Positions 1 to 64,000 of a stretch of DNA of 64,000 nt are shown here, piece after piece (position 1 is the first letter of the stretch; each line of letters opens with the position of its first letter). A program made the position numbers and the translations under genes. The notes beneath the pieces are model-generated. The model saw only the letters and a program-made list of their open reading frames with translations. It had not been told where the DNA came from and made no database searches. Source of the stretch: an uncultured Burkholderiales bacterium (lineage in GTDB: Bacteria > Pseudomonadota > Gammaproteobacteria > Burkholderiales > Burkholderiaceae_C); the NCBI GenBank assembly GCA_945952065.1, contig CAMFGY010000008.1, forward strand, positions 62,001 to 126,000, written 5' to 3'.

Positions 1-59
1 CGCCCTGCCAGAGATGGGTCGCTCGATTGATAAAAATGATCTGAAGGAGGGCCATCAAC

Positions 60-2144
60 ATGGCAAATAGCAAGCACACCGTGCCGGCGAAGGGCTGCAA
101 ACGCCGCAGCGTGGTCAGTGTTTTGGGCCTGAGCGTGCAAGCCGCGTTCCCGACGCTGGGGGCAGGCCTTGTGCACAAGGCCTGGGCCGCTGAGCCTTTG
201 TCCGCGCCAGACGGAGCACCAGACAGAGCGGCAGGCAAGCCGCAGGCCGAGCTTTTTTTCCGCGCGCCGCAAATGACCGGGGCAGTCTTGTCGCCCGATG
301 GCCAGCGCCTCGCCATGCGCACACGCGGCCCCCATGGCCGCATGATGCTGACCGTGTTGACGCTGGCGACCATGAGCCCGCAAGTGGTTTACAGCTCCGA
401 CGCTGCTGACGTCAATACCGTCGTCTGGGTCAATCACGAGCGGCTCGCCTTTGACCTGACGGACCTCGAGACGCCGGCCGGCAAGGTCGATGCCGCGCCG
501 GGGCTGTTTGCGGTCAATGCCGATGGCTCGGGCTTCAAGCAGTTGGTGGAGCGCCAGCGGGTCTGGCTCCGCAATGGCAATGACACTCAGAATCTCTTGC
601 CTTGGAACACGTTTTTGCTCAACGGCGACACACAGCGCCAGGGCGAGTCGGTGTTGGCCGCCCGGCCTGAGAGTTATGACGAAAAGGGGATTGGCTTTAT
701 CAAGCTCCTGCGCCTGAACACGCGCAATGGTCGCAGCGAAGAGATCGACGGGCCTTTGCATTCGGTGGGCTGGTGGACCGACCCCCAAGGCCATTTGCGT
801 GTGGCCCAGACCCGCGAGGGTGCCAAGGGCGCGATTCGTTGGCGTGATCCGGAAACCGGGGTCTGGCGGGTCTTGGTTGAATATGACGCCATCACCGGGG
901 GCGATTTGAGCGTGCGCCAGATCGACAGCGAAGGCAAGCTGTACGTGACCGCACGCAATGGCCGCGACAAGCAGGCGCTGTGGTTGCTGGACCCCAAGAC
1001 CGGGGCCTGGTCCAGCGAGCCCTTGGCCGAGTCGCCGCTCTTTGATGTGGACGCCCAGTTGATCGCCCGCCAAGACAAAGTGTTAGGGCTGCGCTTTCGC
1101 ATCGACGCCGAAGTGACGCAGTGGCTGGACGGCGAGATGCGCGCTTTGCAGGCCCACATTGACAAAGTGCTGCCGCGCACCGTCAACCGCCTGAGTGTGC
1201 CTTGGCAGGGCGCAAGCCCCTGGGTCTTGGTGCAAGCCTTTGCAGACATCCAGCCCAGCTTGTATTTCTTGTTCAATCGCGAGACCAAGAAGTTCACCCG
1301 CCTGGGGGCTCAGCGGCCCGATATCGTGGCCAAGACGCAGGCCAGCAGCGATATGGTGCGGTTCAAGGCCCGCGATGGCTTGGAGATTCCGGCTTGGTTG
1401 ACGCTGCCGCCGGGGATGGAGGCCGCCTCGGCCAAAAAACTGCCCCTGGTGGTGCTGGTCCACGGCGGCCCCTTTGTCCACGGCCCTAGCTGGCATTGGG
1501 ATGCTGAGGTGCAGTTGTTGGCGGCACGAGGTTATGCGGTTTTGCAACCCCAGTTCCGCGGCACGCTGGGGTTTGGTCTGGCGCACCATCAAGCCGGCTG
1601 GCGCCAGTGGGGCAAGGCCATGCAGACCGACCTGGCCGATGCGGCGAACTGGGCTGTCGCTCAAGGCTGGGCCGACCCTGAACGCATGGCGATTGCCGGC
1701 GCCAGCTATGGTGGCTATGCGGCGCTGATGGGCGTCTTGCGCAACCCCGAACTGTTCCGTTGCGCTATCTCTTGGGTGGGCGTGACGGATCTGGACTTGC
1801 TGTACAGCACCTCTTGGGACGATGTGTCGACGGTATTCAAGACCCATGGCCTGCCCAAGCTGCTGGGCGACCGGGTGCAAGATGCGGCCGAGCTGAAGGC
1901 CCATTCACCTTTGACCCACGCGGCTGCAATCAAGGCGCCGGTTCTGTTGGCCTATGGCAGCGCAGACCGCCGCGTGCCCTTGGTGCATGGCGAGCGCTTC
2001 TACAAAGCTTTGAAGGAGAGCAATCCGCAGGTGGAGTACATCGTCTACCCAGACGAGGGCCATGGCTGGCGGGTGCCCGCGAATCAGGTGGATTTTTGGA
2101 ACCGCAGTCTGCGTTTTCTGGATCGCCACTTGGCCAAGCCCTGA
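60..2144 (+). CDS. S9 family serine peptidase (prolyl oligopeptidase type), exported
   Basis: Probably cleaves short peptides outside the cytoplasm. The 694-aa product has a basic N-terminus (KRRSVVSVLG) and an alanine-rich stretch ending near AWAAEP, which looks like an export signal. The middle (about 50-430) is a divergent beta-propeller region. The C-terminal alpha/beta-hydrolase domain carries the S9 triad: Ser549 in GASYGGY, Asp636 in YGSADRRVP and His668 in DEGHGW. A strong ribosome site (AAGGAGG) sits 9 nt before the ATG, fixing the start. It is convergent with the downstream amylase gene with a 17-bp gap. The family (dipeptidyl peptidase/acylaminoacyl peptidase type) is clear; the exact substrate is not. 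Confidence 0.88.
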   Translation: MANSKHTVPAKGCKRRSVVSVLGLSVQAAFPTLGAGLVHKAWAAEPLSAPDGAPDRAAGKPQAELFFRAPQMTGAVLSPDGQRLAMRTRGPHGRMMLTVLTLATMSPQVVYSSDAADVNTVVWVNHERLAFDLTDLETPAGKVDAAPGLFAVNADGSGFKQLVERQRVWLRNGNDTQNLLPWNTFLLNGDTQRQGESVLAARPESYDEKGIGFIKLLRLNTRNGRSEEIDGPLHSVGWWTDPQGHLRVAQTREGAKGAIRWRDPETGVWRVLVEYDAITGGDLSVRQIDSEGKLYVTARNGRDKQALWLLDPKTGAWSSEPLAESPLFDVDAQLIARQDKVLGLRFRIDAEVTQWLDGEMRALQAHIDKVLPRTVNRLSVPWQGASPWVLVQAFADIQPSLYFLFNRETKKFTRLGAQRPDIVAKTQASSDMVRFKARDGLEIPAWLTLPPGMEAASAKKLPLVVLVHGGPFVHGPSWHWDAEVQLLAARGYAVLQPQFRGTLGFGLAHHQAGWRQWGKAMQTDLADAANWAVAQGWADPERMAIAGASYGGYAALMGVLRNPELFRCAISWVGVTDLDLLYSTSWDDVSTVFKTHGLPKLLGDRVQDAAELKAHSPLTHAAAIKAPVLLAYGSADRRVPLVHGERFYKALKESNPQVEYIVYPDEGHGWRVPANQVDFWNRSLRFLDRHLAKP

Positions 2145-2161
2145 AGCCTTGGGCCCCGGAC

Positions 2162-4579
2162 TCAATCGCTGACCAAGACCCGTCCGCCCAGGGGCGGGAC
2201 GCTGATCTGCAGCAGGCCCGGCGCGCCCAGTGATTTGAGCTTTTTGCCGGTCAGCGCGTCTTGCCAGCGCAGGCCTTGCAAGCGGCGCAAATGCGCTGGC
2301 AGCTTCACTGCCAGGGTTTGGCTGCTTTGCGCATTGTTCAGCGCCGTCAGCGCCCAGCGCGGGCCGTCTTGGCGCAGCAACACGATCACATGGTCGTCCA
2401 AGTACAGCGGGGCCTCGATGGAGCCGTGGCGCAGCACCCGGTGTTTTTGGCGCATCTGCGTCAGGGCTTGCACGTCTTTGAGCAAGGCCAAGTCGGGCTT
2501 GCCGCCCAGGTCGGCCCAGGGGTAGGGCGCGCGGTTGTAGGGGTCTTCGCCGCCGGTCACACCGACCTCGTCGCCGTAGTAAATGGACGGCGCACCCGGA
2601 AAGACCATCTGAAACAGAACCGCCAAGCGCAGACGCTGCTTGGCCAGGGTCAGGTCTTGCGCGCGACCCTCGTCTTGGTCGCCCAAGGCATGCAGGGCGC
2701 GCGCCTGGTCGTGCGAGGACAGCAAATTCATCAGCGCATAGAAAGCCTGCGGCGGGTAGGCCTCGCGCATCAACTCGATATTGGCGTAGAGCTTGCGGGC
2801 CTTGCCGCCGGCCGCATAGTCCAGCACCGTGTTGCGGAAGATGTAGTTCATGGTCGAGTCAAAGCTGTCGCCCAGGAAGTACTTGCTGGCGTCAAACCAG
2901 GTCTCGGCAATCGTCAGTGCCTCGGGCTTGTGGGCCTTGATGGCGGCGCGCCAAGCGCGCCAGAAGTCGTCCGGCACCCAGGGCGCCACATCCATGCGCC
3001 AGCCGGCCGCGCCCCGGTCCAGCCAGAGCTTCATCACCGAGTCCGGCGCTTCAAACGCAAAGCGTCGGAAGTCGGCGGAGTTCTTGTCGATCTCGGGCAG
3101 GTCTTTGACGCCCACCCAGCCTTGGTACTGGTCTTCGGGCTTGGGCTGGCTGGGGTCGAGCTTGAACCAGCTGGCATAGCTGGAAGCAGGGTTCAGCTGC
3201 CCATCGTCAAAAGCGCCGCCGGCGGGGTAGTTTCCAAAGCGGTTGAAGTAGGGGGAGTCACTGCCCACATGGTTCAGCGAGGTGTCGGGAATGACGCGAA
3301 TGCCGCGTTTGTCGGCTTCTTGGCTGAGGCGAACAAAGTCTTCGTTGCGGCCAAACGCGGGGTCGATTTCTTTGTAGTCAGCGGTGTCGTATTTGTGGTT
3401 GCTGGCGGCGCGGAAGACCGGCGTCATGTAAATCGTGTTGGCGCCGAGTTGCTGGATGTAGTCGAGCTTCTCAATGATGCCGGCCAGGTCGCCACCGTAA
3501 AAGTCGTTGTTGAAAGCCTCGTCAGAGCCGTCGCCACTGCCCGGCTTCCAAGGCTTGTCCAGCCAGTTGCGGTGGAACTCCACATCGTGGGTTTGGTAGT
3601 GGTCGCGGCCGGGGCGCGGGTCGTTGTCCGGGTCGCCGTTGCGGAAGCGATCGGGGAAGATGGCGTAATAGATCGCGTCCTTGGCCCAGGCGGGCACCTT
3701 GAAGTCTTTGGCGTAGACGGTTTGGCGGTAGCGGCGGATTTTTTGCTGCGCCTCCGTCAGGGGCTCCAACTCTCCCAAGCCCATGCTGCCTTTTTCGCGG
3801 GTCCAGTACACCGGGTCGCGGTTGTTGTGCAGCACATAGGTCTGGCCTTTGATCTGCAACTCGAAGTGGTAGCCGTAGATGGCGGGCTCGGCAAAGCGGT
3901 GGCTGGCGCTCCAGCGCTCGGCTTTCCCTTCTTTGGCCTTGGCCATCGGCAGGCGCGCCAGCTCGGTGTAGCTCAGCAGTTCTTGGTTGCCTTCCAGGCG
4001 ACGCTTGGCGATGACCAGCGTGGCTTTCTCAACACCGGGCAGGGCGCTGAAGGCAAAGCGTAGCGGCGTGTTCGGCGTGACGGCGCCAAAAGGGCTTTTG
4101 TCGGCCAGCTGGCGCGAGTCAAAGCGCACGCTCAAAGCGACCGGGTCGCTGAGCTGGGGCGCGCTGACGCGTTGCGGGACTTCTCCCGCATAGGGCTGCA
4201 GGCTCAGCTGGGGCACGCCCGAGGCTGAAAAGCGAAGCAGTACCTGGGTCATGCCCGTGAAGCGCTCGCTCAGCGCGCTGCCTTTGAGGCTCAGTGCTTC
4301 GGGCTTGCCGCCGAAATCGGCGTCGGGCGACCAGTCTTCATCCGCGACTTTGAAGCTTTGCTCACCGCTGAGTTGGGCATAGAGCTCATAACGGTCACAC
4401 ACATAGACAAAGCGGTGCTCCTCGGTGGCGCTCCAATTGTTGAAGCTGCCGCGCAGGAACAACTCGCGCTTGCCCAGCGGGCTGGGCTTGCAGTCTTGCG
4501 CAAGGGCCAGCGTGTTCGCGCAAACGCTCAGCAGCAGGGCGGCGGGCCACCGGATCCGGCGGTAAAGGGGGGCGGCCAT
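2162..4579 (-). CDS. GH13 alpha-amylase family enzyme with N-terminal starch-binding-like domain, periplasmic
   Basis: Predicted to hydrolyse malto-oligosaccharides or cyclodextrins outside the cytoplasm; last gene of the malKEFG operon. I place the start at 4579, 2 nt after the malG stop, because it gives an 805-aa protein with a signal peptide (hydrophobic AALLLSVCANTLALA). The longer upstream reading frame lies inside malG. Residues about 38-110 resemble a starch-binding beta-sandwich (LRGSFNNWSATEE); a second beta domain follows. The GH13 barrel starts near residue 300 (IYYAIFPDRFRNGD), with the nucleophile in GWRMDVAPW (about 526), the acid in IAETWF (about 557) and the transition-state Asp in SSHDQAR (about 622). 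Neopullulanase, cyclomaltodextrinase or alpha-amylase specificity cannot be separated by eye. Confidence 0.88.
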   Translation of the reverse strand: MAAPLYRRIRWPAALLLSVCANTLALAQDCKPSPLGKRELFLRGSFNNWSATEEHRFVYVCDRYELYAQLSGEQSFKVADEDWSPDADFGGKPEALSLKGSALSERFTGMTQVLLRFSASGVPQLSLQPYAGEVPQRVSAPQLSDPVALSVRFDSRQLADKSPFGAVTPNTPLRFAFSALPGVEKATLVIAKRRLEGNQELLSYTELARLPMAKAKEGKAERWSASHRFAEPAIYGYHFELQIKGQTYVLHNNRDPVYWTREKGSMGLGELEPLTEAQQKIRRYRQTVYAKDFKVPAWAKDAIYYAIFPDRFRNGDPDNDPRPGRDHYQTHDVEFHRNWLDKPWKPGSGDGSDEAFNNDFYGGDLAGIIEKLDYIQQLGANTIYMTPVFRAASNHKYDTADYKEIDPAFGRNEDFVRLSQEADKRGIRVIPDTSLNHVGSDSPYFNRFGNYPAGGAFDDGQLNPASSYASWFKLDPSQPKPEDQYQGWVGVKDLPEIDKNSADFRRFAFEAPDSVMKLWLDRGAAGWRMDVAPWVPDDFWRAWRAAIKAHKPEALTIAETWFDASKYFLGDSFDSTMNYIFRNTVLDYAAGGKARKLYANIELMREAYPPQAFYALMNLLSSHDQARALHALGDQDEGRAQDLTLAKQRLRLAVLFQMVFPGAPSIYYGDEVGVTGGEDPYNRAPYPWADLGGKPDLALLKDVQALTQMRQKHRVLRHGSIEAPLYLDDHVIVLLRQDGPRWALTALNNAQSSQTLAVKLPAHLRRLQGLRWQDALTGKKLKSLGAPGLLQISVPPLGGRVLVSD

Positions 4580-4581
4580 GC

Positions 4582-5472
4582 TCAGCCCTTCACGCCACCG
4601 GCCGTCAGGCCCGAAACAATCCAACGCTGCGCCAGCAAAAACACCAGGGTGATGGGCAGGCCGGAGAGGACGGCGGCCGCCGCAAAGTCGCCCCACAAAA
4701 AGCGCTGGTCGTGCAAGAAGTACTTGGAGCCCACGGCCAGTGTGAGGTTGCCTTCCTCGCGCAGCAGCACCGAGGCCACCGGGTACTCGATGATGGTGCC
4801 GATGAAGGCCAACACAAAGACCACCATCAGAATCGGCACCGCCATCGGCAGCAGCACGCGGCGGAAGGCCTGCCAGTGGCTGGCGCCATCGACCTTGGCG
4901 CATTCTTCAATCTCGACTGGAATGGTTTCAAAGTAGCCCTTGATGGTCCAGATATGGGTGGCCACGCCGCCCAGATAGGCCAGCACCAGGCCGCCGTGGG
5001 TCTCGATGCCGAGTGCTGGGATGAAGTTGCCAATCGTCTCGAAGATGGCGTAGATGGCCACCAGCGCCAAGACCGGCGGAAACATCTGCAGCAAGAGCAT
5101 GCTGTTCAAAATGGGGGACTTGAAGCGGAATTTCAGGCGCGCAAAGCCGTAAGCCGCGGTGGTGGAAATCGCCACGATCAAAAAGGCCGACACGCTGGCC
5201 ACCTTGATCGAGTTCCACAGCCAGGTCAGCACCGGGAAGGGGGGCTGTACCAGGCTGCCATCGGCGGCCTGATAGGGGATGCCCAGGGCGAGCTGCCAAT
5301 GCTCCAAGCTGATCTGCGTGGGGATGATGCTGCCGGTGGCGAAGTTGCCGGGCCGCAGCGAGATGCTGATGATGGCCAGCAAGGGGAAGAGCGTCAGTGC
5401 CAGAAAGACCCACATCAGGGCGTGCGCTGCCCAGACGCGCCAGCGGGCTTGTTTGCCGCGAACAATGGCCAT
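4582..5472 (-). CDS. malG: Maltose/maltodextrin ABC transporter permease MalG
   Basis: Inner-membrane permease that pairs with MalF to form the translocation path for maltodextrins. The product is 296 aa, the same length as Escherichia coli MalG, with about six hydrophobic segments. The cytoplasmic EAA loop that docks on MalK is visible as [20 protein letters not shown]. It lies 22 bp after malF and 2 bp before the amylase start, so all are probably on one transcript. Identification rests on the EAA motif, length and operon context. Confidence 0.93.
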
Positions 5473-5494
5473 GGTGAGATTCCTCGTCTTTCAA

Positions 5495-7138
5495 TCAGGT
5501 GTTCTGGGCTTTTTTCATCAAGCGCAGATTGATCAGCGACAGCGCCGCGACCAAGAAGAAGATCAGCGTGGAGATGGCGGCTGCCAAACCGAAGTCCGAG
5601 CCCGAATCCTTGAAGGCGATGCGGTAGGTGTAAGACACCAAGATGTCGGTCTGGCCCGCGGGGATCTTGGTGCTCAGGTAGTCGGGGCGGCCATCGGTGA
5701 GCAGGGCGATCAGCACAAAGTTGTTGAAGTTGAACGCAAAAGCGCTGACCAAAAGCGGCGCCAGCGGCTTGATGATCAAGGGCGCGGTGATCTTGAAGAA
5801 ATTGGTCAGCGGCCCAGCGCCGGCAATGGCCGAGGCTTCATAGAGATCGGCCGGAATCGCCTTCAACAAGCCGGTGCACAGAATCATGATGTAGGGGTAG
5901 CCCAGCCAAACGTTGACGATCAGCAGCATCAGCTTGGCCAGCAGCGGGTCGGCAAACCAGGCCGGTTTGACGCCGAAGAGGGCATCCAAGATGGCATTGA
6001 TCTCACCAAAGTTCTGGTTGAACAAGCCCTTGAAAACCAAGATGGAGATGAAGCCGGGCACCGCATAGGGCAAGAACAAGAGCGTGCGGTAGGTGGTGCG
6101 GAACTTCAGGTCATCCCAATTCAACATCACCGCCAGCAGCATGCCCACGGCAGTGGCGATGGCCACGGTCAGGGCCGAGAACATCACGGTCCAGCTGAAG
6201 ATGGACAAGAAGGGGCCGCGGAACTCGGCGTCCATCACCATGCGGCGGTAGTTCTCCCAGCCCACCGTCACCTTGAAGCCGGGTTGTTGCACTTCACCGG
6301 CGGCGCTTTCGAAATAGCCGGTCTGCAGATTCGGGCGGAACACGGTTTGGTCGCTCAAGCGCGTCAGGCTGCCGTCGGCATTCGCCTGCCAGTGCCGGCG
6401 GATGGGGCCGAATTCGCGCAGGCCCAAATAGCGCAGTTCGCGCTCGGCGGCACTGCGCTCCGCTTCGGGCGGCAGCTGCAACTTCAAGCGCATCAAGGCT
6501 TCCCGGTGCAGGATCAGGTCTCGCAAGGACAGAGCGCTTTGCAGCGGCGCGGCAAAGCTTTGATTGGGCGACTGCTGGGCCTGCGCGGCGCTGAGCATCT
6601 CCACGGTCAGCTCGCTGTTGGCGGGCTTCAGGGCCAAGGGCGGCGAGATCCAGCTTGGGCTGCCGTCCTCTTGGCGCAGCACCAAGCGGAATTCCGGGCC
6701 ATCGGCATGCAGGGTGAAGGGCTGGCTTTGCGCTTGCAAGGCCTCGTGCTGGTCGAGCAGATAGTCGCGCACCCGCTCCTGGCTCAGCAAATGCGCCGAT
6801 GAATAGTTGGTGAAGCCGATCTGTGCGGTGTAGACCAGCGGAAAGGCGATGAACACCAACATGCCCGCAATGCCGGGGAAAAGGTAGCGGTAGGCGAAAC
6901 CGGCGTTGCTGACATAAACGTAAAACGCAGCGGACAGCAAGGCCAGCAGGCCCATGGCCCAGGCCGCCTGACCGGCGGTATAGATCATGAACACCAGATA
7001 GAGCGAGGCCAGCATGGCCAGCCCGGTCAAAGGCCAGCGCAGCTGGCGGGCGATGCGCTCCAGCGCGGTGGCGGGCAGCTTGCTGTAGACGCTCAAGGCG
7101 CCCAGGGAGCCCAAAGAAGGGGAATCGCTTGCACTCAT
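5495..7138 (-). CDS. malF: Maltose/maltodextrin ABC transporter permease MalF
   Basis: Inner-membrane permease partner of MalG. The 547-aa product has several N-terminal membrane segments, then a large periplasmic loop (about residues 110-285), the hallmark of MalF, beginning with a FTNYSS motif. The C-terminal permease core has the EAA loop YEASAIAGAGPLTNFFKI. It is slightly longer than Escherichia coli MalF (514 aa). It lies 25 bp after malE and 22 bp before malG in the leftward operon. Confidence 0.93.
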   Translation of the reverse strand: MSASDSPSLGSLGALSVYSKLPATALERIARQLRWPLTGLAMLASLYLVFMIYTAGQAAWAMGLLALLSAAFYVYVSNAGFAYRYLFPGIAGMLVFIAFPLVYTAQIGFTNYSSAHLLSQERVRDYLLDQHEALQAQSQPFTLHADGPEFRLVLRQEDGSPSWISPPLALKPANSELTVEMLSAAQAQQSPNQSFAAPLQSALSLRDLILHREALMRLKLQLPPEAERSAAERELRYLGLREFGPIRRHWQANADGSLTRLSDQTVFRPNLQTGYFESAAGEVQQPGFKVTVGWENYRRMVMDAEFRGPFLSIFSWTVMFSALTVAIATAVGMLLAVMLNWDDLKFRTTYRTLLFLPYAVPGFISILVFKGLFNQNFGEINAILDALFGVKPAWFADPLLAKLMLLIVNVWLGYPYIMILCTGLLKAIPADLYEASAIAGAGPLTNFFKITAPLIIKPLAPLLVSAFAFNFNNFVLIALLTDGRPDYLSTKIPAGQTDILVSYTYRIAFKDSGSDFGLAAAISTLIFFLVAALSLINLRLMKKAQNT

Positions 7139-7163
7139 GGCTGTGGCTTCTTCTTCGTGATCT

Positions 7164-8360
7164 TCACTTGTTCAGCAGCATGCGGGCGGCGGCGCCGTCC
7201 AACGCGTCCTTGGGGCTTTGCAGGCCATTGGTGATGGCTTCCAGGGCGGCGTCCATGGCGGTCCAGAAGCGCCCCACCTCGGGGATGTTGGGGATGGCCT
7301 CGCCCAGGCGGGCGTTTTCCATGCTGGCGCGGATCAAGGGGTTGACCGACAGCTCGGCATAAAACGCTTTATTGGCGGGCACGCCGATGGGCACATCGGC
7401 ATCCAGCACCTTCAAGGCCTCGGGGCGCATCAGGTGGTTTTCAAGAAACTCGCGAGCGATGTCCTTTTGCTGGCTGGGCGCGGCAATCATGCAGCCGAGC
7501 ACGCCGACAAAGGGCTTGGACGGCTTGCCCGCCAGCACCGCCGGGATCGGGGCGACGCCGAAATCGATCTTGGCCTTCTTGGCGTTCTCCCAGGCCCAGG
7601 GGCCGGAGATCATCATGGCCACCTCGCCCTTGGCAAAGCCGCTTTCCATCTCGGCATAGCGCGCGCCTTTGGGCATATGGCCGCCTTGCAGCAGGCGCGC
7701 AATCATCTCGGCCCCGGCCAGCGCGCCGGCATTGTTGACGCCCACTTGGCGGGCATCGAACTCGCCCTGGGCGTCGCGGCCAAAAATCTGGCCACCCGCA
7801 CCGGCCAAGAGCGACCAGCTGAAAAAGCTCTTGTTGTAGTCCCACAAAATCGCATGCTTGCGGCCGCCGGACTCGGCCTGCAGCTTTTTGTCCAGCGCGA
7901 TCAGCTCGTCAAAGCTGGCCGGTGGCTTGGGCACCAGGGCTTTGTTGTAGATCAGGCCGGTGGTTTCGATGGCGATCGGGTAGCCCCAGAGCTTGCCCTG
8001 GTAGGCAAAGGCCTTCCAGGCTGCTTCTTCCACTTCGGCATAGAGCTTTTTGCTGGGGCGTAGCGGAGTCAACAGGCCCGATTTGGCCCATTCGCCGACC
8101 CGGTCATGCGGCCAGCAAAAAATATCGGGCCCTTTGCCCGCGCCCGCGGCTTGCTGGAACTTGTCGGTGGCGTCCACCGGGTGCTCCACCACCACCTTCA
8201 CGCCCGAGGCCTGCTCAAACGCGTGGCCAACTTTTTGCAAACCGTTGTAGGCCTTGTCGCCATTGATCCAGACCAGCAGTTTGTGGGCCGGGGCAGCCTG
8301 CGCGGCGCCAGCGGCGCTCAGGCCCAGCAACAGGGCGGTGCAAAGCCGCGCCGCGCTCAT
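7164..8360 (-). CDS. malE: Periplasmic maltose/maltodextrin-binding protein MalE
   Basis: Captures maltodextrins in the periplasm and delivers them to MalFG. The 398-aa product has a signal peptide (TALLLGLSAAGAAQA) and then the signature N-terminus of MalE (LLVWINGDKAYNGLQKVG, followed by GVKVVVEHPVDATDKFQQ and GPDIFCWPHDRVG). The start codon overlaps the malK stop as ATGA, so the two are translationally coupled. The order here is malK first, then malE, unlike the split malEFG/malK arrangement of Escherichia coli. Confidence 0.94.
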   Translation of the reverse strand: MSAARLCTALLLGLSAAGAAQAAPAHKLLVWINGDKAYNGLQKVGHAFEQASGVKVVVEHPVDATDKFQQAAGAGKGPDIFCWPHDRVGEWAKSGLLTPLRPSKKLYAEVEEAAWKAFAYQGKLWGYPIAIETTGLIYNKALVPKPPASFDELIALDKKLQAESGGRKHAILWDYNKSFFSWSLLAGAGGQIFGRDAQGEFDARQVGVNNAGALAGAEMIARLLQGGHMPKGARYAEMESGFAKGEVAMMISGPWAWENAKKAKIDFGVAPIPAVLAGKPSKPFVGVLGCMIAAPSQQKDIAREFLENHLMRPEALKVLDADVPIGVPANKAFYAELSVNPLIRASMENARLGEAIPNIPEVGRFWTAMDAALEAITNGLQSPKDALDGAAARMLLNK

Positions 8361-9472
8361 GTGGGCTCCCCGGCGAGTCGAGTGAAGGCCTGGCCCGCCG
8401 CGTCAAACACATAGCAGGCCTCGGGCGGCAGGCTGAGCCGGATATCTTGGCCGGCCTTGATGCGGGTGCGACCGTCGAACTCGCAGGTCAGCGCGTCTTG
8501 CACACCGGGGTAGGCGCAATAAGCATGGGTGGCGCTGCCCAGCGACTCCACAAAGGTCACCGTGCATTGAATCGGGTTGAGCTCGCCGCCGACGACAAAA
8601 TGCTCCGGCCTCAGACCCAGGGTGACCTTGTCGCCCGGCTTGCCGCGCGCCGCATCGACGGCCGCTTGCACCAGGGCGCCGCTGGCCAGGCGCAGGCTGG
8701 CTCCGGTGGCGCTGGCCTCCAACAATTCGGCCTGCAAGAAGTTCATCTTGGGCGAGCCGATGAAGCCGGCCACAAACAGATTCACCGGGTGTTCGTACAA
8801 CTCCAGTGGCGTGCCGACCTGTTCGATCTTGCCAGCCGACAAGACCACGATGCGGTCGGCCAGCGTCATCGCCTCCACCTGATCGTGGGTGACATAGACC
8901 ATGGTGGTCTTCAGGTCCTCATGCAGCTTGGCAAACTCATAGCGCATGCGCACCCGCAGGGCGGCGTCCAAATTGGACAGCGGTTCATCGAACAAAAACA
9001 CCTCGGGCTTGCGCACGATGGCGCGGCCAATCGCGACGCGCTGGCGTTGGCCGCCCGACAGGTCTTTGGGCTTGCGGTCCAGCAAATGCTCGATGTGCAA
9101 GATTTTGGCCGCGCTCTTGACGGCCGCGTCAATCTCGGCCGGCGGCACCTTGGCCAGCTTCAGTCCAAAGGCCATGTTGTCGTACAGATTCATGTGCGGA
9201 TAGAGCGCATAACTCTGAAACACCATGGCAATGCCGCGCTCGGCCGGTGGTACCTCATTGACCAGCCGGCCGCCGATGCGCAACTCGCCGCCGGTGATTT
9301 CTTCCAGGCCGGCGATGGTGCGCAGGAGCGTGGACTTGCCGCAGCCCGAAGGGCCGACGAAGACCATGAATTCGCCGTCGCGGATTTCCAGGTCGATGCC
9401 ATGCAGGATCTTGACCTCGCCATAGGCCTTGGCTACGCCGCTGAGCTGTACATCTGCCACATCTGTCTCCAT
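8357..9472 (-). CDS. malK: Maltodextrin ABC transporter ATP-binding protein MalK
   Basis: Cytoplasmic ATPase that powers MalFG. Starting at 9472 gives 371 aa, the same length as Escherichia coli MalK; the open frame runs about 70 codons further upstream, but that stretch is low-complexity and contains the regulatory region. Walker A (GPSGCGKST) is near residues 39-47, the signature LSGGQRQRV near 135-143 and Walker B (VFLFDEPLSNLD) near 155-166. The C-terminal OB-type regulatory domain is present (about 240-371). UgpC/MsmX-like multi-sugar ATPases look similar, but coupling to malE supports MalK. Transcription probably starts from the candidate promoter at 9584-9612, overlapped by an operator-like palindrome. 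Confidence 0.92.
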   Translation of the reverse strand: METDVADVQLSGVAKAYGEVKILHGIDLEIRDGEFMVFVGPSGCGKSTLLRTIAGLEEITGGELRIGGRLVNEVPPAERGIAMVFQSYALYPHMNLYDNMAFGLKLAKVPPAEIDAAVKSAAKILHIEHLLDRKPKDLSGGQRQRVAIGRAIVRKPEVFLFDEPLSNLDAALRVRMRYEFAKLHEDLKTTMVYVTHDQVEAMTLADRIVVLSAGKIEQVGTPLELYEHPVNLFVAGFIGSPKMNFLQAELLEASATGASLRLASGALVQAAVDAARGKPGDKVTLGLRPEHFVVGGELNPIQCTVTFVESLGSATHAYCAYPGVQDALTCEFDGRTRIKAGQDIRLSLPPEACYVFDAAGQAFTRLAGEPT

Positions 9473-9583
9473 TGGAAGGCGCAGGCCGCTGCGTCTTCTT
9501 GCTTTGTTTGTCTGTATCCGTGCGGGTGTTTTTTGTTCAGGCGCGGCGGACCCGTGGCGGGCTCGCTGTGCCGGTTTTGCAGC

Positions 9584-9612
9584 AATATAGCCTTGAAAAT
9601 GTAGTTCAACAA
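9584..9612 (-). promoter_or_regulatory. Candidate sigma-70 promoter of the malK operon
   Basis: Read leftward, TTGTTG (9612-9607) is followed after 17 nt by TATATT (9589-9584), a 5/6 match to the -10 consensus. It lies about 110 nt upstream of the malK ATG. The operator-like palindrome at 9600-9614 covers the -35 element, as expected for a repressor site. Assigned by eye. Confidence 0.4.
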
Positions 9613-9614
9613 CA
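9600..9614. promoter_or_regulatory. Operator-like palindrome, maltodextrin regulon site 1
   Basis: TGTAGTTCAACAACA is an imperfect palindrome whose core GTAG-N5-CAAC differs by one base from the GTAG-N5-CTAC shared by two of the other three sites in this locus. It overlaps the -35 region of the candidate malK promoter. It is probably bound by a LacI-type or similar dimeric regulator that is not encoded in the window. Confidence 0.45.
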
Positions 9615-9686
9615 GCGTAAACACCCGAGTTGTTGCTTGGGAAGCCCAAAAATCGCCGGTGAATCAAAAAATCAGGGCTTTCCATA

Positions 9687-9701
9687 TGTAGTCAAACTAC
9701 A
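9687..9701. promoter_or_regulatory. Operator-like palindrome, maltodextrin regulon site 2
   Basis: TGTAGTCAAACTACA is a perfect 6-bp inverted repeat (TGTAGT/ACTACA) around a 3-bp centre. It lies between malK and glgP, 87 bp centre-to-centre from site 1, and overlaps the -35 of the candidate glgP promoter. It closely resembles the two sites at 22.2-22.3 kb. Confidence 0.6.
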
Positions 9702-9726
9702 CAAATTGCTTGGACTGGGCGATACT
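9698..9726 (+). promoter_or_regulatory. Candidate sigma-70 promoter of the glgP operon
   Basis: TACACA (9698-9703) and GATACT (9721-9726) are separated by 17 nt; each matches consensus at 4 of 6 positions. The site is about 100 nt upstream of the chosen glgP start and is overlapped by operator-like site 2. No better promoter was seen in the 356-bp malK-glgP spacer, which otherwise holds only the two palindromes. Confidence 0.3.
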
Positions 9727-9828
9727 TTGCGTCAAGCGATGCGAGCCAGCCTCGCAACAGGACTTACTTGGCCGATTGCGGCCCCTCTGACCATGTTCAC
9801 TGTCTTTGCAAAGAAACCCGCCACGGCC

Positions 9829-12339
9829 ATGACGTCAACACCCAACCCTGCTTCGGCAGCCTCGGCGCAACACCAGGCCCTGGTGGCGCAGTTTGAATCG
9901 GCTTATCAGCGCGAGTTGGCGCAAAGCGCGCAGCCGCAGGCGGGGGCTTCGGCCGCCTTGGCCTTGCGCGCCGCCGCCACGGCCGCGCGCTCGCTGCTGG
10001 CGGAGCGCTGGGCGCAAACCCAGGCCGAAGACGCCGCTCGTGGCGGCGCGCACCCGGTGCGCCGGGTGCATTACCTGTCGATGGAGTTCTTGATGGGGCG
10101 GGCTTTGTCCAATGCCTTGGCAGCCCTGGGTCTGGAGGCGGATCTGAGCCGGGTTGTGTCGGCCCAAGGTCAAAGCCTGGGCCAAGTGCTGGAGCGTGAG
10201 CCCGATGCGGCCCTGGGCAATGGGGGCTTGGGCCGCCTGGCCGCTTGCTTTTTGGACTCTTTCGCCGAGCTGGGGCTGCCCTCGTTCGGCTATGGCCTGC
10301 GCTACCAATACGGCATGTTCGCCCAAGCCATTCAAGACGGTCGACAGGTGGAAGCGCCGGATGACTGGATGCGCCACGGCGCGCCCTGGGAAGTGCCGCG
10401 CCCTGAAGTGCGCTACAGCGTTGGCTTTGGCGGCCGCGTGCAGGTGGATGAAGGCGGTCAGCGCCGCTGGCTGCCCAGTGAGGTGCTGGAGGCGCAGGCC
10501 TATGACTTCATCGTGCCCGCGCATCACAGCCCGCGTGTCTCCACCCTGCGCCAATGGCAGGCCAGCGCTGCCCAGCCGATTGACTTCAAGGCGTTTTGCC
10601 AAGGCGACTATGCCGCTGCGGCTCGCCATCGCGTCGCCGCCGATGCGCTGAACTGGGTCTTGTACCCCGACGACAGCAGCGAAGCCGGCCGTGAGCTGCG
10701 CTTGAAGCAAGAGGCGTTTCTGGTCAGCGCCTCACTGCAGGATGTGATTGCGCGCCATCTGCGCGAGGCCGGCAGCCTGGAGGGCCTGGGGCTGGCCAAT
10801 GCCATTCACTTGAACGACACCCATCCGGCGCTGGCGCCGGCCGAGTTGATGCGCTTGCTGATGGACGAGCAGGGCTTGGGCTGGGATGAGGCTTGGGCCA
10901 TCACGCGCCAGGCGGTGTCTTACACCAATCACACCTTGATGCCCGAGGCGCTGGAGACCTGGCCGGTGCGCATGTTCGAGGCCTTGCTGCCGCGTCATTT
11001 GGAAATCATTTACGAGATCAACAGCCGCTTTCTGGCCGAGGTGCGCGCCCAGTTCCCGGGCGATGACGCCTTGCTCGCGCGAGTGTCATTGATCGACGAA
11101 GGCCAGCAGCATGGCGGCGAGCGCCGGGTGCGCATGGCGGCCTTGTCCATCGTGGCCTCGCACCGCGTCAATGGCGTGGCGGCGCTGCATTCTGAACTGA
11201 TGGTGCAAACCATTTTTGCGGACTACGCGGCCCTCTTCCCGGAGCGTTTTCATAACGTCACCAATGGTGTGACGCCGCGCCGCTGGCTGGCCCAGGCCAA
11301 TCCCCAGCTGGCGGCTCTTCTGGATGCGCGCATTGGCCAAGGCTGGCGCCAAGATCTGACGCAGCTGCGGCAGTTGACGCCTGCGGCCTCGGACGCGGCC
11401 TTCCAGCAGCAATTCAGCGCCGTCAAGCGCGCCAACAAACAGCGTCTTGCCGATTTGATTCGCCGCGAGCTGGGCCTGCAGGTGAATGTGGACAGCCTCT
11501 TTGATGTGCAGATCAAGCGCATCCACGAATACAAGCGTCAGCTGCTCAATCTCTTGCATGTGGTGGCGCGCTACCAAGCCATCTTGGCCCATCCGGAAGG
11601 TGTGGACGGCAAACCCTGGGTGCCGCGCACCGTCATCATGGCCGGCAAGGCGGCCTCGGCCTATGTGATGGCCAAGTCCATCATTCAGCTGGCCCATGAT
11701 GTGGCGCGCGTGGTCAACAGCGACCCGCGCGTGGGCGACAAGCTCAAGCTGGTGTATTTGCCGAATTACGGCGTCTCGCTGGCCGAGGTGATCATTCCGG
11801 CGGCCGATTTGTCGGAGCAGATTTCCACCGCCGGCACCGAGGCCTCGGGCACCGGCAATATGAAGTTCGCGCTCAACGGCGCCTTGACCATCGGCACCTG
11901 GGACGGCGCCAATATCGAGATGGCCCAGGCCATGGGTGTGGAGCATATGTTCGTCTTTGGCCTTCGCACCGAGGCGGTGGCGCAGATCAAGGCGCTGGGC
12001 TATGACCCGCGCCTGTATGTGCAGCAAAACGCGCAGCTGCAGCGGGTGATTCAAAGCATTGCCAACGGCGAGTTCTCCTCCGGAGATGCGCAGCGTTACC
12101 GCGCACTGACCGAGATGCTGCTGAACCGCGACCCCTATTTGCTGATGGCGGACTTCGCGGCCTATGTGGACAGTCAAGCCGAAGTCGACGCGCTCTATCG
12201 CCAGCCCGAGGCCTGGCTGCAACGCGCCGTCTTGAACGTGGCGGGCATGGGTGAGTTTTCCAGTGACCGCACGATTGCCGAATACGTCGAGCGAGTCTGG
12301 TCCGTGAAAAGCCTGGGCTCGAAGCAGCGGGCGGCCTGA
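9829..12339 (+). CDS. glgP: Glycogen/maltodextrin phosphorylase (GT35)
   Basis: Releases glucose 1-phosphate from the non-reducing ends of glycogen or maltodextrin in the cytoplasm. The frame stays open to 9472, but conserved phosphorylase sequence begins only after 9829, giving 836 aa, near the usual 800-830; an ATG at 9793 is the alternative (848 aa), and neither has a strong ribosome site. The pyridoxal-phosphate lysine is Lys679 in GNMKFALNG, preceded by STAGTEASGT, and the N-terminal HYLSMEFLMGRAL block is present. First gene of the glgP-glgB-glgX-malQ operon, 5 bp before glgB. MalP and GlgP cannot be separated by sequence alone; linkage to glgB and glgX favours glycogen. Confidence 0.92.
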   Translation: MTSTPNPASAASAQHQALVAQFESAYQRELAQSAQPQAGASAALALRAAATAARSLLAERWAQTQAEDAARGGAHPVRRVHYLSMEFLMGRALSNALAALGLEADLSRVVSAQGQSLGQVLEREPDAALGNGGLGRLAACFLDSFAELGLPSFGYGLRYQYGMFAQAIQDGRQVEAPDDWMRHGAPWEVPRPEVRYSVGFGGRVQVDEGGQRRWLPSEVLEAQAYDFIVPAHHSPRVSTLRQWQASAAQPIDFKAFCQGDYAAAARHRVAADALNWVLYPDDSSEAGRELRLKQEAFLVSASLQDVIARHLREAGSLEGLGLANAIHLNDTHPALAPAELMRLLMDEQGLGWDEAWAITRQAVSYTNHTLMPEALETWPVRMFEALLPRHLEIIYEINSRFLAEVRAQFPGDDALLARVSLIDEGQQHGGERRVRMAALSIVASHRVNGVAALHSELMVQTIFADYAALFPERFHNVTNGVTPRRWLAQANPQLAALLDARIGQGWRQDLTQLRQLTPAASDAAFQQQFSAVKRANKQRLADLIRRELGLQVNVDSLFDVQIKRIHEYKRQLLNLLHVVARYQAILAHPEGVDGKPWVPRTVIMAGKAASAYVMAKSIIQLAHDVARVVNSDPRVGDKLKLVYLPNYGVSLAEVIIPAADLSEQISTAGTEASGTGNMKFALNGALTIGTWDGANIEMAQAMGVEHMFVFGLRTEAVAQIKALGYDPRLYVQQNAQLQRVIQSIANGEFSSGDAQRYRALTEMLLNRDPYLLMADFAAYVDSQAEVDALYRQPEAWLQRAVLNVAGMGEFSSDRTIAEYVERVWSVKSLGSKQRAA

Positions 12340-12344
12340 TCACC

Positions 12345-14588
12345 ATGTTGAGCCCGGCCGAAGTCGATGCGCTGTTGGCGGCGCGGCATGCGGATCCCTT
12401 TTCCGTCCTGGGTCTGCATGCAGATGCGGGCGGGCGGCTCTGGCTGCGCGCTTTGTTGCCCGGCGCGCAGTCGGTGGAGGTGCTGGAGGCCGCCAGCGGT
12501 GCACGCGTCGCCGTGTTGTCGCAGCGCCATCCTGCGGGCTTTTTCGAAGCAACGATGGGGCGGCGACGCAAGCGCTTTGACTATCGCTTGTTGGTGCAAT
12601 GGCCCGGCCAGGCGCAGGCGCAAGTCATGGCCGACGCCTATGCCTTCGGCCCGCAGTTGCCTGCGCCGGATCTGCACAGCTTTGCCCGCGGCGAACACGC
12701 GCGCCCCTTCGAGCTCTTGGGGGCCCATGGGCTGACGCACAACGATGCCGGCGGTGCTGTCGCGGGGGTGCGCTTTGCGGTCTGGGCGCCGCATGCGCGG
12801 CGGGTCAGCGTGGTCGGCAGTTTCAATGCCTGGGACGGGCGCCGCCACCCGATGCGCAAGCGCCATGAGGCCGGCGTGTGGGAGATTTTTGTACCGCAGG
12901 CGGGCGAGGGCGATCTCTACAAATTCGAGCTGCTGGGGCCGGCGGGCGAGCTCTTGCCACTGAAGGCCGACCCCTACGCGCGCGCGGCGCAGCTGCGCCC
13001 GGAGACGGCCAGCATTGTGGCCGCGCCGCTGCCGCCCGCGCGTCGCTTGGCGCCCGAGCGCGCACAAGCCAATGCACGTGGCGCGCCCGTGTCCATTTAT
13101 GAGGTGCATGCCGCGTCCTGGCGGCGCGGTGCGGGCCAGTTCCCGACTTGGGACGAGTTGGCGGCCGAGCTGCCCGCCTATGCGGCCGAGCTGGGCTTCA
13201 CCCATGTGCAGCTGATGCCCATCAGCGAACATCCTTTTGATGGCTCTTGGGGCTATCAGACCTTGGGCCTGTACGCCCCCAGCGCCCGCTTTGGCCCGCC
13301 TGAGGGCCTGGCCCGTTTTGTGCAGGCTTGTCATCAACAAGGCCTGGGGGTCTTGCTGGACTGGGTGCCGGCGCATTTCCCCAGCGATGCCCATGGACTG
13401 GCGCACTTCGATGGCACGCCTTTGTATGAATACGCCGATCCGCGCGAAGGCTTCCATCGCGACTGGAACACCTTGATTTACAACTTCGCCCAGCCGCAGG
13501 TGCGGCAGTTCCTGGCCGGCAGTGCTTTGTATTGGACCGAGCGCTGGGGCGTGGACGGCTTGCGCGTCGACGCGGTGGCCTCGATGTTGTACCGCGACTA
13601 TTCGCGTCCGGCGGGTGAATGGATTCCGAATGAGTCCGGTGGCAATCAAAACCTGGAGGCGATCTCGCTCTTGCAGCGCATCAATGAGCGGCTGGGCCTG
13701 GATGCCCCCGGCGCCATCACGGTGGCGGAGGAGTCCACCAGCTTTCCCGGTGTGTCGTCCCCCACCTCGGCCGGTGGCCTGGGCTTCCACTACAAATGGA
13801 ATATGGGTTGGATGAACGATACCCTGCGCTATATGCAGGAAGACCCGATTCATCGACGCTGGCACCATGACAAGATGAGCTTCGGCCTGGTCTATGCCTT
13901 CAGCGAGAACTTTGTGCTGCCCATCTCGCATGACGAGGTGGTGCATGGCAAGGGTTCGATGCTGGGCAAGATGCGCGGCCCGGCAGATGAGCCCAGCCAG
14001 TGGCAGCAGTTCGCCAATTTACGTGCGTATTACGGCTTTATGTGGGGCCACCCCGGCAAGAAGCTGCTCTTCATGGGCCAGGAGTTCGCGCAAAGCAGCG
14101 AGTGGAACCATGAGGCCGAACTGCCCTGGGGCCTGCTGCAAGACGCGCGGCATGCCGGCGTACAGCGCCTGATTCGCGACCTCAACCAGCTCTACCGCAC
14201 CCAGCCCGCCTTGCATCGTCTGGACTGCGAGGCCGCCGGCTTTGAATGGCTGCAGGCCGAAGACCGCGAGCAATCGGTGTTTGCGTGGCTGCGCTGGGGC
14301 GATGCAAAACTTGGGGCAGGGGCGAGCTCTGCTCCGGTACTGGTGGTCTGCAATTTCACGCCAGTGCCCCGCATGGACTACCGTCTGGGGGTGCCGCCCA
14401 CGCCAGGGCAGGCTTGGCGGGAAGTGTTGAACACCGATTCGGCGCATTACGGCGGCAGCAATCTGGGCAATGGGGCCGAGTGCTTGCAGCCTGAGGCGGT
14501 GGCGGAACATGGCCACGCTCAATCCATCACGCTCAAGCTTGCGCCGCTGTCTTGCCTGTTTTTGATGCCTTTTTCGACTTCCTCTTGA
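12345..14588 (+). CDS. glgB: 1,4-alpha-glucan branching enzyme (GH13_9)
   Basis: Introduces alpha-1,6 branches into glycogen. The 747-aa product has two N-terminal beta domains: a short N1 domain (about 5-100) and a CBM48 (FAVWAPHARRVSVVGSFN, about 145-230). The GH13 barrel has the nucleophile in LRVDAVASM (about 406), the acid in VAEEST (about 460) and SHDEVVHGKGS (about 527), the last being typical of branching enzymes. Length matches the long GlgB type with N1 domain. It lies 5 bp after glgP and 2 bp before glgX. Confidence 0.95.
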   Translation: MLSPAEVDALLAARHADPFSVLGLHADAGGRLWLRALLPGAQSVEVLEAASGARVAVLSQRHPAGFFEATMGRRRKRFDYRLLVQWPGQAQAQVMADAYAFGPQLPAPDLHSFARGEHARPFELLGAHGLTHNDAGGAVAGVRFAVWAPHARRVSVVGSFNAWDGRRHPMRKRHEAGVWEIFVPQAGEGDLYKFELLGPAGELLPLKADPYARAAQLRPETASIVAAPLPPARRLAPERAQANARGAPVSIYEVHAASWRRGAGQFPTWDELAAELPAYAAELGFTHVQLMPISEHPFDGSWGYQTLGLYAPSARFGPPEGLARFVQACHQQGLGVLLDWVPAHFPSDAHGLAHFDGTPLYEYADPREGFHRDWNTLIYNFAQPQVRQFLAGSALYWTERWGVDGLRVDAVASMLYRDYSRPAGEWIPNESGGNQNLEAISLLQRINERLGLDAPGAITVAEESTSFPGVSSPTSAGGLGFHYKWNMGWMNDTLRYMQEDPIHRRWHHDKMSFGLVYAFSENFVLPISHDEVVHGKGSMLGKMRGPADEPSQWQQFANLRAYYGFMWGHPGKKLLFMGQEFAQSSEWNHEAELPWGLLQDARHAGVQRLIRDLNQLYRTQPALHRLDCEAAGFEWLQAEDREQSVFAWLRWGDAKLGAGASSAPVLVVCNFTPVPRMDYRLGVPPTPGQAWREVLNTDSAHYGGSNLGNGAECLQPEAVAEHGHAQSITLKLAPLSCLFLMPFSTSS

Positions 14589-14590
14589 TC

Positions 14591-16735
14591 ATGCCCACCG
14601 ACTCTTGCCTGCCTGCAACGCTGGCGCCCGGCCGCCATGAGCCCCTGGGCGCCACGCCGCGCGATGGTGGCGTCAACTTTGCCGTCTTCTCCGAATCAGC
14701 CACGGCCATCGAGCTGTGCGTGTTCGATGCCTCGGGCCAGCGTGAGCTGCGCCGCTATGCGCTGCAGGGGCCGGATGACGGGGTCTTCCACGGCTTTTTG
14801 CCGGGCCTGGGTGCCGGCTTGGTGTATGGCCTGCGCGCGCATGGGCCCTACAGCCCCGAGCAGGGGCACCGCTTCAATGCCCACAAGCTCTTGCTCGACC
14901 CTTATGCGCGCGAAATCGTCGGGCACTTTGCCTGGGCGCCCGAGCATCATGGCTATGAGCTCGGTCACCCCGAAGGGCCGCGCTCCTTCGACAGCCGTGA
15001 CAACGCCGCGCAGGCGCTCAAAGCCCGGGTGGCGCAGGCCTTGCCGGCCGAGAGCAGCCCGCGCCTGAATGCGCCGCGCCATGCCACTGCCGATCTGGTG
15101 CTGTACGAAGTGCATGTGAAAGGCTTTTCGCAGCAACTGGCGGCGGTGCCCGAGGGCTTGCGCGGCAGCTATGCGGGCTTGGCGCATCCGGCTTCGGTGG
15201 CGCATTTCAAGGCGCTGGGCGTGAGCACCTTGTCCTTGCTGCCGGTGCACTTTCATATCGACGAGCCGCATCTGGCCGACTTGGGCAAGCCCAATTATTG
15301 GGGCTACAACAGCCTGGGCTTTTTCTGCCCCGATCCGAGGCTGGCGCAGCCGGCGCATCGAGACGACCCAGCGGCCGTGCGCGAAGAGTTCCGTGCCATG
15401 GTGCGCGAGCTGCACGCGCAAGGCTTGGAGGTGGTGCTGGATGTGGTCTACAACCACACGCCCGAAGGCAATGAATTCGGTCCGACGCTGAGCTTTCGCG
15501 GGCTGGACAACCGCAGCTACTACCGCCTGGCTGCCGATGACCCCAGCCGTTATGAGAATGCCAGCGCCTGCGGCAACACGCTCAACTGTGCCCACCCGCG
15601 CGTGACCCAGTTGGTGCTGGATTCTTTGCGCTACTGGGTCAGCGAAATGGGCGTGGATGGTTTTCGCTTCGATCTGGCGCCGGTGCTGGGGCGCACCCAC
15701 CATGGCTTTGATCCGCAGGCGGCCTTCTTCACTGCCTTGCGCCAAGACCCGGTGCTGGCCCAGGTGCACCTGATTTCCGAGCCCTGGGATGCCGGGCATG
15801 AGGGCTACCAAGTGGGGCGCTTCCCCGGGCGTTTTTTGGACTGGAATGACAAGTTCCGCGACGCGGTGCGCGGCTACTGGTTGCGAACGCCGCAGCATTT
15901 TGTGAGCCGAGGCGAGTTGGCGCGGCGCTTCATGGCCTCCAGTGATTTGTTCCACCATGGCGCGCGACGGCCCACCGCCTCGGTGAATTTTGTCTCTGTG
16001 CATGACGGTTATGTCTTGGCCGATGTGGTGAGCTATTCGCGCAAGCACAACCATGCCAATGGCGAAAACAACCGCGATGGCCGCGACGGCGAGCTTTGCG
16101 CCAACTTCGGCCATGAGGGGCCCAGCGATGATGCCGCCATTCGCGCCACGCGGCTGCGGGTGCGCCGCGCCATGCTGGCCACCTTGGCGCTGGCCCAGGG
16201 CACGCCCATGCTTTGCGCGGGGGACGAAATTGGCAACAGCCAAGGCGGCAACAACAACGCCTATTGCCAAGACAATGCCATCACCTGGCTGGACTGGGCG
16301 CAGGCCGAGGCCGACACGCAGGCTTTTGTAGCCGCTTTGCTGGCCTTGCGCCGCGCCGAGCCTTTGCTGCGGCATGAGCAGTGGTTTGTGGCAGCGTCCT
16401 GCGAGGCTTCTCAGGCGGCACCCAGCCTGCGCTGGTTCTCGCCCCGCGGCGCCGAGATGCAGCAGCATGACTGGTTCGACGCCTCGCAATCGGCCTTCGC
16501 GGCGGTGTTTTTCGAAGCGCGCCGCTCGGCCGAGGCGAGCGCCACGCCGCGGCTGATGGTCTTGTTCAACCCCGAGCCCGTGGCCCAGGCCTTTGCCTTT
16601 GGTCTGGGGACCTGGCGATTGCTTTTGGACAGCAGCGCTGAGTTGCTGCCAGACTCGGCGGCGGGGGGCGACACGCCGGCGCTCAGCCAAATGAATGTTC
16701 CCGCGCGCAGCCTGCTGGTGCTGCGCCATGTTTGA
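14591..16735 (+). CDS. glgX: Glycogen debranching enzyme GlgX (GH13_11, isoamylase type)
   Basis: Hydrolyses alpha-1,6 links in phosphorylase-limited glycogen, releasing short maltodextrins for MalQ. I start at ATG 14591, 2 bp after the glgB stop; an earlier in-frame codon lies inside glgB. The 714-aa protein has an N-terminal CBM48 (VNFAVFSESATAIELCVFD), then the GH13 barrel with VVLDVVYNHTPEG, nucleophile in FRFDLAPVLGR (about 358), acid in SEPWDAG (about 396) and VHDGYVLADVV (about 470). Somewhat longer than Escherichia coli GlgX (657 aa). Confidence 0.94.
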   Translation: MPTDSCLPATLAPGRHEPLGATPRDGGVNFAVFSESATAIELCVFDASGQRELRRYALQGPDDGVFHGFLPGLGAGLVYGLRAHGPYSPEQGHRFNAHKLLLDPYAREIVGHFAWAPEHHGYELGHPEGPRSFDSRDNAAQALKARVAQALPAESSPRLNAPRHATADLVLYEVHVKGFSQQLAAVPEGLRGSYAGLAHPASVAHFKALGVSTLSLLPVHFHIDEPHLADLGKPNYWGYNSLGFFCPDPRLAQPAHRDDPAAVREEFRAMVRELHAQGLEVVLDVVYNHTPEGNEFGPTLSFRGLDNRSYYRLAADDPSRYENASACGNTLNCAHPRVTQLVLDSLRYWVSEMGVDGFRFDLAPVLGRTHHGFDPQAAFFTALRQDPVLAQVHLISEPWDAGHEGYQVGRFPGRFLDWNDKFRDAVRGYWLRTPQHFVSRGELARRFMASSDLFHHGARRPTASVNFVSVHDGYVLADVVSYSRKHNHANGENNRDGRDGELCANFGHEGPSDDAAIRATRLRVRRAMLATLALAQGTPMLCAGDEIGNSQGGNNNAYCQDNAITWLDWAQAEADTQAFVAALLALRRAEPLLRHEQWFVAASCEASQAAPSLRWFSPRGAEMQQHDWFDASQSAFAAVFFEARRSAEASATPRLMVLFNPEPVAQAFAFGLGTWRLLLDSSAELLPDSAAGGDTPALSQMNVPARSLLVLRHV

Positions 16736-16757
16736 AAGAAAAGAAAGCCCTGAGACG

Positions 16758-18308
16758 ATGAACCTCAATCAACGTTGTGCTGGTGTGCTGCTGCACATCA
16801 CTTCGCTGCCTGGCCCGCATGGCATGGGCGACTTCGGGCCCGAGGCCTTTCACTTTGTCGACTGGCTGGCATCGGCCGGTCAAAAGATTTGGCAATTGCT
16901 GCCGACCACGCCGATTGGCCCGGGCGACAGCCCCTACCAAGGCGTCTCGGCTTTTGCCGGCAGCCAATGGATGGTGGCGTTGGAGCCGCTGGTGGCCAAG
17001 GGCTGGCTGGCCGCGCCGAGTGCTGCAGACCTGGCCGGCTTTGACGCCCAGCAGGTGAATTACGGCCAGGTCTTGCCCTGGCGCGAACAACAGCTGCGCG
17101 CAGCGGCGGCGGGCTTTTTTGCCAAGGCGAGCGCTGCGGACCACGCAGCTTTTGCCGCCTGGTGCGCTGAGCAGGCTTCTTGGTTGGACGACTATGCCTT
17201 GTTCATGGCGATCCGCTCGCCCTTGGGCGGTCAGGCTTGGTGGACCTGGGAGCCCGCCCTGGCCCGGCGCGAGCCCGCAGCGCTGGCGCAGGCCCGCGTG
17301 ACCCATGCCGAGGAATACCGCTTCTGGCAATTTGTGCAGTGGCAGTTCGATGTGCAAAGCAGTGCGCTGAAGGCCTATGCCAACAGCAAGGGCGTGGCGC
17401 TGATGGGGGATCTGCCCATCTTTGTGGCGCATGACAGCGCCGATTGCTGGAGCCGCCCCGAGCTGTATGAGCTGGACGATCAGTTCCAGACCGCGGTGGT
17501 GGCGGGGGTGCCGCCGGATGCGATGTCGGTGGCCGGTCAGCGCTGGGGCAATCCCTTGTACAACTGGGCGCGCATGGCCGAAGAGAACTACGCTTGGTGG
17601 ACCGCGCGGGTCAAGCGGGCGCTGAGCCAGGCCGATGTGTTTCGCATCGACCACTTCCGTGGCTTCGCCGGCTATTTTGAGATTCCTGGCAGCAGCCCGG
17701 ATGCGCGCCAAGGCCAGTGGCGCACCGGGCCGGGCAAGGCCTTGTTCGACGCGATTGAGCAAGCGCTGGGCCAACTGCCCATCGTGGCGGAAGACCTGGG
17801 CTTCATCACCGACGATGTGCACCAACTGCGCGATGGCTGCGGCTTCCCCGGCATGAAGATTTTGCAGTTCGCCTTCGGCGTGGATGCGGCCCAAGTGGCG
17901 CAGGGTGGGGTGGCGGACCATGAGTTCTTGCCGCATATGTGGCCGCGCAATTGCGTGGCCTATACCGGCACCCATGACAACGACACGGTGCGCGGCTGGT
18001 GGGACAGCGCTTCACCGCAAGAACGCGCCTTTGCCGGCTCCTATCTGGCTTGTGGCGCGCACGATGTGCACTGGGCCATGATTCGCGCCTGCTGCAACTC
18101 GGTGGCCAATCTGGCGGTGTTCCCGCTGCAAGATGTCTTGGGTCTGGGCAGTGCGCACCGCATGAATGTGCCCGGCGTCTTGGGTGGCAACTGGAGCTGG
18201 CGTTTCAGCTGGGACATGCTGGGCGCCGAGCCGACCCGGGTGCTGGCCTTGATCACGGCCGCGAGCGGGCGAGCCCCTATGGCTTTGATGCATTTGCCGC
18301 ACGCATAA
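16758..18308 (+). CDS. malQ: 4-alpha-glucanotransferase (amylomaltase, GH77)
   Basis: Disproportionates short maltodextrins, yielding glucose and longer chains for GlgP. I start at 16758 (MNLNQRCAGVLLHITSLPGPHG), giving 516 aa, the usual length of the short GH77 type rather than the about 690-aa enterobacterial form; an ATG at 16728 overlapping the glgX end is possible. Motifs: SPYQG near the N-terminus, nucleophile in FRIDHFRG (about 295), acid in AEDLGF (about 344) and GTHDNDTVRGWW (about 405). It ends the operon, just before the terminator at 18328. Confidence 0.94.
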   Translation: MNLNQRCAGVLLHITSLPGPHGMGDFGPEAFHFVDWLASAGQKIWQLLPTTPIGPGDSPYQGVSAFAGSQWMVALEPLVAKGWLAAPSAADLAGFDAQQVNYGQVLPWREQQLRAAAAGFFAKASAADHAAFAAWCAEQASWLDDYALFMAIRSPLGGQAWWTWEPALARREPAALAQARVTHAEEYRFWQFVQWQFDVQSSALKAYANSKGVALMGDLPIFVAHDSADCWSRPELYELDDQFQTAVVAGVPPDAMSVAGQRWGNPLYNWARMAEENYAWWTARVKRALSQADVFRIDHFRGFAGYFEIPGSSPDARQGQWRTGPGKALFDAIEQALGQLPIVAEDLGFITDDVHQLRDGCGFPGMKILQFAFGVDAAQVAQGGVADHEFLPHMWPRNCVAYTGTHDNDTVRGWWDSASPQERAFAGSYLACGAHDVHWAMIRACCNSVANLAVFPLQDVLGLGSAHRMNVPGVLGGNWSWRFSWDMLGAEPTRVLALITAASGRAPMALMHLPHA

Positions 18309-18327
18309 TCCGCGCAGTTTTCTTGCC

Positions 18328-18365
18328 AAGGGCGATGCCGGGTTTGGCCGGTCTCGCCCTTTTTT
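18328..18365 (+). terminator. Intrinsic terminator of the glgP-glgB-glgX-malQ operon
   Basis: An 8-bp stem AAGGGCGA/TCGCCCTT (18328-18335 and 18354-18361) encloses an 18-nt loop and runs into a T-tract, 20 nt after the malQ stop. Confidence 0.75.
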
Positions 18366-18381
18366 CTTGCCCACTCACGCG

Positions 18382-19590
18382 ATGAACACCACTGAGATTT
18401 TCTTGATTGCCATGCTGATCATCCTCAGCGTGCCTTATCTGATTTGGCGGCTCTTTCGTACCGACTACTTTGCGCCCTTGGTGGTGGTGCAAATCATCAC
18501 CGGCATCTTGCTGGGCCCCGGCGTCCTGGGGGCCTTGTTCCCGGCTTACTACCAGTTTGTGTTCAACCCAGCGGTGATCCAGTCCCTCAATGGCGTGGCC
18601 TGGTGGGCGGTGATGCTGTTCGTCTGGATTGCCGGCATTGAGTTGGATTTGAAAGCGGCTTGGCAGCATCGGCGCGAGAGTGGCATCACGGCAGGGCTGG
18701 CCCTGGGTATGCCCTTGTTGCTGGGCTGCGGCGCGGCCCTGCTCATGCTGGCGAGCTCGCAGGCGGGCAGTTGGATGGGGCCGAAGGCCTTGGACTGGCA
18801 GTTCGTGCTGGGCGTGGGCATGTCCTGTGCCGTCACGGCCTTGCCCATTTTGATTTTGCTGATGGAAAAGCTCGACATCCTGCGTCGTCCTTTGGGCCAG
18901 CGGGTGCTGCGTTATGCCAGCGTGGACGATGTGGCGATCTGGGCGGTGCTGGCCCTGATCCTGATGGACTGGCAGCGCGTGGGGCGTCAGGCGGCCTTCA
19001 TGCTGGCCTTTGTTTTGGTGGGCAGCTTGTTCCGTCGTCTGATGCAGCGCCTGCCGCAAAGTGACCGCTGGTTTGTCGGCCTGATCTGGCTGGCGGCCTG
19101 TGCTTTCGGTGCCGACTGGTCGGGCCTGCACTATATGGTGGGTGCTTTTCTGGCGGGCGCCATCATGGATGCGGATTGGTTTGATCAGCAGCAACTCGAC
19201 AACTTGCGCCACCATGTCTTGCTGATCATCATGCCGGTGTTTTTCCTCAGCACCGGATTGCGGACCCAGTGGGATGTGGGCGGCGCGGCGGTTTTCATCG
19301 CTGCCGCTTTGCTGCTCCTGGCTTCGGTGGCGGGCAAGCTGATCGGCGTGCAGATGGCGGGGCGGATTTTGGGCTGGCCTCGCGGCGAAGCTCGCCTGAT
19401 CGGCTGGCTGCTTCAGACCAAGGCGCTGATCATGATCATCTTTGCCAATATCTTGCTCGACAAGCAAATCATCACCAGCGAAACCTTCACCGCCTTGCTG
19501 CTGATGGCGGTGGCCAGCACCATGCTCACCACCCCCATGGTCAAGCCCATGTTGAGGCGCATGGGCGAGGTGTTGGGGCGCAGCGCCTGA
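18382..19590 (+). CDS. Cation:proton antiporter (CPA2/KefB-type), integral membrane
   Basis: Predicted inner-membrane Na+/H+ or K+/H+ exchanger. The 402-aa product is almost wholly hydrophobic with about 11-12 membrane segments, and has the family pattern of GILLGPGVLGAL in the N-terminal part and a DD pair in ASVDDVAIWAVLA in the middle. No C-terminal RCK/TrkA-N domain is present, so it is a transmembrane-only form. The ATG at 18382 is preferred to an upstream TTG. It lies after the malQ terminator, so it is probably transcribed separately, and is convergent with the next gene (9-bp gap). The ion is unknown. Confidence 0.82.
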   Translation: MNTTEIFLIAMLIILSVPYLIWRLFRTDYFAPLVVVQIITGILLGPGVLGALFPAYYQFVFNPAVIQSLNGVAWWAVMLFVWIAGIELDLKAAWQHRRESGITAGLALGMPLLLGCGAALLMLASSQAGSWMGPKALDWQFVLGVGMSCAVTALPILILLMEKLDILRRPLGQRVLRYASVDDVAIWAVLALILMDWQRVGRQAAFMLAFVLVGSLFRRLMQRLPQSDRWFVGLIWLAACAFGADWSGLHYMVGAFLAGAIMDADWFDQQQLDNLRHHVLLIIMPVFFLSTGLRTQWDVGGAAVFIAAALLLLASVAGKLIGVQMAGRILGWPRGEARLIGWLLQTKALIMIIFANILLDKQIITSETFTALLLMAVASTMLTTPMVKPMLRRMGEVLGRSA

Positions 19591-19599
19591 GCTGCGGGC

Positions 19600-20508
19600 T
19601 CAGGGTCTGAACAGCCAAAGCACGGCTTGTTCAAATTCGCCGGCCCAAAAGGCTTCGTTGTGGCCAGCGCCAGGTGTGACCTTGATGGCCAGGTTTTGGC
19701 TCGGGTGGCCGGCCTTCAAAAGACTCTGGTGCACCGCCCGCATGTTGTCCACCATGTCGCGGCCTTCCTGGTCGCCTGAAAGCAGATAGAGCCTGGCGTC
19801 AGCGGGCGCCGGGTTCTGGGCGAAGTAATCCAGCGCCGCGCTTTGGCCGATCCAATAGGAGGGCGAGAAAATCCCCGCGCCGCCAAACACCTCGGGGTAT
19901 TGGGTGAGGGCGTAGTGCGAGATCAAGCCGCCCATGGAGCTGCCCATGATGGCCGTGTGCTGGCGATCGGGCAGGCTGCGATAGTCGCGGTCGATCCGGG
20001 GTTTGAGCACCTTGACGATGAAGTCCAGGTAGGCCCGGGCTTCGGACTGGCCGAATTTTGCGTTGTCCCAAGGGTTGAGCTCGCTCATGCGTTTGTCTTG
20101 GCCGTTGTCGATGCCGACCACGATCAACTCCAGGCGGCCCGCCCGCGCGAGAGCGTTCAGGGTCTCATCCACCTTCCATTCGCCGGCGTAGGCGGTGGTG
20201 TCGTCAAAGAGGTTTTGCCCGTCGTGCATGTACAGCACCGGGTAGCGCTTGCCGGAGTCGGCATAGCCCGGCGGCAGGTAAAGCCGCACCTGGCGCAGCC
20301 GCGCCAGCCCGGGAATCTCCAGCAATTGCGGCAGCACCGAGACATTGGCTTGTGCCGTGCTGGGGCGCGGGGTCTCAAGGCCACTTGGCGCGGCGCCGCG
20401 CTTGCCGCAAGCGGCCAAGCTCAGGCTCAGCAGCGAGAGACTCAAGACGGTGCGCCGGCCCATGGCGCCTCGCGAGCCGCAGCCACTGTGGGTTGTGGAG
20501 TGCTTCAT
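19600..20508 (-). CDS. Esterase (enterochelin esterase/esterase D-like), probable lipoprotein
   Basis: Alpha/beta-hydrolase of the putative esterase family. The 302-aa product starts with a signal and lipobox (RRTVLSLSLLSLSLAACGK), so it is probably lipid-anchored through Cys. Family motifs: YPVLYMHDGQNLFDD, nucleophile in GSSMGG and the His near the C-terminus in PGAGHNEAFW. Its start overlaps the stop of the upstream GH13 amylase as ATGA, so the two are co-translated. A carbohydrate-esterase role (removing acyl groups from glucans) is inference from context; a broad esterase is possible. Confidence 0.82.
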   Translation of the reverse strand: MKHSTTHSGCGSRGAMGRRTVLSLSLLSLSLAACGKRGAAPSGLETPRPSTAQANVSVLPQLLEIPGLARLRQVRLYLPPGYADSGKRYPVLYMHDGQNLFDDTTAYAGEWKVDETLNALARAGRLELIVVGIDNGQDKRMSELNPWDNAKFGQSEARAYLDFIVKVLKPRIDRDYRSLPDRQHTAIMGSSMGGLISHYALTQYPEVFGGAGIFSPSYWIGQSAALDYFAQNPAPADARLYLLSGDQEGRDMVDNMRAVHQSLLKAGHPSQNLAIKVTPGAGHNEAFWAGEFEQAVLWLFRP

Positions 20509-22184
20509 CGTTTCACCTCATAGACCCGCAGCGAGCGGGCGGCCACTTCAATTTGCGCTTGACCCTTGGCGTCGGCGCGCAGGGGCTGGCCTGACCTGGG
20601 GTAGGCTGCTTGCAGGCGCGCCCCTCGGGGCAGGGCGTCTATCCTCATGGATGCCGGCGCCTCGCCATAGTTGATGAGCACCAGGGCCTGGGCACCCGCC
20701 TCGCTGCGGCGCCTGAAACTCAGCGCCTGTCCCTGCACCTGAGGGTGCATATAGGCCCCTTGAGCGAGGGCCGGCAAGCCGTTTCTGAGTCGCAACATTG
20801 CTTTGTAGAAATTCAAAAGAGAATCGGGGTCGCGCTGCTGGGCTTGGACGTTATGGCTGGAGGCGTTCGGCGCGAGCGGGCGGAAGGCCTGTGCCTTGCT
20901 GCTGAATCCCGAGAGTTCATGGGTCCATGACATGGGCGCGCGCAGCGGCTCGTCCCCGGGCAGGCCGCGCACGCCGGCCATGCCGATTTCTTCGCCGTAG
21001 TAAATGAAGGGCGTGCCGGGCAGCAGCAAATAGGTGGCTGCGGCCAGCTTGTAGCGGGACTCATCGCCCGCCAACTGGTCCCAGACCCGTTCGCCGGCAA
21101 AGATGTCATGGTTGGACAGCATGGTGGCCATGCTCAGTGGTGCACTTAAAAAATAGTCGGCCACCTGCTGGATGGCAGCGGGATCGCCTTTGGCGGCCTT
21201 CAGAATCTGTTGCTCCAGGCCGAAAGTGAAGGCGCTGCCGCAGACCTGGGGCGCGGCATAGGCTTTGGGTTCGGCGGTGGCTTCGCAGACGGTATAGCGC
21301 TGCGGATAGCTTTTGATCAAGGCCTGAAAGTCATGGGTCAAGCGGCGGCTCTCGGCTTGGTCATTCCAGTTCACCGCATCGTTTTCGATCATGTGCGGCA
21401 CCGCGTCGAGCCGAAAGCCGTCCAGCCCGCGATTCAGCCAAAAGCGCAAGCTGCTGCGGTGATAGTCCACCACGGCGGGGTTGCGCAGATTGAAGTCGGG
21501 CATCTGCGCGCCAAAAGTGGCGAAGTAGTGACGGCTGCTGTCGTCTGCGGCTGGGTACCAGGGGTTTTTGCCCCAGATGTCCCAGCCGCTGGGGGCCGGG
21601 TCTTGCCAGACGAACCAGTCGCGATAAGCGCTGCCCGCGTCATGCAGCGCCGATTGAAACAGCGGATGCTGGGCGGCGCTGTGGTTGAGGATGTAGTCGA
21701 TGATGACGCCGATGCCGCGCCGATGCGCCTGGGCGATCAACTCGTCAAAGTCGGCCATGCTGCCGTAGTGTCGTTCCAGACTGCGGAAGTCCGTGGTGGC
21801 ATAACCATGGTCTCGGTCGGCACTGGCGGTGATGGGCATCAGCCAAAGGCCGCGAACGCCCAAGTCTTTCAAGTAGTCGAGTCGTTGGATCAAGCCGCGC
21901 AAGTCACCGATGCCGTCGCCATCGCTGTCTTGGTAGCCCCGCACAAAGATCTCCATGAAAGCGCCGTGCTGCCAACCGGCGGGCAGGGCACTGCGCAGGC
22001 TGGGACGCGCGTCGATGCGGCTCAGGTCTGGGCTTGCTGCTGTGGTGCTGGCGGTTTCGGCAGCACATGCAGCCGAACTCGTGCCGCCGAGCATGGCCAA
22101 AGAGATGGCCACAGAGAGGGCCGCAGCGAGAGCCCGCAAACAGGCTCGCGAACATCGGCTTTGATTGGGGTGATGGACAGTCAT
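20505..22184 (-). CDS. GH13 alpha-amylase/alpha-glucosidase, secreted
   Basis: Predicted extracytoplasmic alpha-glucan hydrolase. The 559-aa protein has a Sec-type signal (LAAALSVAISLAMLGGTSSAACA). The barrel begins MEIFVRGYQDSDGDGIGDLRG; nucleophile in FRLDAVPHM (about 258), acid in VCEATAEP (about 300), SNHDIFAG (about 358). YQDSDGDGIGDL resembles oligo-1,6-glucosidase/sucrose-type GH13 enzymes, so it may act on oligosaccharides rather than long starch. The ATG at 22184 has no clear ribosome site, and an operator-like palindrome (22187-22203) begins 2 nt upstream, so translation may be leaderless or start elsewhere. Operon with the esterase lipoprotein. Confidence 0.88.
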   Translation of the reverse strand: MTVHHPNQSRCSRACLRALAAALSVAISLAMLGGTSSAACAAETASTTAASPDLSRIDARPSLRSALPAGWQHGAFMEIFVRGYQDSDGDGIGDLRGLIQRLDYLKDLGVRGLWLMPITASADRDHGYATTDFRSLERHYGSMADFDELIAQAHRRGIGVIIDYILNHSAAQHPLFQSALHDAGSAYRDWFVWQDPAPSGWDIWGKNPWYPAADDSSRHYFATFGAQMPDFNLRNPAVVDYHRSSLRFWLNRGLDGFRLDAVPHMIENDAVNWNDQAESRRLTHDFQALIKSYPQRYTVCEATAEPKAYAAPQVCGSAFTFGLEQQILKAAKGDPAAIQQVADYFLSAPLSMATMLSNHDIFAGERVWDQLAGDESRYKLAAATYLLLPGTPFIYYGEEIGMAGVRGLPGDEPLRAPMSWTHELSGFSSKAQAFRPLAPNASSHNVQAQQRDPDSLLNFYKAMLRLRNGLPALAQGAYMHPQVQGQALSFRRRSEAGAQALVLINYGEAPASMRIDALPRGARLQAAYPRSGQPLRADAKGQAQIEVAARSLRVYEVKR

Positions 22185-22186
22185 GG

Positions 22187-22203
22187 AAGTAGCAAAATTA
22201 CTT
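22187..22203. promoter_or_regulatory. Operator-like palindrome, maltodextrin regulon site 3
   Basis: AAGTAGCAAAATTACTT is an imperfect palindrome (AAGTA/TACTT arms). Its central 15 bp read on the opposite strand match site 4 at 13 of 15 positions. It sits just upstream of the leftward amylase ATG, where a bound protein would block transcription. Confidence 0.55.
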
Positions 22204-22221
22204 TGATTCTCTTGAATTGCG

Positions 22222-22250
22222 TTGTAGATTAGGTGAGTGAGCGATTTAAT
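22222..22250 (+). promoter_or_regulatory. Candidate sigma-70 promoter of the pullulanase gene
   Basis: TTGTAG (22222-22227) and TTTAAT (22245-22250) are 17 nt apart. Operator-like site 4 would lie about 20-30 nt after the transcription start. Assigned by eye; the -35 is weak. Confidence 0.35.
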
Positions 22251-22273
22251 GGAATACCTGCAAACCTCATTTG

Positions 22274-22288
22274 TGTAGTTTTGCTACT
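22274..22288. promoter_or_regulatory. Operator-like palindrome, maltodextrin regulon site 4
   Basis: TGTAGTTTTGCTACT contains GTAG-N5-CTAC, like site 2. It lies 28 nt upstream of the pullulanase ATG and 86 bp centre-to-centre from site 3. Confidence 0.6.
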
Positions 22289-22315
22289 ATTTCAGGCTCA
22301 ACAAAGGGGGGTGAA

Positions 22316-25192
22316 ATGGCGCGATTCCCGCAATCACAAGAACCGATGGCGGCCCTGAGGCTGACCCCGAGTGCGCCGGCGCGCCGAGGCTGGGGTGCGC
22401 TCATGGGGATGGGCCTGTTGTGGGGGGCGATGCTGGCCCTTTTGCCCCAGCAAGCCTTGGCAATCGATCTGCTTGGGGTGAAGTCCGCTTCACCTGCCCA
22501 TGCGCTGGAGGATTGCAATCAGACCGAGCCCCAGCGCCTGCTGCAAGCCGCAGCGATGGCGCACCCTGAGGCGCGTGCTTACTGGATGAATGCGCGCTGG
22601 ATTCAATGGCCCGGCATGCCTGGGCCCAGCGCGCAAGTGCAGTACAAGCTCTATCACGCCAACCGCGGCCAATTGCAGCTGCGTCCTGGCGAGCCGGTGC
22701 AGGGCGCGGATGCGGTGCAGCCCTTGTTGGCGACTGAACGCGCACTGCCAGAGGCGCTGCAATCGCGATTCAAATTCATCGGTGCAGGCGTGAGGCTGCA
22801 ACTGCCTGCGTCTTTTGCGCGGGAGCTCAAGCGCTGGCTGCGGGGTCAGGTCTTGCTGGTGCAAGAAGATGCTGCTGGGCGCGTCATCACCAGCACTGGG
22901 CTGCAAAACCCCGGCGTCTTGGATGATGTCTATGCGTCGGCGCAAGACGTGGCGGATCTGGGCCTCACGCTGAGCCCGGTGAAGACGGCGGCGCCTGCGA
23001 CCCAGTTCAAGCTGTGGGCGCCTACGGCGCAGTCCGTGGCGCTGTGCGTTTTTGCCCAGGGGCAGGGCCCGGCTCTGGGCCTGCCGCGCACGCTCACCCA
23101 CGATGAACGCACAGGCGTTTGGCGACTGGCCGTGCCCAAGGACTTGCGCGGGCAGTACTACAGCTACCTGGTCGATGTCTGGGTGCCGGGCTTGGGGCTG
23201 GTGCGCAACCGTGTCACTGATCCGTACTCGGTCAGTTTGACCACTGACTCCAAGCGAAGCTATGTGGCCGACCTGAACGATGCCGCACTGAAGCCGGCCG
23301 GTTGGGCGCACACGCCACGCCCTCGGCCCCTTCGGTCGCCAAGCGATCTGGTGATTTACGAGCTGCATGTGCGCGATTTTTCTTTGCATGACGATTCGGT
23401 CGCGCCGGCGCATCGCGGCAAATATCTGGCGTTCACCGAGCGTCAATCGCAAGGCATGCGGCATTTGCGGGCGCTGGCTGCGGCCGGGCTGAGTGATGTG
23501 CATCTGCTGCCCATCTTTGATTTGGCTTCGGTGCCGGAGGCCGATTGCCTCACGCCCAGCGTGCCCGTGGCGCCGCCCGACGGCGAGGCCCAGCAAGCCG
23601 CTGTGATGGCTGTGGCGGCGCGTGACTGCTTCAACTGGGGTTATGACCCCTTCCACTACAGCGCCCCCGAAGGCAGCTACGCCAGCGATGCCAGCGACGG
23701 CGCCCGCCGCGTGCTGGAGCTGCGCCAGATGGTGCAGGCGCTGCATCGAGAGGGCCTGCGCGTGGGCATGGATGTGGTCTACAACCACACGGCGGCGGCG
23801 GGCCAACATCCGCAATCGGTGCTGGACCGCATCGTGCCGGGCTACTACCAGCGGCTTGATGCCAAGGGGGTGATCGAGCGCTCCACCTGCTGCGACAACA
23901 CCGCCACCGAGCACCGCATGATGGCCAAGCTGATGATCGATTCGGTAGCCCTGTGGGCGCGCGAATACCGCATCGATTCATTTCGTTTTGACTTGATGGC
24001 GCATCAGCCGCGCGCGGTGATGGAGGCGCTGCAGCAGCGCGTCAATGCAGCCGCGGGACGAAACGTGCAGCTGATCGGTGAGGGATGGAACTTTGGTGAG
24101 GTGGCCAATGGCGCTCGCTTTGTGCAGGCCTCGCAGCTGTCTGTAAACGGCTCGGGCATTGCGACCTTCAGCGACCGGACCCGTGATGCCGCACGCGGCG
24201 GCAGCGCGGGCGACTCCGGGGATGCCGTCATTCAAAACCAAGGCTGGCTGAGCGGCCTGGTCTATGCCCCCAATGCTTTGGCCCCGCAGCAGGACAGGGC
24301 GGCTTTGATGCAGGCGGCCGACCTGATCCGCGTCGGCCTGGCCGGCACCTTGCGTGACTACCGCATGCAAACCTGGCAAGGCGAGCGGCGCCGCCTGTCG
24401 GAGATTGCCTATGGGGATCAGCCCGCAGGCTATGCCTCGCAGCCCGCTGAGGTGGTCAATTATGTGGAGAACCATGACAACCAAACCTTGTTCGACATCC
24501 TGGCGCTGAAGCTGCCGCGTGAGACCTCGGCGCAAGACCGGGCGAGGGTGCAGACCCTGGGCGCTGCCTTGGTGGCCTTCAGCCAGGGCGTGGCTTACTT
24601 TCATGCCGGTCAGGATGTGATGCGCTCCAAATCGCTGGATCGCAACAGCTACGACTCGGGCGATTGGTTCAACCGACTGGACTGGTCGTATCAAGACAAT
24701 GGCTTTGGCAGCGGCTTGCCGCCCAAGGCAGATAACGGCGACTTCTACCCGCGGCTGCGCGAGTTTTTGGCTGATGCATCGATCAAGCCCGGCCCGGCGG
24801 AGTTGGCGTGGAGCCGCGATGCCTTCCGCGATCTCTTGAAGATCCGTGCCAGCTCCACTTTGTTTCGGCTGCGCAGCACCGAGGAGGTGCAGCGCCGCCT
24901 GCACTTTTTGAACACCGGGCCGCAGCAAAACCTGCTGCTGGTGGCCGGTTTGCTGGACGGCCGGGGCCTGCCGGGGGCGGGCTTCAAGCGCGTGTTGTAC
25001 ATGATCAATGTTTCGCCCACGGCCCAGCAATTGCATGCCCCGGAGTTGGCGGCCGAGCCTTGGTTCTTGCATCCGGTGCATCTGGCGCCAACGGCGGCCG
25101 ATCAAACGCCGGTGCAGCAGGCGCGTTGGGATGCGCAGGCTCGCCGCTTCAGCCTGCCGGCTCGCAGCGCCGTGGTGTGGGTGCAGCCCTGA
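22316..25192 (+). CDS. pulA: Pullulanase-type alpha-1,6-glucosidase, secreted (GH13)
   Basis: Debranches alpha-1,6 links of pullulan, starch or branched dextrins outside the cytoplasm. ATG 22316 is chosen for its purine-rich AAAGGGGGG ribosome site, giving 958 aa with a signal peptide (MGLLWGAMLALLPQQALA). N-terminal pullulanase domains precede a CBM48 (QFKLWAPTAQSVALCVFA, about 225-330). The type I pullulanase signature appears as FNWGYDP (about 439); the nucleophile is in FRFDLMAHQ (about 558), the acid in GEGWNFG (about 588), and ENHDNQT is near 718. Divergent from the amylase-esterase operon with a shared two-operator region. Confidence 0.92.
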   Translation: MARFPQSQEPMAALRLTPSAPARRGWGALMGMGLLWGAMLALLPQQALAIDLLGVKSASPAHALEDCNQTEPQRLLQAAAMAHPEARAYWMNARWIQWPGMPGPSAQVQYKLYHANRGQLQLRPGEPVQGADAVQPLLATERALPEALQSRFKFIGAGVRLQLPASFARELKRWLRGQVLLVQEDAAGRVITSTGLQNPGVLDDVYASAQDVADLGLTLSPVKTAAPATQFKLWAPTAQSVALCVFAQGQGPALGLPRTLTHDERTGVWRLAVPKDLRGQYYSYLVDVWVPGLGLVRNRVTDPYSVSLTTDSKRSYVADLNDAALKPAGWAHTPRPRPLRSPSDLVIYELHVRDFSLHDDSVAPAHRGKYLAFTERQSQGMRHLRALAAAGLSDVHLLPIFDLASVPEADCLTPSVPVAPPDGEAQQAAVMAVAARDCFNWGYDPFHYSAPEGSYASDASDGARRVLELRQMVQALHREGLRVGMDVVYNHTAAAGQHPQSVLDRIVPGYYQRLDAKGVIERSTCCDNTATEHRMMAKLMIDSVALWAREYRIDSFRFDLMAHQPRAVMEALQQRVNAAAGRNVQLIGEGWNFGEVANGARFVQASQLSVNGSGIATFSDRTRDAARGGSAGDSGDAVIQNQGWLSGLVYAPNALAPQQDRAALMQAADLIRVGLAGTLRDYRMQTWQGERRRLSEIAYGDQPAGYASQPAEVVNYVENHDNQTLFDILALKLPRETSAQDRARVQTLGAALVAFSQGVAYFHAGQDVMRSKSLDRNSYDSGDWFNRLDWSYQDNGFGSGLPPKADNGDFYPRLREFLADASIKPGPAELAWSRDAFRDLLKIRASSTLFRLRSTEEVQRRLHFLNTGPQQNLLLVAGLLDGRGLPGAGFKRVLYMINVSPTAQQLHAPELAAEPWFLHPVHLAPTAADQTPVQQARWDAQARRFSLPARSAVVWVQP

Positions 25193-25442
25193 GGCAAGGG
25201 GTTTTGCGGCAGTGGGGCGGGCAAGGACGCAACCCAGGTGCAAAGGGATGAACGGCGGGAAGTGAGGGACCAAATGCGGGGCCGCGCATGTTGAAACCGC
25301 AGGGGCCGCAGTAGGATCGATTGCATCCCTTCCCGCAAGGCCGGTGTCGACAGGCTTGAGCGTTTTGTCCGGTGCAGCGGGGCCTTTGGATTGGGCCGTT
25401 TGATGGGGGTCTTTTGATCGAGGTCTTTTTTCAGGAGTTGCC

Positions 25443-26630
25443 ATGAAAAGCCCATGCACCTCGCCGATCACTTGGATCGCATCGCTGCTGCTGAGTCTTT
25501 CTTTGTGGGGCTGCGCTTCGGCGCCGCACAGCGATGCTGTTCGGCCCTCGCAGCTCTTTCATGATGAGCTGTTCAAGCCCGCGGCGGTGGCGCCCGATCC
25601 CGCGACGATTTTTGCCCTGAGTCCGGCGATGGAGGAGTACTTGGCTTTCGACATCGCCCGGCATTCCCGCAACAAAGGGGCGCGCCAAGGCCTGCTCGAT
25701 GCGCTCTACAACAAGAGCCTGCTGCAACTGGAATACGACGACAGCCTGACCCGAGATGCCGCACAGGCTTTTGCCGAGCGACGCGGCAACTGCTTGTCCT
25801 TGGTCATCATGACCGGGGCGTTTGCCAAGCGTTTGGGCGTGCCGGTGCGCTACCAGAGCGTCTATGTCGAAGAGATTTGGAGTCGCAGTTCGGACATGTA
25901 TTTTTTGTCCGGCCATGTGAATCTCAGCCTGGGGCGGCGCATGGCGGATGCGGGCTTTACCAGTGTTGGCAACGAGATGATGACGGTGGACTTCTTGCCG
26001 CCCGAACGCGGCAAGATGCACTACACCCGCGAGATCAGTGAAGAAGCGGTGATGGCGCTGTTCATGAACAACCGGGCCGCCGAGAGCTTGCGTGATGGCC
26101 TGGTCGATGAGGCTTATTGGTGGGCCCGGGGCGCCATTCAGGTCGACCCCAAGCAATTGCTGGCCTACAACACCTTGGCCGTGATCTACCGCCGCAAAGG
26201 CATGGCGGTCTTGGCCGAACCTGCGCTCAAGCATGTCTTGGCGGAAGAACCCGCCAATGCGCAGGCCATTTCCAATCTGGTTTTGGTGATGGGGGATTTG
26301 GGGCGCTACCAGGAGGCGCAGGCCTATTCACAGCGACTCGCTGCTTTGCAGCCATATCCGCCCTATAAGTATTTCAACCTGGGGGTGGAGGCCATGAAGG
26401 CGGGCGACTTTGCCAAGGCACGGGAATTGTTTGGCAAAGAGATTGAGCGCTCGGCCTATTTCCATGAGTTCCATTTCTGGTCGGCCATGGCCAGTTTTGG
26501 TTTGGGAGACCTGAAGGCCGCGCGGCAGCAAATGGCTTTGGCGCTGGAAAACAGCACCACCGTCAAAGACCGCGAGCGCTACAGCGCCAAGCTGGACCTG
26601 CTGAAACTGCAGCGCAAGCCGTTCCAGTAA
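25443..26630 (+). CDS. Lipoprotein with transglutaminase-like and TPR domains
   Basis: Function unknown. The 395-aa product begins with a signal and lipobox (LLLSLSLWGCAS), so it is probably membrane-anchored outside the cytoplasm. Residues about 80-170 resemble a transglutaminase-like cysteine-protease fold: RGNCLSLVIMTGAFAKRLGVPVRYQ holds the candidate catalytic Cys, with a later conserved-looking GHVNL. Residues about 215-380 form tandem TPR-like repeats. A ribosome site (CAGGAG) precedes the ATG. The 250 bp upstream contain no gene I could support. It follows pulA but is probably transcribed independently. Confidence 0.7.
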   Translation: MKSPCTSPITWIASLLLSLSLWGCASAPHSDAVRPSQLFHDELFKPAAVAPDPATIFALSPAMEEYLAFDIARHSRNKGARQGLLDALYNKSLLQLEYDDSLTRDAAQAFAERRGNCLSLVIMTGAFAKRLGVPVRYQSVYVEEIWSRSSDMYFLSGHVNLSLGRRMADAGFTSVGNEMMTVDFLPPERGKMHYTREISEEAVMALFMNNRAAESLRDGLVDEAYWWARGAIQVDPKQLLAYNTLAVIYRRKGMAVLAEPALKHVLAEEPANAQAISNLVLVMGDLGRYQEAQAYSQRLAALQPYPPYKYFNLGVEAMKAGDFAKARELFGKEIERSAYFHEFHFWSAMASFGLGDLKAARQQMALALENSTTVKDRERYSAKLDLLKLQRKPFQ

Positions 26631-26674
26631 TGTGGGCCTGTGCGGGGTGAACGGAGAGGCGCGAGCCCTGGGGC

Positions 26675-27010
26675 TCAGGCCAAGGGCGGCAGGCCATGGC
26701 GGGCGCGGGCTCGTGCGCAAGCTTCATCCCCAATGCCCATGGGCGCGCGCAGACCAAATTCGCGGCAAGGGGCCGGGCGCCACTCGTAAATGCCGCAGCC
26801 GGCCTTCACCCCAATTTGGCCCACCAATGCAGCGCAGCGCGGGGCGGCGTGGTCGGTGCCGCGCATGCGTGAGAGGCTGTCATTGAGTTCGACGGTCAAG
26901 CCATCGGGCACACAGCCGCCTTCGCTGAGCAGCTCTTGGCGGGCAAAGTCGACGCGGAAGCTGGCGCAGCACGCGCCGCAGCGCACGCAGGGGTTGTTGG
27001 TTTCGCTCAT
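26675..27010 (-). CDS. YkgJ-family cysteine cluster protein
   Basis: Small (111 aa) cytoplasmic protein with the cysteine pattern CVRCGACCASF at residues 8-18, then CAALV, GCGIYEWRPAPCREF downstream. The family is thought to bind zinc or an iron-sulfur cluster, but no reaction is established. ATG at 27010. It lies 18 bp after the kinase-USP gene on the same strand, so the two are probably co-transcribed. Confidence 0.8.
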   Translation of the reverse strand: MSETNNPCVRCGACCASFRVDFARQELLSEGGCVPDGLTVELNDSLSRMRGTDHAAPRCAALVGQIGVKAGCGIYEWRPAPCREFGLRAPMGIGDEACARARARHGLPPLA

Positions 27011-27028
27011 GGGTTTGCTGCGGTAGGT

Positions 27029-28501
27029 TCAAGCATTGCGCACGGCTTCGCGGACCACGGTGACGGAGCAATCCGATTGCGTCACCACTTGGGCGGAAAC
27101 ACTGCCCAAATAGCGCCGCAAGGTGGAGGCGCCGCGTGCGCCCATGACGATGTGATCGGCGCCATTCTTGGCCGCAAATTCAATGATGGCCGCGGCCGCA
27201 TCGGGCGCTTCCAGCACATGAAAGGTCAGGCGCCCGTCTTCCAGGTTGAGTGCGCGACTGATGGGCCGGGCCCAGTGGCGCAGCGCGATCAACTGCTTGA
27301 CGTGCACGCTCTTGCCGTCTTTGTCGGTCAGCTCATCCATGCCGATGCGGTTGGTCTTCATCACGCTGACGCAGGCCAGGCGCGCGCCCGGCTCGGTCTG
27401 CACAATGCGGCGTACCGTTTCGCGCAACTGCTCCAACAGGGCCGGCGTGGCGTGTTGGATGTCCACCGCCGCCATGATGATGGGGCTGCGGGCGAGTTGC
27501 TCGGTGGCGCTGGCCTGGGCCACCGGCTCGGTGCCGAGCGCGAAGAACCAGCGCTTGAGGGTCTTCAGGCTGCCGCTGGTGCTCATCTTTTTGGCGCGTG
27601 CGGTCAGGGCCACGTCTTGGGGGTGCTGCAAGTCGAAGACCAACTGGGCCGCACTTTGATAGCGGCGTTCGGGTTTGACCTCGAGGCAGTGCAAGATCAC
27701 CTCTTGAAACCAGGGGGGGAGCTCTGGGTCGATGGCACGTGGCGGCACCGGCTCCACATACAAACGACGACGCAGGCCGCGCACCGAAGCGGGCTGGCCA
27801 AAAGGGCGCTCGCCGGTGGAGAGGTGGTAGAGCATCACGCCCAGCGCAAACAAATCGCTGCGCGGATCATTGCGCACAAACTGCACCTGCTCGGGCGACA
27901 TATAGGGGCCGGTACCCATGGGCAGGGAGAACTCTTCTTCCAGCAAGTCCGGCAGGTGGTCATGTCGCGACAGGCCAAAGTCCACCAAGACCGCCGTGCC
28001 GTCGGGCCTGAACATGATGTTGCTGGGCTTGATATCGAGATGCACCACATGCTGGCGATGCAGGTCTTGCAAGGCGGTGGCCACCTTGATGCCGATGTCG
28101 ATGACCTCGTCCAGCGGCAGGGGCGCTTCATCCAAGCGGGGCCGCAGCGAATTGCCGCCGATCTGCTCCATCACGATATAGGCTTGCCGCGTCCAGTCGC
28201 CGCGCGCCACAAACTTGGGCACATGCGGGCCTTTCAGCGCTGGCATCAGCATTTGCTCGACCTCAAAGCCGACGATGGTGGCCGGGTCTTCGCCGCCTTT
28301 GATGCGCGGCACTTTCATGATCAATGGAAAGGTCTCGCCGGCGATGGGTTCGAGCCGGGTCACGCGCCACAAATTGGCCATGCCGCCCTGGTGCAGACGC
28401 TCCTCCAGGCGAAAGCCATCCAAGACCAAGCCGGGCTCCAGGCTGTGGATGGGAGGCAGCAGAACGCTGTTGGGGCCACTTTCAGACTTAGGCACGGGCA
28501 T
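27029..28501 (-). CDS. Serine/threonine protein kinase fused to a universal stress protein domain
   Basis: The 490-aa protein joins a eukaryotic-type kinase (about 25-295) to a C-terminal UspA domain (about 338-486). Kinase elements: a glycine loop (LHQGGMANLWRV), lysine in IMKVPRIK (Lys63), catalytic loop HLDIKPSN (154-161), DFG (174-176) and GTGPYMSPEQV. The usual HRD arginine is Leu (HLD), so this is a non-RD kinase, which usually needs no activation-loop phosphorylation. The Usp domain keeps an ATP-binding-like GxxG-x8-GS motif (454-467). No membrane segment is seen, so it is probably cytoplasmic. It may sense nucleotide or stress and phosphorylate partners; targets are unknown. Confidence 0.87.
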   Translation of the reverse strand: MPVPKSESGPNSVLLPPIHSLEPGLVLDGFRLEERLHQGGMANLWRVTRLEPIAGETFPLIMKVPRIKGGEDPATIVGFEVEQMLMPALKGPHVPKFVARGDWTRQAYIVMEQIGGNSLRPRLDEAPLPLDEVIDIGIKVATALQDLHRQHVVHLDIKPSNIMFRPDGTAVLVDFGLSRHDHLPDLLEEEFSLPMGTGPYMSPEQVQFVRNDPRSDLFALGVMLYHLSTGERPFGQPASVRGLRRRLYVEPVPPRAIDPELPPWFQEVILHCLEVKPERRYQSAAQLVFDLQHPQDVALTARAKKMSTSGSLKTLKRWFFALGTEPVAQASATEQLARSPIIMAAVDIQHATPALLEQLRETVRRIVQTEPGARLACVSVMKTNRIGMDELTDKDGKSVHVKQLIALRHWARPISRALNLEDGRLTFHVLEAPDAAAAIIEFAAKNGADHIVMGARGASTLRRYLGSVSAQVVTQSDCSVTVVREAVRNA

Positions 28502-28562
28502 GGGCAGATTCCTGGAGGGGTGTTGTCAGCAACTAGGCAAGACCTGGCACCAGGCTGGCATG

Positions 28563-29306
28563 CTACTCGCCCTTGAGCAGGCGTTGCGCCAAACGTTCGG
28601 GCAAGCCGGCAGCGCGAATGCTGGCCGCCGCGCCTTCCACGTCATAGGGTACGCGTTGGAAACTCAGCTCGGCGTTGGCGCTGTCAAACACGGCATAGCA
28701 AGCCGCCGGATTGCCATCGCGCGGTTGTCCGCAAGAGCCGGGAATGACCAGCCATTGCCGATTCGGCAGCAGCGGAATGCTCACATCCGGCGCAGGCGTG
28801 AACTCGCCCGCCTTGCCCGTGCCCGAGAGGTGGTAGAGCATGGGCTCGTGCATATGGCCGCAGAAGGTAAAGCGGGCCTCGGTGGCGTGCAGGCTGCGCA
28901 TGGCTTCGATGCGGCCCTGGATGTAGTCCCAGCCACCGGGATCGTAGGCATTGGCATGCACAAACAGCCGATCTTCACGCATCACCGTCAGCGGCAGTTG
29001 GCCCAGAAAGGCGAGGTGACGGGGGCTGAGCCGGGCATGGGTCCACTCGATGACCTGCCGGGCTTCTTCGCGCATGGTGGGGCCCGCGCCCTGCGCCACC
29101 GCAGCGTCGTGGTTGCCTCGCACGGCCACGGCGCCCGCATCCACCAGCGCCATCACCCGGTCCAGCACCCAGGCTGGGTCACCCCCATAGCCAACAAAGT
29201 CGCCCAATAGAGCGTAGTCAGTCACGCCCAGGCCTTGGGCGTGTTCCAGCACGGCAGAAAAAGCCTGGGCGTTGGCGTGCAGATCGGTGATGAGAGCAAT
29301 TTTCAT
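28563..29306 (-). CDS. Metallophosphoesterase (YfcE/calcineurin-like)
   Basis: Two-metal phosphoesterase, 247 aa. All fold motifs are visible: DLHAN (8-12), GDFVGYGGD, GNHDA and GHMHEP near residue 150. The start at 29306 (MKIALITDLHANAQ) matches the family N-terminus; a longer in-frame extension to 29375 lacks conservation. It lies 61 bp upstream of the kinase-USP gene on the same strand, which suggests a functional link such as dephosphorylation, but this is inference. The substrate is unknown. Confidence 0.85.
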   Translation of the reverse strand: MKIALITDLHANAQAFSAVLEHAQGLGVTDYALLGDFVGYGGDPAWVLDRVMALVDAGAVAVRGNHDAAVAQGAGPTMREEARQVIEWTHARLSPRHLAFLGQLPLTVMREDRLFVHANAYDPGGWDYIQGRIEAMRSLHATEARFTFCGHMHEPMLYHLSGTGKAGEFTPAPDVSIPLLPNRQWLVIPGSCGQPRDGNPAACYAVFDSANAELSFQRVPYDVEGAAASIRAAGLPERLAQRLLKGE

Positions 29307-29409
29307 GGCGGGCCCAGCATGCCACGCCAGCCTGACGTCGGGCTGAAGCTCGCCTCTGTAGGCCCTGTGAAGCACCCCAGAGGATTCCCTAGGGTGTGCC
29401 GCTCCCTTA

Positions 29410-30675
29410 TCAGGCTTGGCGAGCGGGCATGCGCTTGTTGCGCGCCACCCAGCCCAGCAAGCCCAGGCCAGCCAACATCAAGGCGTAGCTCTCGGGCTCG
29501 GGTACCGGCGCATTGATAGACAAGGCCACAAACTGTGTGAACTGGGTATTGCCGAAATTGTTGTCCGACACCAGCACCAAGGTTTGCTTGCCGTCGATGA
29601 CCGGGCCCAAGGTCAGGCCTTCGATATTGTCCAGCGCCAAGACGGAGCCATCATCGTTTTTCAGGGTGGACAGGTCCAGCAGCAACTCCTTGCTTGCTGC
29701 GGTGAAGTTCTGACCCTTCAGCGACTCCATGCCCGAGACATCGGTGGCCTGACTCGCATCGACAAAGTACAGGCGGATGGTGTTGCCGGTGGGCTTGCCA
29801 TCGGTGGTCGCCGCGACACCAGGCGTTGCGGCGCCAACGCCGAACGAGCGCTCAATCGCGATGAACTGGCGGTCGCCAATGGCGAGCAGGTCGGTCAAGC
29901 CATTGGTCGCAAACTGGCCCGGCACGGGCGGCAGGACCACGGGCGCGACTTGGTACACATATTCAGCGCCAGCCTTGCCGGTGTTCAGGTCGAAGGAGAG
30001 CAGGCGTGCATTGCTGCCATTGCTGACGCTGGAAGGCAGGTCGTCTTGGCTGAGCGCGTTTTCGGTGGCCGTCCACAGGGTCTTGCCGTCTTTGGACAGC
30101 GTCAGGCTTTCAAAGGCCAGGTTGTTGTAGATACCACGGTCACCGGCCGCTGTTCCTGCATTCGAACCTGCGGGCTTGAAACGATCCGGCACGGCGAATT
30201 CGCCGGCATAGCTGCCGTCCAGATTCATGCTGCGCACGGTGGGGTCTTGGAAGCCGGCGGCTGAGCGCTGCCCTTCATTGGTCCAATAGATGCGATTGCG
30301 AGCGGCATCGAAACGCAGGCTTTCGGGGTCCACTTGATTGGTGCCGAAGGCGCTGCCATTCTTATTGAGGATGGTGGTCACCGCGTTGAAGCTCACGCCG
30401 GCGCTGTTGGCCGTGGCGCTGCGCTGGAATTTGGCAATGTCCAGGCTGAGTTCATAAAAGCGAGCGGGATTGGCTGCACTGCGGTCATCGCTGATGGCCA
30501 GGTAGCGGCCAGTGGCCGCGTTGTAATCGATGCCAGACAGGCCGCCAACCGTGGTGCCGGCAAAGTTGCGACCGGTCTCGACGATTTGCTGGCCGATATA
30601 GCTGAGGGAGAGGGTTTCGGCTTGTACCGCGCCAATGCTGAGGAGGGCGGCGCTGAGGGCGAGAAGTTTTTTCAT
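29410..30675 (-). CDS. Phytase-like esterase domain protein with PEP-CTERM sorting signal
   Basis: Exported protein, 421 aa from ATG 30675 (MKKLLALSAALLSIGAVQAE, a clear Sec signal). The body resembles the esterase-like/phytase-like beta-propeller family (GGLSGIDYNAATGRYLAISDDRS; NIEGLTLGP). The C-terminus is a PEP-CTERM tail: VPEPESYALMLAGLGLLGWVARNKR, that is PEP, a membrane span and a basic end. Such proteins are processed by an exosortase and are typical of species that make exopolysaccharide; no exosortase gene is in the window. No activity can be assigned. Confidence 0.85.
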   Translation of the reverse strand: MKKLLALSAALLSIGAVQAETLSLSYIGQQIVETGRNFAGTTVGGLSGIDYNAATGRYLAISDDRSAANPARFYELSLDIAKFQRSATANSAGVSFNAVTTILNKNGSAFGTNQVDPESLRFDAARNRIYWTNEGQRSAAGFQDPTVRSMNLDGSYAGEFAVPDRFKPAGSNAGTAAGDRGIYNNLAFESLTLSKDGKTLWTATENALSQDDLPSSVSNGSNARLLSFDLNTGKAGAEYVYQVAPVVLPPVPGQFATNGLTDLLAIGDRQFIAIERSFGVGAATPGVAATTDGKPTGNTIRLYFVDASQATDVSGMESLKGQNFTAASKELLLDLSTLKNDDGSVLALDNIEGLTLGPVIDGKQTLVLVSDNNFGNTQFTQFVALSINAPVPEPESYALMLAGLGLLGWVARNKRMPARQA

Positions 30676-30738
30676 GGCCTGAGGTCTGAGTTGCAAACTC
30701 AAGCCCGGGCTGGGCTTGATATGAGACTCAGCCTAACG

Positions 30739-30765
30739 GCGCAAAATGACAGACTGTATTTGCGC
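30739..30765. repeat. Nested 27-bp palindrome upstream of the PEP-CTERM gene
   Basis: Outer arms GCGCAAA (30739-30745) and TTTGCGC (30759-30765) enclose ACAG-A-CTGT (30749-30757). It is 63 bp upstream of the leftward PEP-CTERM gene start, so it could be an operator, or a remnant at the left edge of the argF-tail array. Confidence 0.4.
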
Positions 30766-30810
30766 TTTGCCGGGTGCTGATCCGTTTGGATCAGCACCGT
30801 CTTGGGCAAA
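30766..30810. repeat. Large hairpin at the left edge of the argF-tail array
   Basis: A perfect 11-bp stem GGTGCTGATCC/GGATCAGCACC (30773-30783, 30788-30798) with a GTTT loop sits inside outer arms TTTGCC/GGCAAA (30766-30771, 30805-30810). No T-tract follows on either strand, so it is not a standard intrinsic terminator. Confidence 0.55.
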
Positions 30811-30812
30811 AT

Positions 30813-30872
30813 TCAGCCGATACGGCCGAGCAGAAGATACGCCACGAGTGCCTTCTGCACCTGCATGCGATT
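30813..30872 (-). repeat. Degenerate copy 1 of the argF 3' end
   Basis: Read leftward, this encodes NRMQVQKALVAYLLLGRIG followed by TGA: the last 19 codons and stop of argF with three amino-acid changes (H to Q, M to V, E to A) and several silent changes. It lies 152 bp beyond copy 2. Confidence 0.8.
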
Positions 30873-30900
30873 TTGGTCTTGGCCGCGCCTCTCGGCGCTT

Positions 30901-30919
30901 CACTTTGCGGGGCAAAGTG
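30901..30919. repeat. Inner hairpin of array unit 1
   Basis: CACTTTGC and GCAAAGTG are perfect 8-bp arms around a GGG loop. The matching hairpin in the next unit has one base pair changed on both arms. Confidence 0.65.
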
Positions 30920-30964
30920 AGCCAAGCCCAAACAGAATGCGCCCTTGCGGGCGCGTCTCGGCTT

Positions 30965-31024
30965 TCAGCCGATCCGCCCGAGCAGAAGGTACTCCATGAG
31001 TGCCTTCTGCACGTGCATTCTGTT
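30965..31024 (-). repeat. Copy 2 of the argF 3' end, silent differences only
   Basis: Read leftward, this encodes NRMHVQKALMEYLLLGRIG and TGA, identical in protein to the true argF end. All 8 base changes in the 19 sense codons are silent, and the stop is TGA instead of TAA. It is flanked by an 11-bp inverted repeat, AAACAGAATGC at 30930-30940 and GCATTCTGTTT at 31015-31025. Confidence 0.85.
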
Positions 31025-31053
31025 TTGGTGCGCACACGCCGCTGGCGCGGCTT

Positions 31054-31074
31054 CACTTGGCTTGGCGCCAAGTG
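31054..31074. repeat. Inner hairpin of array unit 2
   Basis: CACTTGGC and GCCAAGTG are perfect arms, the counterpart of the hairpin at 30901-30919 with a T:A pair replaced by G:C. Confidence 0.65.
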
Positions 31075-31084
31075 AGTGCACCCC

Positions 31085-31185
31085 GAATCGCATGCAGCCA
31101 TGTCGGGCCGCGCCCGCCTCGGCCTTAGCCGATGCGGCCGAGCAAAAGGTACTCCATGAGTGCCTTTTGCACATGCATGCGATTC
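31085..31185. repeat. Inverted-repeat pair enclosing the end of argF
   Basis: GAATCGCATGCA (31085-31096) is the exact reverse complement of TGCATGCGATTC (31174-31185), the argF sequence for NRMH. The loop holds the last 16 argF codons, the stop and about 28 nt of 3' sequence, so the argF mRNA could fold its own 3' end into a long hairpin. Confidence 0.65.
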
Positions 31186-32087
31186 TCCGCCTCATCCCAG
31201 ACGACGGATTGGGGGCCGTCGATGACTTCGGCGGTGACTTCTTCGCCACGATGGGCGGGCAGGCAGTGCATGAAGAGGGCGTCGGGTTTGGCCACGCCCA
31301 TCATCTCTGCGTCCACGCACCAGTCAGCAAAGGCGGCGCGGCGTTTGTCGTTTTCAGCCTCGAAGCCCATGCTGGTCCAGACATCGGTGGTGACCAAGTC
31401 AGCGCCGCGGCAGGCATCCAAGGGGTTCTTGAAGACCTTGTAGCAGTCGCTGTTTTTGATGCCGGCGACCGCCGGGTCGATCTCGTAACCGCTGGGCGTG
31501 CTGACATGCACGGTGAAGCCAAGAATCTCGGCCGCTTGCAGCCAGGTGTTGGCCATATTGTTGCCATCGCCCACCCAGGCCACCACACGGCCTTTCAGGC
31601 AGTCCACATCGACGATGCCGCGCTGGTTCATGCCGCGCGCTTCGATGAAGGTGAACAAATCCGCGAGGATCTGGCAGGGGTGGTACTCGTTGGTCAGGCC
31701 ATTGATGACCGGCACCCGCGAGTGCGCCGCAAAGCGTTCCAACTTGCTTTGCTCAAAGGTGCGGATCATCACCAAGTCCACCATGCGGCTGATGACGCGA
31801 GCGCTGTCTTCGATGGGCTCGGCGCGACCCAACTGGCTGTCGCCGGTGGTCAAGTGCACCACCGAGCCGCCCATCTGGTACATGCCGGCTTCAAAGCTGA
31901 CCCGGGTGCGGGTGCTGGCTTTCTCGAAAATCATGGCCAGTGACCGGTCGGCCAAGGGCTGATAGCGCTCATAGTTTTTGAAGCGACGCTTGATGATGGC
32001 GGCGCGTTCGAACAGATGGGCGTACTCCTCGGCGCGGAAGTCTTTGAACTGCAGGTAATGGCGCATCAGGCTGGCACCGGGCTTCAT
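31125..32087 (-). CDS. argF: Ornithine carbamoyltransferase
   Basis: Makes citrulline from ornithine and carbamoyl phosphate in arginine synthesis; cytoplasmic trimer. Starting at 32087 the product is 320 aa: this ATG overlaps the argD stop as ATGA and has a GGAG site about 12 nt upstream; an internal ATG at 32066 would give 313 aa. Motifs: carbamoyl-phosphate site EKASTRTRVSFE, HPCQILADL, WVGDGNNMANTW and the ornithine/catalytic HCLP in FMHCLPAHRGEEV. The end of the gene (NRMHVQKALMEYLLLGRIG) is repeated twice in the DNA downstream. ArgI is an equivalent name in some species. Confidence 0.95.
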   Translation of the reverse strand: MKPGASLMRHYLQFKDFRAEEYAHLFERAAIIKRRFKNYERYQPLADRSLAMIFEKASTRTRVSFEAGMYQMGGSVVHLTTGDSQLGRAEPIEDSARVISRMVDLVMIRTFEQSKLERFAAHSRVPVINGLTNEYHPCQILADLFTFIEARGMNQRGIVDVDCLKGRVVAWVGDGNNMANTWLQAAEILGFTVHVSTPSGYEIDPAVAGIKNSDCYKVFKNPLDACRGADLVTTDVWTSMGFEAENDKRRAAFADWCVDAEMMGVAKPDALFMHCLPAHRGEEVTAEVIDGPQSVVWDEAENRMHVQKALMEYLLLGRIG

Positions 32088-33289
32088 GCTTGGGGCTCCG
32101 ACAAGAAGGCCTTGATCAATGGGCACAGGATTTGGGCGATTTGAGCGGCTTCTTCGCTGCTGAGAATCAGCGCGGGCACCAGGCGCACCACCTTGTCGGC
32201 CGTCACGCTGATCATCAAGCCGGCTTCAGCAGCGCGGCCGAGCAGGGCGCCGCAGGGGCGATCCAGCGCAATGCCCAGCATCAGACCTTGGCCTCGGATT
32301 TCCACCACGCCTGCGACGTCGACCAGGCCTGCCTGCAGCGCGGCCTTCAACTCAGCGCCGACCTTTTCAGCATTGGCCAACAGGCCGTCTTCGCTCATGA
32401 TCTTGAGTGTTTCGACGCCGGCCCGCATGGCCAAGGGGTTGCCGCCGAATGTGGTGCCGTGGTTGCCGGGCTGCATCACCTTGGCCGCGCGCGGACCGCA
32501 GACCACGGCGCCAATCGGCACGCCCGAGCCCAAGCCTTTGGCCAGCGGCATCACATCGGGCTGAATACCGGCCCACTGATGGGCAAACCATTTACCCGTG
32601 CGGCCAATACCGCATTGCACCTCGTCCAGCATTAGCAAGATGTCGTGCTTGTCGCAAACCTTGCGCAGGGCTTGCAGGAATTCGATGCGGGCAGGATTCA
32701 CTCCGCCTTCACCTTGGATGGTTTCCAGGAACACCGCCGTGATATTGGGGTGCTCGGCCAGGGCTTTTTCAACGGCTTCGATATTGTTCAAAGGCACGCG
32801 CACGAAGCCCGGCACCAAGGGGCCAAAACCGGCGTGAATCTTTGGGTTGGCGGTGGCCGACAAGGTCGCAATCGAGCGGCCATGGAAAGCGCCCTCAAAG
32901 ACCAGCACTTCAGGGTTGTGATTGCCTCGGTCATGGCCAAACTTGCGGGCGATCTTCAGCGCGGCTTCGTTGGCTTCCAGGCCGCTGTTGCAAAAGAAGG
33001 CAACGCTCAGGCCTGACAGTTCACAAAGCCGGCTGGCGAGTTCTTCTTGCAAGGGCACATGGTAGTAATTGCTGCAGTGGATCAGCTTGGCCACCTGTTC
33101 TTGCAAGGCGCCCACCAAGCGCGGGTGCGCGTGCCCCAGCGTGTTGACCGCGATGCCGCCCAGCCCGTCCAGATATCGTCGACCGTTCACGTCCCAGACC
33201 CAGCAGCCTTGACCATGCGACAGGGCGATGGGCAGGCGGCCGTAGGTTTGCATCACGTGCGGTTCAGACGGGACTACTGGGGCGTTCAT
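32084..33289 (-). CDS. argD: Acetylornithine/succinylornithine aminotransferase
   Basis: PLP-dependent class III aminotransferase acting before ArgF in arginine synthesis. ATG 33289 follows a clear GGAG site and gives 401 aa, the usual length; the frame stays open upstream without conservation. Motifs: GIAVNTLGHAHP, FCNSGLEANEAALK, FHGRSIATLSATANPK, LMLDEVQCGIGRTG and the PLP lysine in PLAKGLGSGVP. It overlaps argF by 4 bp. Other class III enzymes are similar, but the argF linkage supports ArgD. Confidence 0.94.
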   Translation of the reverse strand: MNAPVVPSEPHVMQTYGRLPIALSHGQGCWVWDVNGRRYLDGLGGIAVNTLGHAHPRLVGALQEQVAKLIHCSNYYHVPLQEELASRLCELSGLSVAFFCNSGLEANEAALKIARKFGHDRGNHNPEVLVFEGAFHGRSIATLSATANPKIHAGFGPLVPGFVRVPLNNIEAVEKALAEHPNITAVFLETIQGEGGVNPARIEFLQALRKVCDKHDILLMLDEVQCGIGRTGKWFAHQWAGIQPDVMPLAKGLGSGVPIGAVVCGPRAAKVMQPGNHGTTFGGNPLAMRAGVETLKIMSEDGLLANAEKVGAELKAALQAGLVDVAGVVEIRGQGLMLGIALDRPCGALLGRAAEAGLMISVTADKVVRLVPALILSSEEAAQIAQILCPLIKAFLSEPQA

Positions 33290-33621
33290 CAGTTCTCCAA
33301 AAAACGGTTTCGAAAAGGGCCGAGGACTCGGCGCATCCACCACTGGCGGCAGGCCAGAGGCGCTTGATTCTAAAGGTCTGTTGTGATGGGCTCGGGTCAG
33401 CACAGCGCTGGGCAGCCAAGATGGGGCGATGGCAAGACCAGGCTGACAAGACCCTGACGCCCTGGCCATGCAAAAGTACAGACTTTGCACATGCCGCGTG
33501 CTGCGGCGCAGCACATCCAGGGCACAATACAGCCTGTTCAAAACCGCCGTTCTTGCGCTGCGCTTGGGAGTCTCAAAAGCCCCGGGCCGTGGGCGCCAGA
33601 GCATGAGTCAGTCTCCGCCGT
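33290..33621. other. 332-bp argD/DUF3579 divergent spacer
   Basis: No gene is supported here. It contains a 7-bp hairpin GTGCTGC/GCAGCAC (33498-33504, 33508-33514) and an imperfect palindrome at 33471-33488 (GCAAAAGT, ACTTTGC arms around ACAG). The latter shares GCAAAA and ACAGACT with the palindrome at 30739-30765. Promoters for argD and the DUF3579 gene must lie here, but I could not place them. Confidence 0.5.
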
Positions 33622-33972
33622 ATGAGTCAGCCACCCGCCAAAGCACGTGAAGTTTTTATCCAAGGTGTCACGTTGGCGGGTCGGACTTTTCGTCCCAGTG
33701 ACTGGGCGGAGCGGCTGGCCGGGGCTATGTCTTGCTTTCGTCCGGGCGGCGTGCGCGGCGGTATCGGTGCGCATATTGGCTACTCACCCTTGTGTGTGCC
33801 GCGCGTCATCAATGGCATCAAGTGCGTGATCGTCAACGAAGAGCTGAAAAAGCTGGAGCCCATGGCTTGGGACTTTGTGATGAACTTTGCCCGCGACAAT
33901 GAGTTGCAAGTGGCGGAGGCCTGTTTGCTGCCCGAGCCCGGTAGCAATCCAAGCGCCAGCAAGCGGGACTGA
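33622..33972 (+). CDS. DUF3579 domain protein
   Basis: Small 116-aa protein of unknown function, recognised by the conserved block FIQGVTLAGRTFRPSDWAERL followed by YSPLCVPRVINGIKCVIV and MNFARDNELQV. The family is known mainly from betaproteobacteria and is often found next to argD, as here (divergent). No catalytic motif or membrane segment is seen. A GTG a few codons later could be the true start. Confidence 0.8.
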   Translation: MSQPPAKAREVFIQGVTLAGRTFRPSDWAERLAGAMSCFRPGGVRGGIGAHIGYSPLCVPRVINGIKCVIVNEELKKLEPMAWDFVMNFARDNELQVAEACLLPEPGSNPSASKRD

Positions 33973-33976
33973 GGCC

Positions 33977-33995
33977 AAAGCAGAAAACCTGCTTT
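33977..33995. terminator. Weak hairpin after the DUF3579 gene
   Basis: AAAGCAG and CTGCTTT form a 7-bp stem around AAAAC, 5 nt after the stop. The T-tract is short (TTT), so termination is uncertain. Confidence 0.3.
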
Positions 33996-33997
33996 GA

Positions 33998-34126
33998 TCA
34001 GTGGCCACTGCGCCAGCGAGCGCGCATCAAGGCCAAACTCTCCAGCAAGCCCGTCAGCAAGCCCAGGGCCAGCGCCACCCGAGAGCGCCAGGTGGGTTTG
34101 AATTGCTGGAGTTGCGCAGTGATCAT
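33998..34126 (-). CDS. Possible small protein, 42 aa
   Basis: Read leftward, an ATG at 34126 opens a frame encoding MITAQLQQFKPTWRSRVALA, then a hydrophobic stretch (LGLLTGLLESLALM) and a basic end (RARWRSGH). It fills much of the gap between two rightward genes, and its amphipathic pattern (basic, hydrophobic, basic) resembles small membrane-associated proteins. No convincing ribosome site is seen. Not recognised; could be chance. Confidence 0.35.
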   Translation of the reverse strand: MITAQLQQFKPTWRSRVALALGLLTGLLESLALMRARWRSGH

Positions 34127-34237
34127 GAGTGAAGCCGCAGAGTCGCCGGTGCTATCGGAGCTTAGTCGGGCTATGTGACGCCGAGATGTCGCGTTCGATC
34201 GGGGCCAGGCTTTTCAGGGGACTGCGTTTCACACGCT

Positions 34238-35335
34238 ATGCTGCGCCTTTTGTCGATTCTGCTGGGCTGGTGGGGCCGAGCGATCACCAGAGGGCTTGGC
34301 TTGAAGCGAGTTCCGGCCTTGGCCGAGTTCAAACTGCTGCAGCGATTGCTCGACGAGGGCGGGCCGGATTTGCAATGTCAGCATTTGTGCGACGTGCAAA
34401 TCGGCGATCAGCGCCTGCCTGTTCAGGCTTTTTGCATGGGCAATCCAGATCCGATGGTGCCTGCGGTGGGCTTCTTTGGGGGTGTGCACGGCTTGGAGCG
34501 CATTGGTGCTGAATTGGTGACGGCTTTTCTGGCCAGTTTGGTGTCGCGCTTGCGCTGGGATAGCAGCTTGCACCAGATGTTGAACACCTTGCGCGTGGTG
34601 TTCATCCCCATGGTCAATCCGGGCGGGCTTGCGCTGGGCACCCGGGCCAATCCGCGTGGCATTGATTTGATGCGCAATGCACCGGTTGATGCGGGCTCCG
34701 CGGCGCCCCCTTTGCTGGGCGGGCAAAGACTCAGCGCCAAGCTGCCTTGGTATCGCGGTGAGTTGGGGGCGCCCATGGAGATGGAAAGCCAAGCCTTGGT
34801 CGACTTTGTGGCGAGGGAGATGTTGGGCCACGCGCATTCGATTTCGGTGGACTGTCACTCTGGCTTTGGTCTCGCAGATCGCATCTGGTTTCCGTATGCG
34901 CACACGGCCAAGCCCATCGCCCATTTGGCTGAAATGCATGCGCTGTGCCAAATCTTGGACCAAACCCATGCCCAACATCGCTATGTGTTTGAGCCACAAA
35001 GCCGGCAGTATCTGACCCATGGTGATCTTTGGGACTATCTGTATCAGTTGGCCAATGCGCGTGGCAATTGCATGCTTTTGCCGCTGACTTTGGAGATGGG
35101 CTCCTGGGTTTGGGTGAAGAAGAATCCGCGTCAGTTGTTCTCGCGCCAAGGTATCTTCAATCCCTTGATCGAGCATCGGCAGCAGCGTGTTTTGCGTCGT
35201 CATATGGCATGGCTGGATTTTGTGATGCGCGCCGCGGCGGGCATGCCGCGCTGGCTGCCGACTCAGATGCAGCGCGGCTGGCATGAAGAGCGCGCTTTGA
35301 ATCGGTGGTACCGGCAGGGAGTGCTTGCGCCATGA
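34238..35335 (+). CDS. M14-like zinc carboxypeptidase family protein (DUF2817-type)
   Basis: Probable metallohydrolase related to succinylglutamate desuccinylase/carboxypeptidase A folds. The 365-aa product (ATG 34238; an in-frame GTG at 34175 would add 21 residues) has zinc-ligand-like HGLE in GFFGGVHGLERIG, a central PMVNPGG, R-N motifs in TRANPRGIDLMRN, a later His in SVDCHSGFG and a candidate catalytic Glu in TLEMGSW. The start of the next gene overlaps its stop as ATGA, so the two are a translationally coupled pair. Substrate unknown. Confidence 0.75.
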   Translation: MLRLLSILLGWWGRAITRGLGLKRVPALAEFKLLQRLLDEGGPDLQCQHLCDVQIGDQRLPVQAFCMGNPDPMVPAVGFFGGVHGLERIGAELVTAFLASLVSRLRWDSSLHQMLNTLRVVFIPMVNPGGLALGTRANPRGIDLMRNAPVDAGSAAPPLLGGQRLSAKLPWYRGELGAPMEMESQALVDFVAREMLGHAHSISVDCHSGFGLADRIWFPYAHTAKPIAHLAEMHALCQILDQTHAQHRYVFEPQSRQYLTHGDLWDYLYQLANARGNCMLLPLTLEMGSWVWVKKNPRQLFSRQGIFNPLIEHRQQRVLRRHMAWLDFVMRAAAGMPRWLPTQMQRGWHEERALNRWYRQGVLAP

Positions 35336-36141
35336 GTGATGCGGCGCCGATCTGGGTTTTGCTGCGCGGTTTGGCGCGCGAGAGTGGGCATTGGGGCGAG
35401 TTCCCGGCGCGCCTGCGCGAGCGCATTGAGCGCGAGCAGGCAGGTGTGCGACTGATGATGCTGGACTTGCCGGGCAATGGCTTGCTCTATGCGCAAACCA
35501 GCCCCAGTCATGTTTCGGAGATGGTGGAGTCGTGCCGCAGCCGACTGGCGGCCATCGGCGTGAGCGGCCCGGTGCATTTGCTGGCCATGTCATTGGGTGC
35601 CATGGTGGCCAGTGACTGGGCCGCGCGTTATCCGCAAGAGGTCAGTGCGGCCGTCTTGATCAACACCAGCTTGCGCCCCTTCAGCCCTTTTTATCGGCGC
35701 TTGCGGCCCCTCAACTATTTGAACTTTTTGATGCTGAGCCTGACGAACCTGAGTCTGCGTCAACGCGAAGCCAAGGTACTGCGCATGACGGCCAATCTGC
35801 AAACGCGGCCCGATGAAGTGTTGGACCATTGGGTGGCTTTGCAGGACAAGCACCCGGTCAGTCTGAGCAACACCTTGCGTCAGTTGAGGGCCGCGGCTCG
35901 TTTCAAGGTCAGTCTGCTTCGGCCGCAGACGCCGGTGCTGCTTTTGTGCAGCAAGGCCGACCACTTGGTGGATTGGCGCTGCTCACAAGCCATCAGCCGG
36001 GCCTGGGGCGCGCCTTTGCGCTTGCATCTGCAAGCCGGGCATGACTTGCCGCTGGATGACCCCGATTGGGTGGCGCAGGCGGTCGGCGACTGGCTGCATC
36101 TGCGCCAGATGCAAGGGGTGCGAGAAGGGTGTTGGCACTGA
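35332..36141 (+). CDS. Alpha/beta-fold hydrolase
   Basis: Cytoplasmic hydrolase of unknown substrate, 269 aa. The nucleophile elbow is LLAMSLGAMV (AxSxG in place of GxSxG), the acid is probably Asp in LLCSKADHLVD and the His is in AGHDLPLDD near the C-terminus. ATG 35332 overlaps the upstream M14-like stop by 4 bp, so the two enzymes are probably made together. It ends 53 bp before the terminator shared with rpsT. Confidence 0.78.
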   Translation: MSDAAPIWVLLRGLARESGHWGEFPARLRERIEREQAGVRLMMLDLPGNGLLYAQTSPSHVSEMVESCRSRLAAIGVSGPVHLLAMSLGAMVASDWAARYPQEVSAAVLINTSLRPFSPFYRRLRPLNYLNFLMLSLTNLSLRQREAKVLRMTANLQTRPDEVLDHWVALQDKHPVSLSNTLRQLRAAARFKVSLLRPQTPVLLLCSKADHLVDWRCSQAISRAWGAPLRLHLQAGHDLPLDDPDWVAQAVGDWLHLRQMQGVREGCWH

Positions 36142-36194
36142 GTTGCGTGCTCGGAGCGTCGCCGCTGAAGCGTAAAAGCGCTCAGGCGAAAACA

Positions 36195-36222
36195 AAAAAG
36201 CCCGCGAGGTCGCGGGCTTTTT
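36195..36222. terminator. Bidirectional terminator between the hydrolase and rpsT
   Basis: An 8-bp GC stem GCCCGCGA/TCGCGGGC (36200-36207, 36210-36217) is flanked by an A-run and a T-run, so it can end both the rightward hydrolase operon and leftward rpsT. Confidence 0.85.
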
Positions 36223-36242
36223 CTTTGCACCAGAACTGGTAT

Positions 36243-36536
36243 TTAGGCGGCCAGGGCCTTGATTTTTGCCGACAGGCGGCTCTTGTGGCGAGCGGCCTTG
36301 TTCTTGTGGAAGATGCCCTTGTCAGCGACCGAGTCGATGACGGCCTGAGCAGTCTTGAACAACTCAGCTGCCTTGGCCTTGTCGCCGGTCAGGACAGCTT
36401 TTTGCACGTTCTTGATGACCGTGCGGAATTTGGAGCGCAGAGCGGTGTTGGCTGCGTTCAGTTTGACGTCTTGGCGAGCGCGCTTGAGGCCCGATGCCGT
36501 ACGGACGGTCTTCTTGACTTTTGAAGAGGATGCCAT
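36243..36536 (-). CDS. rpsT: 30S ribosomal protein S20
   Basis: Binds 16S rRNA in the small subunit. The 97-aa basic helical product has the S20 pattern [20 protein letters not shown] at the start and [20 protein letters not shown] near the end. It is a single-gene unit with its own promoter (36571-36599) and terminator, divergent from murJ. Confidence 0.97.
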
Positions 36537-36570
36537 GCTGTGATTCTACCCAGTTGGTGCAAAGACCGCG

Positions 36571-36599
36571 AGTATAGCACTGAATTCAAATTGAATCAA
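36571..36599 (-). promoter_or_regulatory. rpsT promoter
   Basis: Read leftward: TTGATT (36599-36594), 17-nt spacer, TATACT (36576-36571) preceded by TGC (an extended -10). It lies about 35 nt upstream of the rpsT ATG in an unusually AT-rich patch. This is the best promoter match in the window. Confidence 0.7.
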
Positions 36600-36731
36600 A
36601 TTGCTGTGCGGTTGAACTGCATGTTTGTCATGCACTGCCATGATAATGCGCCCCCTGCGCTTTGATCAATCCATGCCAATCCTGACTGAGCTTGTGCTCG
36701 GCACCGTTGGGCCAGCTGCCAAACTCCATTC

Positions 36732-38294
36732 ATGAATCTGCTTCGTGCCGCATCTTTTATTTCAATACTGACCCTGGCGTCGCGCATCACGGGTTTGATG
36801 CGTGAGCAGATGCAGGCCGGTATGTTCGGCGCGGGCGCCATGTCGGATGCATTTTTGGTCGCGTTTCGCATCCCCAATATGCTGCGCCGCCTGTTTGCCG
36901 AAGGGGCGTTTTCGCAGGCCTTTGTGCCCGTGTTGGCTGCCACGCATGCCAAGGATGGGGAGGAAGCCACCCATGCTTTGATCGATTCGGTGGCCACCGT
37001 CTTGCTGTGGGCCTTGATCCTCACCTGCGTGGTCGGCGTGGTGGGTGCGCCCATCTTGGTTCTGTTGCTGGGCTCAGGCATGCCGGAGCAAGGGCGTGAA
37101 GCCGCCGTGGTGATGACGCGCTGGATGTTCCCCTACATCGGTTGCATGTCCATGGTGGCGCTGTCCGCGGGCATTCTCAATACCTGGAAGCGCTTTATGG
37201 TGCCAGCGGCGACGCCGGTGTTGCTGAATCTTTCGGTGTTGGCTGCAGGTTGGTTTCTAACGCCCACGATGGAACGCTGGGGCTACCCCGGCATTTATTC
37301 CATGGCCGTGGGGGTGATGCTCGGCGGTTTGCTGCAACTGGCCATCCAGATCCCGGCTCTGCGACGCATCGGCGTGGTGCCGCGCCTGGGCTTCACGCCG
37401 GCGCGTTTGCGCAAGGCCGGCGCGCATCCCGGTGTGGCTCAGGTGCTCAAGCAAATGGGGCCGGCGCTCTTGGGGGTGGGCGTGGCGCAACTGTCCTTGC
37501 TGATCAACACCCAGATCTCTAGCCATATCGCCGTTGGCGCGACCTCATGGCTGAACTATGCCGACCGTTTGATGGAGTTCCCCATGGCCTTGTTGGGCGT
37601 GGCTTTGGGGGCGGTGTTGACGCCGCAGTTGTCGGCGGCGCAAGCCAAGGGCGATGGTGCCCGGTATTCGGAGATGCTGGACTGGGGCTTGCGCATGGTG
37701 CTGCTGTTTGGCTTGCCCTGTGCGGCAGCGCTGCTGCTGTTTGCGGACCCCTTGGTGGCGGTGCTGTATCACCGCAAGGCCTTTGCGGTCAGTGATGTGG
37801 CACAGACCGGGCGGGCCGTGATGGGCTGGGGCGTGGGTTTGCTGGGCTTGCTGGCGGTCAAGGTCTTGGCGCCGGGTTTTTATGCGCGTCAGGAAACCCG
37901 CACGCCGGTGCGCATTGCAGTGGCGGTGCTGGCTTTGACTCAATTGCTGAACCTGTTCTTTGTGCCCTGGGTCGGAGTGGCCGGTTTGGCTTTGTCGATT
38001 GGCGTCGGCGCGCTGGTGAATGCCTTTTGGCTGATGCGAGGCCTGCGCAAATTGGGCAGCTACACCCCTTCGCCGGGTTGGCTGCGATTCAGCCTAAAGG
38101 TTGCGGTGGCCAGTGCGGCATTGGGGGGCTTGCTGCAGCAACTGGCGTGGCGCATCGATTGGATCGCCTTGGGTGCGACCGAGGGCAAGCGGGCCTTGGC
38201 AATGGCAGCGTGTCTCAGTGCTGCGGCCTTGCTGTATTTTTCTTTGCTGGCTTTGATGGGCTTGCGTCTGCGTCAGTTCATGCAGCGTGGTTGA
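36732..38294 (+). CDS. murJ: Lipid II flippase MurJ (MviN)
   Basis: Moves the peptidoglycan precursor lipid II across the inner membrane. The 520-aa product has about 14 membrane segments of the MOP superfamily, with the MurJ start LRAASFISILTLASRITGLM and RRLFAEGAFSQAFVP. Length matches the family (about 510). It is divergent from rpsT, the common order in this bacterial group, and 55 bp before the SirB1-like gene. Confidence 0.95.
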   Translation: MNLLRAASFISILTLASRITGLMREQMQAGMFGAGAMSDAFLVAFRIPNMLRRLFAEGAFSQAFVPVLAATHAKDGEEATHALIDSVATVLLWALILTCVVGVVGAPILVLLLGSGMPEQGREAAVVMTRWMFPYIGCMSMVALSAGILNTWKRFMVPAATPVLLNLSVLAAGWFLTPTMERWGYPGIYSMAVGVMLGGLLQLAIQIPALRRIGVVPRLGFTPARLRKAGAHPGVAQVLKQMGPALLGVGVAQLSLLINTQISSHIAVGATSWLNYADRLMEFPMALLGVALGAVLTPQLSAAQAKGDGARYSEMLDWGLRMVLLFGLPCAAALLLFADPLVAVLYHRKAFAVSDVAQTGRAVMGWGVGLLGLLAVKVLAPGFYARQETRTPVRIAVAVLALTQLLNLFFVPWVGVAGLALSIGVGALVNAFWLMRGLRKLGSYTPSPGWLRFSLKVAVASAALGGLLQQLAWRIDWIALGATEGKRALAMAACLSAAALLYFSLLALMGLRLRQFMQRG

Positions 38295-38349
38295 GGCGCC
38301 TGGCTTTGTCTGAGTGTTTTGTATCCGGCCGGCCTCCTAAACTCCAGCC

Positions 38350-39219
38350 ATGAGTTCTTCGCTGCGCTTGCATCTGCCCACCCCGCTGGAGTATTTCGCC
38401 AGCTTGGTGGCTGAAGACGCGGGTTTGAATCTGCTGGAAGCGGCCGCTTCGATCGCGCAAGATGAGGCGCCGACCTTGGATGTGCAGGCCGTCTTGGCCG
38501 AAGTGGATGAATGGGCGCAGCGCTTGCGCCAGCGTTTGCCGGCGGATGCCTCGGCCCGGCATAAATTGCAGGTTTTGCTGCACTTTTTCTACCGGGAATT
38601 GGGTTTTGCCGGCAACTTGAACAACTACTACGAGCGCAGCAATAGCTTTGTTCACCATGTCTTGGCAACGCGGCGCGGCATCCCCATCAGCGTGGCGGTA
38701 GTTTTCTTGGAGTTGGCCGCTCAGTTGGGTTTGCGCGCGCACGGCGTGTCATTTCCAGGGCATTTTTTGCTCAAGCTGGGCATGGGCAACGGCGAGTTGG
38801 TCTTGGACCCGCTGACCGGCGAATCGATGTCGCGCAACAAGTTGGACGAGTTTTTGCAAAGCTTTCGCAATGGCGCGGGTTTGCTGGGGGACGTGGACCT
38901 GCCGGTTGACTTCTTTTTGCAGGCGGCCACGCCGCGAGAGGTGCTGGCGCGCATGCTGCGCAACCTCAAAGAGATCCATCTGGCCGCGCAAGACTGGCCG
39001 CGCTTATTGGCCGTGCAGCAGCGTTTGGTCGTGCTGTTGCCAAGAGATGCGGGCGAGCGACGTGATCGTGGGCTGGTGCTGGAGTCGCTTCAGCATTGGC
39101 CGGCAGCGGCCGAAGACTTGGCGTTTTATCTCCAGCAAGCGCCGCAGGCCAGCGATGCCCGCGTGATAGAGCAGCGACTGCACCGCTTGCGCCAGCGCGG
39201 TGTTCCGCCGCTGCATTGA
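38350..39219 (+). CDS. SirB1 family protein (transglutaminase-like with TPR)
   Basis: Function not established. The 289-aa product has the SirB1 core: NLNNYYERSNSFVHHVLATR, RGIPISVAVVFLELAAQLGL and GVSFPGHFLLKL, followed by a helical TPR-like tail (about 195-280). The transglutaminase-like fold lacks the usual Cys at the RGIPISV position, so it is probably non-enzymatic. It follows murJ on the same strand. The 150 bp after it hold no gene I could support. Confidence 0.83.
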   Translation: MSSSLRLHLPTPLEYFASLVAEDAGLNLLEAAASIAQDEAPTLDVQAVLAEVDEWAQRLRQRLPADASARHKLQVLLHFFYRELGFAGNLNNYYERSNSFVHHVLATRRGIPISVAVVFLELAAQLGLRAHGVSFPGHFLLKLGMGNGELVLDPLTGESMSRNKLDEFLQSFRNGAGLLGDVDLPVDFFLQAATPREVLARMLRNLKEIHLAAQDWPRLLAVQQRLVVLLPRDAGERRDRGLVLESLQHWPAAAEDLAFYLQQAPQASDARVIEQRLHRLRQRGVPPLH

Positions 39220-39372
39220 TGGGGGCTTCTTCCTTCGCCACTAGAATCGCGACCGCCTTGGCGAAGATGGCCTGGGGCTGGCGCGTGCGGCGATGAGCAC
39301 CTGCTGGCGTCAATCGGGCATCGATGCTGTGGCCAAGGGCGACAGCACGCGTGTATCTGGGAAAAATTGGTT

Positions 39373-40056
39373 TTGAAGCAAATACCGCTTGCGATTGGCC
39401 CGGAGCCAATCTTTACATTTGAGAATTTCTTGCCGGGTGCCAACAGCGCCGCTTTGGCGCATTTGCAGGCGCTCAAGCCTGGAGCTTTTGGGGCCGCGCC
39501 GGTGTTTTTGTGGGGGGCGCCCGGTTCGGGCAAGACCCATGTGCTGCGTGCCCTGGCGCAGCGCTGGCAAGACGCGGGAGCACAAGTCGGCTGGTACGAC
39601 GCCGACACAGGCTTGCCCTGGGAGTTGCCCAGTCAGCCCAGCTTGCTGATCTTGGATGACTGTGAGCGTTTCGACGCGGGCCAGCAGCATGCTGCGTTTG
39701 CCTTGTTTGTCGAGGCGGCGTCCGATGGCTTGGCTGTTGTCGCCACCGGCAGCATGCCGCCCACCGATCTGGACTTGCGTGAAGACCTGCGCTCCCGTCT
39801 TGGCTGGGGGCCGACCTTTGCGCTGCAGCCTTTGTCGGAGGCAGAGACACGGGCGGCGCTGCGGCGCGAGGCCGATCGGCGCGGCATTTTGCTGGGCGAC
39901 GAGGTGATGGACTATTTGCTGACGCGGTTTGCGCGCGATCTCAAGCACTTGATGCGTTTGCTGGATCGACTGGATGAATTTGCGCTGGCCGCCAAACGCG
40001 CGGTCACCGTGCCCTTGCTGCGCCAAATGCTGGCTGATGAAGGATTGACGGGATGA
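39373..40056 (+). CDS. hda: DnaA regulatory inactivator Hda
   Basis: AAA+ protein that works with the DNA clamp to convert DnaA-ATP to DnaA-ADP after initiation. The 227-aa product starts at TTG 39373 (MKQIPLAIGPEP holds the expected clamp-binding-like QxPLxIG element); another TTG lies two codons earlier, and no ATG fits. Walker A GAPGSGKTH is near residue 50 and Walker B-like LLILDDCERF near 95. It heads the hda-HAD-pcnB-folK cluster and overlaps the next gene by 4 bp. Confidence 0.9.
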   Translation: MKQIPLAIGPEPIFTFENFLPGANSAALAHLQALKPGAFGAAPVFLWGAPGSGKTHVLRALAQRWQDAGAQVGWYDADTGLPWELPSQPSLLILDDCERFDAGQQHAAFALFVEAASDGLAVVATGSMPPTDLDLREDLRSRLGWGPTFALQPLSEAETRAALRREADRRGILLGDEVMDYLLTRFARDLKHLMRLLDRLDEFALAAKRAVTVPLLRQMLADEGLTG

Positions 40057-40721
40057 ATTTGACGCTTTTTGATCTCGATGGCACTTTGATCCCGAATGAT
40101 TCGGATCATGCCTTCGGTGCTTTCATGGTCGATATCGGCTGGGCGGATGGCGCGCAATGGCGCGAACGCAATGATGAGTTCTATGCTCAGTACCAAGCCG
40201 GTCGCCTGGATCTGGATGACTATATTGATTTCGCCACTTCGGTGTGGCGCAACCGGCCGTTGAGTGAGGCGCATGCGGCCCGGGAGCGCTTCATGCAAGA
40301 GGTGATGGCGCCCATGGTGCGCGACCGAGCGCGTGCCTTGGTGCGTCAGCATTTGGATGCGGGTGATTTGGTGGCCATCGTCACCGCGACCAATGAGTTT
40401 GTGACTGAACCGATCGCGCGTGCCTTTGAGGTTGAACACCTGCTGGCTGTGCAACTCACGCGGGATGCACAGGGGCGCTATGTGGGAACGGTGCAAGGCG
40501 TGCCGTCCTACCAAGCAGGCAAGATCAGTCGAGTCCAAGACTGGTTGAAGGACTTGGGGCGACAATGGCAGGATTTCGAGCGCGTGACCTTCTACAGTGA
40601 TTCGGTCAACGATTTGCCTCTTTTGGAGTTGGTCAGCCACCCGGTGGCCACCAATCCGACGCCAGCACTGGCGGATATTGCGTCCGCGCGGGGTTGGCCC
40701 ATTCTGAATCTGTTCGCATGA
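40053..40721 (+). CDS. HAD-IB family hydrolase (SerB-like)
   Basis: Cytoplasmic phosphatase-like enzyme, 222 aa. HAD motif I is FDLDGTLIPND (nucleophile Asp), motif II is in IVTATNEF and motif III/IV is in FYSDSVNDLPLLE. Homologues between hda and pcnB are frequent in Burkholderiales and are usually called HAD-IB hydrolases; the substrate is unknown. ATGA overlaps at both ends (with hda and pcnB) indicate tight translational coupling. Confidence 0.88.
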   Translation: MNLTLFDLDGTLIPNDSDHAFGAFMVDIGWADGAQWRERNDEFYAQYQAGRLDLDDYIDFATSVWRNRPLSEAHAARERFMQEVMAPMVRDRARALVRQHLDAGDLVAIVTATNEFVTEPIARAFEVEHLLAVQLTRDAQGRYVGTVQGVPSYQAGKISRVQDWLKDLGRQWQDFERVTFYSDSVNDLPLLELVSHPVATNPTPALADIASARGWPILNLFA

Positions 40722-42328
40722 TTAAAAAATTCATAGACAAGTTGCTGGGCAAGCCCTCTTTGGCCAAGGTGGCCAAGGCGGTGAAGCCTGCAAGCGCTGG
40801 CAAAACGGCCTTGGGCAAACGGGTGGAAGTGCCAGTGTCAGAGCATGGCATTGACCCCAGCCTCTTGGATGAGCGCGCCGTGCGGGTGGTGCAGACCCTC
40901 AGTGAGGCCGGCTTCGAGGCCTATATCGTCGGTGGCGCGGTGCGCGATTTGATTCTGGGCGTGCGGCCCAAGGACTTCGATGTCGCCACCAATGCCACGC
41001 CCGAGCAGGTCAAAAACCTGTTCCGTCGCGCCTTCATCATCGGTCGGCGCTTCCGCATCGTGCATGTGGTGTATGGGCGCGGTCGAGAGCATGAGGTGAT
41101 CGAGGTCTCGACCTTCCGGGCCCTGCTGGGCCAAGAAGGCGCCGAGCAGGTGGCGGGCAATGAAAAAACCTCCAAAGAGGAGTTGGCAGGCAAGTCCCAT
41201 GTGGTGGACGCTGCGGGCCGAGTCTTGCGCGACAACGTCTGGGGCCCTCAGGTGGAAGATGCGGCGCGCCGTGACTTCACCGTCAATGCTTTGTATTACG
41301 ACCCGCAGCGTCAGTTGGTGGTGGATTACCACGGCGGCTTGGCCGATGCAAAAAAACGTGTGTTGCGCATGATCGGTGACCCCGAAACACGCTATCGCGA
41401 GGACCCGGTGCGCATCGTGCGCGCCGTTCGTTTTGCCGCCAAGCTGGGCTTCGAGTTGGAGGCCAAAACCCGTGCGCCGATTCGGTCGATGTCGGCCTTG
41501 CTCAGCAATGTGCCGGCCTCGCGCTTGTTCGATGAAATGATCAAGCTGCTGCAAACAGGCCATGCCTTGGCCAGTTTGGAAGAACTGCGCAAACAGGGTT
41601 TGGTGCGGGGGGTGTTCCCGATTCTGGATGCCATCTTGGACGAGAACGGCCAGCTGGCCGAGGGTGTGCGTGGCCAATTCGTCCGCCAGGCCTTCGAGGA
41701 TACCGATCGCCGCGTCAGCGAAGGGCGGGGCGTTTCGCCCAGCTTTATGCTGGCATGCATGCTGTGGTATGAGGTGCTGGAGCGGTGGACGCGCAATCGC
41801 GAAGCCGGTGAGCCGGCCATGCCCGCCTTGCAGCAGGCGATTGATACGGTCTTTGATGCGCGCATTGGCGACATTTCCGGGCGCGGCAAATTGGCCACCG
41901 ATATGCGCGAAATCTGGATGATGCAGCCGCGCTTTGAGCGTCGCAGCGGCAGCGGGGTCTACACCTTGGTGGAGCAAGCCCGCTACCGGGCCGGCTTTGA
42001 CTTCTTGCGTCTGCGTGCTGATGCCGGCGAAATCGATGCGGCCCTGGCCGATTGGTGGGAAGACTTTGCGCTGGGCAGCGACGATGAGCGTGAGGCCTTG
42101 CTGAGCGAAGCCCGCGAGGCGGAAAAGCAGCAGCGTCGGGCCAATCCCAAGGTGCACCAACTGCCGCGCAAGCCCAAAGCGGTGCAGGCGGAATCTGCCG
42201 ACGGGGCGGACGAAGCCTTGAGCGCGCCCAAAGGGGAGGTCGGGGAGGGCTCTGCGGCCAAACGTCGCCGTCGTCGCCGCAAGCCAGCATCAGCCAAGCC
42301 CGCCGGCAGCGGTGAGAGCGCCAGCTGA
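40718..42328 (+). CDS. pcnB: Poly(A) polymerase I
   Basis: Adds 3' poly(A) tails that promote RNA decay. The 536-aa protein starts at ATG 40718, overlapping the HAD gene by 4 bp. The nucleotidyltransferase core has YIVGGAVRDLILG followed by PKDFDVATNATPEQVK and GRRFRIVHVVYG; the RNA-binding region follows (EDPVRIVRAVRFAAKLGF). The C-terminal tail (about 490-536) is rich in Arg, Lys, Ala and Ser (KRRRRRRKPASAKPA), as in many PcnB. A CCA-adding enzyme is the close alternative, but the long basic tail and hda/folK context favour PcnB. Confidence 0.92.
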   Translation: MIKKFIDKLLGKPSLAKVAKAVKPASAGKTALGKRVEVPVSEHGIDPSLLDERAVRVVQTLSEAGFEAYIVGGAVRDLILGVRPKDFDVATNATPEQVKNLFRRAFIIGRRFRIVHVVYGRGREHEVIEVSTFRALLGQEGAEQVAGNEKTSKEELAGKSHVVDAAGRVLRDNVWGPQVEDAARRDFTVNALYYDPQRQLVVDYHGGLADAKKRVLRMIGDPETRYREDPVRIVRAVRFAAKLGFELEAKTRAPIRSMSALLSNVPASRLFDEMIKLLQTGHALASLEELRKQGLVRGVFPILDAILDENGQLAEGVRGQFVRQAFEDTDRRVSEGRGVSPSFMLACMLWYEVLERWTRNREAGEPAMPALQQAIDTVFDARIGDISGRGKLATDMREIWMMQPRFERRSGSGVYTLVEQARYRAGFDFLRLRADAGEIDAALADWWEDFALGSDDEREALLSEAREAEKQQRRANPKVHQLPRKPKAVQAESADGADEALSAPKGEVGEGSAAKRRRRRRKPASAKPAGSGESAS

Positions 42329-42871
42329 GTGAAGCTCGGCCACACCGGCGGCGACAGCCGCCAGACAAGCGCGGCGTCAGTGCTGGCCTATATTGGCCTG
42401 GGCGCCAATCTGGGTGACATGGCTGAGACGCTTCGCCAAGCCGTGCGCGCCTTAGCGGCTTTGCCGGGAACTCGCTTGGTTGCCGTGTCCCCCGCCTACC
42501 GCAGCGCACCCATCGAGGCCGGCGGGCCGGACTACTTGAATGCGGTCGTGGCCCTGGAAACAGGCTTGTCGGCCCAAGGTTTGTTGCAGGCCTTGCAGGA
42601 GATTGAGCAAGCTCATGGGCGTGAACGCCCTTATGTCAATGCGCCTCGCACCCTGGACCTGGATCTTTTGCTGTTCGGGCAGCACACCATCGCCAGCGCC
42701 ACACTGACGGTGCCCCATCCGCGCTTGACGCAGCGCGCCTTTGTTTTGCGTCCCTTGCTCGATATCGACAGCGGGCTTTGCGCGCCAAGCTTGGGGCCCT
42801 TGGCTCCTTATCTGCCTGCGCTGGCCGAGCAGGAGATTGAGGGGCTGTCCTTGTCTTTGAGCGGCCGCTGA
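42329..42871 (+). CDS. folK: 2-amino-4-hydroxy-6-hydroxymethyldihydropteridine diphosphokinase
   Basis: Transfers pyrophosphate from ATP to the pterin in folate synthesis. The GTG at 42329 follows the pcnB stop directly and gives 180 aa; a later GTG at 42380 (MLAYIGLGANLGD) would match the usual N-terminus better and give about 163 aa. HPPK motifs: AYIGLGANLGD, SPAYRSAPIEAGGPDYLNAV and RPYVNAPRTLDLDLLLFG. Last gene of the hda cluster. Confidence 0.92.
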   Translation: MKLGHTGGDSRQTSAASVLAYIGLGANLGDMAETLRQAVRALAALPGTRLVAVSPAYRSAPIEAGGPDYLNAVVALETGLSAQGLLQALQEIEQAHGRERPYVNAPRTLDLDLLLFGQHTIASATLTVPHPRLTQRAFVLRPLLDIDSGLCAPSLGPLAPYLPALAEQEIEGLSLSLSGR

Positions 42872-42915
42872 GTTCGGTAGCGAGCGCAGCAATTACACTC
42901 TCGCCTTCGCTTTGT

Positions 42916-42933
42916 GTGACAAAGCAATGACAA
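42916..42933 (-). promoter_or_regulatory. Pho-box-like site upstream of DUF47-pit, reversed
   Basis: On the minus strand this reads TTGTCAT-TGCT-TTGTCAC, two 7-bp repeats 4 bp apart as in the PhoB box (CTGTCAT-N4-CTGTCAT type). It lies 66 bp upstream of the DUF47 start but points away from it, as might suit repression. Confidence 0.5.
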
Positions 42934-42998
42934 ATACGTGAATTGCGCGCTTTTTTGGCGAGAATGGTCTTTGCCGCGCGCCACCGGAGACTCCTGAA

Positions 42999-43646
42999 AT
43001 GTTCTTCAGCAAGCTGTTGCCCCGTGAGGGCAATTTTTTCGAGCTCTTCAATGAGCATGGGGCCAAGATCACGGAAGGAGCGCGCTCCTTCATGTTGATG
43101 TTGAACAACTACGACGACCTGAGTTTGCGTGAGCAGTACGCAGCCGAAGTGGATGCCGCGGAACATCAGGCTGATCGTGTCACGGCGGAAATCAACCGTC
43201 AGTTGCATCGCACCTTCATCACGCCCATTGATCGGGAGCAGATCCACGGCTTGATCAACTCGATGGATGACATCGTGGACCTGCTGCAAGACGCGACCGA
43301 GACCTTGTCGCTGTACGACGTGCGGCGCATTCCTGCTGACGTGATTCGCCTGGGTGAACTGAGCGTGAAATGTTGCGAGCGGGTGCAGCATGCGGTGTCG
43401 CTCTTGCCCAAGCTCAGTGAGCCGACCACGGCTGAAGCGGCCATCAAAACCTGCGAAGAAATTGACAAGCTCGAATCCGATGCGGACCGCGTGATGCGCT
43501 CGGCCATGTCGCGCCTGTTCCGCGAGGAGCCGGATGTGCGTGAGCTGATCAAACTCAAGGCGATTTACGAACAGTTGGAGTCCATCTCTGATCGTTGTGA
43601 AGACGTGGCCAATCTGATCGAGGGCATCGTCCTCGAGAACTCCTGA
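42999..43646 (+). CDS. DUF47 family PhoU-like protein
   Basis: Cytoplasmic, all-helical protein of 215 aa, of the family that accompanies Pit phosphate carriers and is thought to regulate them. It shows the family start FFSKLLPREGNFFELFNEH and later helical blocks (INSMDDIVDLLQDATE; CEEIDKLESDADRVM). It lies 10 bp before pit in the same operon. The 127-bp upstream spacer holds a reversed Pho-box-like site. Confidence 0.9.
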   Translation: MFFSKLLPREGNFFELFNEHGAKITEGARSFMLMLNNYDDLSLREQYAAEVDAAEHQADRVTAEINRQLHRTFITPIDREQIHGLINSMDDIVDLLQDATETLSLYDVRRIPADVIRLGELSVKCCERVQHAVSLLPKLSEPTTAEAAIKTCEEIDKLESDADRVMRSAMSRLFREEPDVRELIKLKAIYEQLESISDRCEDVANLIEGIVLENS

Positions 43647-43656
43647 GTCGCTCGCA

Positions 43657-44667
43657 ATGGAATCGGTTCAGGTTGCCTTTTGGGTCGTCGCTTTGCTGGT
43701 CATTTTGGCCATTCTGTTTGACTTCATGAATGGCTTTCATGACGCTGCCAACTCGATTGCGACGGTGGTGTCGACAGGCGTTTTGAAGCCGCAGCAAGCG
43801 GTTTTGTTTGCGGCGTTTTTCAACGTCTTGGCGATCGGATTTTTTCAGTTGAAGGTCGCCGCCACCATTGGCAAGGGCATTGTCGAGCCCGGCATCGTGG
43901 ATCACCACGTGATTTTCGGCGCCTTGATCGGTGCCATCACCTGGAATGTGATCACTTGGTGGTATGGCATTCCCTCGAGTTCTTCGCATGCCCTGATCGG
44001 CGGCATTGTGGGCGCGGTTGTGGCCAAGAGCGGCACCGGCGCGCTGATTGCCGGGGGCGTGTTGAAGACGGTGCTGTTCATCTTTGTCTCGCCTCTGCTG
44101 GGTTTTCTGCTGGGCTCGCTGCTGATGGTGATCGTGGCATGGCTGTTCAGGCGAAGTTCTCCTTTGCTGGTGGACAACTGGTTTCGGCGCTTGCAGTTGG
44201 TCTCGGCCGGGCTTTACAGCTTGGGTCACGGTGGCAATGACGCCCAAAAGACCATCGGCTTGATTTGGATGCTTTTGGTGGCCTCGGGTTATTTGGCGGC
44301 GCAAGAAAAGAGCCCGCCGAGCTGGGTGATCTACGCTTGTTACTTGGCGATCGGATTGGGCACCATGTTTGGCGGCTGGCGCATCGTGCGCACCATGGGG
44401 CAGAAGATCACCAAGCTCAAGCCGGTGGGTGGCTTTTGCGCTGAAACCGGCGGCGCCATCACCTTGTTCCTGGCCACGGCCCTGGGCATTCCGGTCTCAA
44501 CCACACACACCATCACGGGTGCCATCGTCGGCGTGGGTTCGGTGCAGCGGGCCTCATCGGTGCGTTGGGGGGTGGCGGGCAATATTGTCTGGGCCTGGAT
44601 CTTCACCATTCCCGCCTCGGCCTTTGTGGCGGGGGTTTGCTACTGGATCAGCTTCATGCTGTTCTGA
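43657..44667 (+). CDS. pit: Low-affinity inorganic phosphate transporter (Pit)
   Basis: Inner-membrane phosphate/metal-phosphate:H+ symporter of the PiT family, 336 aa with about 10 membrane segments. The two PiT signatures are visible: FDFMNGFHDAANSIATVV near the N-terminus and GHGGNDAQKTIG in the middle, plus GIPVSTTHTITGAIVGVG. Short (about 330 aa) form, lacking the large loop of Escherichia coli PitA (499 aa). Paired with DUF47 and followed by a strong terminator. Confidence 0.93.
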   Translation: MESVQVAFWVVALLVILAILFDFMNGFHDAANSIATVVSTGVLKPQQAVLFAAFFNVLAIGFFQLKVAATIGKGIVEPGIVDHHVIFGALIGAITWNVITWWYGIPSSSSHALIGGIVGAVVAKSGTGALIAGGVLKTVLFIFVSPLLGFLLGSLLMVIVAWLFRRSSPLLVDNWFRRLQLVSAGLYSLGHGGNDAQKTIGLIWMLLVASGYLAAQEKSPPSWVIYACYLAIGLGTMFGGWRIVRTMGQKITKLKPVGGFCAETGGAITLFLATALGIPVSTTHTITGAIVGVGSVQRASSVRWGVAGNIVWAWIFTIPASAFVAGVCYWISFMLF

Positions 44668-44707
44668 GAGCCGCCCGACGCCGGGCTGTGTTGTGCGCAG
44701 CAAAATC

Positions 44708-44734
44708 AAAAATGGGCCCGAGGGCCCATTTTTT
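44708..44734. terminator. Bidirectional terminator after pit
   Basis: ATGGGCCC/GGGCCCAT stem extended by A- and T-runs on each side, with a 2-nt loop. It serves pit (rightward) and the TM2 gene (leftward), whose stop is 10 bp away. Confidence 0.82.
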
Positions 44735-44743
44735 CGCAGCCGA

Positions 44744-45217
44744 CTATTTGGCCGCTGCAGCGCTTGAGTTGCTGGAGTCGGAGAGGGCGGGGCTCTCGAT
44801 CTGGCTTTCAAAGTAACGCTGAGCGCTGAAGGCGATGGTGGACATCAGGCTGATGCCACCCAGCATCACGCAGGCGATCACGGCGATGATGACCGCCCAG
44901 CCGCTGGGCCTTGCTGATTGACCGGGGTTGTACTTGGCATTCCAGTCGCTGTCGGAGCTCAGCCCGTACACGATGCCGGTGAGGGTGGCGCAAACCAGCA
45001 TCAAACCCAAAAGGGGAATCAAGGCCCAGGCCAAGCGGTCGTCTTGGCCCAGGGTATCCATGCGATGCAAGCCGTAAAGGCCGATCAATGTGGGCCAAGG
45101 GTGCAGCCAGCCCCATTTGTCGCTCAAGCCGTGGAGATAAAAGCGATGCAGGCCCAAGCTTCCCAGCAGCAAGGCCAGCCAAGTCGCTATCGTCTTGGAT
45201 CTGTAAGTGGCAGTCAT
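44744..45217 (-). CDS. TM2 domain membrane protein
   Basis: Small 157-aa inner-membrane protein of unknown role. The N-terminal TM2 pattern is TIATWLALLLGSLGLHRFYLHG, and further hydrophobic stretches lie at about 62-85 and 108-130, giving about four spans. The tail (SDSSNSSAAAAK) is low-complexity. It lies 7 bp after the GNAT gene on the same strand, so the two probably form a pair. Confidence 0.78.
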   Translation of the reverse strand: MTATYRSKTIATWLALLLGSLGLHRFYLHGLSDKWGWLHPWPTLIGLYGLHRMDTLGQDDRLAWALIPLLGLMLVCATLTGIVYGLSSDSDWNAKYNPGQSARPSGWAVIIAVIACVMLGGISLMSTIAFSAQRYFESQIESPALSDSSNSSAAAAK

Positions 45218-45224
45218 GGCAGGC

Positions 45225-45776
45225 TCATTCGGGCTGGCATTGGCTGCCCAAACCCAAGGTACGCTGCATCATCACCACATCCAACCAGCGCCCGAATTTC
45301 CAGCCGACCTGATGCAAGGTGCCGCTGGGCTGAAAGCCGAGCGCTTGATGCAGGCCGATCGAGCCCTTGTTGTCTGAATCACCAATCACGGCCAGCATTT
45401 GTCTTGCACCGGCTTGCTCGCATCGCGCCATCAGTTCCGCCAGCAACAAGCGCCCCAGGCCTTTGCCTCGCTGATCGTCCCTCAGGTAGATCGAGTCTTC
45501 AACGCAAAAGCGATAGGCCAGGCGCGGGCGAAAGTAATTGGCATAGGCATAGCCCAGCACCTCGCCTTGTGCCTCGGCCACCAGCCAGGGCAACTGGCGA
45601 CTCAAGACCTCGGCGCGCCGCTTTGACATTTCTTCAACGGAGGGCGCTTCGGTTTCAAAAGTGCCCGTCCCATTCAAAACGGCATGGGCGTAAATGGCCT
45701 GAATGGCAGGCATGTCCGAGTCGAGACTTTGTCGGATCACTATTTGCGCTGGAATTTTGGATTTTTCTGTGTTCAT
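45225..45776 (-). CDS. GNAT family N-acetyltransferase (phosphinothricin acetyltransferase-like)
   Basis: Acetyl-CoA-dependent acyltransferase, 183 aa from ATG 45776. The pattern IRQSLDSDMPAIQAIYAHAV, then SIYLRDDQRGKGLGRLLLAEL (acetyl-CoA binding) and HQALGFQPSGTLHQVGWKFG, is that of Pat/YncA-type enzymes, which acetylate amino acids such as methionine derivatives or phosphinothricin. The true substrate cannot be told. Divergent from rpsP. Confidence 0.85.
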   Translation of the reverse strand: MNTEKSKIPAQIVIRQSLDSDMPAIQAIYAHAVLNGTGTFETEAPSVEEMSKRRAEVLSRQLPWLVAEAQGEVLGYAYANYFRPRLAYRFCVEDSIYLRDDQRGKGLGRLLLAELMARCEQAGARQMLAVIGDSDNKGSIGLHQALGFQPSGTLHQVGWKFGRWLDVVMMQRTLGLGSQCQPE

Positions 45777-45803
45777 GACTGTGCCGGGTTGAATCGGCGA
45801 GTT

Positions 45804-45809
45804 TATAAT
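45804..45809 (+). promoter_or_regulatory. Perfect -10 hexamer upstream of the rpsP operon
   Basis: TATAAT at 45804-45809, about 225 nt before the rpsP ATG. No good -35 at 16-18 nt was seen. The rest of the 257-bp GNAT/rpsP spacer holds nothing I could assign. Confidence 0.35.
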
Positions 45810-46033
45810 GCGCGGTTTTGGCCCTGGTCGAATCACAAGAAATTTTGCAGAAATTGCAAAAGAGCGGGTGAATCGGCGTATCTACGGGGCCAACCACGGC
45901 GACTACAGTTTGATGGCTTCTTTGTGCTTGGCTCAGTTCCATGCGCAGGGGCTTCGGGCTGAGGCGCTACCCCGATCTATTCGCCCTGAGTGTCTCCTGG
46001 TGCGGTGGATGCAATAGATTCATAGGAAACATC

Positions 46034-46285
46034 ATGGTTGTAATTCGTCTGGCTCGTGGCGGCTCCAAGAAGCGCCCCTTCTACAACATCGTCGTGGCAA
46101 ACAGCCAAATGCGCCGTGACGGCCGCTTCATCGAGCGCGTGGGTTTCTACAACCCCGTGGCCTCCGGTGCCGCTGAGCCGCTGCGCGTTGCTCTGGACCG
46201 CGTGAACTACTGGGTTGGCGTTGGCGCCCAGCTGTCGCCGACCGTCGAGCGTCTGGTGACCCAGGCCAAGAAGGCCGCCGTCTAA
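46034..46285 (+). CDS. rpsP: 30S ribosomal protein S16
   Basis: Small-subunit protein, 83 aa: [20 protein letters not shown], then [17 protein letters not shown] 46034 has a GGAAA site 6 nt upstream; the frame stays open upstream without conservation. It heads rpsP-rimM-trmD-rplS, the standard order. Confidence 0.97.
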
Positions 46286-46305
46286 TTCGCCGCAGACCTG
46301 TTGAG

Positions 46306-46923
46306 ATGACAAGAGCACCCGCCGAACCTCGTGCAACGCCTGCTGCCTCTGAAGAGGTGGCTTGGCCCGAAGACGCGGTGGAGGTTGGGTGCATTCTTGA
46401 TGCCTGGGGCGTCAAGGGCTGGTTCAAGGTGCAAGCCTATTCCAGCGATGCCCAGGCGCTGTTTTCCTCGCGGCGCTGGTTTTTGCGTGCGCCCGAAGGC
46501 AATGGCCCTGTCGTTGCGCGCGCCAAGCCGCTGCCTCGACTGCTGAAAATTTTGTCGGTACGCGAACATGGTGAAGGCATTGTGGCCAACGCCCAAGATG
46601 TTGCGGACCGAAACTTTGCTGAAGCGCTGCGCGGTGCGCGCATCTTCATTTCGCGTTCAGCCTTTCCCAGTGCCAACCCAGATGAATATTACTGGGTGGA
46701 TTTGATCGGTTTGACAGTCATCAATCGTCAGGGTGAGACCTTGGGCGCGGTGGAGGGTTTGATTGATGCTGGGCCGCATGCGGTGCTGCGCATCACGCCG
46801 GCCGGTCAAGTTGCACCGGTAAAGCCAGACCAGGAGCGTCTGGTGCCTTTTGTGTCGGCCTTTGTGGATGATGTCGATCTGGAACAAAAACAGATCACCG
46901 TCGACTGGGGCTTGGACTATTGA
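46306..46923 (+). CDS. rimM: 16S rRNA processing protein RimM
   Basis: Assembly factor for the 30S head domain that binds S19. The 205-aa product has a variable, acidic N-terminal extension (about 1-26), the RimM domain ([20 protein letters not shown]) and the C-terminal PRC-barrel ([20 protein letters not shown] and RLVPFV). It is longer than the Escherichia coli protein (182 aa) because of the N-terminal extension. 20 bp after rpsP. Confidence 0.95.
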
Positions 46924-46955
46924 TTCGGGCCGAAACGCTTTCGGTTCAGCGCACG

Positions 46956-47750
46956 ATGCGCTTTGACATCATCACTCTGTTTCCCGAGCTGTTTGGGCCG
47001 CATTTGAGCCAAGGCGTGACGCGCCGGGCCTTCGAGTCGCGGCAAGTGGATGTGCAGCTTTGGCAGTTGCGTGACTTTGCCGATGACAACTACCGGCGTG
47101 TCGATGACCGCCCCTACGGCGGCGGTCCGGGCATGGTCATGTTGGTGGAGCCGCTCGAGCGCGCGCTGGCCGCGGCCAAAGCGGCTCGGCTTGAGGCGCA
47201 GGCCGAGCCTGCAGCGCCGGCCATCATCCATTTCAGTCCAAGAGGACAAGCGATCACGCAAGAACTGGTGCAAACGCTGGCGGCCGGGCCGGGTGCTGTC
47301 TTGCTCTGTGGTCGGTATGAGGGCATCGACCAGCGTTTTCTTGATCGGCATGTCACCCATGAGTTGAGCTTGGGTGACTTTGTCCTTTCCGGGGGCGAGT
47401 TGCCCGCTTTGGCCTTGTTGGACGCCGTGGCGCGTTTGCAAGAGGGGGTGCTCAACGATGCGCAATCTCACCAGCAAGACAGTTTTTCGGATGGGCTCTT
47501 GGATTGCCCGCATTACAGCCGCCCGGAGGTCTTGACGGGCATGCCGGGGCAGTCCGAAGCATTGCCTGTCCCCGAGGTCCTTTTGTCCGGCCATCACGCC
47601 AAGATTGCGCGCTGGCGACGAGAGCGCTCGCTTGAAATCACCGCGCAGCGCCGACCAGAGCTGATCCAAGCGGCGCGAGCAGCGGGGCGTTTGAGCAAGG
47701 CGGACGAGCGTTTTCTCGCTGATCTGGCGGCGATCGAGCCCAAGGCCTAG
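46956..47750 (+). CDS. trmD: tRNA (guanine-37-N1) methyltransferase
   Basis: SPOUT methyltransferase that makes m1G37 in tRNA. Starting at ATG 46956 gives 264 aa ([20 protein letters not shown]), matching family length. Motifs: [13 protein letters not shown], the SAM-binding trefoil knot [13 protein letters not shown] and [14 protein letters not shown]. 32 bp after rimM. Confidence 0.97.
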
Positions 47751-47756
47751 GCGCCA

Positions 47757-47872
47757 AGCCCGATTCGGGCTATACTTGCGGGCTGTCCGATCCTCTGGGG
47801 GTGGGTTCAGGGCCGTGCCGATGAACAAAAACTCATCGGGAGTGGCTCAAAAAGCAATCAGTTGGGCTCCCG
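47757..47872 (+). promoter_or_regulatory. Structured rplS leader
   Basis: The trmD-rplS spacer (168 bp) holds AGCCCG/CGGGCT (47757-47762, 47766-47771), then CGATGA/TCATCG (47819-47824, 47833-47838) overlapping by 2 nt with CGGGAG/CTCCCG (47837-47842, 47867-47872). The last two stems could exclude each other. TATACT at 47771-47776 might be a -10 for an internal promoter. Confidence 0.35.
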
Positions 47873-47918
47873 TGTTGGGGGCCAACGCCCACGCCGCCAT
47901 GATCACTAGGAGAACTCT

Positions 47919-48272
47919 GTGGACTTGATCCAAACCCTTGAGCAAGAAGAAATTGCTCGTCTGAACAAGACATTCCCCAGCTATTGCCCTGGCGACACGG
48001 TCATCGTGAACGTCAACGTCGTTGAAGGCACACGCAAGCGCGTGCAGGCTTTTGAAGGCGTGGTGATCGCCAAGCGTAACCGTGGTCTGAACTCCAGCTT
48101 CATCGTGCGCAAGATCTCCAACGGCGAAGGCGTGGAGCGTACGTTCCAGCTGTACAGCCCGCTGATCGCTTCGATCGAAGTCAAGCGTCGTGGCGATGTG
48201 CGCCGCGCCAAGCTGTACTACTTGCGCGATCGTTCGGGCAAGTCGGCTCGTATCAAGGAAAAATTGGGCTGA
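47919..48272 (+). CDS. rplS: 50S ribosomal protein L19
   Basis: Large-subunit protein at the interface with the 30S subunit, 117 aa. It starts at GTG 47919 with a strong AGGAGA site 7 nt upstream; no ATG fits. The pattern [19 protein letters not shown] and [30 protein letters not shown] is diagnostic. Last gene of the rpsP operon, with three hairpins downstream. Confidence 0.97.
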
Positions 48273-48288
48273 TCCATCGGATCGCCCG

Positions 48289-48357
48289 GGTGACGTTTCG
48301 CCGTCACCCCTGCTGGCCGTTCAGGGCCAGCAAGCAAAGCCGCCTTCGGGCGGCTTT
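48289..48357 (+). terminator. Three consecutive hairpins after rplS
   Basis: GGGTGACG/CCGTCACCC (48289-48310), TGCTGGCC/GGCCAGCA (48311-48318, 48325-48332) and AAAGCCGCC/GGCGGCTTT with a UUCG loop (48336-48357). The last one looks like the actual intrinsic terminator; its T-run is broken (TTTGTCGTTTT). Confidence 0.65.
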
Positions 48358-48437
48358 GTCGTTTTCGGCCTCATCATCTAGCCATCAAGCTTCGTTGGCC
48401 CTAGCTTTGCACGGAACAAGCCCTATGCTTGGCGCCC

Positions 48438-49133
48438 ATGAGCCGTCCCCCAATTCTTGATCCGCAAGCCGTGCCCGTCAGTGGCGTTGATGAGCATTTA
48501 CCGCCGGTGCCGCGCGAGCGTTTGCAGCAGGATTTTTTACGCCAACGTTTTCTCAATCCACCAGCTTGGCAGCCTGAAATCGCTGGGGATGGTGCAAGCT
48601 GGAGCGAGCGCAGCCCGGCCGATGCCGCGGTGCTGATCCCCTTGGTGTTGCGTGAAGAGGGCTTGAATTTGCTGCTGACGCGCCGCGCGGCGCATTTGCG
48701 AGACCATGCCGGGCAGATCAGCTTTCCGGGCGGGCGTGTGGAGCCGAACGATGCATCGATGGAAGCGGCCGCCTTGCGTGAGGCCGAAGAGGAAATTGGC
48801 CTCGCGCCCGCGCATATTGAAGTGTTGGGCCGATTGCCGATCTACAGCACCGTGACCGCCTTTCAGGTCACGCCGGTTGTGGCCCTGGTCCATCCCGGCT
48901 TTGCCTTGAGCCTGGACGGCGCGGAAGTGGCAGAGGTCTTTGAAGTACCGCTGCAGTTTTTGATGTCGCCGGCCAACCACCGGCACCATCGTTTCGAATT
49001 TGCGGGCGGACATCGGCAGTTCCTGTCGATGCCTTGGCGCAACATGGACGGGCCTGAACACGCGCCTGAGTACTTTATTTGGGGTGCCACGGCGGCCATG
49101 CTGCGCAACTTCTACCGTTTCCTTTCGGCTTGA
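48438..49133 (+). CDS. CoA pyrophosphatase-type Nudix hydrolase
   Basis: Cleaves the pyrophosphate bond of CoA or similar nucleotides. The 231-aa product (ATG 48438) has the Nudix box GGRVEPNDASMEAAALREAEEEIG (GX5EX7REXXEEXG), preceded by the CoA-type motif LLTRRAAHLRDHAGQISFPG, which defines the CoAse (NudL/YeaB) subfamily. It lies 28 bp before the CbiB-like gene on the same strand. Confidence 0.9.
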   Translation: MSRPPILDPQAVPVSGVDEHLPPVPRERLQQDFLRQRFLNPPAWQPEIAGDGASWSERSPADAAVLIPLVLREEGLNLLLTRRAAHLRDHAGQISFPGGRVEPNDASMEAAALREAEEEIGLAPAHIEVLGRLPIYSTVTAFQVTPVVALVHPGFALSLDGAEVAEVFEVPLQFLMSPANHRHHRFEFAGGHRQFLSMPWRNMDGPEHAPEYFIWGATAAMLRNFYRFLSA

Positions 49134-49161
49134 GGCGCGGCGCCCGCTATCATCCCCGGCC

Positions 49162-50151
49162 ATGAACTTCTTTGCGGTCCTTTTGGCCTTGCTGTGTGAA
49201 CAGCTCAAACCTCTTCGCCATGGCAATGGCGTGCATCATGGCGTGATCGGCTGGGTCCGTTGGACGGGTCGTAACTTCGATGCCGGACGGGATCATCATG
49301 CCACGGTAGTCTGGGGCATCACGGTGCTGGGGCCTGCCTTGTTGGCTGCGGTGCTTTATTTTGCGGTGGCTCGATTCAGCCTGATCTTGGCGTTGACACT
49401 GGATGTTTTGGTCCTGTACTTGACGCTGGGCTTTCGGCAATTCAGTCATTACTTCACCGACATTCGTGACGCCTTGGAGCGAGGGGACGATCTGGAGGCG
49501 CGGCGCTTGCTGTCCGAGTGGCGGCATTTGGATGCCAGTGAATTGCCGCGCACTGAACTGGTTCGCCACGCGATTGAACACTCCTTGTTGGCTGCCCATC
49601 GCCATGTCTTTGGCGTTTTTTTCTGGTTCGTCTTGCTGTCAACATTGGGCCTTGGACCGGCGGGCGCAGTGTTGTACCGAATGGCTGAATTTGTCAGCCG
49701 TTACTGGGCTTTCAAGAGTCGCACCCTGGAGGCGCCGACCAATGTGCGCTTGATGGTGTTGTCCCGCAAGTTGTTTGCTTGGATTGACTATGTGCCGGCT
49801 CGATTGACGGCCACGGGCTTCACCATCGTGGGCAATTTTGAAGAAGCGGTGAACAGCTGGCGGCGCGATGCCGGTTTGTGGCTGCATCCCAATGAAGGAA
49901 TCATTTTGGCCACGGCCGCTGGAGCGCTCGGTCTGCAGCTGGGCGGGGCAGCAGCACCTGGCGTCACGCCCGATCGCAGCAAGACTTTCAGCTCCGGCAT
50001 CGATGGTGATGAGACTCTGGCGGAAGGCTCTACCCCGGGGCAATTGCCGCAACTGGGCCATTTGCAGAGCGTGGTGGGCTTGATCTGGCGTTCAGTGGTC
50101 TTGTGGATGCTCTTGCTGGCCTTGATGACTTTGGCCAATCTGGTGGGTTAG
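49162..50151 (+). CDS. CobD/CbiB family membrane protein
   Basis: Inner-membrane protein, 329 aa from ATG 49162, with about four hydrophobic segments near residues 45-100, 150-175 and the C-terminus. It resembles the CobD/CbiB (adenosylcobinamide-phosphate synthase)/AmpE family (DARRLLSEWRH-like block; LDYVPARLTATGF appears as IDYVPARLTATGF). No other cobalamin gene is nearby, so a B12 role is doubtful; an AmpE-like role is equally possible. Confidence 0.78.
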   Translation: MNFFAVLLALLCEQLKPLRHGNGVHHGVIGWVRWTGRNFDAGRDHHATVVWGITVLGPALLAAVLYFAVARFSLILALTLDVLVLYLTLGFRQFSHYFTDIRDALERGDDLEARRLLSEWRHLDASELPRTELVRHAIEHSLLAAHRHVFGVFFWFVLLSTLGLGPAGAVLYRMAEFVSRYWAFKSRTLEAPTNVRLMVLSRKLFAWIDYVPARLTATGFTIVGNFEEAVNSWRRDAGLWLHPNEGIILATAAGALGLQLGGAAAPGVTPDRSKTFSSGIDGDETLAEGSTPGQLPQLGHLQSVVGLIWRSVVLWMLLLALMTLANLVG

Positions 50152-50228
50152 CGTTGGCCGAGTTGCCGCGGGCTGGCCCTGGTTCAGCGGCCGAACGTTG
50201 CCGGTTTGGCACTTGCCGAGCGAGGGTT

Positions 50229-50255
50229 TAAAGTTCAAGCTCTGGATGCCGAAAC
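50229..50255 (+). promoter_or_regulatory. Sigma-28 (FliA)-like promoter
   Basis: TAAAGTTC (50229-50236), an 11-nt spacer, then GCCGAAAC (50248-50255); the flagellar sigma-28 consensus is TAAAGTTT-N11-GCCGATAA (7/8 and 6/8 matches, exact spacing). It lies 89 nt upstream of the EF-hand gene start. Confidence 0.6.
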
Positions 50256-50344
50256 CATCCTCATGATCTGTGGCAATTCTTTGGCCTGTTCGTCGCTGAT
50301 TTGAGCGTGCCACAGCCCTGCAATCTCTCTTGTGGAGGTTTGCC

Positions 50345-50944
50345 ATGATTACTTCTCTTTCAGGAAGCGCTGATAAGCCTGCGGCAGCGGCGCTTCGCCT
50401 CAGTGCCGAGGAACTCGCCAAGCGCCAAGAAGTGACGCGCGTTGCCAAGCCTGCGGCCAGTGTGCCGTCGGATGCCACTTCTTCGGTGGTTGAAATTTCC
50501 AGTGAAGCTGCACGCCGGGCTGCTCAGCCGCCCCAGTCTCCCGTTCAATTGCCACAGCAGGCGCGGCAGGCTCAAGCCTCGTCGCCACAAGCCGAGGTGA
50601 CGAGCTCGCCGGCCTTGCTCCTCAATGAAGCCCAGGAACCGCCAGTAGCAGCTTTATCGCTGCCTGCGGATGCACTGGCGGACACTGCACAGCGCACGGA
50701 CGAAAGTCTCGCGGCCACGGCTCAGGAGTCGATCAGCACCGTCAAAGAGTTTGACGATGCCGACACCAATCAAGATCACACCGTCAGCGTCTTGGAGCGT
50801 CGGGCCTATGATTTTTTGCATCCGAGTTTGAATCGCAGCAGTGAGCCAGACCCGTCTGCCACCTTGGAAGCGCAAAACTCGCGGGTGATTGATGCCGAGT
50901 TGAAGGCCTATACCGAAATCGCCAAAGCCGGTCGCTTGGCTTGA
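50345..50944 (+). CDS. Hypothetical protein with one EF-hand-like calcium site
   Basis: Not recognised. The 199-aa product has a GGAGG site 8 nt before ATG 50345. Residues about 1-115 are low-complexity, rich in Ala, Ser, Gln and Pro, including SSVVEISSEAARRAA, similar in style to tails of flagellar-associated proteins. Residues about 140-155 contain DTNQDHTVSVLE, which fits the 12-residue EF-hand loop (Asp1, Asn3, Asp5, Val8, Glu12). No signal peptide is seen. It is a single-gene unit with a sigma-28-like promoter and a strong terminator, which suggests control with motility genes. Confidence 0.7.
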   Translation: MITSLSGSADKPAAAALRLSAEELAKRQEVTRVAKPAASVPSDATSSVVEISSEAARRAAQPPQSPVQLPQQARQAQASSPQAEVTSSPALLLNEAQEPPVAALSLPADALADTAQRTDESLAATAQESISTVKEFDDADTNQDHTVSVLERRAYDFLHPSLNRSSEPDPSATLEAQNSRVIDAELKAYTEIAKAGRLA

Positions 50945-50964
50945 AGGAACTTGGGCAGCCCATG

Positions 50965-50996
50965 AAAAAGGCCCGCAGCGCGGGCCTTTTGTTTTT
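50965..50996. terminator. Bidirectional terminator between the EF-hand and Tim44 genes
   Basis: GGCCCGC/GCGGGCC stem (50970-50976, 50980-50986) with a 3-nt loop, A-run before and T-run after; works for both converging genes. Confidence 0.82.
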
Positions 50997-51011
50997 GGTG
51001 GCGGGTGGGGT

Positions 51012-51977
51012 TCAGGCGGTGGCCTGAATGCCAGCAATGGCCCATTCACGGCTTTCGTCCACCGGACGAACCAGATGCCAGACTTCGTCGAAGTTCTCCG
51101 CCGCGGCATCGTTTTGCTCGCGGATCAAACCCCAGAAGCGCACGCTGACGATTTGTTGCCCGTCTTCTTGCACACGCTCAATCACCTTGGCGTCCAGTTG
51201 CAAAACTTCGGTGCTTTGCTTGGCTCCTTTGCGCTCCAACAGGTCTTGCTGAATCACGCCATACATTTCGGGCGTGGTGAAGCGGCGCAAGTCCGCTTGG
51301 TCGCCCGCATCATTGGCCGCTTGTAGGCGGATGAAAACCCGCTTGGCCAACTGCTCGAAGCCAGCGGCGTCAAAACCGTCTTGGGTCGCAGCCACACCCG
51401 ATGCAGCTCCTGCTGGGCTCGCCGGGGCGGGGGTGAACACGGGCGCTGCGTTTTGAGGCGGTAGCGAGGGCTGCTGAGCCGAAGGATTCATGGGCGACTG
51501 TGTCGGGAACGGTGCACCCGCTCCCGCAAACTGCAAGCCTTCGGATTTGGCCTTGTTGGCGGCCAAACGACGCATCACAAAGCCGACCACCAACATCAGC
51601 GCGACGCCGATCAGCAGCATGGTCATGACATTGGCCAAAGCGCCACCCAAGCCGAAATGGCTGGCCAGGGCCGCGATACCCAGGCCGGCGGCCAAGCCAG
51701 CGATGGGGCCCATCCAATTGCGCTTGGGTGTTGCGGCCGCAGCGGGTGCAGCGGCGGCGCCGGCTGTTGCTGGCGTGGCGGGCGCAGCTTGTTGAGGCGC
51801 GGGGTTGGCCGCTTGTTGCGGTGGTGTGCCTTTGCTCGCGTCATGCGTTTGCTGTGGCGTGGCGCGCTTCATACCGGATGAGCCCCCGCCACCCAGTCGT
51901 TTGGCTTCAGCATCAAATGAGCTCAAGCTCATGGCCAAAACGGCAATGGCTGTACTCAAGACAAAGATTCGTTTCAC
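51012..51977 (-). CDS. Tim44-like domain membrane protein
   Basis: The 321-aa product has an N-terminal signal or anchor (IFVLSTAIAVLAMSLSSFDAEA), a Gly-rich and Pro/Gln/Ala-rich linker (about 25-95), a membrane segment pair (GPIAGLAAGLGIAALASHFG and VMTMLLIGVALMLVVGFVM) and a C-terminal Tim44-like domain (about 205-321: GFEQLAKRVFIRLQAANDAGD; RFWGLIREQND). The family is widespread in proteobacteria; function is unknown. The start is close to the end of a low-GC upstream spacer. Confidence 0.85.
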   Translation of the reverse strand: MKRIFVLSTAIAVLAMSLSSFDAEAKRLGGGGSSGMKRATPQQTHDASKGTPPQQAANPAPQQAAPATPATAGAAAAPAAAATPKRNWMGPIAGLAAGLGIAALASHFGLGGALANVMTMLLIGVALMLVVGFVMRRLAANKAKSEGLQFAGAGAPFPTQSPMNPSAQQPSLPPQNAAPVFTPAPASPAGAASGVAATQDGFDAAGFEQLAKRVFIRLQAANDAGDQADLRRFTTPEMYGVIQQDLLERKGAKQSTEVLQLDAKVIERVQEDGQQIVSVRFWGLIREQNDAAAENFDEVWHLVRPVDESREWAIAGIQATA

Positions 51978-52093
51978 TGCAAACTTCCTCCAGGCCTACT
52001 GTGGCCGATGGGTACATTTTGGGGCAAGGCCTGCAATCTCAAGCGAACGAGCTCAATTAACAAGTCATGAACGGCGCATGAACCCGACCCGGC

Positions 52094-52855
52094 TCAAACG
52101 TCGCGCACATCGGCCAACACGGTTTGCCCAAAATCATCACGGGCCAAGTAGCGAAGCACTTTGCGGGCGGCCTCATCGGGGCTCATCAGTTGGCCGCTGG
52201 TTTTGAAGCTGGCAAAGACAGGTTGATCTGGAAACTTGCTGGGATCGCCGCTGCGCAACTGCGCCTGCATATCGGTATCAATGATGCCGGGTGCCAGCGA
52301 AACGATGCGCGCTCCCTTGGGCTTGGCGGCTTCGTCCAATGCCATGGCGCGCGAGAGATTGTCCATTCCTGCTTTGGCCGCGCAGTAGGCTGCGCTGCCC
52401 GCCATGGCCCGGCGCCCCAGACCGGAGGAGATGTTGAGAATGCGTCGCTGCGCCTGCCAATGCGCGGTGGCACGCAAGAAAGCGCTGCTCAGCAACAAGC
52501 AGGCTTCCAGCCCCACGCGAATTGCGTTGGACAGATCTTGCAAAGAAGTGGCTTCAATCGGGCCGGGTTGGGCCACCACGCCGGCGTTGTTGATCAGGCA
52601 GGCCCGCTGAAATCGGTCAGCGCTTTGCGCATTCAGCCAGGTTTCCAGCGCCTGCGCGGCACTCAGGGGCTGGGCCAGATCATGGGTCCATTGTTCCAGT
52701 GCTGCATCACTGCTTTGTGCCTGCGCCGCCAGCATTGGGCTGCTGCCGCGCGAGATGCCAATCACTTGGTGATGAGGGGCCAGCAATTGCTGGGCCATCG
52801 CCAGACCCATGCCGCGCGAGGCACCGGTGATGATGTAGAGGGTTGGCTCAGACAT
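52094..52855 (-). CDS. Short-chain dehydrogenase/reductase
   Basis: NAD(P)-dependent oxidoreductase of the classical SDR family, 253 aa. Cofactor motif TGASRGMG (11-18), NNAG in LINNAGVVAQPG, and the catalytic Tyr-Lys in AAYCAAKAGMDNLS. Sepiapterin reductase-like proteins look similar; substrate unknown. It overlaps the DUF938 gene by 8 bp and is probably co-transcribed with it. Confidence 0.88.
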   Translation of the reverse strand: MSEPTLYIITGASRGMGLAMAQQLLAPHHQVIGISRGSSPMLAAQAQSSDAALEQWTHDLAQPLSAAQALETWLNAQSADRFQRACLINNAGVVAQPGPIEATSLQDLSNAIRVGLEACLLLSSAFLRATAHWQAQRRILNISSGLGRRAMAGSAAYCAAKAGMDNLSRAMALDEAAKPKGARIVSLAPGIIDTDMQAQLRSGDPSKFPDQPVFASFKTSGQLMSPDEAARKVLRYLARDDFGQTVLADVRDV

Positions 52856-53474
52856 GGGATGAAACTCCAGGTGTGGGGGATTGGCAGTGTTCGAACTGAA
52901 ACACCAGCAGCAAATTGTTGGCCGGCAATTGACGTTTTTGCTGCAGATGCAGCCCGACCTTGCGCGCTTCTTGTGTCACATCGGACAGGGAGCGTAAGCC
53001 CCAGGCCGGGTTGCGTTGCCGCAGGTCCGCATCAAAGGCCAGGTTGCTGGCGGCCGTGACTTCATTTGGAACGAGATAGGGGCCGTAAAGCACCAGCCGG
53101 CCCTGGGCGTTCAAGTGGCGCGCAGCGCCCTGCATCAAGGCGGGGCACTGGGCCCAATCGGCAATGTGCAACATATTGGCGCAGTAGATGAGGTCCAGCG
53201 TTTGGTGACTGGCCGGCAAGAGCCAGTCGCTCTGGCTGACGTCCAGCCGCAGTGCTTGCGGGCCGGAGGGGCAACGCTCGGCAATCGAGGCCAGCGCTTG
53301 TGCTGAGGGGTCGGAGCCCAGCCACTCCCAAGCCGGCATGGCCTGACTGAAAAAGGCCAGGTGCTGGCCGCTGCCGCTGGCAATCTCCAGGGCGCGACCT
53401 TGCGCCGGGAGCAGGTCCAACAATGCGTCCAAGATGGGCTGGCGATTGCGCTCGGCGGCAGGGGAGTGGAGCAT
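52848..53474 (-). CDS. DUF938 family protein (SAM-methyltransferase fold)
   Basis: The 208-aa product (ATG 53474) shows the DUF938 start SPAAERNRQPILDALLDLLP and a methyltransferase-like motif I, ALEIASGSGQHLAFFSQAMP, with LYGPY near the middle. It probably binds S-adenosylmethionine, but the methyl acceptor is not known. The frame stays open 14 codons further upstream. It overlaps the SDR gene by 8 bp. Confidence 0.85.
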   Translation of the reverse strand: MLHSPAAERNRQPILDALLDLLPAQGRALEIASGSGQHLAFFSQAMPAWEWLGSDPSAQALASIAERCPSGPQALRLDVSQSDWLLPASHQTLDLIYCANMLHIADWAQCPALMQGAARHLNAQGRLVLYGPYLVPNEVTAASNLAFDADLRQRNPAWGLRSLSDVTQEARKVGLHLQQKRQLPANNLLLVFQFEHCQSPTPGVSSHV

Positions 53475-53528
53475 GGCCTGGGCCTTTTTAGAAGTGGTGC
53501 GAGGCGGGAATCGCAAGAGATAGGCGCA

Positions 53529-54215
53529 TCAAAACGCAGGTGGACATTCAAAGCTCAGGCCGAGCGATGGCAGGGCCAAGGTACGGGCGTGCAGATAGAG
53601 CCGGGGCGCTTGATCCTCGGCCGGGCCATACAGCGCATCGCCCAAGATCGGATGACCCAGCGCCATCATATGCACCCGCAACTGATGGGTGCGCCCCGTG
53701 ACGGGTTCCAGTTCAAGCCGACTGCAAGGCGAGGTGAAACCGAGCTCGGCCGCACGGGAGGTCGGCCCCGGCAGCACCCGGTAGCGCGTCAGCGAGGGCT
53801 TGCCGTGGGCGAAGTCGACTTTTTGTCGCGGCCGATTGGGCCAGTCGGTCAACAGCGGCAGCCGCACTTCGGACCAGTCTTGCGCAGGTGAGGGGGCCAT
53901 CCTTCCGTGCACCAGGGCTTCATAGCGTTTATGGACTTGGCGCGCTTCAAAGGCCATGCTGAGTCGTCTTTGCGCCTGTGGGCCACGCGCCAACAGCAGC
54001 AGACCCGAGGTGGCCATGTCCAAGCGATGCACGATCAAGGCTTCCGGGTACAGCGCTTGCATTCGGTGAATCACACAGTCTTGCTTGTCGGGGCCGCGGC
54101 CAGGCACGGAGAGCAAGCCGCTGGGCTTGTTGACCACCAGCATGTCCTGATTGATAAACAGCACTTGCAGTTCGTCCTCAGGCCCGGTGCTTGCGGGCTG
54201 GCCAGGGCCGGTCAA
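53529..54215 (-). CDS. rluA: RluA-type pseudouridine synthase
   Basis: Isomerises uridine in 23S rRNA/tRNA. No ATG gives a sensible start: the frame runs into the phosphatase gene. I choose TTG 54215, which overlaps that gene's stop (TTGA) and gives 228 aa, close to Escherichia coli RluA (219 aa); a GTG about 17 codons later is possible. Motifs: LVVNKPSGLLSVPGRG and the catalytic Asp in IVHRLDMATSGLLLLA, then KRYEALVHG. RluA rather than RluC/D, since no S4 domain precedes it. Confidence 0.85.
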   Translation of the reverse strand: MTGPGQPASTGPEDELQVLFINQDMLVVNKPSGLLSVPGRGPDKQDCVIHRMQALYPEALIVHRLDMATSGLLLLARGPQAQRRLSMAFEARQVHKRYEALVHGRMAPSPAQDWSEVRLPLLTDWPNRPRQKVDFAHGKPSLTRYRVLPGPTSRAAELGFTSPCSRLELEPVTGRTHQLRVHMMALGHPILGDALYGPAEDQAPRLYLHARTLALPSLGLSFECPPAF

Positions 54216-54706
54216 AACTGATCCACCCAACCGGACTGCAGGGCTGATTGTGGGTTGGAGCCGGCCGCACGCACCGCTGCGAGCGCTTCTTCCCGACTGG
54301 CGCCCAGGTGTTTGAGCACGCAGGCGGCCACGGTGCCGGTGCGTCCGATACCGGCGGCGCAATGCAGCAGCACTTGCTCGCCCAGTTTCAGGCTGTGGCA
54401 AATTTGCTCAACACCTTGCCGGAACAGCGAGGGGTCCGCGCCGAGGCCGAAGTCACGCATGGGCAGGTGCTGCCAGCGAAACGGCAGCCGGCCTTCGGCG
54501 ATGGCCTTGTGATAGGCCGGGGACAGTTGCGCCACCTCTTCCAGCGGATTCAGGCAGACCACCAAATTGAGGCTGCGCAGTCGTGCTTCGTCCAAAAAAC
54601 CAGCCCAGGATTCCAAGCGGCCGGGCATGGATTGCAACCAGAGTCGCGCTGGGTTTGGGGAGGGGGTTCCGAGCGATGCGGGGAATGTGAGGAGTCGAAA
54701 AGGCAT
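54212..54706 (-). CDS. Dual-specificity/tyrosine phosphatase-like protein
   Basis: Cys-based phosphatase, 164 aa from ATG 54706 (the frame stays open further upstream, over the palindrome region, with no conservation). The P-loop is HCAAGIGRTG (HCX5RT), and the general-acid Asp is probably in MRDFGLGAD. It overlaps the rluA start. The substrate (protein or nucleotide/inositol phosphate) is unknown. Divergent from the MFS operon. Confidence 0.82.
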   Translation of the reverse strand: MPFRLLTFPASLGTPSPNPARLWLQSMPGRLESWAGFLDEARLRSLNLVVCLNPLEEVAQLSPAYHKAIAEGRLPFRWQHLPMRDFGLGADPSLFRQGVEQICHSLKLGEQVLLHCAAGIGRTGTVAACVLKHLGASREEALAAVRAAGSNPQSALQSGWVDQF

Positions 54707-54752
54707 GGGGGTATTTTCATGCAAAGCCAACAAGAGCCTTCTTGCAGTCTGG

Positions 54753-54775
54753 TTAATAAACTTTTTGTTTATTAA
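54753..54775. promoter_or_regulatory. Perfect AT-rich palindrome, candidate operator
   Basis: TTAATAAAC (54753-54761) and GTTTATTAA (54767-54775) are exact inverted repeats 5 bp apart, unusually AT-rich for this genome. It lies between the leftward phosphatase and the rightward MFS/HTH operon, so the HTH protein of that operon is the natural candidate ligand. Confidence 0.65.
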
Positions 54776-54802
54776 TTGAGTGTATCCAGGCATCATGCGG
54801 CC

Positions 54803-54919
54803 ATGATGACGAAAGAACTTTTTGAACTGGGCCTGGCGTTGCTGTCTATGCCTGCCGGCCATGCCGTGCTTCAAGGGCGTCGGGCTTGCTTGAGCAGGGT
54901 GGGGAGGGCAGGGCAATGA
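54803..54919 (+). CDS. Possible 38-aa upstream peptide coupled to the MFS gene
   Basis: ATG 54803 opens MMTKELFELGLALLSMPAGH and so on to a TGA that overlaps the MFS ATG as ATGA. The overlap suggests a leader or coupling peptide; no homology is recognised and no clear ribosome site is seen. It could be chance or the remnant of a longer gene. Confidence 0.35.
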   Translation: MMTKELFELGLALLSMPAGHAVLQGRRACLSRVGRAGQ

Positions 54920-56202
54920 GCAGCGCGATTGAGCAGACATCGGCACCCGAGGGCTTGACGGTGCGCCATCCGCAATGGGTCTTGGTGGCGGTGTGTGCGA
55001 TGGCTTTGTTGAGCACGATAGGGGTGTCCATGCCCTATCCCATCTTGGCGCCGATCTTTGTGGGCGGCCCGGTGGATGGATTCACTCACTTTGCTGGGCT
55101 GGACCCGAAATTTCTGATGGGCCTGGCCTTGGCCGCCAACCCTTTGGGCATTTTGTTGGGCAGCCTTTTCATCGGCCCTTTGTCTGACCGCAAAGGGCGG
55201 CGCCAGGTTTTGGGCATGAGCATGGGCGCGACTTTGTTGAGCCATGCGCTGACCGCCTATGCCTTGAGTGAGCGTAACTATGTTTTGTTCGTCTTCGCCC
55301 GTTGGCTCACGGGTTTGACGGAAAGCAATGTGGCGGTAGCGCGCGCTTTGCTGGCCGATATGCATGCGCAAATTGACCGGACCCGCGCCTTTGCTTGGCT
55401 CAATGCCTGTTTGTACATGGGTTGGCTGTTGGGGCCTTTGGTCGGCGGTTTGACGCTGCCACTGGGCGAGCCAGTGCCTTTTGTGCTGGCGGGCTTGGCC
55501 ATGCTGCCCTGCATGTGGGTGCTGCTGCTTTGGGTGCCTGGTGGTCGGCCTGCGCCGACGCCAAGGTCTTCGCCCAAACTGGGTTTTTGGGCTGCACTCG
55601 CTGAGCAACAGGTGTTGGGTCTGCTCAAGCGTGAGCCTTTGCTCGCGGCCTTGTTTGCTTTGCAGTTGTTTTATTGCCTGGGCGTGAATGCGCTGTATGA
55701 GTTCGCGCCGCTTTGGATGCTGGAGAACCTGGGCTATGGCAGTGTGGGCATTGCGTGGGTGACCGCTGCGCAGTGTGCCGCCATGACCACCGCCAGCGTG
55801 ATTGCGAGCAAGTTGCGGCAAAGCCGACGGCCGCTTCGCAGAGCCGGCCTGTTGGCCCTGTGTGCCGCCTTGGGCTTGACGGCCCTGGCCGTGCTGCCGG
55901 GGCCGCTGGGCTTGTTGGCCATCATTGGCCTGGGAGTTCCCTTGGCGCTTTACAACGCGGTATTGCCTGCATGGATGTCGGAGCGCTTTGCCGACCATGG
56001 GCAAGGGCGGGTGATGGGCTTGCTCTCGACGATTTTTTGTCTGGCCAATGTGGTGATGGCCCTGGCCGGGGGGCTGATTTCGCTCTTGTCCACGCGTTGG
56101 ATCATGGGCTTGGGCGGCTTGACCTGCATGACGGCGGCCGTGGCTTTGTTGCGGCTGGCCCAAAGGGAAACGGCTGCGGCGAACAACGGGCATGCGTCAT
56201 GA
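54916..56202 (+). CDS. MFS transporter (drug-efflux type)
   Basis: Inner-membrane H+-coupled exporter, 428 aa with 12 predicted spans. MFS motif A is GPLSDRKGRRQVLG in the loop after span 2, and the start WVLVAVCAMALLSTIGVSMP is typical. ATG 54916 has a GGGAGGG site. It overlaps the regulator gene by 4 bp. Linkage to a regulator suggests an inducible efflux system; the substrate is unknown. Confidence 0.87.
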   Translation: MSSAIEQTSAPEGLTVRHPQWVLVAVCAMALLSTIGVSMPYPILAPIFVGGPVDGFTHFAGLDPKFLMGLALAANPLGILLGSLFIGPLSDRKGRRQVLGMSMGATLLSHALTAYALSERNYVLFVFARWLTGLTESNVAVARALLADMHAQIDRTRAFAWLNACLYMGWLLGPLVGGLTLPLGEPVPFVLAGLAMLPCMWVLLLWVPGGRPAPTPRSSPKLGFWAALAEQQVLGLLKREPLLAALFALQLFYCLGVNALYEFAPLWMLENLGYGSVGIAWVTAAQCAAMTTASVIASKLRQSRRPLRRAGLLALCAALGLTALAVLPGPLGLLAIIGLGVPLALYNAVLPAWMSERFADHGQGRVMGLLSTIFCLANVVMALAGGLISLLSTRWIMGLGGLTCMTAAVALLRLAQRETAAANNGHAS

Positions 56203-56864
56203 AGACGGGCCTGGATTTCATGCTGGAGCAGTTGAAGCGCCAGGGGCCGCAGGCCGCCACGGATTTGGCACGCGCCTGTGCGATCACACCCATGGGCGCG
56301 CACAAGCAACTGCAGCTCTTGCTCGCCCAGGGCTTGGTGAGTTTCAGCGAGCATGAAGCGGGAGCGGTGGGTAGGCCGCGGCGCGTGTGGCGTTTGACTG
56401 AGGCTGGACATGCACGCTTTCCTGATCGGCATGGTGATTTGTCGGTGCAGCTGATTCGTCAAATCAAGCGCGCCTTGGGTGAACAAGCCCTGGACCGCCT
56501 GATCAGCGCGCGCGAGGATGAAAGCCTCTTGCTGTACCAAGCGCGACTGGCAGGCTTGTCGGATGTGGCCGAGCGGGTGCAGGCCCTGGCTGCGCTTCGC
56601 CATGCAGAAGGCTATATGGCCAGGGCGGAAGTCGATGCTGAACAGCCCGGGGTGTGGTTGCTGGTCGAAGACCATTGCCCCATTTGCGCCGCGGCGAAAG
56701 AGTGCCAAGGCTTTTGTCGATCCGAGCTGGCTTTGTTTCAGCGCTGCATGGGCGAAGGCATCAAAGTTAGTCGCGTGGAGCACCAACTCGATCGCGCGCG
56801 GCGTTGCGTCTATCGGTTTGAAAACTTGGACTCAGGCGCTCAAGACGCAAGGCTTAGCGCTTAA
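56199..56864 (+). CDS. HTH transcriptional regulator with a four-cysteine cluster (COG2345-like)
   Basis: Probable DNA-binding regulator of the MFS operon, 221 aa. Residues about 1-75 form a winged HTH (LKRQGPQAATDLARACAITP, GRPRRVWRLTEAGH). The C-terminal part has EDHCPICAAAKECQGFCRSEL, a C-X2-C-X5-C-X3-C set, as in SufR-type iron-sulfur regulators of the DeoR/COG2345 group; a metal or Fe-S ligand is likely. The start overlaps the MFS stop (ATGA). It ends overlapping the VTT gene end by 4 bp on the opposite strand. Confidence 0.78.
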   Translation: MKTGLDFMLEQLKRQGPQAATDLARACAITPMGAHKQLQLLLAQGLVSFSEHEAGAVGRPRRVWRLTEAGHARFPDRHGDLSVQLIRQIKRALGEQALDRLISAREDESLLLYQARLAGLSDVAERVQALAALRHAEGYMARAEVDAEQPGVWLLVEDHCPICAAAKECQGFCRSELALFQRCMGEGIKVSRVEHQLDRARRCVYRFENLDSGAQDARLSA

Positions 56865-57688
56865 CGCTGTTCGAGCTCGGCTTCAGCCTCGGCTCGCCGC
56901 CGCTTCATTTTCTTGCGGCGCCAGGCCCAGGCCATGCCCAGCACCAGCAGCAAGCCCACGAGTGACAACAGGGTGACCCACCAGGGCGGGGCTGCCTTGA
57001 CCAAGTCTGTTGGGTCATGCAGGCGCGCCAGGATCCAGTCCATGAAAAAGGCCATGGCCAAAATGCTTGGGGACATGCCCAGCACCGTGCCGAGCAGCAA
57101 ATCACGCAAGCGGATATGGGTTGCACCCGCCACCATATTGGCGACTGCGAATGGCGCCAGTGGCACCAGTCGCAGCGTGATCACGGCCCACAAGCCCCGA
57201 GCCCCCAGACTCAAACTCAACAATCGCACCCGCGGGCCGGCCAGCGTTTGCAAGGCCTGGTGGCCCAGCCGGTGGCCGATCAGGTGGCTGATGCTGGCGC
57301 TGATCAAGGCGCCCAGCAAAACCGTGAAAAATCCAAGCCAAGGGCCCAGCACGGCGATCACCAACAGGGCCAGCAGGCCCAGGGGCACCGCCAAAGACAG
57401 CGCCAGCGTGAACATGAACAAAACCCAAGCTGGCCCCAAGGCTTGCGCGCGGGTTTGCAGCTCGGCCAAGGACTGTTTCACATCAGCGCTTGTGGCGCTC
57501 CAATAGGCCGCCGAGGCCAACAGCCCCAGCAGGCAAAGGCCCAGCAGTAGCAGTCTGATCAAGGCTCGGGGCCGGGCCGATTTGCGGTCTTGGGTGTTGT
57601 CATCGCAGTCGGGAAGTTCATCTCGTGCTGCCATGGCTTCGGATGCAGAGGCCTGCGCTGGCTGCCCTGAGCGAGGGGGTGAGCTCAT
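56861..57688 (-). CDS. TVP38/TMEM64 (VTT domain) membrane protein
   Basis: Inner-membrane protein of the DedA/VTT superfamily, 275 aa, with about six hydrophobic segments from residue 45. The VTT core is LGFFTVLLGALISASISHLIGHRLG with RLVPLAPFAVANMVAGATHIR, the usual R-x-x-P-x-x-P/ANM pattern. The superfamily includes lipid scramblases. ATG 57688 overlaps the NRPS stop by 4 bp, so it is the third gene of the patatin-NRPS-VTT operon. Confidence 0.85.
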   Translation of the reverse strand: MSSPPRSGQPAQASASEAMAARDELPDCDDNTQDRKSARPRALIRLLLLGLCLLGLLASAAYWSATSADVKQSLAELQTRAQALGPAWVLFMFTLALSLAVPLGLLALLVIAVLGPWLGFFTVLLGALISASISHLIGHRLGHQALQTLAGPRVRLLSLSLGARGLWAVITLRLVPLAPFAVANMVAGATHIRLRDLLLGTVLGMSPSILAMAFFMDWILARLHDPTDLVKAAPPWWVTLLSLVGLLLVLGMAWAWRRKKMKRRRAEAEAELEQR

Positions 57689-60600
57689 GCGTTCTCTCGA
57701 GGGCAGACTGACTCCATGAACTGCCGCATTGCCTTGGCCAGGTCTTGGACATGGCCGGGTTCAAAGATCGAGCCGTGCAGGCCGGAGATGGTTTGGGTGC
57801 TCAGTTGTTGCGGCATCATGCGGTGCCAAGCTCGGAACAGCAGACGGTTCCACCCAGCCAAGCCACTGGATTTGATCAGCAGCACCGGTGCGTCAAAGGC
57901 CTGGCAGTGATGGCCCTTCAGCGCCATGACTTGGCTGATCAGACCGGGGTCGCTGAACATGGCGCTGAGGCGCCGGCCGTTCATGCTGAGCTCTTGCATA
58001 TGCAGTTTGCGCACCAACCAGCCCAAGGTACGCCAGGGGGCTGCGCCGCCAAACACCGCATCCGGATGAATGGTGTCCAGCAGCATCAAGCCCAGAGGGG
58101 GGCGTGCTCTGCGCCGCAATTCATGGGCGGTTTCAAGCGCGCTGACCCCGCCGACCGAAAAGCCGGCCAAAAAGGTGGGGCGTGCAGCGGGCTGATGGGT
58201 TTCTATGGCATCTGCGTAGAGCTTGGCCAGTGCTAGCATGGTCGTGGGGGCGGGCTCGGTCGGGGGTTGCAACATGAACAGTTCGGCCGTGCCCTGCAGC
58301 GCGGCCGCCAGATTTTGCAGGCGCAAGATGTCACCCAATCCAGAGGCCGCCAAATAGATGATGGGGCCGCCTTGAGGCGGACCGTCCTCGCCGTTTGGCG
58401 TGGCGGTGTTGTGATGAGAGCTGAGCGATCTGAGAATCTCGGCCTGAGGCTGGGGCAGGCTCAAGGCTTGGGCCAGTTCGGCAATGGTCGGATGATCTGC
58501 CAAGTAATGCAGGGCCAAGGTCCGGCCCAAGCGCTCTTCCATGCTGCCCAGAATCGACAGGGCCGCCAAAGAATCGCCGCCCAGGTCGAAAAAATTGTCA
58601 TGGACACCGAACACTTGGGTGGGCCGCGTCAGGCCCTGTTCTGGCTTGGGGCCCAGCGCTTGCTGCCAGAGTTCGAACAGCGTTTTCTCCATCGCCGTGC
58701 GGGGGGCTGTGGGCGCACAAGCCGTGTGGGCGGCGGGATTATCTGGGCTGCGGGGCAGGGCCGCCACCTCTATCTTTCCGCTCGAATTCAAGGGCAATGA
58801 GGGGAGGCAGAGGATGCGATTCGGACGCATATAGTCCGGCAAGAGGCTGCGCAGCCCGACACTGATGGTGTTGGGTTCCAAGCCAGGGCCACCTAACCAA
58901 GCGTGCAAGGCCGCGGGCAGGCCGGCGCATTGGATCAATTGGACATGGGCTTGTTCTACGCCCGGCAAGCTCAGACAGGCCGCTTCAATTTCCGCCAACT
59001 CGATGCGATAGCCCCGGAGCTTGATTTGGCGGTCGGCGCGGCCACTGAAATGCAAGCGCCCCGCCAGATCAATCCAACCCCGATCGCCAGTGCGGTACAG
59101 GCGTGACGGTGAGTTTGGCCCTGCAGTGGCGGCTTGGAAGGGATCGTTGACAAACGCCTGAGCGTCGAGGTCCGGGCGGCCCAAATAGCCTCGCGCCAGG
59201 GCCGCGCCGCCAATATAGATGTCGCCAAGCACACCATGCGGCAGCACTTGCATCTGAGGGCCCAGCACATACAACCGGGTGTCATCAATGGGTCGCCCGA
59301 TCGGGAGGTCTGCCTGAACTGGTCTTGTTGTCGCGGCAGTCTCGGGGCTTTGAGGCGCTGCCTGAGGGGTGGGGCAGGGCCAGGCGCTGGCAAAAATGGT
59401 GGCCTCGGTGGGGCCATAGACGTTGTACAGCTGCGCGCCTGTTTCGCGCATGAATCGCTCCGCCAGCGCGGGTGTCAAGACATCGCCGCCGCAGCAGGCC
59501 ACCCGCAGTTTCAGGGCTGGGGCATTGGGCTGCGCGAGGCCATGGCGCCATCCGCTCAAAAGACCGGGCAAAGACGAGGGGACAAAAGCGCTGAAGGTGG
59601 CGCCATGGCGCAAGATGAAGTCCGCCAGACGTTCGGGATGCAGGCGTCCCGGTGGCGGCAAGGCGATGCTGGCGCCCTGCGTCAGTGGCAGCAGCAATTC
59701 GATCAGGGCGGGGTCAAAGCACAGTTGCGTGCCTTGTGCCGCACGGTCTTCTGGCTGAATGGCCCAGGCCTTGGACAACCAAGCGAGTCGCCGCGACAAG
59801 GCGCCATGTTCAATCATCACGCCCTTGGGACGACCGCTGGACCCGGAGGTGAACAAGACATAAGCCAAGTCTTGGGGCCGGATTTGCGGCGGCGGTGTTT
59901 GTGCCTTGCGAGCTGCTTCCTGGCGCATGCCTGAGCTGAGCTCTGGCCTTGGATACTGCTGGGTATCGAGTGAGACTCGCATGCAGCGCGGGTGCAAGCT
60001 GCCGAGGTTTTCGCTTGCTTGTGGGCCCAGGAGCAGGGCTTGCGCTCCACTGTCCAGCAGAATGCCGGTCAGGCGCGCCAGCGGGGCTTCGGGGTCCAGG
60101 GGCAAGAAGGCGGCGCCGGCGCGGCTGATCGCCAAGACCGCCAGCACCATCTCGGGCGACCTCTCCACCGCCATGGCCACGACCACGTTCGGATGGGTGC
60201 CCAGCTCGCGCAGCCGCTCGGCCAGCTCCTCCACGCGCCGAGCCAGCTCGCCATAGCTCATCTGGCCCTCATGCCAAACCAAGGCGCAGCGCTCGGGCCA
60301 AAGCGCGGCTTGGTGCGCGAACAAGTCGATATAGGCCTGGGGGGCCTCCAGCTGTGCCACATCTTTGTGCAGGCCATGGATCAAGGCCCAGCGCTCCTCG
60401 TCAGGGAGCAAGGCAAAGCTCTCCAACTGCGCTTCCGGCGCGGTGCTCAAGGCTTGCGCCAAATGCCAGAGTCGGGCGCCCAGCAGCTCGGCTTCGCCAG
60501 CTTCGAAGCAGGTAGAACTGGCCTCCAACACCAATTCGGGATCGCTGAGCTTGCCAAAGTCGCACAAACTCAGGGCCAAAGGGTAGCGTGCCAAGCCCGC

Positions 60601-61800
60601 GAACAGTTGGCGGGATTCGCTCAGCTGGGCCCCACCGAAGGGCAACTCATAGTCCTGCCGTTCAAAGGACAAGAGCACATCAACCAAATGGTCGCGCCCA
60701 TGTTTGAGCAGCTTCAACGCTTGGCCCAGCTCGCTCAGCGGGTAGCGCGGGTGGCGCAAAGCCCCCAGCATTTGTTGCCCGACGTGTCGCAGCAAGTCGC
60801 GCACGCTGGCCTCGGGCTGGACCTCGATAGAGACCGCCAAGATGCCCGCGAACATGCCTGGCGTGCGCATGAAGCGGCGCCCGGAGCGGTTCAAGCTGGG
60901 AACGCCGATCAGCACGCGACTGCGTTGCTGCGTGCGGCACAGATACAGGGCCAGGGCGGCCAGAAAGCAGGCAAAGGGGCTGCTGCCCAGCGCTTCAACG
61001 GCCACGCACAGGTCGTCATAGCGGCTTCGATTCAGCGACAAATGGGCCAGATGGGCGGTAGGCAAACCCATCTCCTGGCTGGCCTCGGTTTGATTGGGTT
61101 TGAGGCTTGGGCTGCTCGTGCCCCGCGCATTGAACAGGGCTTGGGGCAGTTCCCCAATCTGGCTGAGCCAGTAGGCGGCATCTTGGGTGAATTGCGCCGA
61201 CTGCCGGTAGCTGAGCGAGGCGTGGATGAATGCTTGATATGAGGGAGGGGCCGAAGCCTCGGCGTCGACCGCTTGTGTGGGAGTTTGTGGCTGTTCCGTG
61301 CCCAGGCTCTGGTAGAGCTCGCTCCAGTGCTGCATGACCAGGCTGCTGCCCCAGCCGTCCATGATCAGATGGTGGAATTGAATCGTCAGGCCCCAAAGGG
61401 TGTCGTGCGCTTTGATCAGGGTAAAACGCCAGGGGGGCCGGCCGTCCAAGGGAATGGGTTCGCGAATGCGTTGTTGCCAATACACGCGCATGGATTGCTG
61501 CGGGTCGGCCGTGCCAGCGGGCAGCTCAATCAGGGTCAAAGCCGGCTCGGCATGCGTCAGCAGGATTTGTGTGCCGTCAGCCTGCGGCACCAGTCGCAAG
61601 GCGTCGCAGCGTTGCACCAGCAATTGCAAGGCATGTTGAAAGCGTTGCAGATCCAAGGGGCCCCGCAAAAAACCGGCGCCGCCGATGTTCAGATGAGCGC
61701 TGGCGGGCCAGGCGCGTTGATCCAACCAGACTTCGCGCTGGCTCAGCGAGAGCGGGAGTGTGTCGCCCGTGTTCAGTTGCGCGCTTTGTGTGGGTCCCAT
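57685..61800 (-). CDS. Single-module non-ribosomal peptide synthetase (C-A-T-TE)
   Basis: Activates one amino acid and condenses it with a donor, then releases the product. The 1371-aa protein has a condensation domain (about 12-440; HHLIMDG at 143-149), an adenylation domain (about 480-1030; TSGSSGRPKG 651-660, YGPTE 795-799, TGD 904-906, Lys1009), a carrier domain (GGDS, phosphopantetheine Ser1077) and a thioesterase (GFSVGG, Ser1215). The same architecture as EntF. The binding-pocket residues, aligned by hand, read D-P-I-A-A-C-V-I-F-K, which I cannot match to a known substrate. No other module, MbtH-like protein or phosphopantetheinyl transferase is in the window. Its start overlaps the patatin gene by 28 bp. 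Confidence 0.92.
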   Translation of the reverse strand: MGPTQSAQLNTGDTLPLSLSQREVWLDQRAWPASAHLNIGGAGFLRGPLDLQRFQHALQLLVQRCDALRLVPQADGTQILLTHAEPALTLIELPAGTADPQQSMRVYWQQRIREPIPLDGRPPWRFTLIKAHDTLWGLTIQFHHLIMDGWGSSLVMQHWSELYQSLGTEQPQTPTQAVDAEASAPPSYQAFIHASLSYRQSAQFTQDAAYWLSQIGELPQALFNARGTSSPSLKPNQTEASQEMGLPTAHLAHLSLNRSRYDDLCVAVEALGSSPFACFLAALALYLCRTQQRSRVLIGVPSLNRSGRRFMRTPGMFAGILAVSIEVQPEASVRDLLRHVGQQMLGALRHPRYPLSELGQALKLLKHGRDHLVDVLLSFERQDYELPFGGAQLSESRQLFAGLARYPLALSLCDFGKLSDPELVLEASSTCFEAGEAELLGARLWHLAQALSTAPEAQLESFALLPDEERWALIHGLHKDVAQLEAPQAYIDLFAHQAALWPERCALVWHEGQMSYGELARRVEELAERLRELGTHPNVVVAMAVERSPEMVLAVLAISRAGAAFLPLDPEAPLARLTGILLDSGAQALLLGPQASENLGSLHPRCMRVSLDTQQYPRPELSSGMRQEAARKAQTPPPQIRPQDLAYVLFTSGSSGRPKGVMIEHGALSRRLAWLSKAWAIQPEDRAAQGTQLCFDPALIELLLPLTQGASIALPPPGRLHPERLADFILRHGATFSAFVPSSLPGLLSGWRHGLAQPNAPALKLRVACCGGDVLTPALAERFMRETGAQLYNVYGPTEATIFASAWPCPTPQAAPQSPETAATTRPVQADLPIGRPIDDTRLYVLGPQMQVLPHGVLGDIYIGGAALARGYLGRPDLDAQAFVNDPFQAATAGPNSPSRLYRTGDRGWIDLAGRLHFSGRADRQIKLRGYRIELAEIEAACLSLPGVEQAHVQLIQCAGLPAALHAWLGGPGLEPNTISVGLRSLLPDYMRPNRILCLPSLPLNSSGKIEVAALPRSPDNPAAHTACAPTAPRTAMEKTLFELWQQALGPKPEQGLTRPTQVFGVHDNFFDLGGDSLAALSILGSMEERLGRTLALHYLADHPTIAELAQALSLPQPQAEILRSLSSHHNTATPNGEDGPPQGGPIIYLAASGLGDILRLQNLAAALQGTAELFMLQPPTEPAPTTMLALAKLYADAIETHQPAARPTFLAGFSVGGVSALETAHELRRRARPPLGLMLLDTIHPDAVFGGAAPWRTLGWLVRKLHMQELSMNGRRLSAMFSDPGLISQVMALKGHHCQAFDAPVLLIKSSGLAGWNRLLFRAWHRMMPQQLSTQTISGLHGSIFEPGHVQDLAKAMRQFMESVCPRENA

Positions 61801-63563
61801 GCACCGATTTTTTCCATGGCATAGCGGTAGCCGATCTCGGCAATATCGGCAGCACGGGTGTAGGCCATGAGGGAAAACTCCGCCACCGGCGGTTCGAGAT
61901 AAAGATCGGCCTGGGCAACGGTTCTGCTGCGTTGGCTCATACCACCGATATGGGCGGCGCTGTACAGGATGTCAGCGATGCCGGGCGAAGCCGGTGCATT
62001 CTTGAACGCCATGCGCTTGAAGGTGCTCCAGGTGCTCAGGCGTTCCAGCTTGGCATCGGCAAAGAGGCGTTCGCGTACATCCACATCAATGGCAATGAGC
62101 AAACCGTTGCCGCGGCGTCGCTCCAGCGGCGTCCCCAATCGCATGCGCATTGCTTGGACGGGCACGTTGTCAAGAATGGCGCCGTCCACCAAGAGCGCGC
62201 CTTGATGCAGCACGGGCGGCAGCAAGCCGGCAGGCGAATTGCTGGCCAACACGGCCTTCCAAAGCGGGCCGTGGTCCAGGACTTCGGTCTTGCCCAGGCT
62301 CAAATTGCATGCCGCAGCGAAATAGGGCTTCCACAACTGCTCAATCAATTGCTCGCCGAACATGGCCTGCAAATCACGTTCGACGCGCCGGCCCCGCACC
62401 AACGCCACCAAGGGCAAGGCCGGCCATTCACCGCCCGTGGCGAAACGCTGGGTTTGGCGCAGGATTTCTGGCAATTCAAGGCCACAGGCATATTGCGCGG
62501 CAATCAGGGCGCCCATGCTGTTGCCGCCAATCAGATCGACCGGGATGGCCGCTTCATGCAGGGCGCGTAAAACTCCCAAGTGGGCAAAGCCACGGGCACC
62601 GCCGCCGCCTAGCACCACGCCAAGCGCAGTGCCCGTCAAAAAGCGGGCCAGACGTTCGGCATCGCGCCGGTGGCTCAGGCGCAGCGGATAGATGCGCTCC
62701 AACTCCCGTCCGTGCAGCCAAGGATCGGGCCGTTCTGGCACCGCGCAGGAGTCGGCATGCAACACGGCCAAGTGCTTGCGCTTGAGCACATAGCCCGGCT
62801 CCCGGGACAAGCGCGCTTCGATTGGCGCCACGTCGGGTGTGGCTTGCGCGTTGGCCACAAAGATCAGTTGATCCGCCTGGCGACAGGCCTGCTGCGTCCA
62901 CGCCCAGTGCTCGTCCTGGGCACTGGCCTCGTAGACGATGAACTCATGTTCGTCCTCCAAACTCGCCAAGTTCTGCTCGGCCACCGGCGCTCGCACCAAG
63001 ACCACACGGCCTTGGTGCGCCAAGGCCAGGGTCAATTCGCGGGCCAGCTCGGCGGTGGGCACTTGGGCGTTCAAGGGAATCAGCGCAAAAGTCTGCGCCA
63101 TGCGCCGACTGCCTGTTTCGCTGACATTGCGCAGTCGGTCGTAAACAGCCTTCAAAAAGACCTGAGACAAGGCCAGGGGAAAGCGCTTGAGCAAGGCTTC
63201 ATACGCGGAACGGTGGAGCAGGGCCAGGGTGGAATCGCGCACAGCGGTGACGTCTTGTGCACGCGCCTGGTTCAGAATCAAACCCAGCTCGCCGATGCTT
63301 TGGCCGGGTTGGATTTGGTTGTACAAAAGAATCTGGCCGCTGGGGTCTTGGCGTGAGACCCGCAGGCCGCCGCTGATGACAAACACAATGCTGTCGGAGC
63401 GATGGCCTTCGCTGATGATGCGCTCGCCACCATGGACCTGCCGGATCTCAATCGCCTCTGCCAAGGCTCGCAAGATGGGGTCTTCCAAGCTGCCGAAGAC
63501 TGCGCTTTCTCGCAGGACTTCGAACACGCGTTGCTGCTGGGCTTCGGCGCTCGCTGGGTTCAT
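61773..63563 (-). CDS. Cyclic-nucleotide-binding patatin-like phospholipase (NTE family)
   Basis: Probable lysophospholipase/phospholipase, 596 aa. Residues about 15-140 form a cNMP-binding domain (SIVFVISGGLRVSRQ; GQSIGELGLILNQARAQDV, although the usual Arg-Ser-Ala of cAMP binders is altered). The middle (about 155-300) is Rossmann-like. The patatin domain has the oxyanion loop GGGGARG (319-325), nucleophile GNSMG (Ser349) and the DGA dyad (Asp460). This matches neuropathy target esterase-like bacterial proteins. First gene of the patatin-NRPS-VTT operon. Confidence 0.9.
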   Translation of the reverse strand: MNPASAEAQQQRVFEVLRESAVFGSLEDPILRALAEAIEIRQVHGGERIISEGHRSDSIVFVISGGLRVSRQDPSGQILLYNQIQPGQSIGELGLILNQARAQDVTAVRDSTLALLHRSAYEALLKRFPLALSQVFLKAVYDRLRNVSETGSRRMAQTFALIPLNAQVPTAELARELTLALAHQGRVVLVRAPVAEQNLASLEDEHEFIVYEASAQDEHWAWTQQACRQADQLIFVANAQATPDVAPIEARLSREPGYVLKRKHLAVLHADSCAVPERPDPWLHGRELERIYPLRLSHRRDAERLARFLTGTALGVVLGGGGARGFAHLGVLRALHEAAIPVDLIGGNSMGALIAAQYACGLELPEILRQTQRFATGGEWPALPLVALVRGRRVERDLQAMFGEQLIEQLWKPYFAAACNLSLGKTEVLDHGPLWKAVLASNSPAGLLPPVLHQGALLVDGAILDNVPVQAMRMRLGTPLERRRGNGLLIAIDVDVRERLFADAKLERLSTWSTFKRMAFKNAPASPGIADILYSAAHIGGMSQRSRTVAQADLYLEPPVAEFSLMAYTRAADIAEIGYRYAMEKIGAWDPHKARN

Positions 63564-63586
63564 CGCCTCAGTCTAGCCTCAGGCTC

Positions 63587-63623
63587 AAAAAAAAACAGGT
63601 CCGTGTTTCTCAACACGGACCTG
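63587..63623 (-). terminator. Strong intrinsic terminator for the leftward gene at the window end
   Basis: A perfect 12-bp stem CAGGTCCGTGTT/AACACGGACCTG with a 4-nt loop, followed on the minus strand by nine T. It separates the gene at 63679-64000 from the patatin operon. Confidence 0.85.
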
Positions 63624-63678
63624 CGTTGCTGCGCGCGAGCCGGGTGGCGGCTGTCGCGCGCAATGCGCTTGACTAGGA

Positions 63679-64000
63679 TCAGTTGGGCATCAAGGCCGAG
63701 CCCAGGGCTTGCACGGCTTCATCCAGCTTGGAGGCGGCCAGCGCCTTGCACTGCTCAAGCGAGGCATTGGGCAGATGGCCAAAGGTAGTGGCACTCTTGC
63801 CGGGCTTGAAGAGCAACTCCTTGCCGCTGACCGGCAACATCATGGTGCGGGCGGTGATGACGCAGGTCTTGCTGCTGTCCATGCCGCCTTCCACCTGGCT
63901 CAGAAAGCCCCATTTTTTGGCGGGATAGAGCTTCACGAACTTGGCCGACTGGGTCTTCAGCCAAATGCTTTCGGCCGTTGCTTGATCCATCCAAGGTGCG
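63679..64000 (-). CDS. Partial gene, unknown function, cut by the window end
   Basis: The frame is open through the window edge; an internal ATG at 63990 gives 103 aa, but APW precedes it in frame, which looks like sequence just after a signal-peptide cut. So the true start is probably outside the window. Visible: ESIWLKTQSAKFVKLYPAKK, CVITARTMMLP and two Cys residues (Cys45 and Cys80 from the internal Met) that could pair if exported. No family recognised. It ends before a strong terminator. Confidence 0.55.
   Translation of the reverse strand, partial: APWMDQATAESIWLKTQSAKFVKLYPAKKWGFLSQVEGGMDSSKTCVITARTMMLPVSGKELLFKPGKSATTFGHLPNASLEQCKALAASKLDEAVQALGSALMPN

Follow-up and report, generated by a model that had tools for sequence, protein, structure and literature searches.

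The three copies of the argF 3' end that lie side by side in the window, a 64,000-nt stretch of contig CAMFGY010000008.1 from an uncultured Burkholderiales bacterium, are read here, at slightly better than even confidence, as the record of two generations of a small non-coding mobile unit. This unit is a gene-end cassette that would leave as a circle and enter at a matching 10-nt box (R). The argF units are ∼140-165 bp long and share one plan: host codons from a GAN^AA crossover, the stop codon, a spacer, a box R'' and a core, Y, ending in CCAN. The same plan recurs at many Burkholderiales genes.

All features of the array are on the minus strand of the window. The argF gene (31125..32087) scores over the cut-off of the NCBIfam ornithine carbamoyltransferase model, with the start codon at 32087 read from the sequence. 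Its 3' end lies at 31125, and the final 60 bases appear again at 31024-30965 and 30872-30813. The three copies are in register (30813-30872, 30965-31024 and 31125-31184), with their starts 152 and 160 bp apart. The DNA between copies is likewise repeated in plan, a feature that the original prediction missed, and consists of the reverse complement of the copy's first 10 nt followed by a covarying three-way-junction fold. Over 19 codons, the argF end differs from copy 2 by seven silent codon changes (eight bases) and no replacement, with stop codons TAA and TGA, respectively. Copies 2 and 3 differ by five silent and three replacement codon changes (H to Q, M to V and E to A). The coordinates, periods and change counts of the original prediction for these ends all proved correct.

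The periods of 160 and 152 bp are the lengths of two units. Unit 1 (31025..31184, 160 bp) is inserted at GAG^AA, where the argF body ends in GAG, and it includes the final 60 bases of the gene. It begins with the coding box R1 (AATCGCATGC, 31175..31184), which opens the present argF 3' end (19 codons plus stop, 31125..31184); this tail itself contains a palindrome, GCAAAAGG..CCTTTTGC, likewise missed by the original prediction. A spacer 3' of the stop (31096..31124) is followed by R1'' (GCATGCGATT, 31086..31095), the reverse complement of R1 at 10 of 10 positions, and by the core Y1 (31025..31085), identified by covariation and model hits, which comprises the L'' stem, hairpin 1, hairpin 2, the L' stem and a CCAA end. 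Unit 2, the older (30873..31024, 152 bp), consists of displaced tail 2 (30965..31024) with its box R2 (AACAGAATGC), a spacer, R2'' (GCATTCTGTT, 30931..30940), the reverse complement of R2, and Y2 (30873..30930), likewise identified by covariation and model hits. Unit 1 lies exactly at the crossover preceding the tail of unit 2. The oldest displaced tail, tail 3 (30813..30872), carries the three replacement changes, has no Y behind it and opens with an R3 box identical to R1 (AATCGCATGC). The gene that follows argF varies among close relatives. In the window it is a PEP-CTERM phytase-like protein (28563-30702), which is probably also the 3' neighbor in G012, with a similar flank; elsewhere it is a metallophosphatase, a TetR-like protein or a solute-binding protein (names partly by eye).

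The core Y is a stem (L''/L') bearing two hairpins, that is, a three-way junction. A model-free alignment of 12 sequences has 44 double-change cells, against 20 in shuffled and at most 10 in slid controls. Hits of a first covariance model (model R1) gave 600 double-change cells against 184 shuffled (101 distinct rows), and those of a second (model R2), built from sequences found with the first, gave 677 against 224 (111 distinct rows), both alignments being fitted to the model and hence biased towards it. By majority, the second set has the consensus TT-CGGCGnAGGCTAAC..GCGCAGC..GTTAAG-CCGCGnAGCGG-CGGCCGnAGCCA-AA. Of the first-set hits 15 of 92, and of the second-set hits 43 of 103, contain a symmetric CGNAG/CGNAG internal loop; loops of this type form sheared G-A pairs in DNA. 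G-T pairs make up 5.5% and 4.6% of paired cells in the first and second hit sets, a low share that is suggestive of DNA rather than RNA. Against Rfam 15, the best match at the window locus had an E-value of 0.31, below the gathering score, and none of six matches at 12 other loci reached it.

The R'' box is gene-specific and usually pairs with the R of its own unit. Its reverse complement was found upstream at 9-10 of 10 positions in 38 of 84 hits of the first set (84 of 92 used, eight having no definable boundary), against 0.6% of control draws, in which R'' boxes of other loci were substituted. For the second set the corresponding figures, at 9 or more of 10, were 62 of 103 hits and 2.0% of 2060 draws; these hits are drawn from 117 matches, the other 14 being additional units, or weaker matches, at loci that were already represented. 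In 23 of the 103, R'' matched at 7 positions or fewer. The strongly matching R boxes are preceded by GANAA in 33 of 62 cases (GAAAA 21, GACAA 7, GAGAA 5), and the usual right end of the unit is CCANAA.

Whether R'' fits the box of its own unit or that of the displaced tail was decided by a fair test, in which boxes were fixed from an in-frame alignment anchored at the stop, without reference to R'', and the same five shifts were allowed for both. This test took 49 of 56 pairs, seven frame-doubtful ones having been dropped by eye. The own R box matched at 8 or more of 10 in 35 of 49 pairs, the displaced box in 23 of 49 and unrelated R'' boxes in 0.8% of 609 draws. Among the 30 pairs whose two boxes differ, own R fitted better in 22 and the displaced box in six, with two ties. 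Four of these six (L140, L141, L217, L234) look misframed, and two (L186 and L226, where R'' fits the displaced box at 9 of 10) are real. The conclusion rests on this test and is weaker than in earlier versions. Counts of 45 of 46 for own R (first set) and 56 of 59 with three ties (second set) are biased, because inclusion required an own match of at least 8 and the own box was picked as the best among ∼170 positions. A gapped search without R gave own/displaced/tie counts of 25/19/5 (n=49) and 22/13/7 (n=42), with many boxes misplaced by indels, and still earlier counts (new/old/tie) were 19/12/2 (n=33, with wrong boundaries) and 22/10/3 (n=35).

Because R'' usually fits its own R, the hairpin is usually complete only in a closed circle, as in integron cassettes. 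Both R'' boxes of the window are perfectly complementary to the R of their own unit and match the R that follows Y at only 7 of 10. Correspondingly, the circle form of the two window units (Y with own R) is predicted to fold at -53.5 and -47.8 kcal/mol, and the integrated form (Y with the R following in the chromosome) at -40.1 and -37.7 kcal/mol, all with RNA energy parameters.

The displaced copies evolved as coding DNA. Across 37 pairs, 132 silent and 47 replacement codon changes were counted, against a random expectation of 35.9 silent changes (sd 5.3, maximum 53 in 500), and 21 of the 37 pairs differ by silent changes only. These pairs come from 56 aligned ones (195 hits), of which 44 differ after the first four codons, seven frame-doubtful pairs again being dropped by eye. 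Five pairs with identical ends (L065, L090, L110, L013, L242) are also compatible with copying in place. An ordinary tandem duplication with random substitutions, which would have counted against the original prediction, was rejected on these coding-type differences together with an R'' usually specific to its own unit. A general recoding of gene ends into hairpins was considered and rejected: over 44 pairs the mean z was -0.64 for new and -0.28 for displaced tails, the new tail being lower in 22 (p = 0.19). For argF only (n=30), the better palindrome lay in the new tail in 17 cases and in the displaced tail in two, with 11 equal.

Gene overlaps reveal which of the two copies is native. Eight ftsW loci were examined, and in all seven that could be located (L101 was not) the displaced copy holds the ATGA overlap that opens a long downstream ORF; this ORF runs for 293-362 codons from the displaced copy (two run off the locus) and for 45-51 from the gene copy. 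For ruvC, where the unit sits at the 5' end, the displaced start reads ATGA followed by an AGA arginine codon in seven of the nine loci located (10 examined), and the gene copy has CGC or CGT for this arginine, L086 excepted. The upstream frame ending at the displaced start is 254-419 codons long in three of these loci and 0-58 in the other four, so that a native overlap is shown for three loci only. A displaced copy in the native overlap, at ftsW and partly at ruvC, indicates that the displaced copy is the native one and that the gene copy came with the unit. The displaced copies thus look like former real gene ends. The main claim of the original prediction, that a small unit bringing a replacement end inserted repeatedly and displaced real argF ends, is supported by the varying copy number among relatives, by the mostly silent differences over many genes, by the overlaps (seven of seven located loci for ftsW, three of nine for ruvC), by the position of unit 1 in the window exactly at the crossover, and by the separate histories of argF units and gene bodies described below.

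One comparison counts against this reading. The flanks of G009, whose argF is empty, and of G004, filled by 163 bp, align once the unit is removed, and the argF end of G009 is closer to the new tail of G004 than to its displaced tail. A later loss by repeat recombination or conversion would explain this likeness, as would the opposite polarity at that locus.

Units of this plan are not confined to argF. At E ≤ 1e-4 the Y model hits the window's genome five times, twice at argF and once each at the end of a livM-like gene (C36), next to lepA (C9) and at the end of folE2 (C24). It also finds a match at E ≤ 0.1 in 28 of 59 relatives. A sample of the order Burkholderiales yielded matches at E ≤ 1e-4 in at least 89 of 300 genomes and at least 49 of 135 genera, and a class sample (369 genomes, E ≤ 0.001) at least two, in the own genome and in one of its family; these counts are lower bounds, with up to 12-15 candidates scored per genome in the order and class samples (up to 12 in the class). 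Related species and repeated genes make all such counts non-independent.

The genes concerned, named mostly by reading their translated ends, include argF, ftsW (with murG next), acs, folE2, groES, recA and an aldehyde-dehydrogenase-like gene, among others, at 3' ends, and ruvC and lepA at 5' ends, where the units lie antisense at the gene start. RNA-gene sites are 16S rRNA, tRNA-Leu and tRNA-Ser. The unit-bearing genes show 42 distinct protein endings, some being variants of one gene. A second copy was located in 45 of the 92 hits of the first set, and all 195 hits yielded 56 distinct second-copy pairs, sought at coding 3' ends only. Wherever a second copy is visible, it is the end of that same gene.

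At argF itself, a pattern scan of genome contigs returned 30 records with the tail present twice, 137-163 bp apart, and all 30 match the Y model. They belong to Roseateles, Pelomonas, Paucibacter, Acidovorax, Delftia, Comamonas, Ramlibacter, Rhizobacter, Alicycliphilus and unclassified taxa. Copy number in related genomes, a check proposed with the original prediction, does vary, with 0, 1, 2 or 3 units in genomes of the same genus. The repeat is therefore not due to chance, given relatives with 0-3 units at the same place and 30 doubled-tail records with a fold match.

Several individual loci deserve description. At L137 (G054, reverse strand 850-1410), the first 36 bases of tRNA-Ser occur five times, 127-141 bp apart; four of the five precede the gene proper, and a Y element lies among the copies. 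In the same genome, at L145:11640-12030, three Y-like units lie between a displaced tRNA-Leu 5' half and a complete tRNA-Leu gene. A Y element immediately follows the apparent 3' end of a 16S rRNA at L131 (G022, ∼851-916). Six Y units of two alternating types, spaced 107-117 bp, stand behind one gene at L166 (G483:C67:14708-15354). Finally, the displaced end of a recA-like gene at L178 (G471) encodes a clearly different C-terminal tail, judged by eye as if swapped between species.

Comparison of argF units with the gene bodies beside them points to exchange between species. Unit and body identities are 99.4% and 94.3% for G008/G011, and 97.5% and 92.2% for G003/G005, a unit identity above body identity being found in just 8 of the 55 comparisons among 11 genomes. 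The argF body of G006 is 92.9% like that of G003, yet its unit is of a different type (79%). A largely non-coding unit that is more alike than the adjoining coding gene points to transfer, and the exchange of argF units between species, separately from the gene body, is well supported by these identities. More broadly, core similarity is 0.404 for the same gene in other genomes, 0.227 for other genes in the same genome and 0.194 elsewhere; for 109 of the 128 usable hits (of 195), the closest core belongs to the same gene. In G586, G647 and G588 the cores also group by genome, which looks like a colonisation of new genes within each.

Among the enzyme families examined, none tracks the units. 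Of 59 relatives, 31 have a match to the integron integrase model TIGR02249 above its cut-off, among them the window's genome (G000:C5:199718-200662). Split by hand count, they comprise 18 of the 28 genomes with elements and 13 of the 31 without, and G054, with 11 Y hits, has no TIGR02249 match over the cut-off. Y1_Tnp has no match in the element-bearing genomes G054 and G033, and RVT_1 none in six of 11 genomes examined (G033, G282, G054, G501, G647, G547). A 207-aa stand-alone tyrosine recombinase at L266:1381-2004 has 14 further matches (69-93% identity over near-full length), and its matches, found in 17 of 80 genomes, do not track the units. None of the integron integrase, the Y1 transposase and the 207-aa integrase tracks the units, and all three are thus unlikely drivers. 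In the element-bearing G547 (92% complete), XerC and XerD are the only Phage_integrase matches; no dif-like site was seen by eye at the target. The original suggestion of an integrase, as in some insertions at gene 3' ends, is unsupported: units of this length have no room for a gene, and none of the recombinase families examined tracks them. The enzyme would instead be a general host one, with XerC/XerD a candidate, or an undescribed one.

The mechanism proposed on this basis is as follows. Excision, which we infer, would release the unit as a circle, probably single-stranded. In this circle R'' and R would complete a long hairpin continuous with Y, and the completed hairpin would be the recombination site. 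As target it would use a matching R box in another cell's copy of the host gene, immediately upstream of the end resident there. That gene would remain whole, since the unit supplies a new end, while the old end would be pushed downstream and decay. New units would enter at the gene-proximal side, so that the order of an array would be the order of arrival.

Other explanations must be weighed against this mechanism. A serious rival, although one we consider rather unlikely, is that the units have no dedicated mobility now: they would have formed once per gene and spread by homologous recombination after DNA uptake, arrays gaining and losing members by slippage or unequal crossing-over between tail copies. 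Core similarity does follow the gene (0.404) more than the genome (0.227), with 128 of 195 hits usable; near-identical tandem units occur in G012, G010, G021 and G054, runs that slippage probably makes; G547 has no candidate beyond XerC/XerD and no RVT_1 match; and a unit with its flanking tail could travel as one block. What this account leaves unexplained is why many unrelated genes share one conserved fold, each with a gene-specific R'' to match, and why the GANAA crossover (33 of 62 strong matches) and CCANAA recur. Alternatively, a small transposon or retroelement could insert in place, the second tail being a long target-site duplication of 40-90 bp. The identical or near-identical tails at L065, L086 and L091, the copies of L092 that stay alike a few bases beyond the stop, and the fit of R'' to the displaced box in L186 and L226 would agree with this, but R'' mostly fits the gene-side R (22 of 30), the differences are mostly silent, unlike those of a never-coding duplicate, the spacer is usually absent from the displaced copy, and RVT_1 has no match in six of the 11 genomes examined. 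A target-site duplication by a transposon or retroelement is thus strained, and we regard it as improbable.

Two further explanations seem to us very improbable. That the units are integron gene cassettes of the ordinary kind, with IntI acting at attC sites, is favored by the shared logic of inverse and core box pairing and by the TIGR02249 matches in 31 of 59 relatives; the boxes, however, are gene-specific, ending in TT and beginning with AA rather than reading RYYYAAC/GTTRRRY, the units sit at ordinary gene ends, and G054 has 11 hits without TIGR02249 over the cut-off. A fold that acts in the transcript, as a structured RNA or a terminator that follows genes and has spread by duplication, would suit the many units that come after stop codons and the argF stop region, for which the new copy gives the more stable fold in 26 of 30 cases. 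Such an RNA leaves the displaced gene ends unexplained, and units also occur antisense at gene starts (ruvC, lepA) and at tRNA genes, with a share of G-T pairs (∼5% of paired cells) that suits DNA.

The gene-end cassette resembles several known systems in part. In an integron cassette, the box at the cassette start completes attC only in the circle. The units are alike in having a folded hairpin whose outer boxes are fully paired only in the free circle (here usually), and arrays with the newest member at one side; own-box complementarity was 8 or more of 10 in 35 of 49 pairs and 10 of 10 in the window units, with L186 and L226 as exceptions. The attC boxes are given as RYYYAAC (inverse core) and GTTRRRY (core) in PMC3053210. 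The units do not show these boxes, their own being gene-specific with the consensus TT-CGG..CCA-N-AA, and no dependence on IntI was seen. They also differ from integron cassettes in that the unit has no gene of its own, its cargo is the end of the target gene, it targets the inside of many different genes, and its core is a three-way junction.

Some phages and integrative elements carry a copy of the target gene end beside attP. Insertion inside a gene end, restoration of the gene by the carried copy and displacement of the old end are shared with them, whereas the present units are ∼150 bp long, have no integrase and use one fold for many genes. REP/REPIN sequences with TnpA-REP (RAYT) are similarly small, palindromic, non-coding repeats, possibly with single-stranded mobility. 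REPs remain intergenic and are not known to carry gene ends; the units differ in carrying gene ends, and the element-bearing G054 and G033 have no Y1_Tnp match. The rhs and cdiA loci hold orphan C-terminal ends, encoding diverse toxins, that are exchanged by homologous recombination. Displaced former gene ends are stacked downstream of the gene there as here, but the units carry the ends of housekeeping proteins, and the protein stays the same.

Nothing like these units was found in the literature searched, a scope outside which preprints and most subscription papers lie, and they are rated as a new kind that works like an integron cassette without being one. We propose tentatively, at somewhat less than even confidence, that they represent a new mobile class with the end of a host gene as cargo: a folded single-stranded circle that R'' would aim at the 10-nt box of the same gene in another species, exchanging the ends of housekeeping genes and other loci (argF, ftsW, ruvC, folE2, tRNAs) among Burkholderiales without loss of function, probably by means of a borrowed host enzyme.

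If this is right, housekeeping genes are colonised from inside, undamaged, by a unit of less than 200 bp without a gene of its own; their ends are replaced by those of other species, and the former ends leave a readable record in the DNA. Cassette logic would thereby have a second instance beyond integrons, the enzyme could be sought directly, and the odd silent repeats seen after genes in a large and widely sequenced order would be accounted for. It would also serve as a warning that the last codons of genes can differ in history from the rest.
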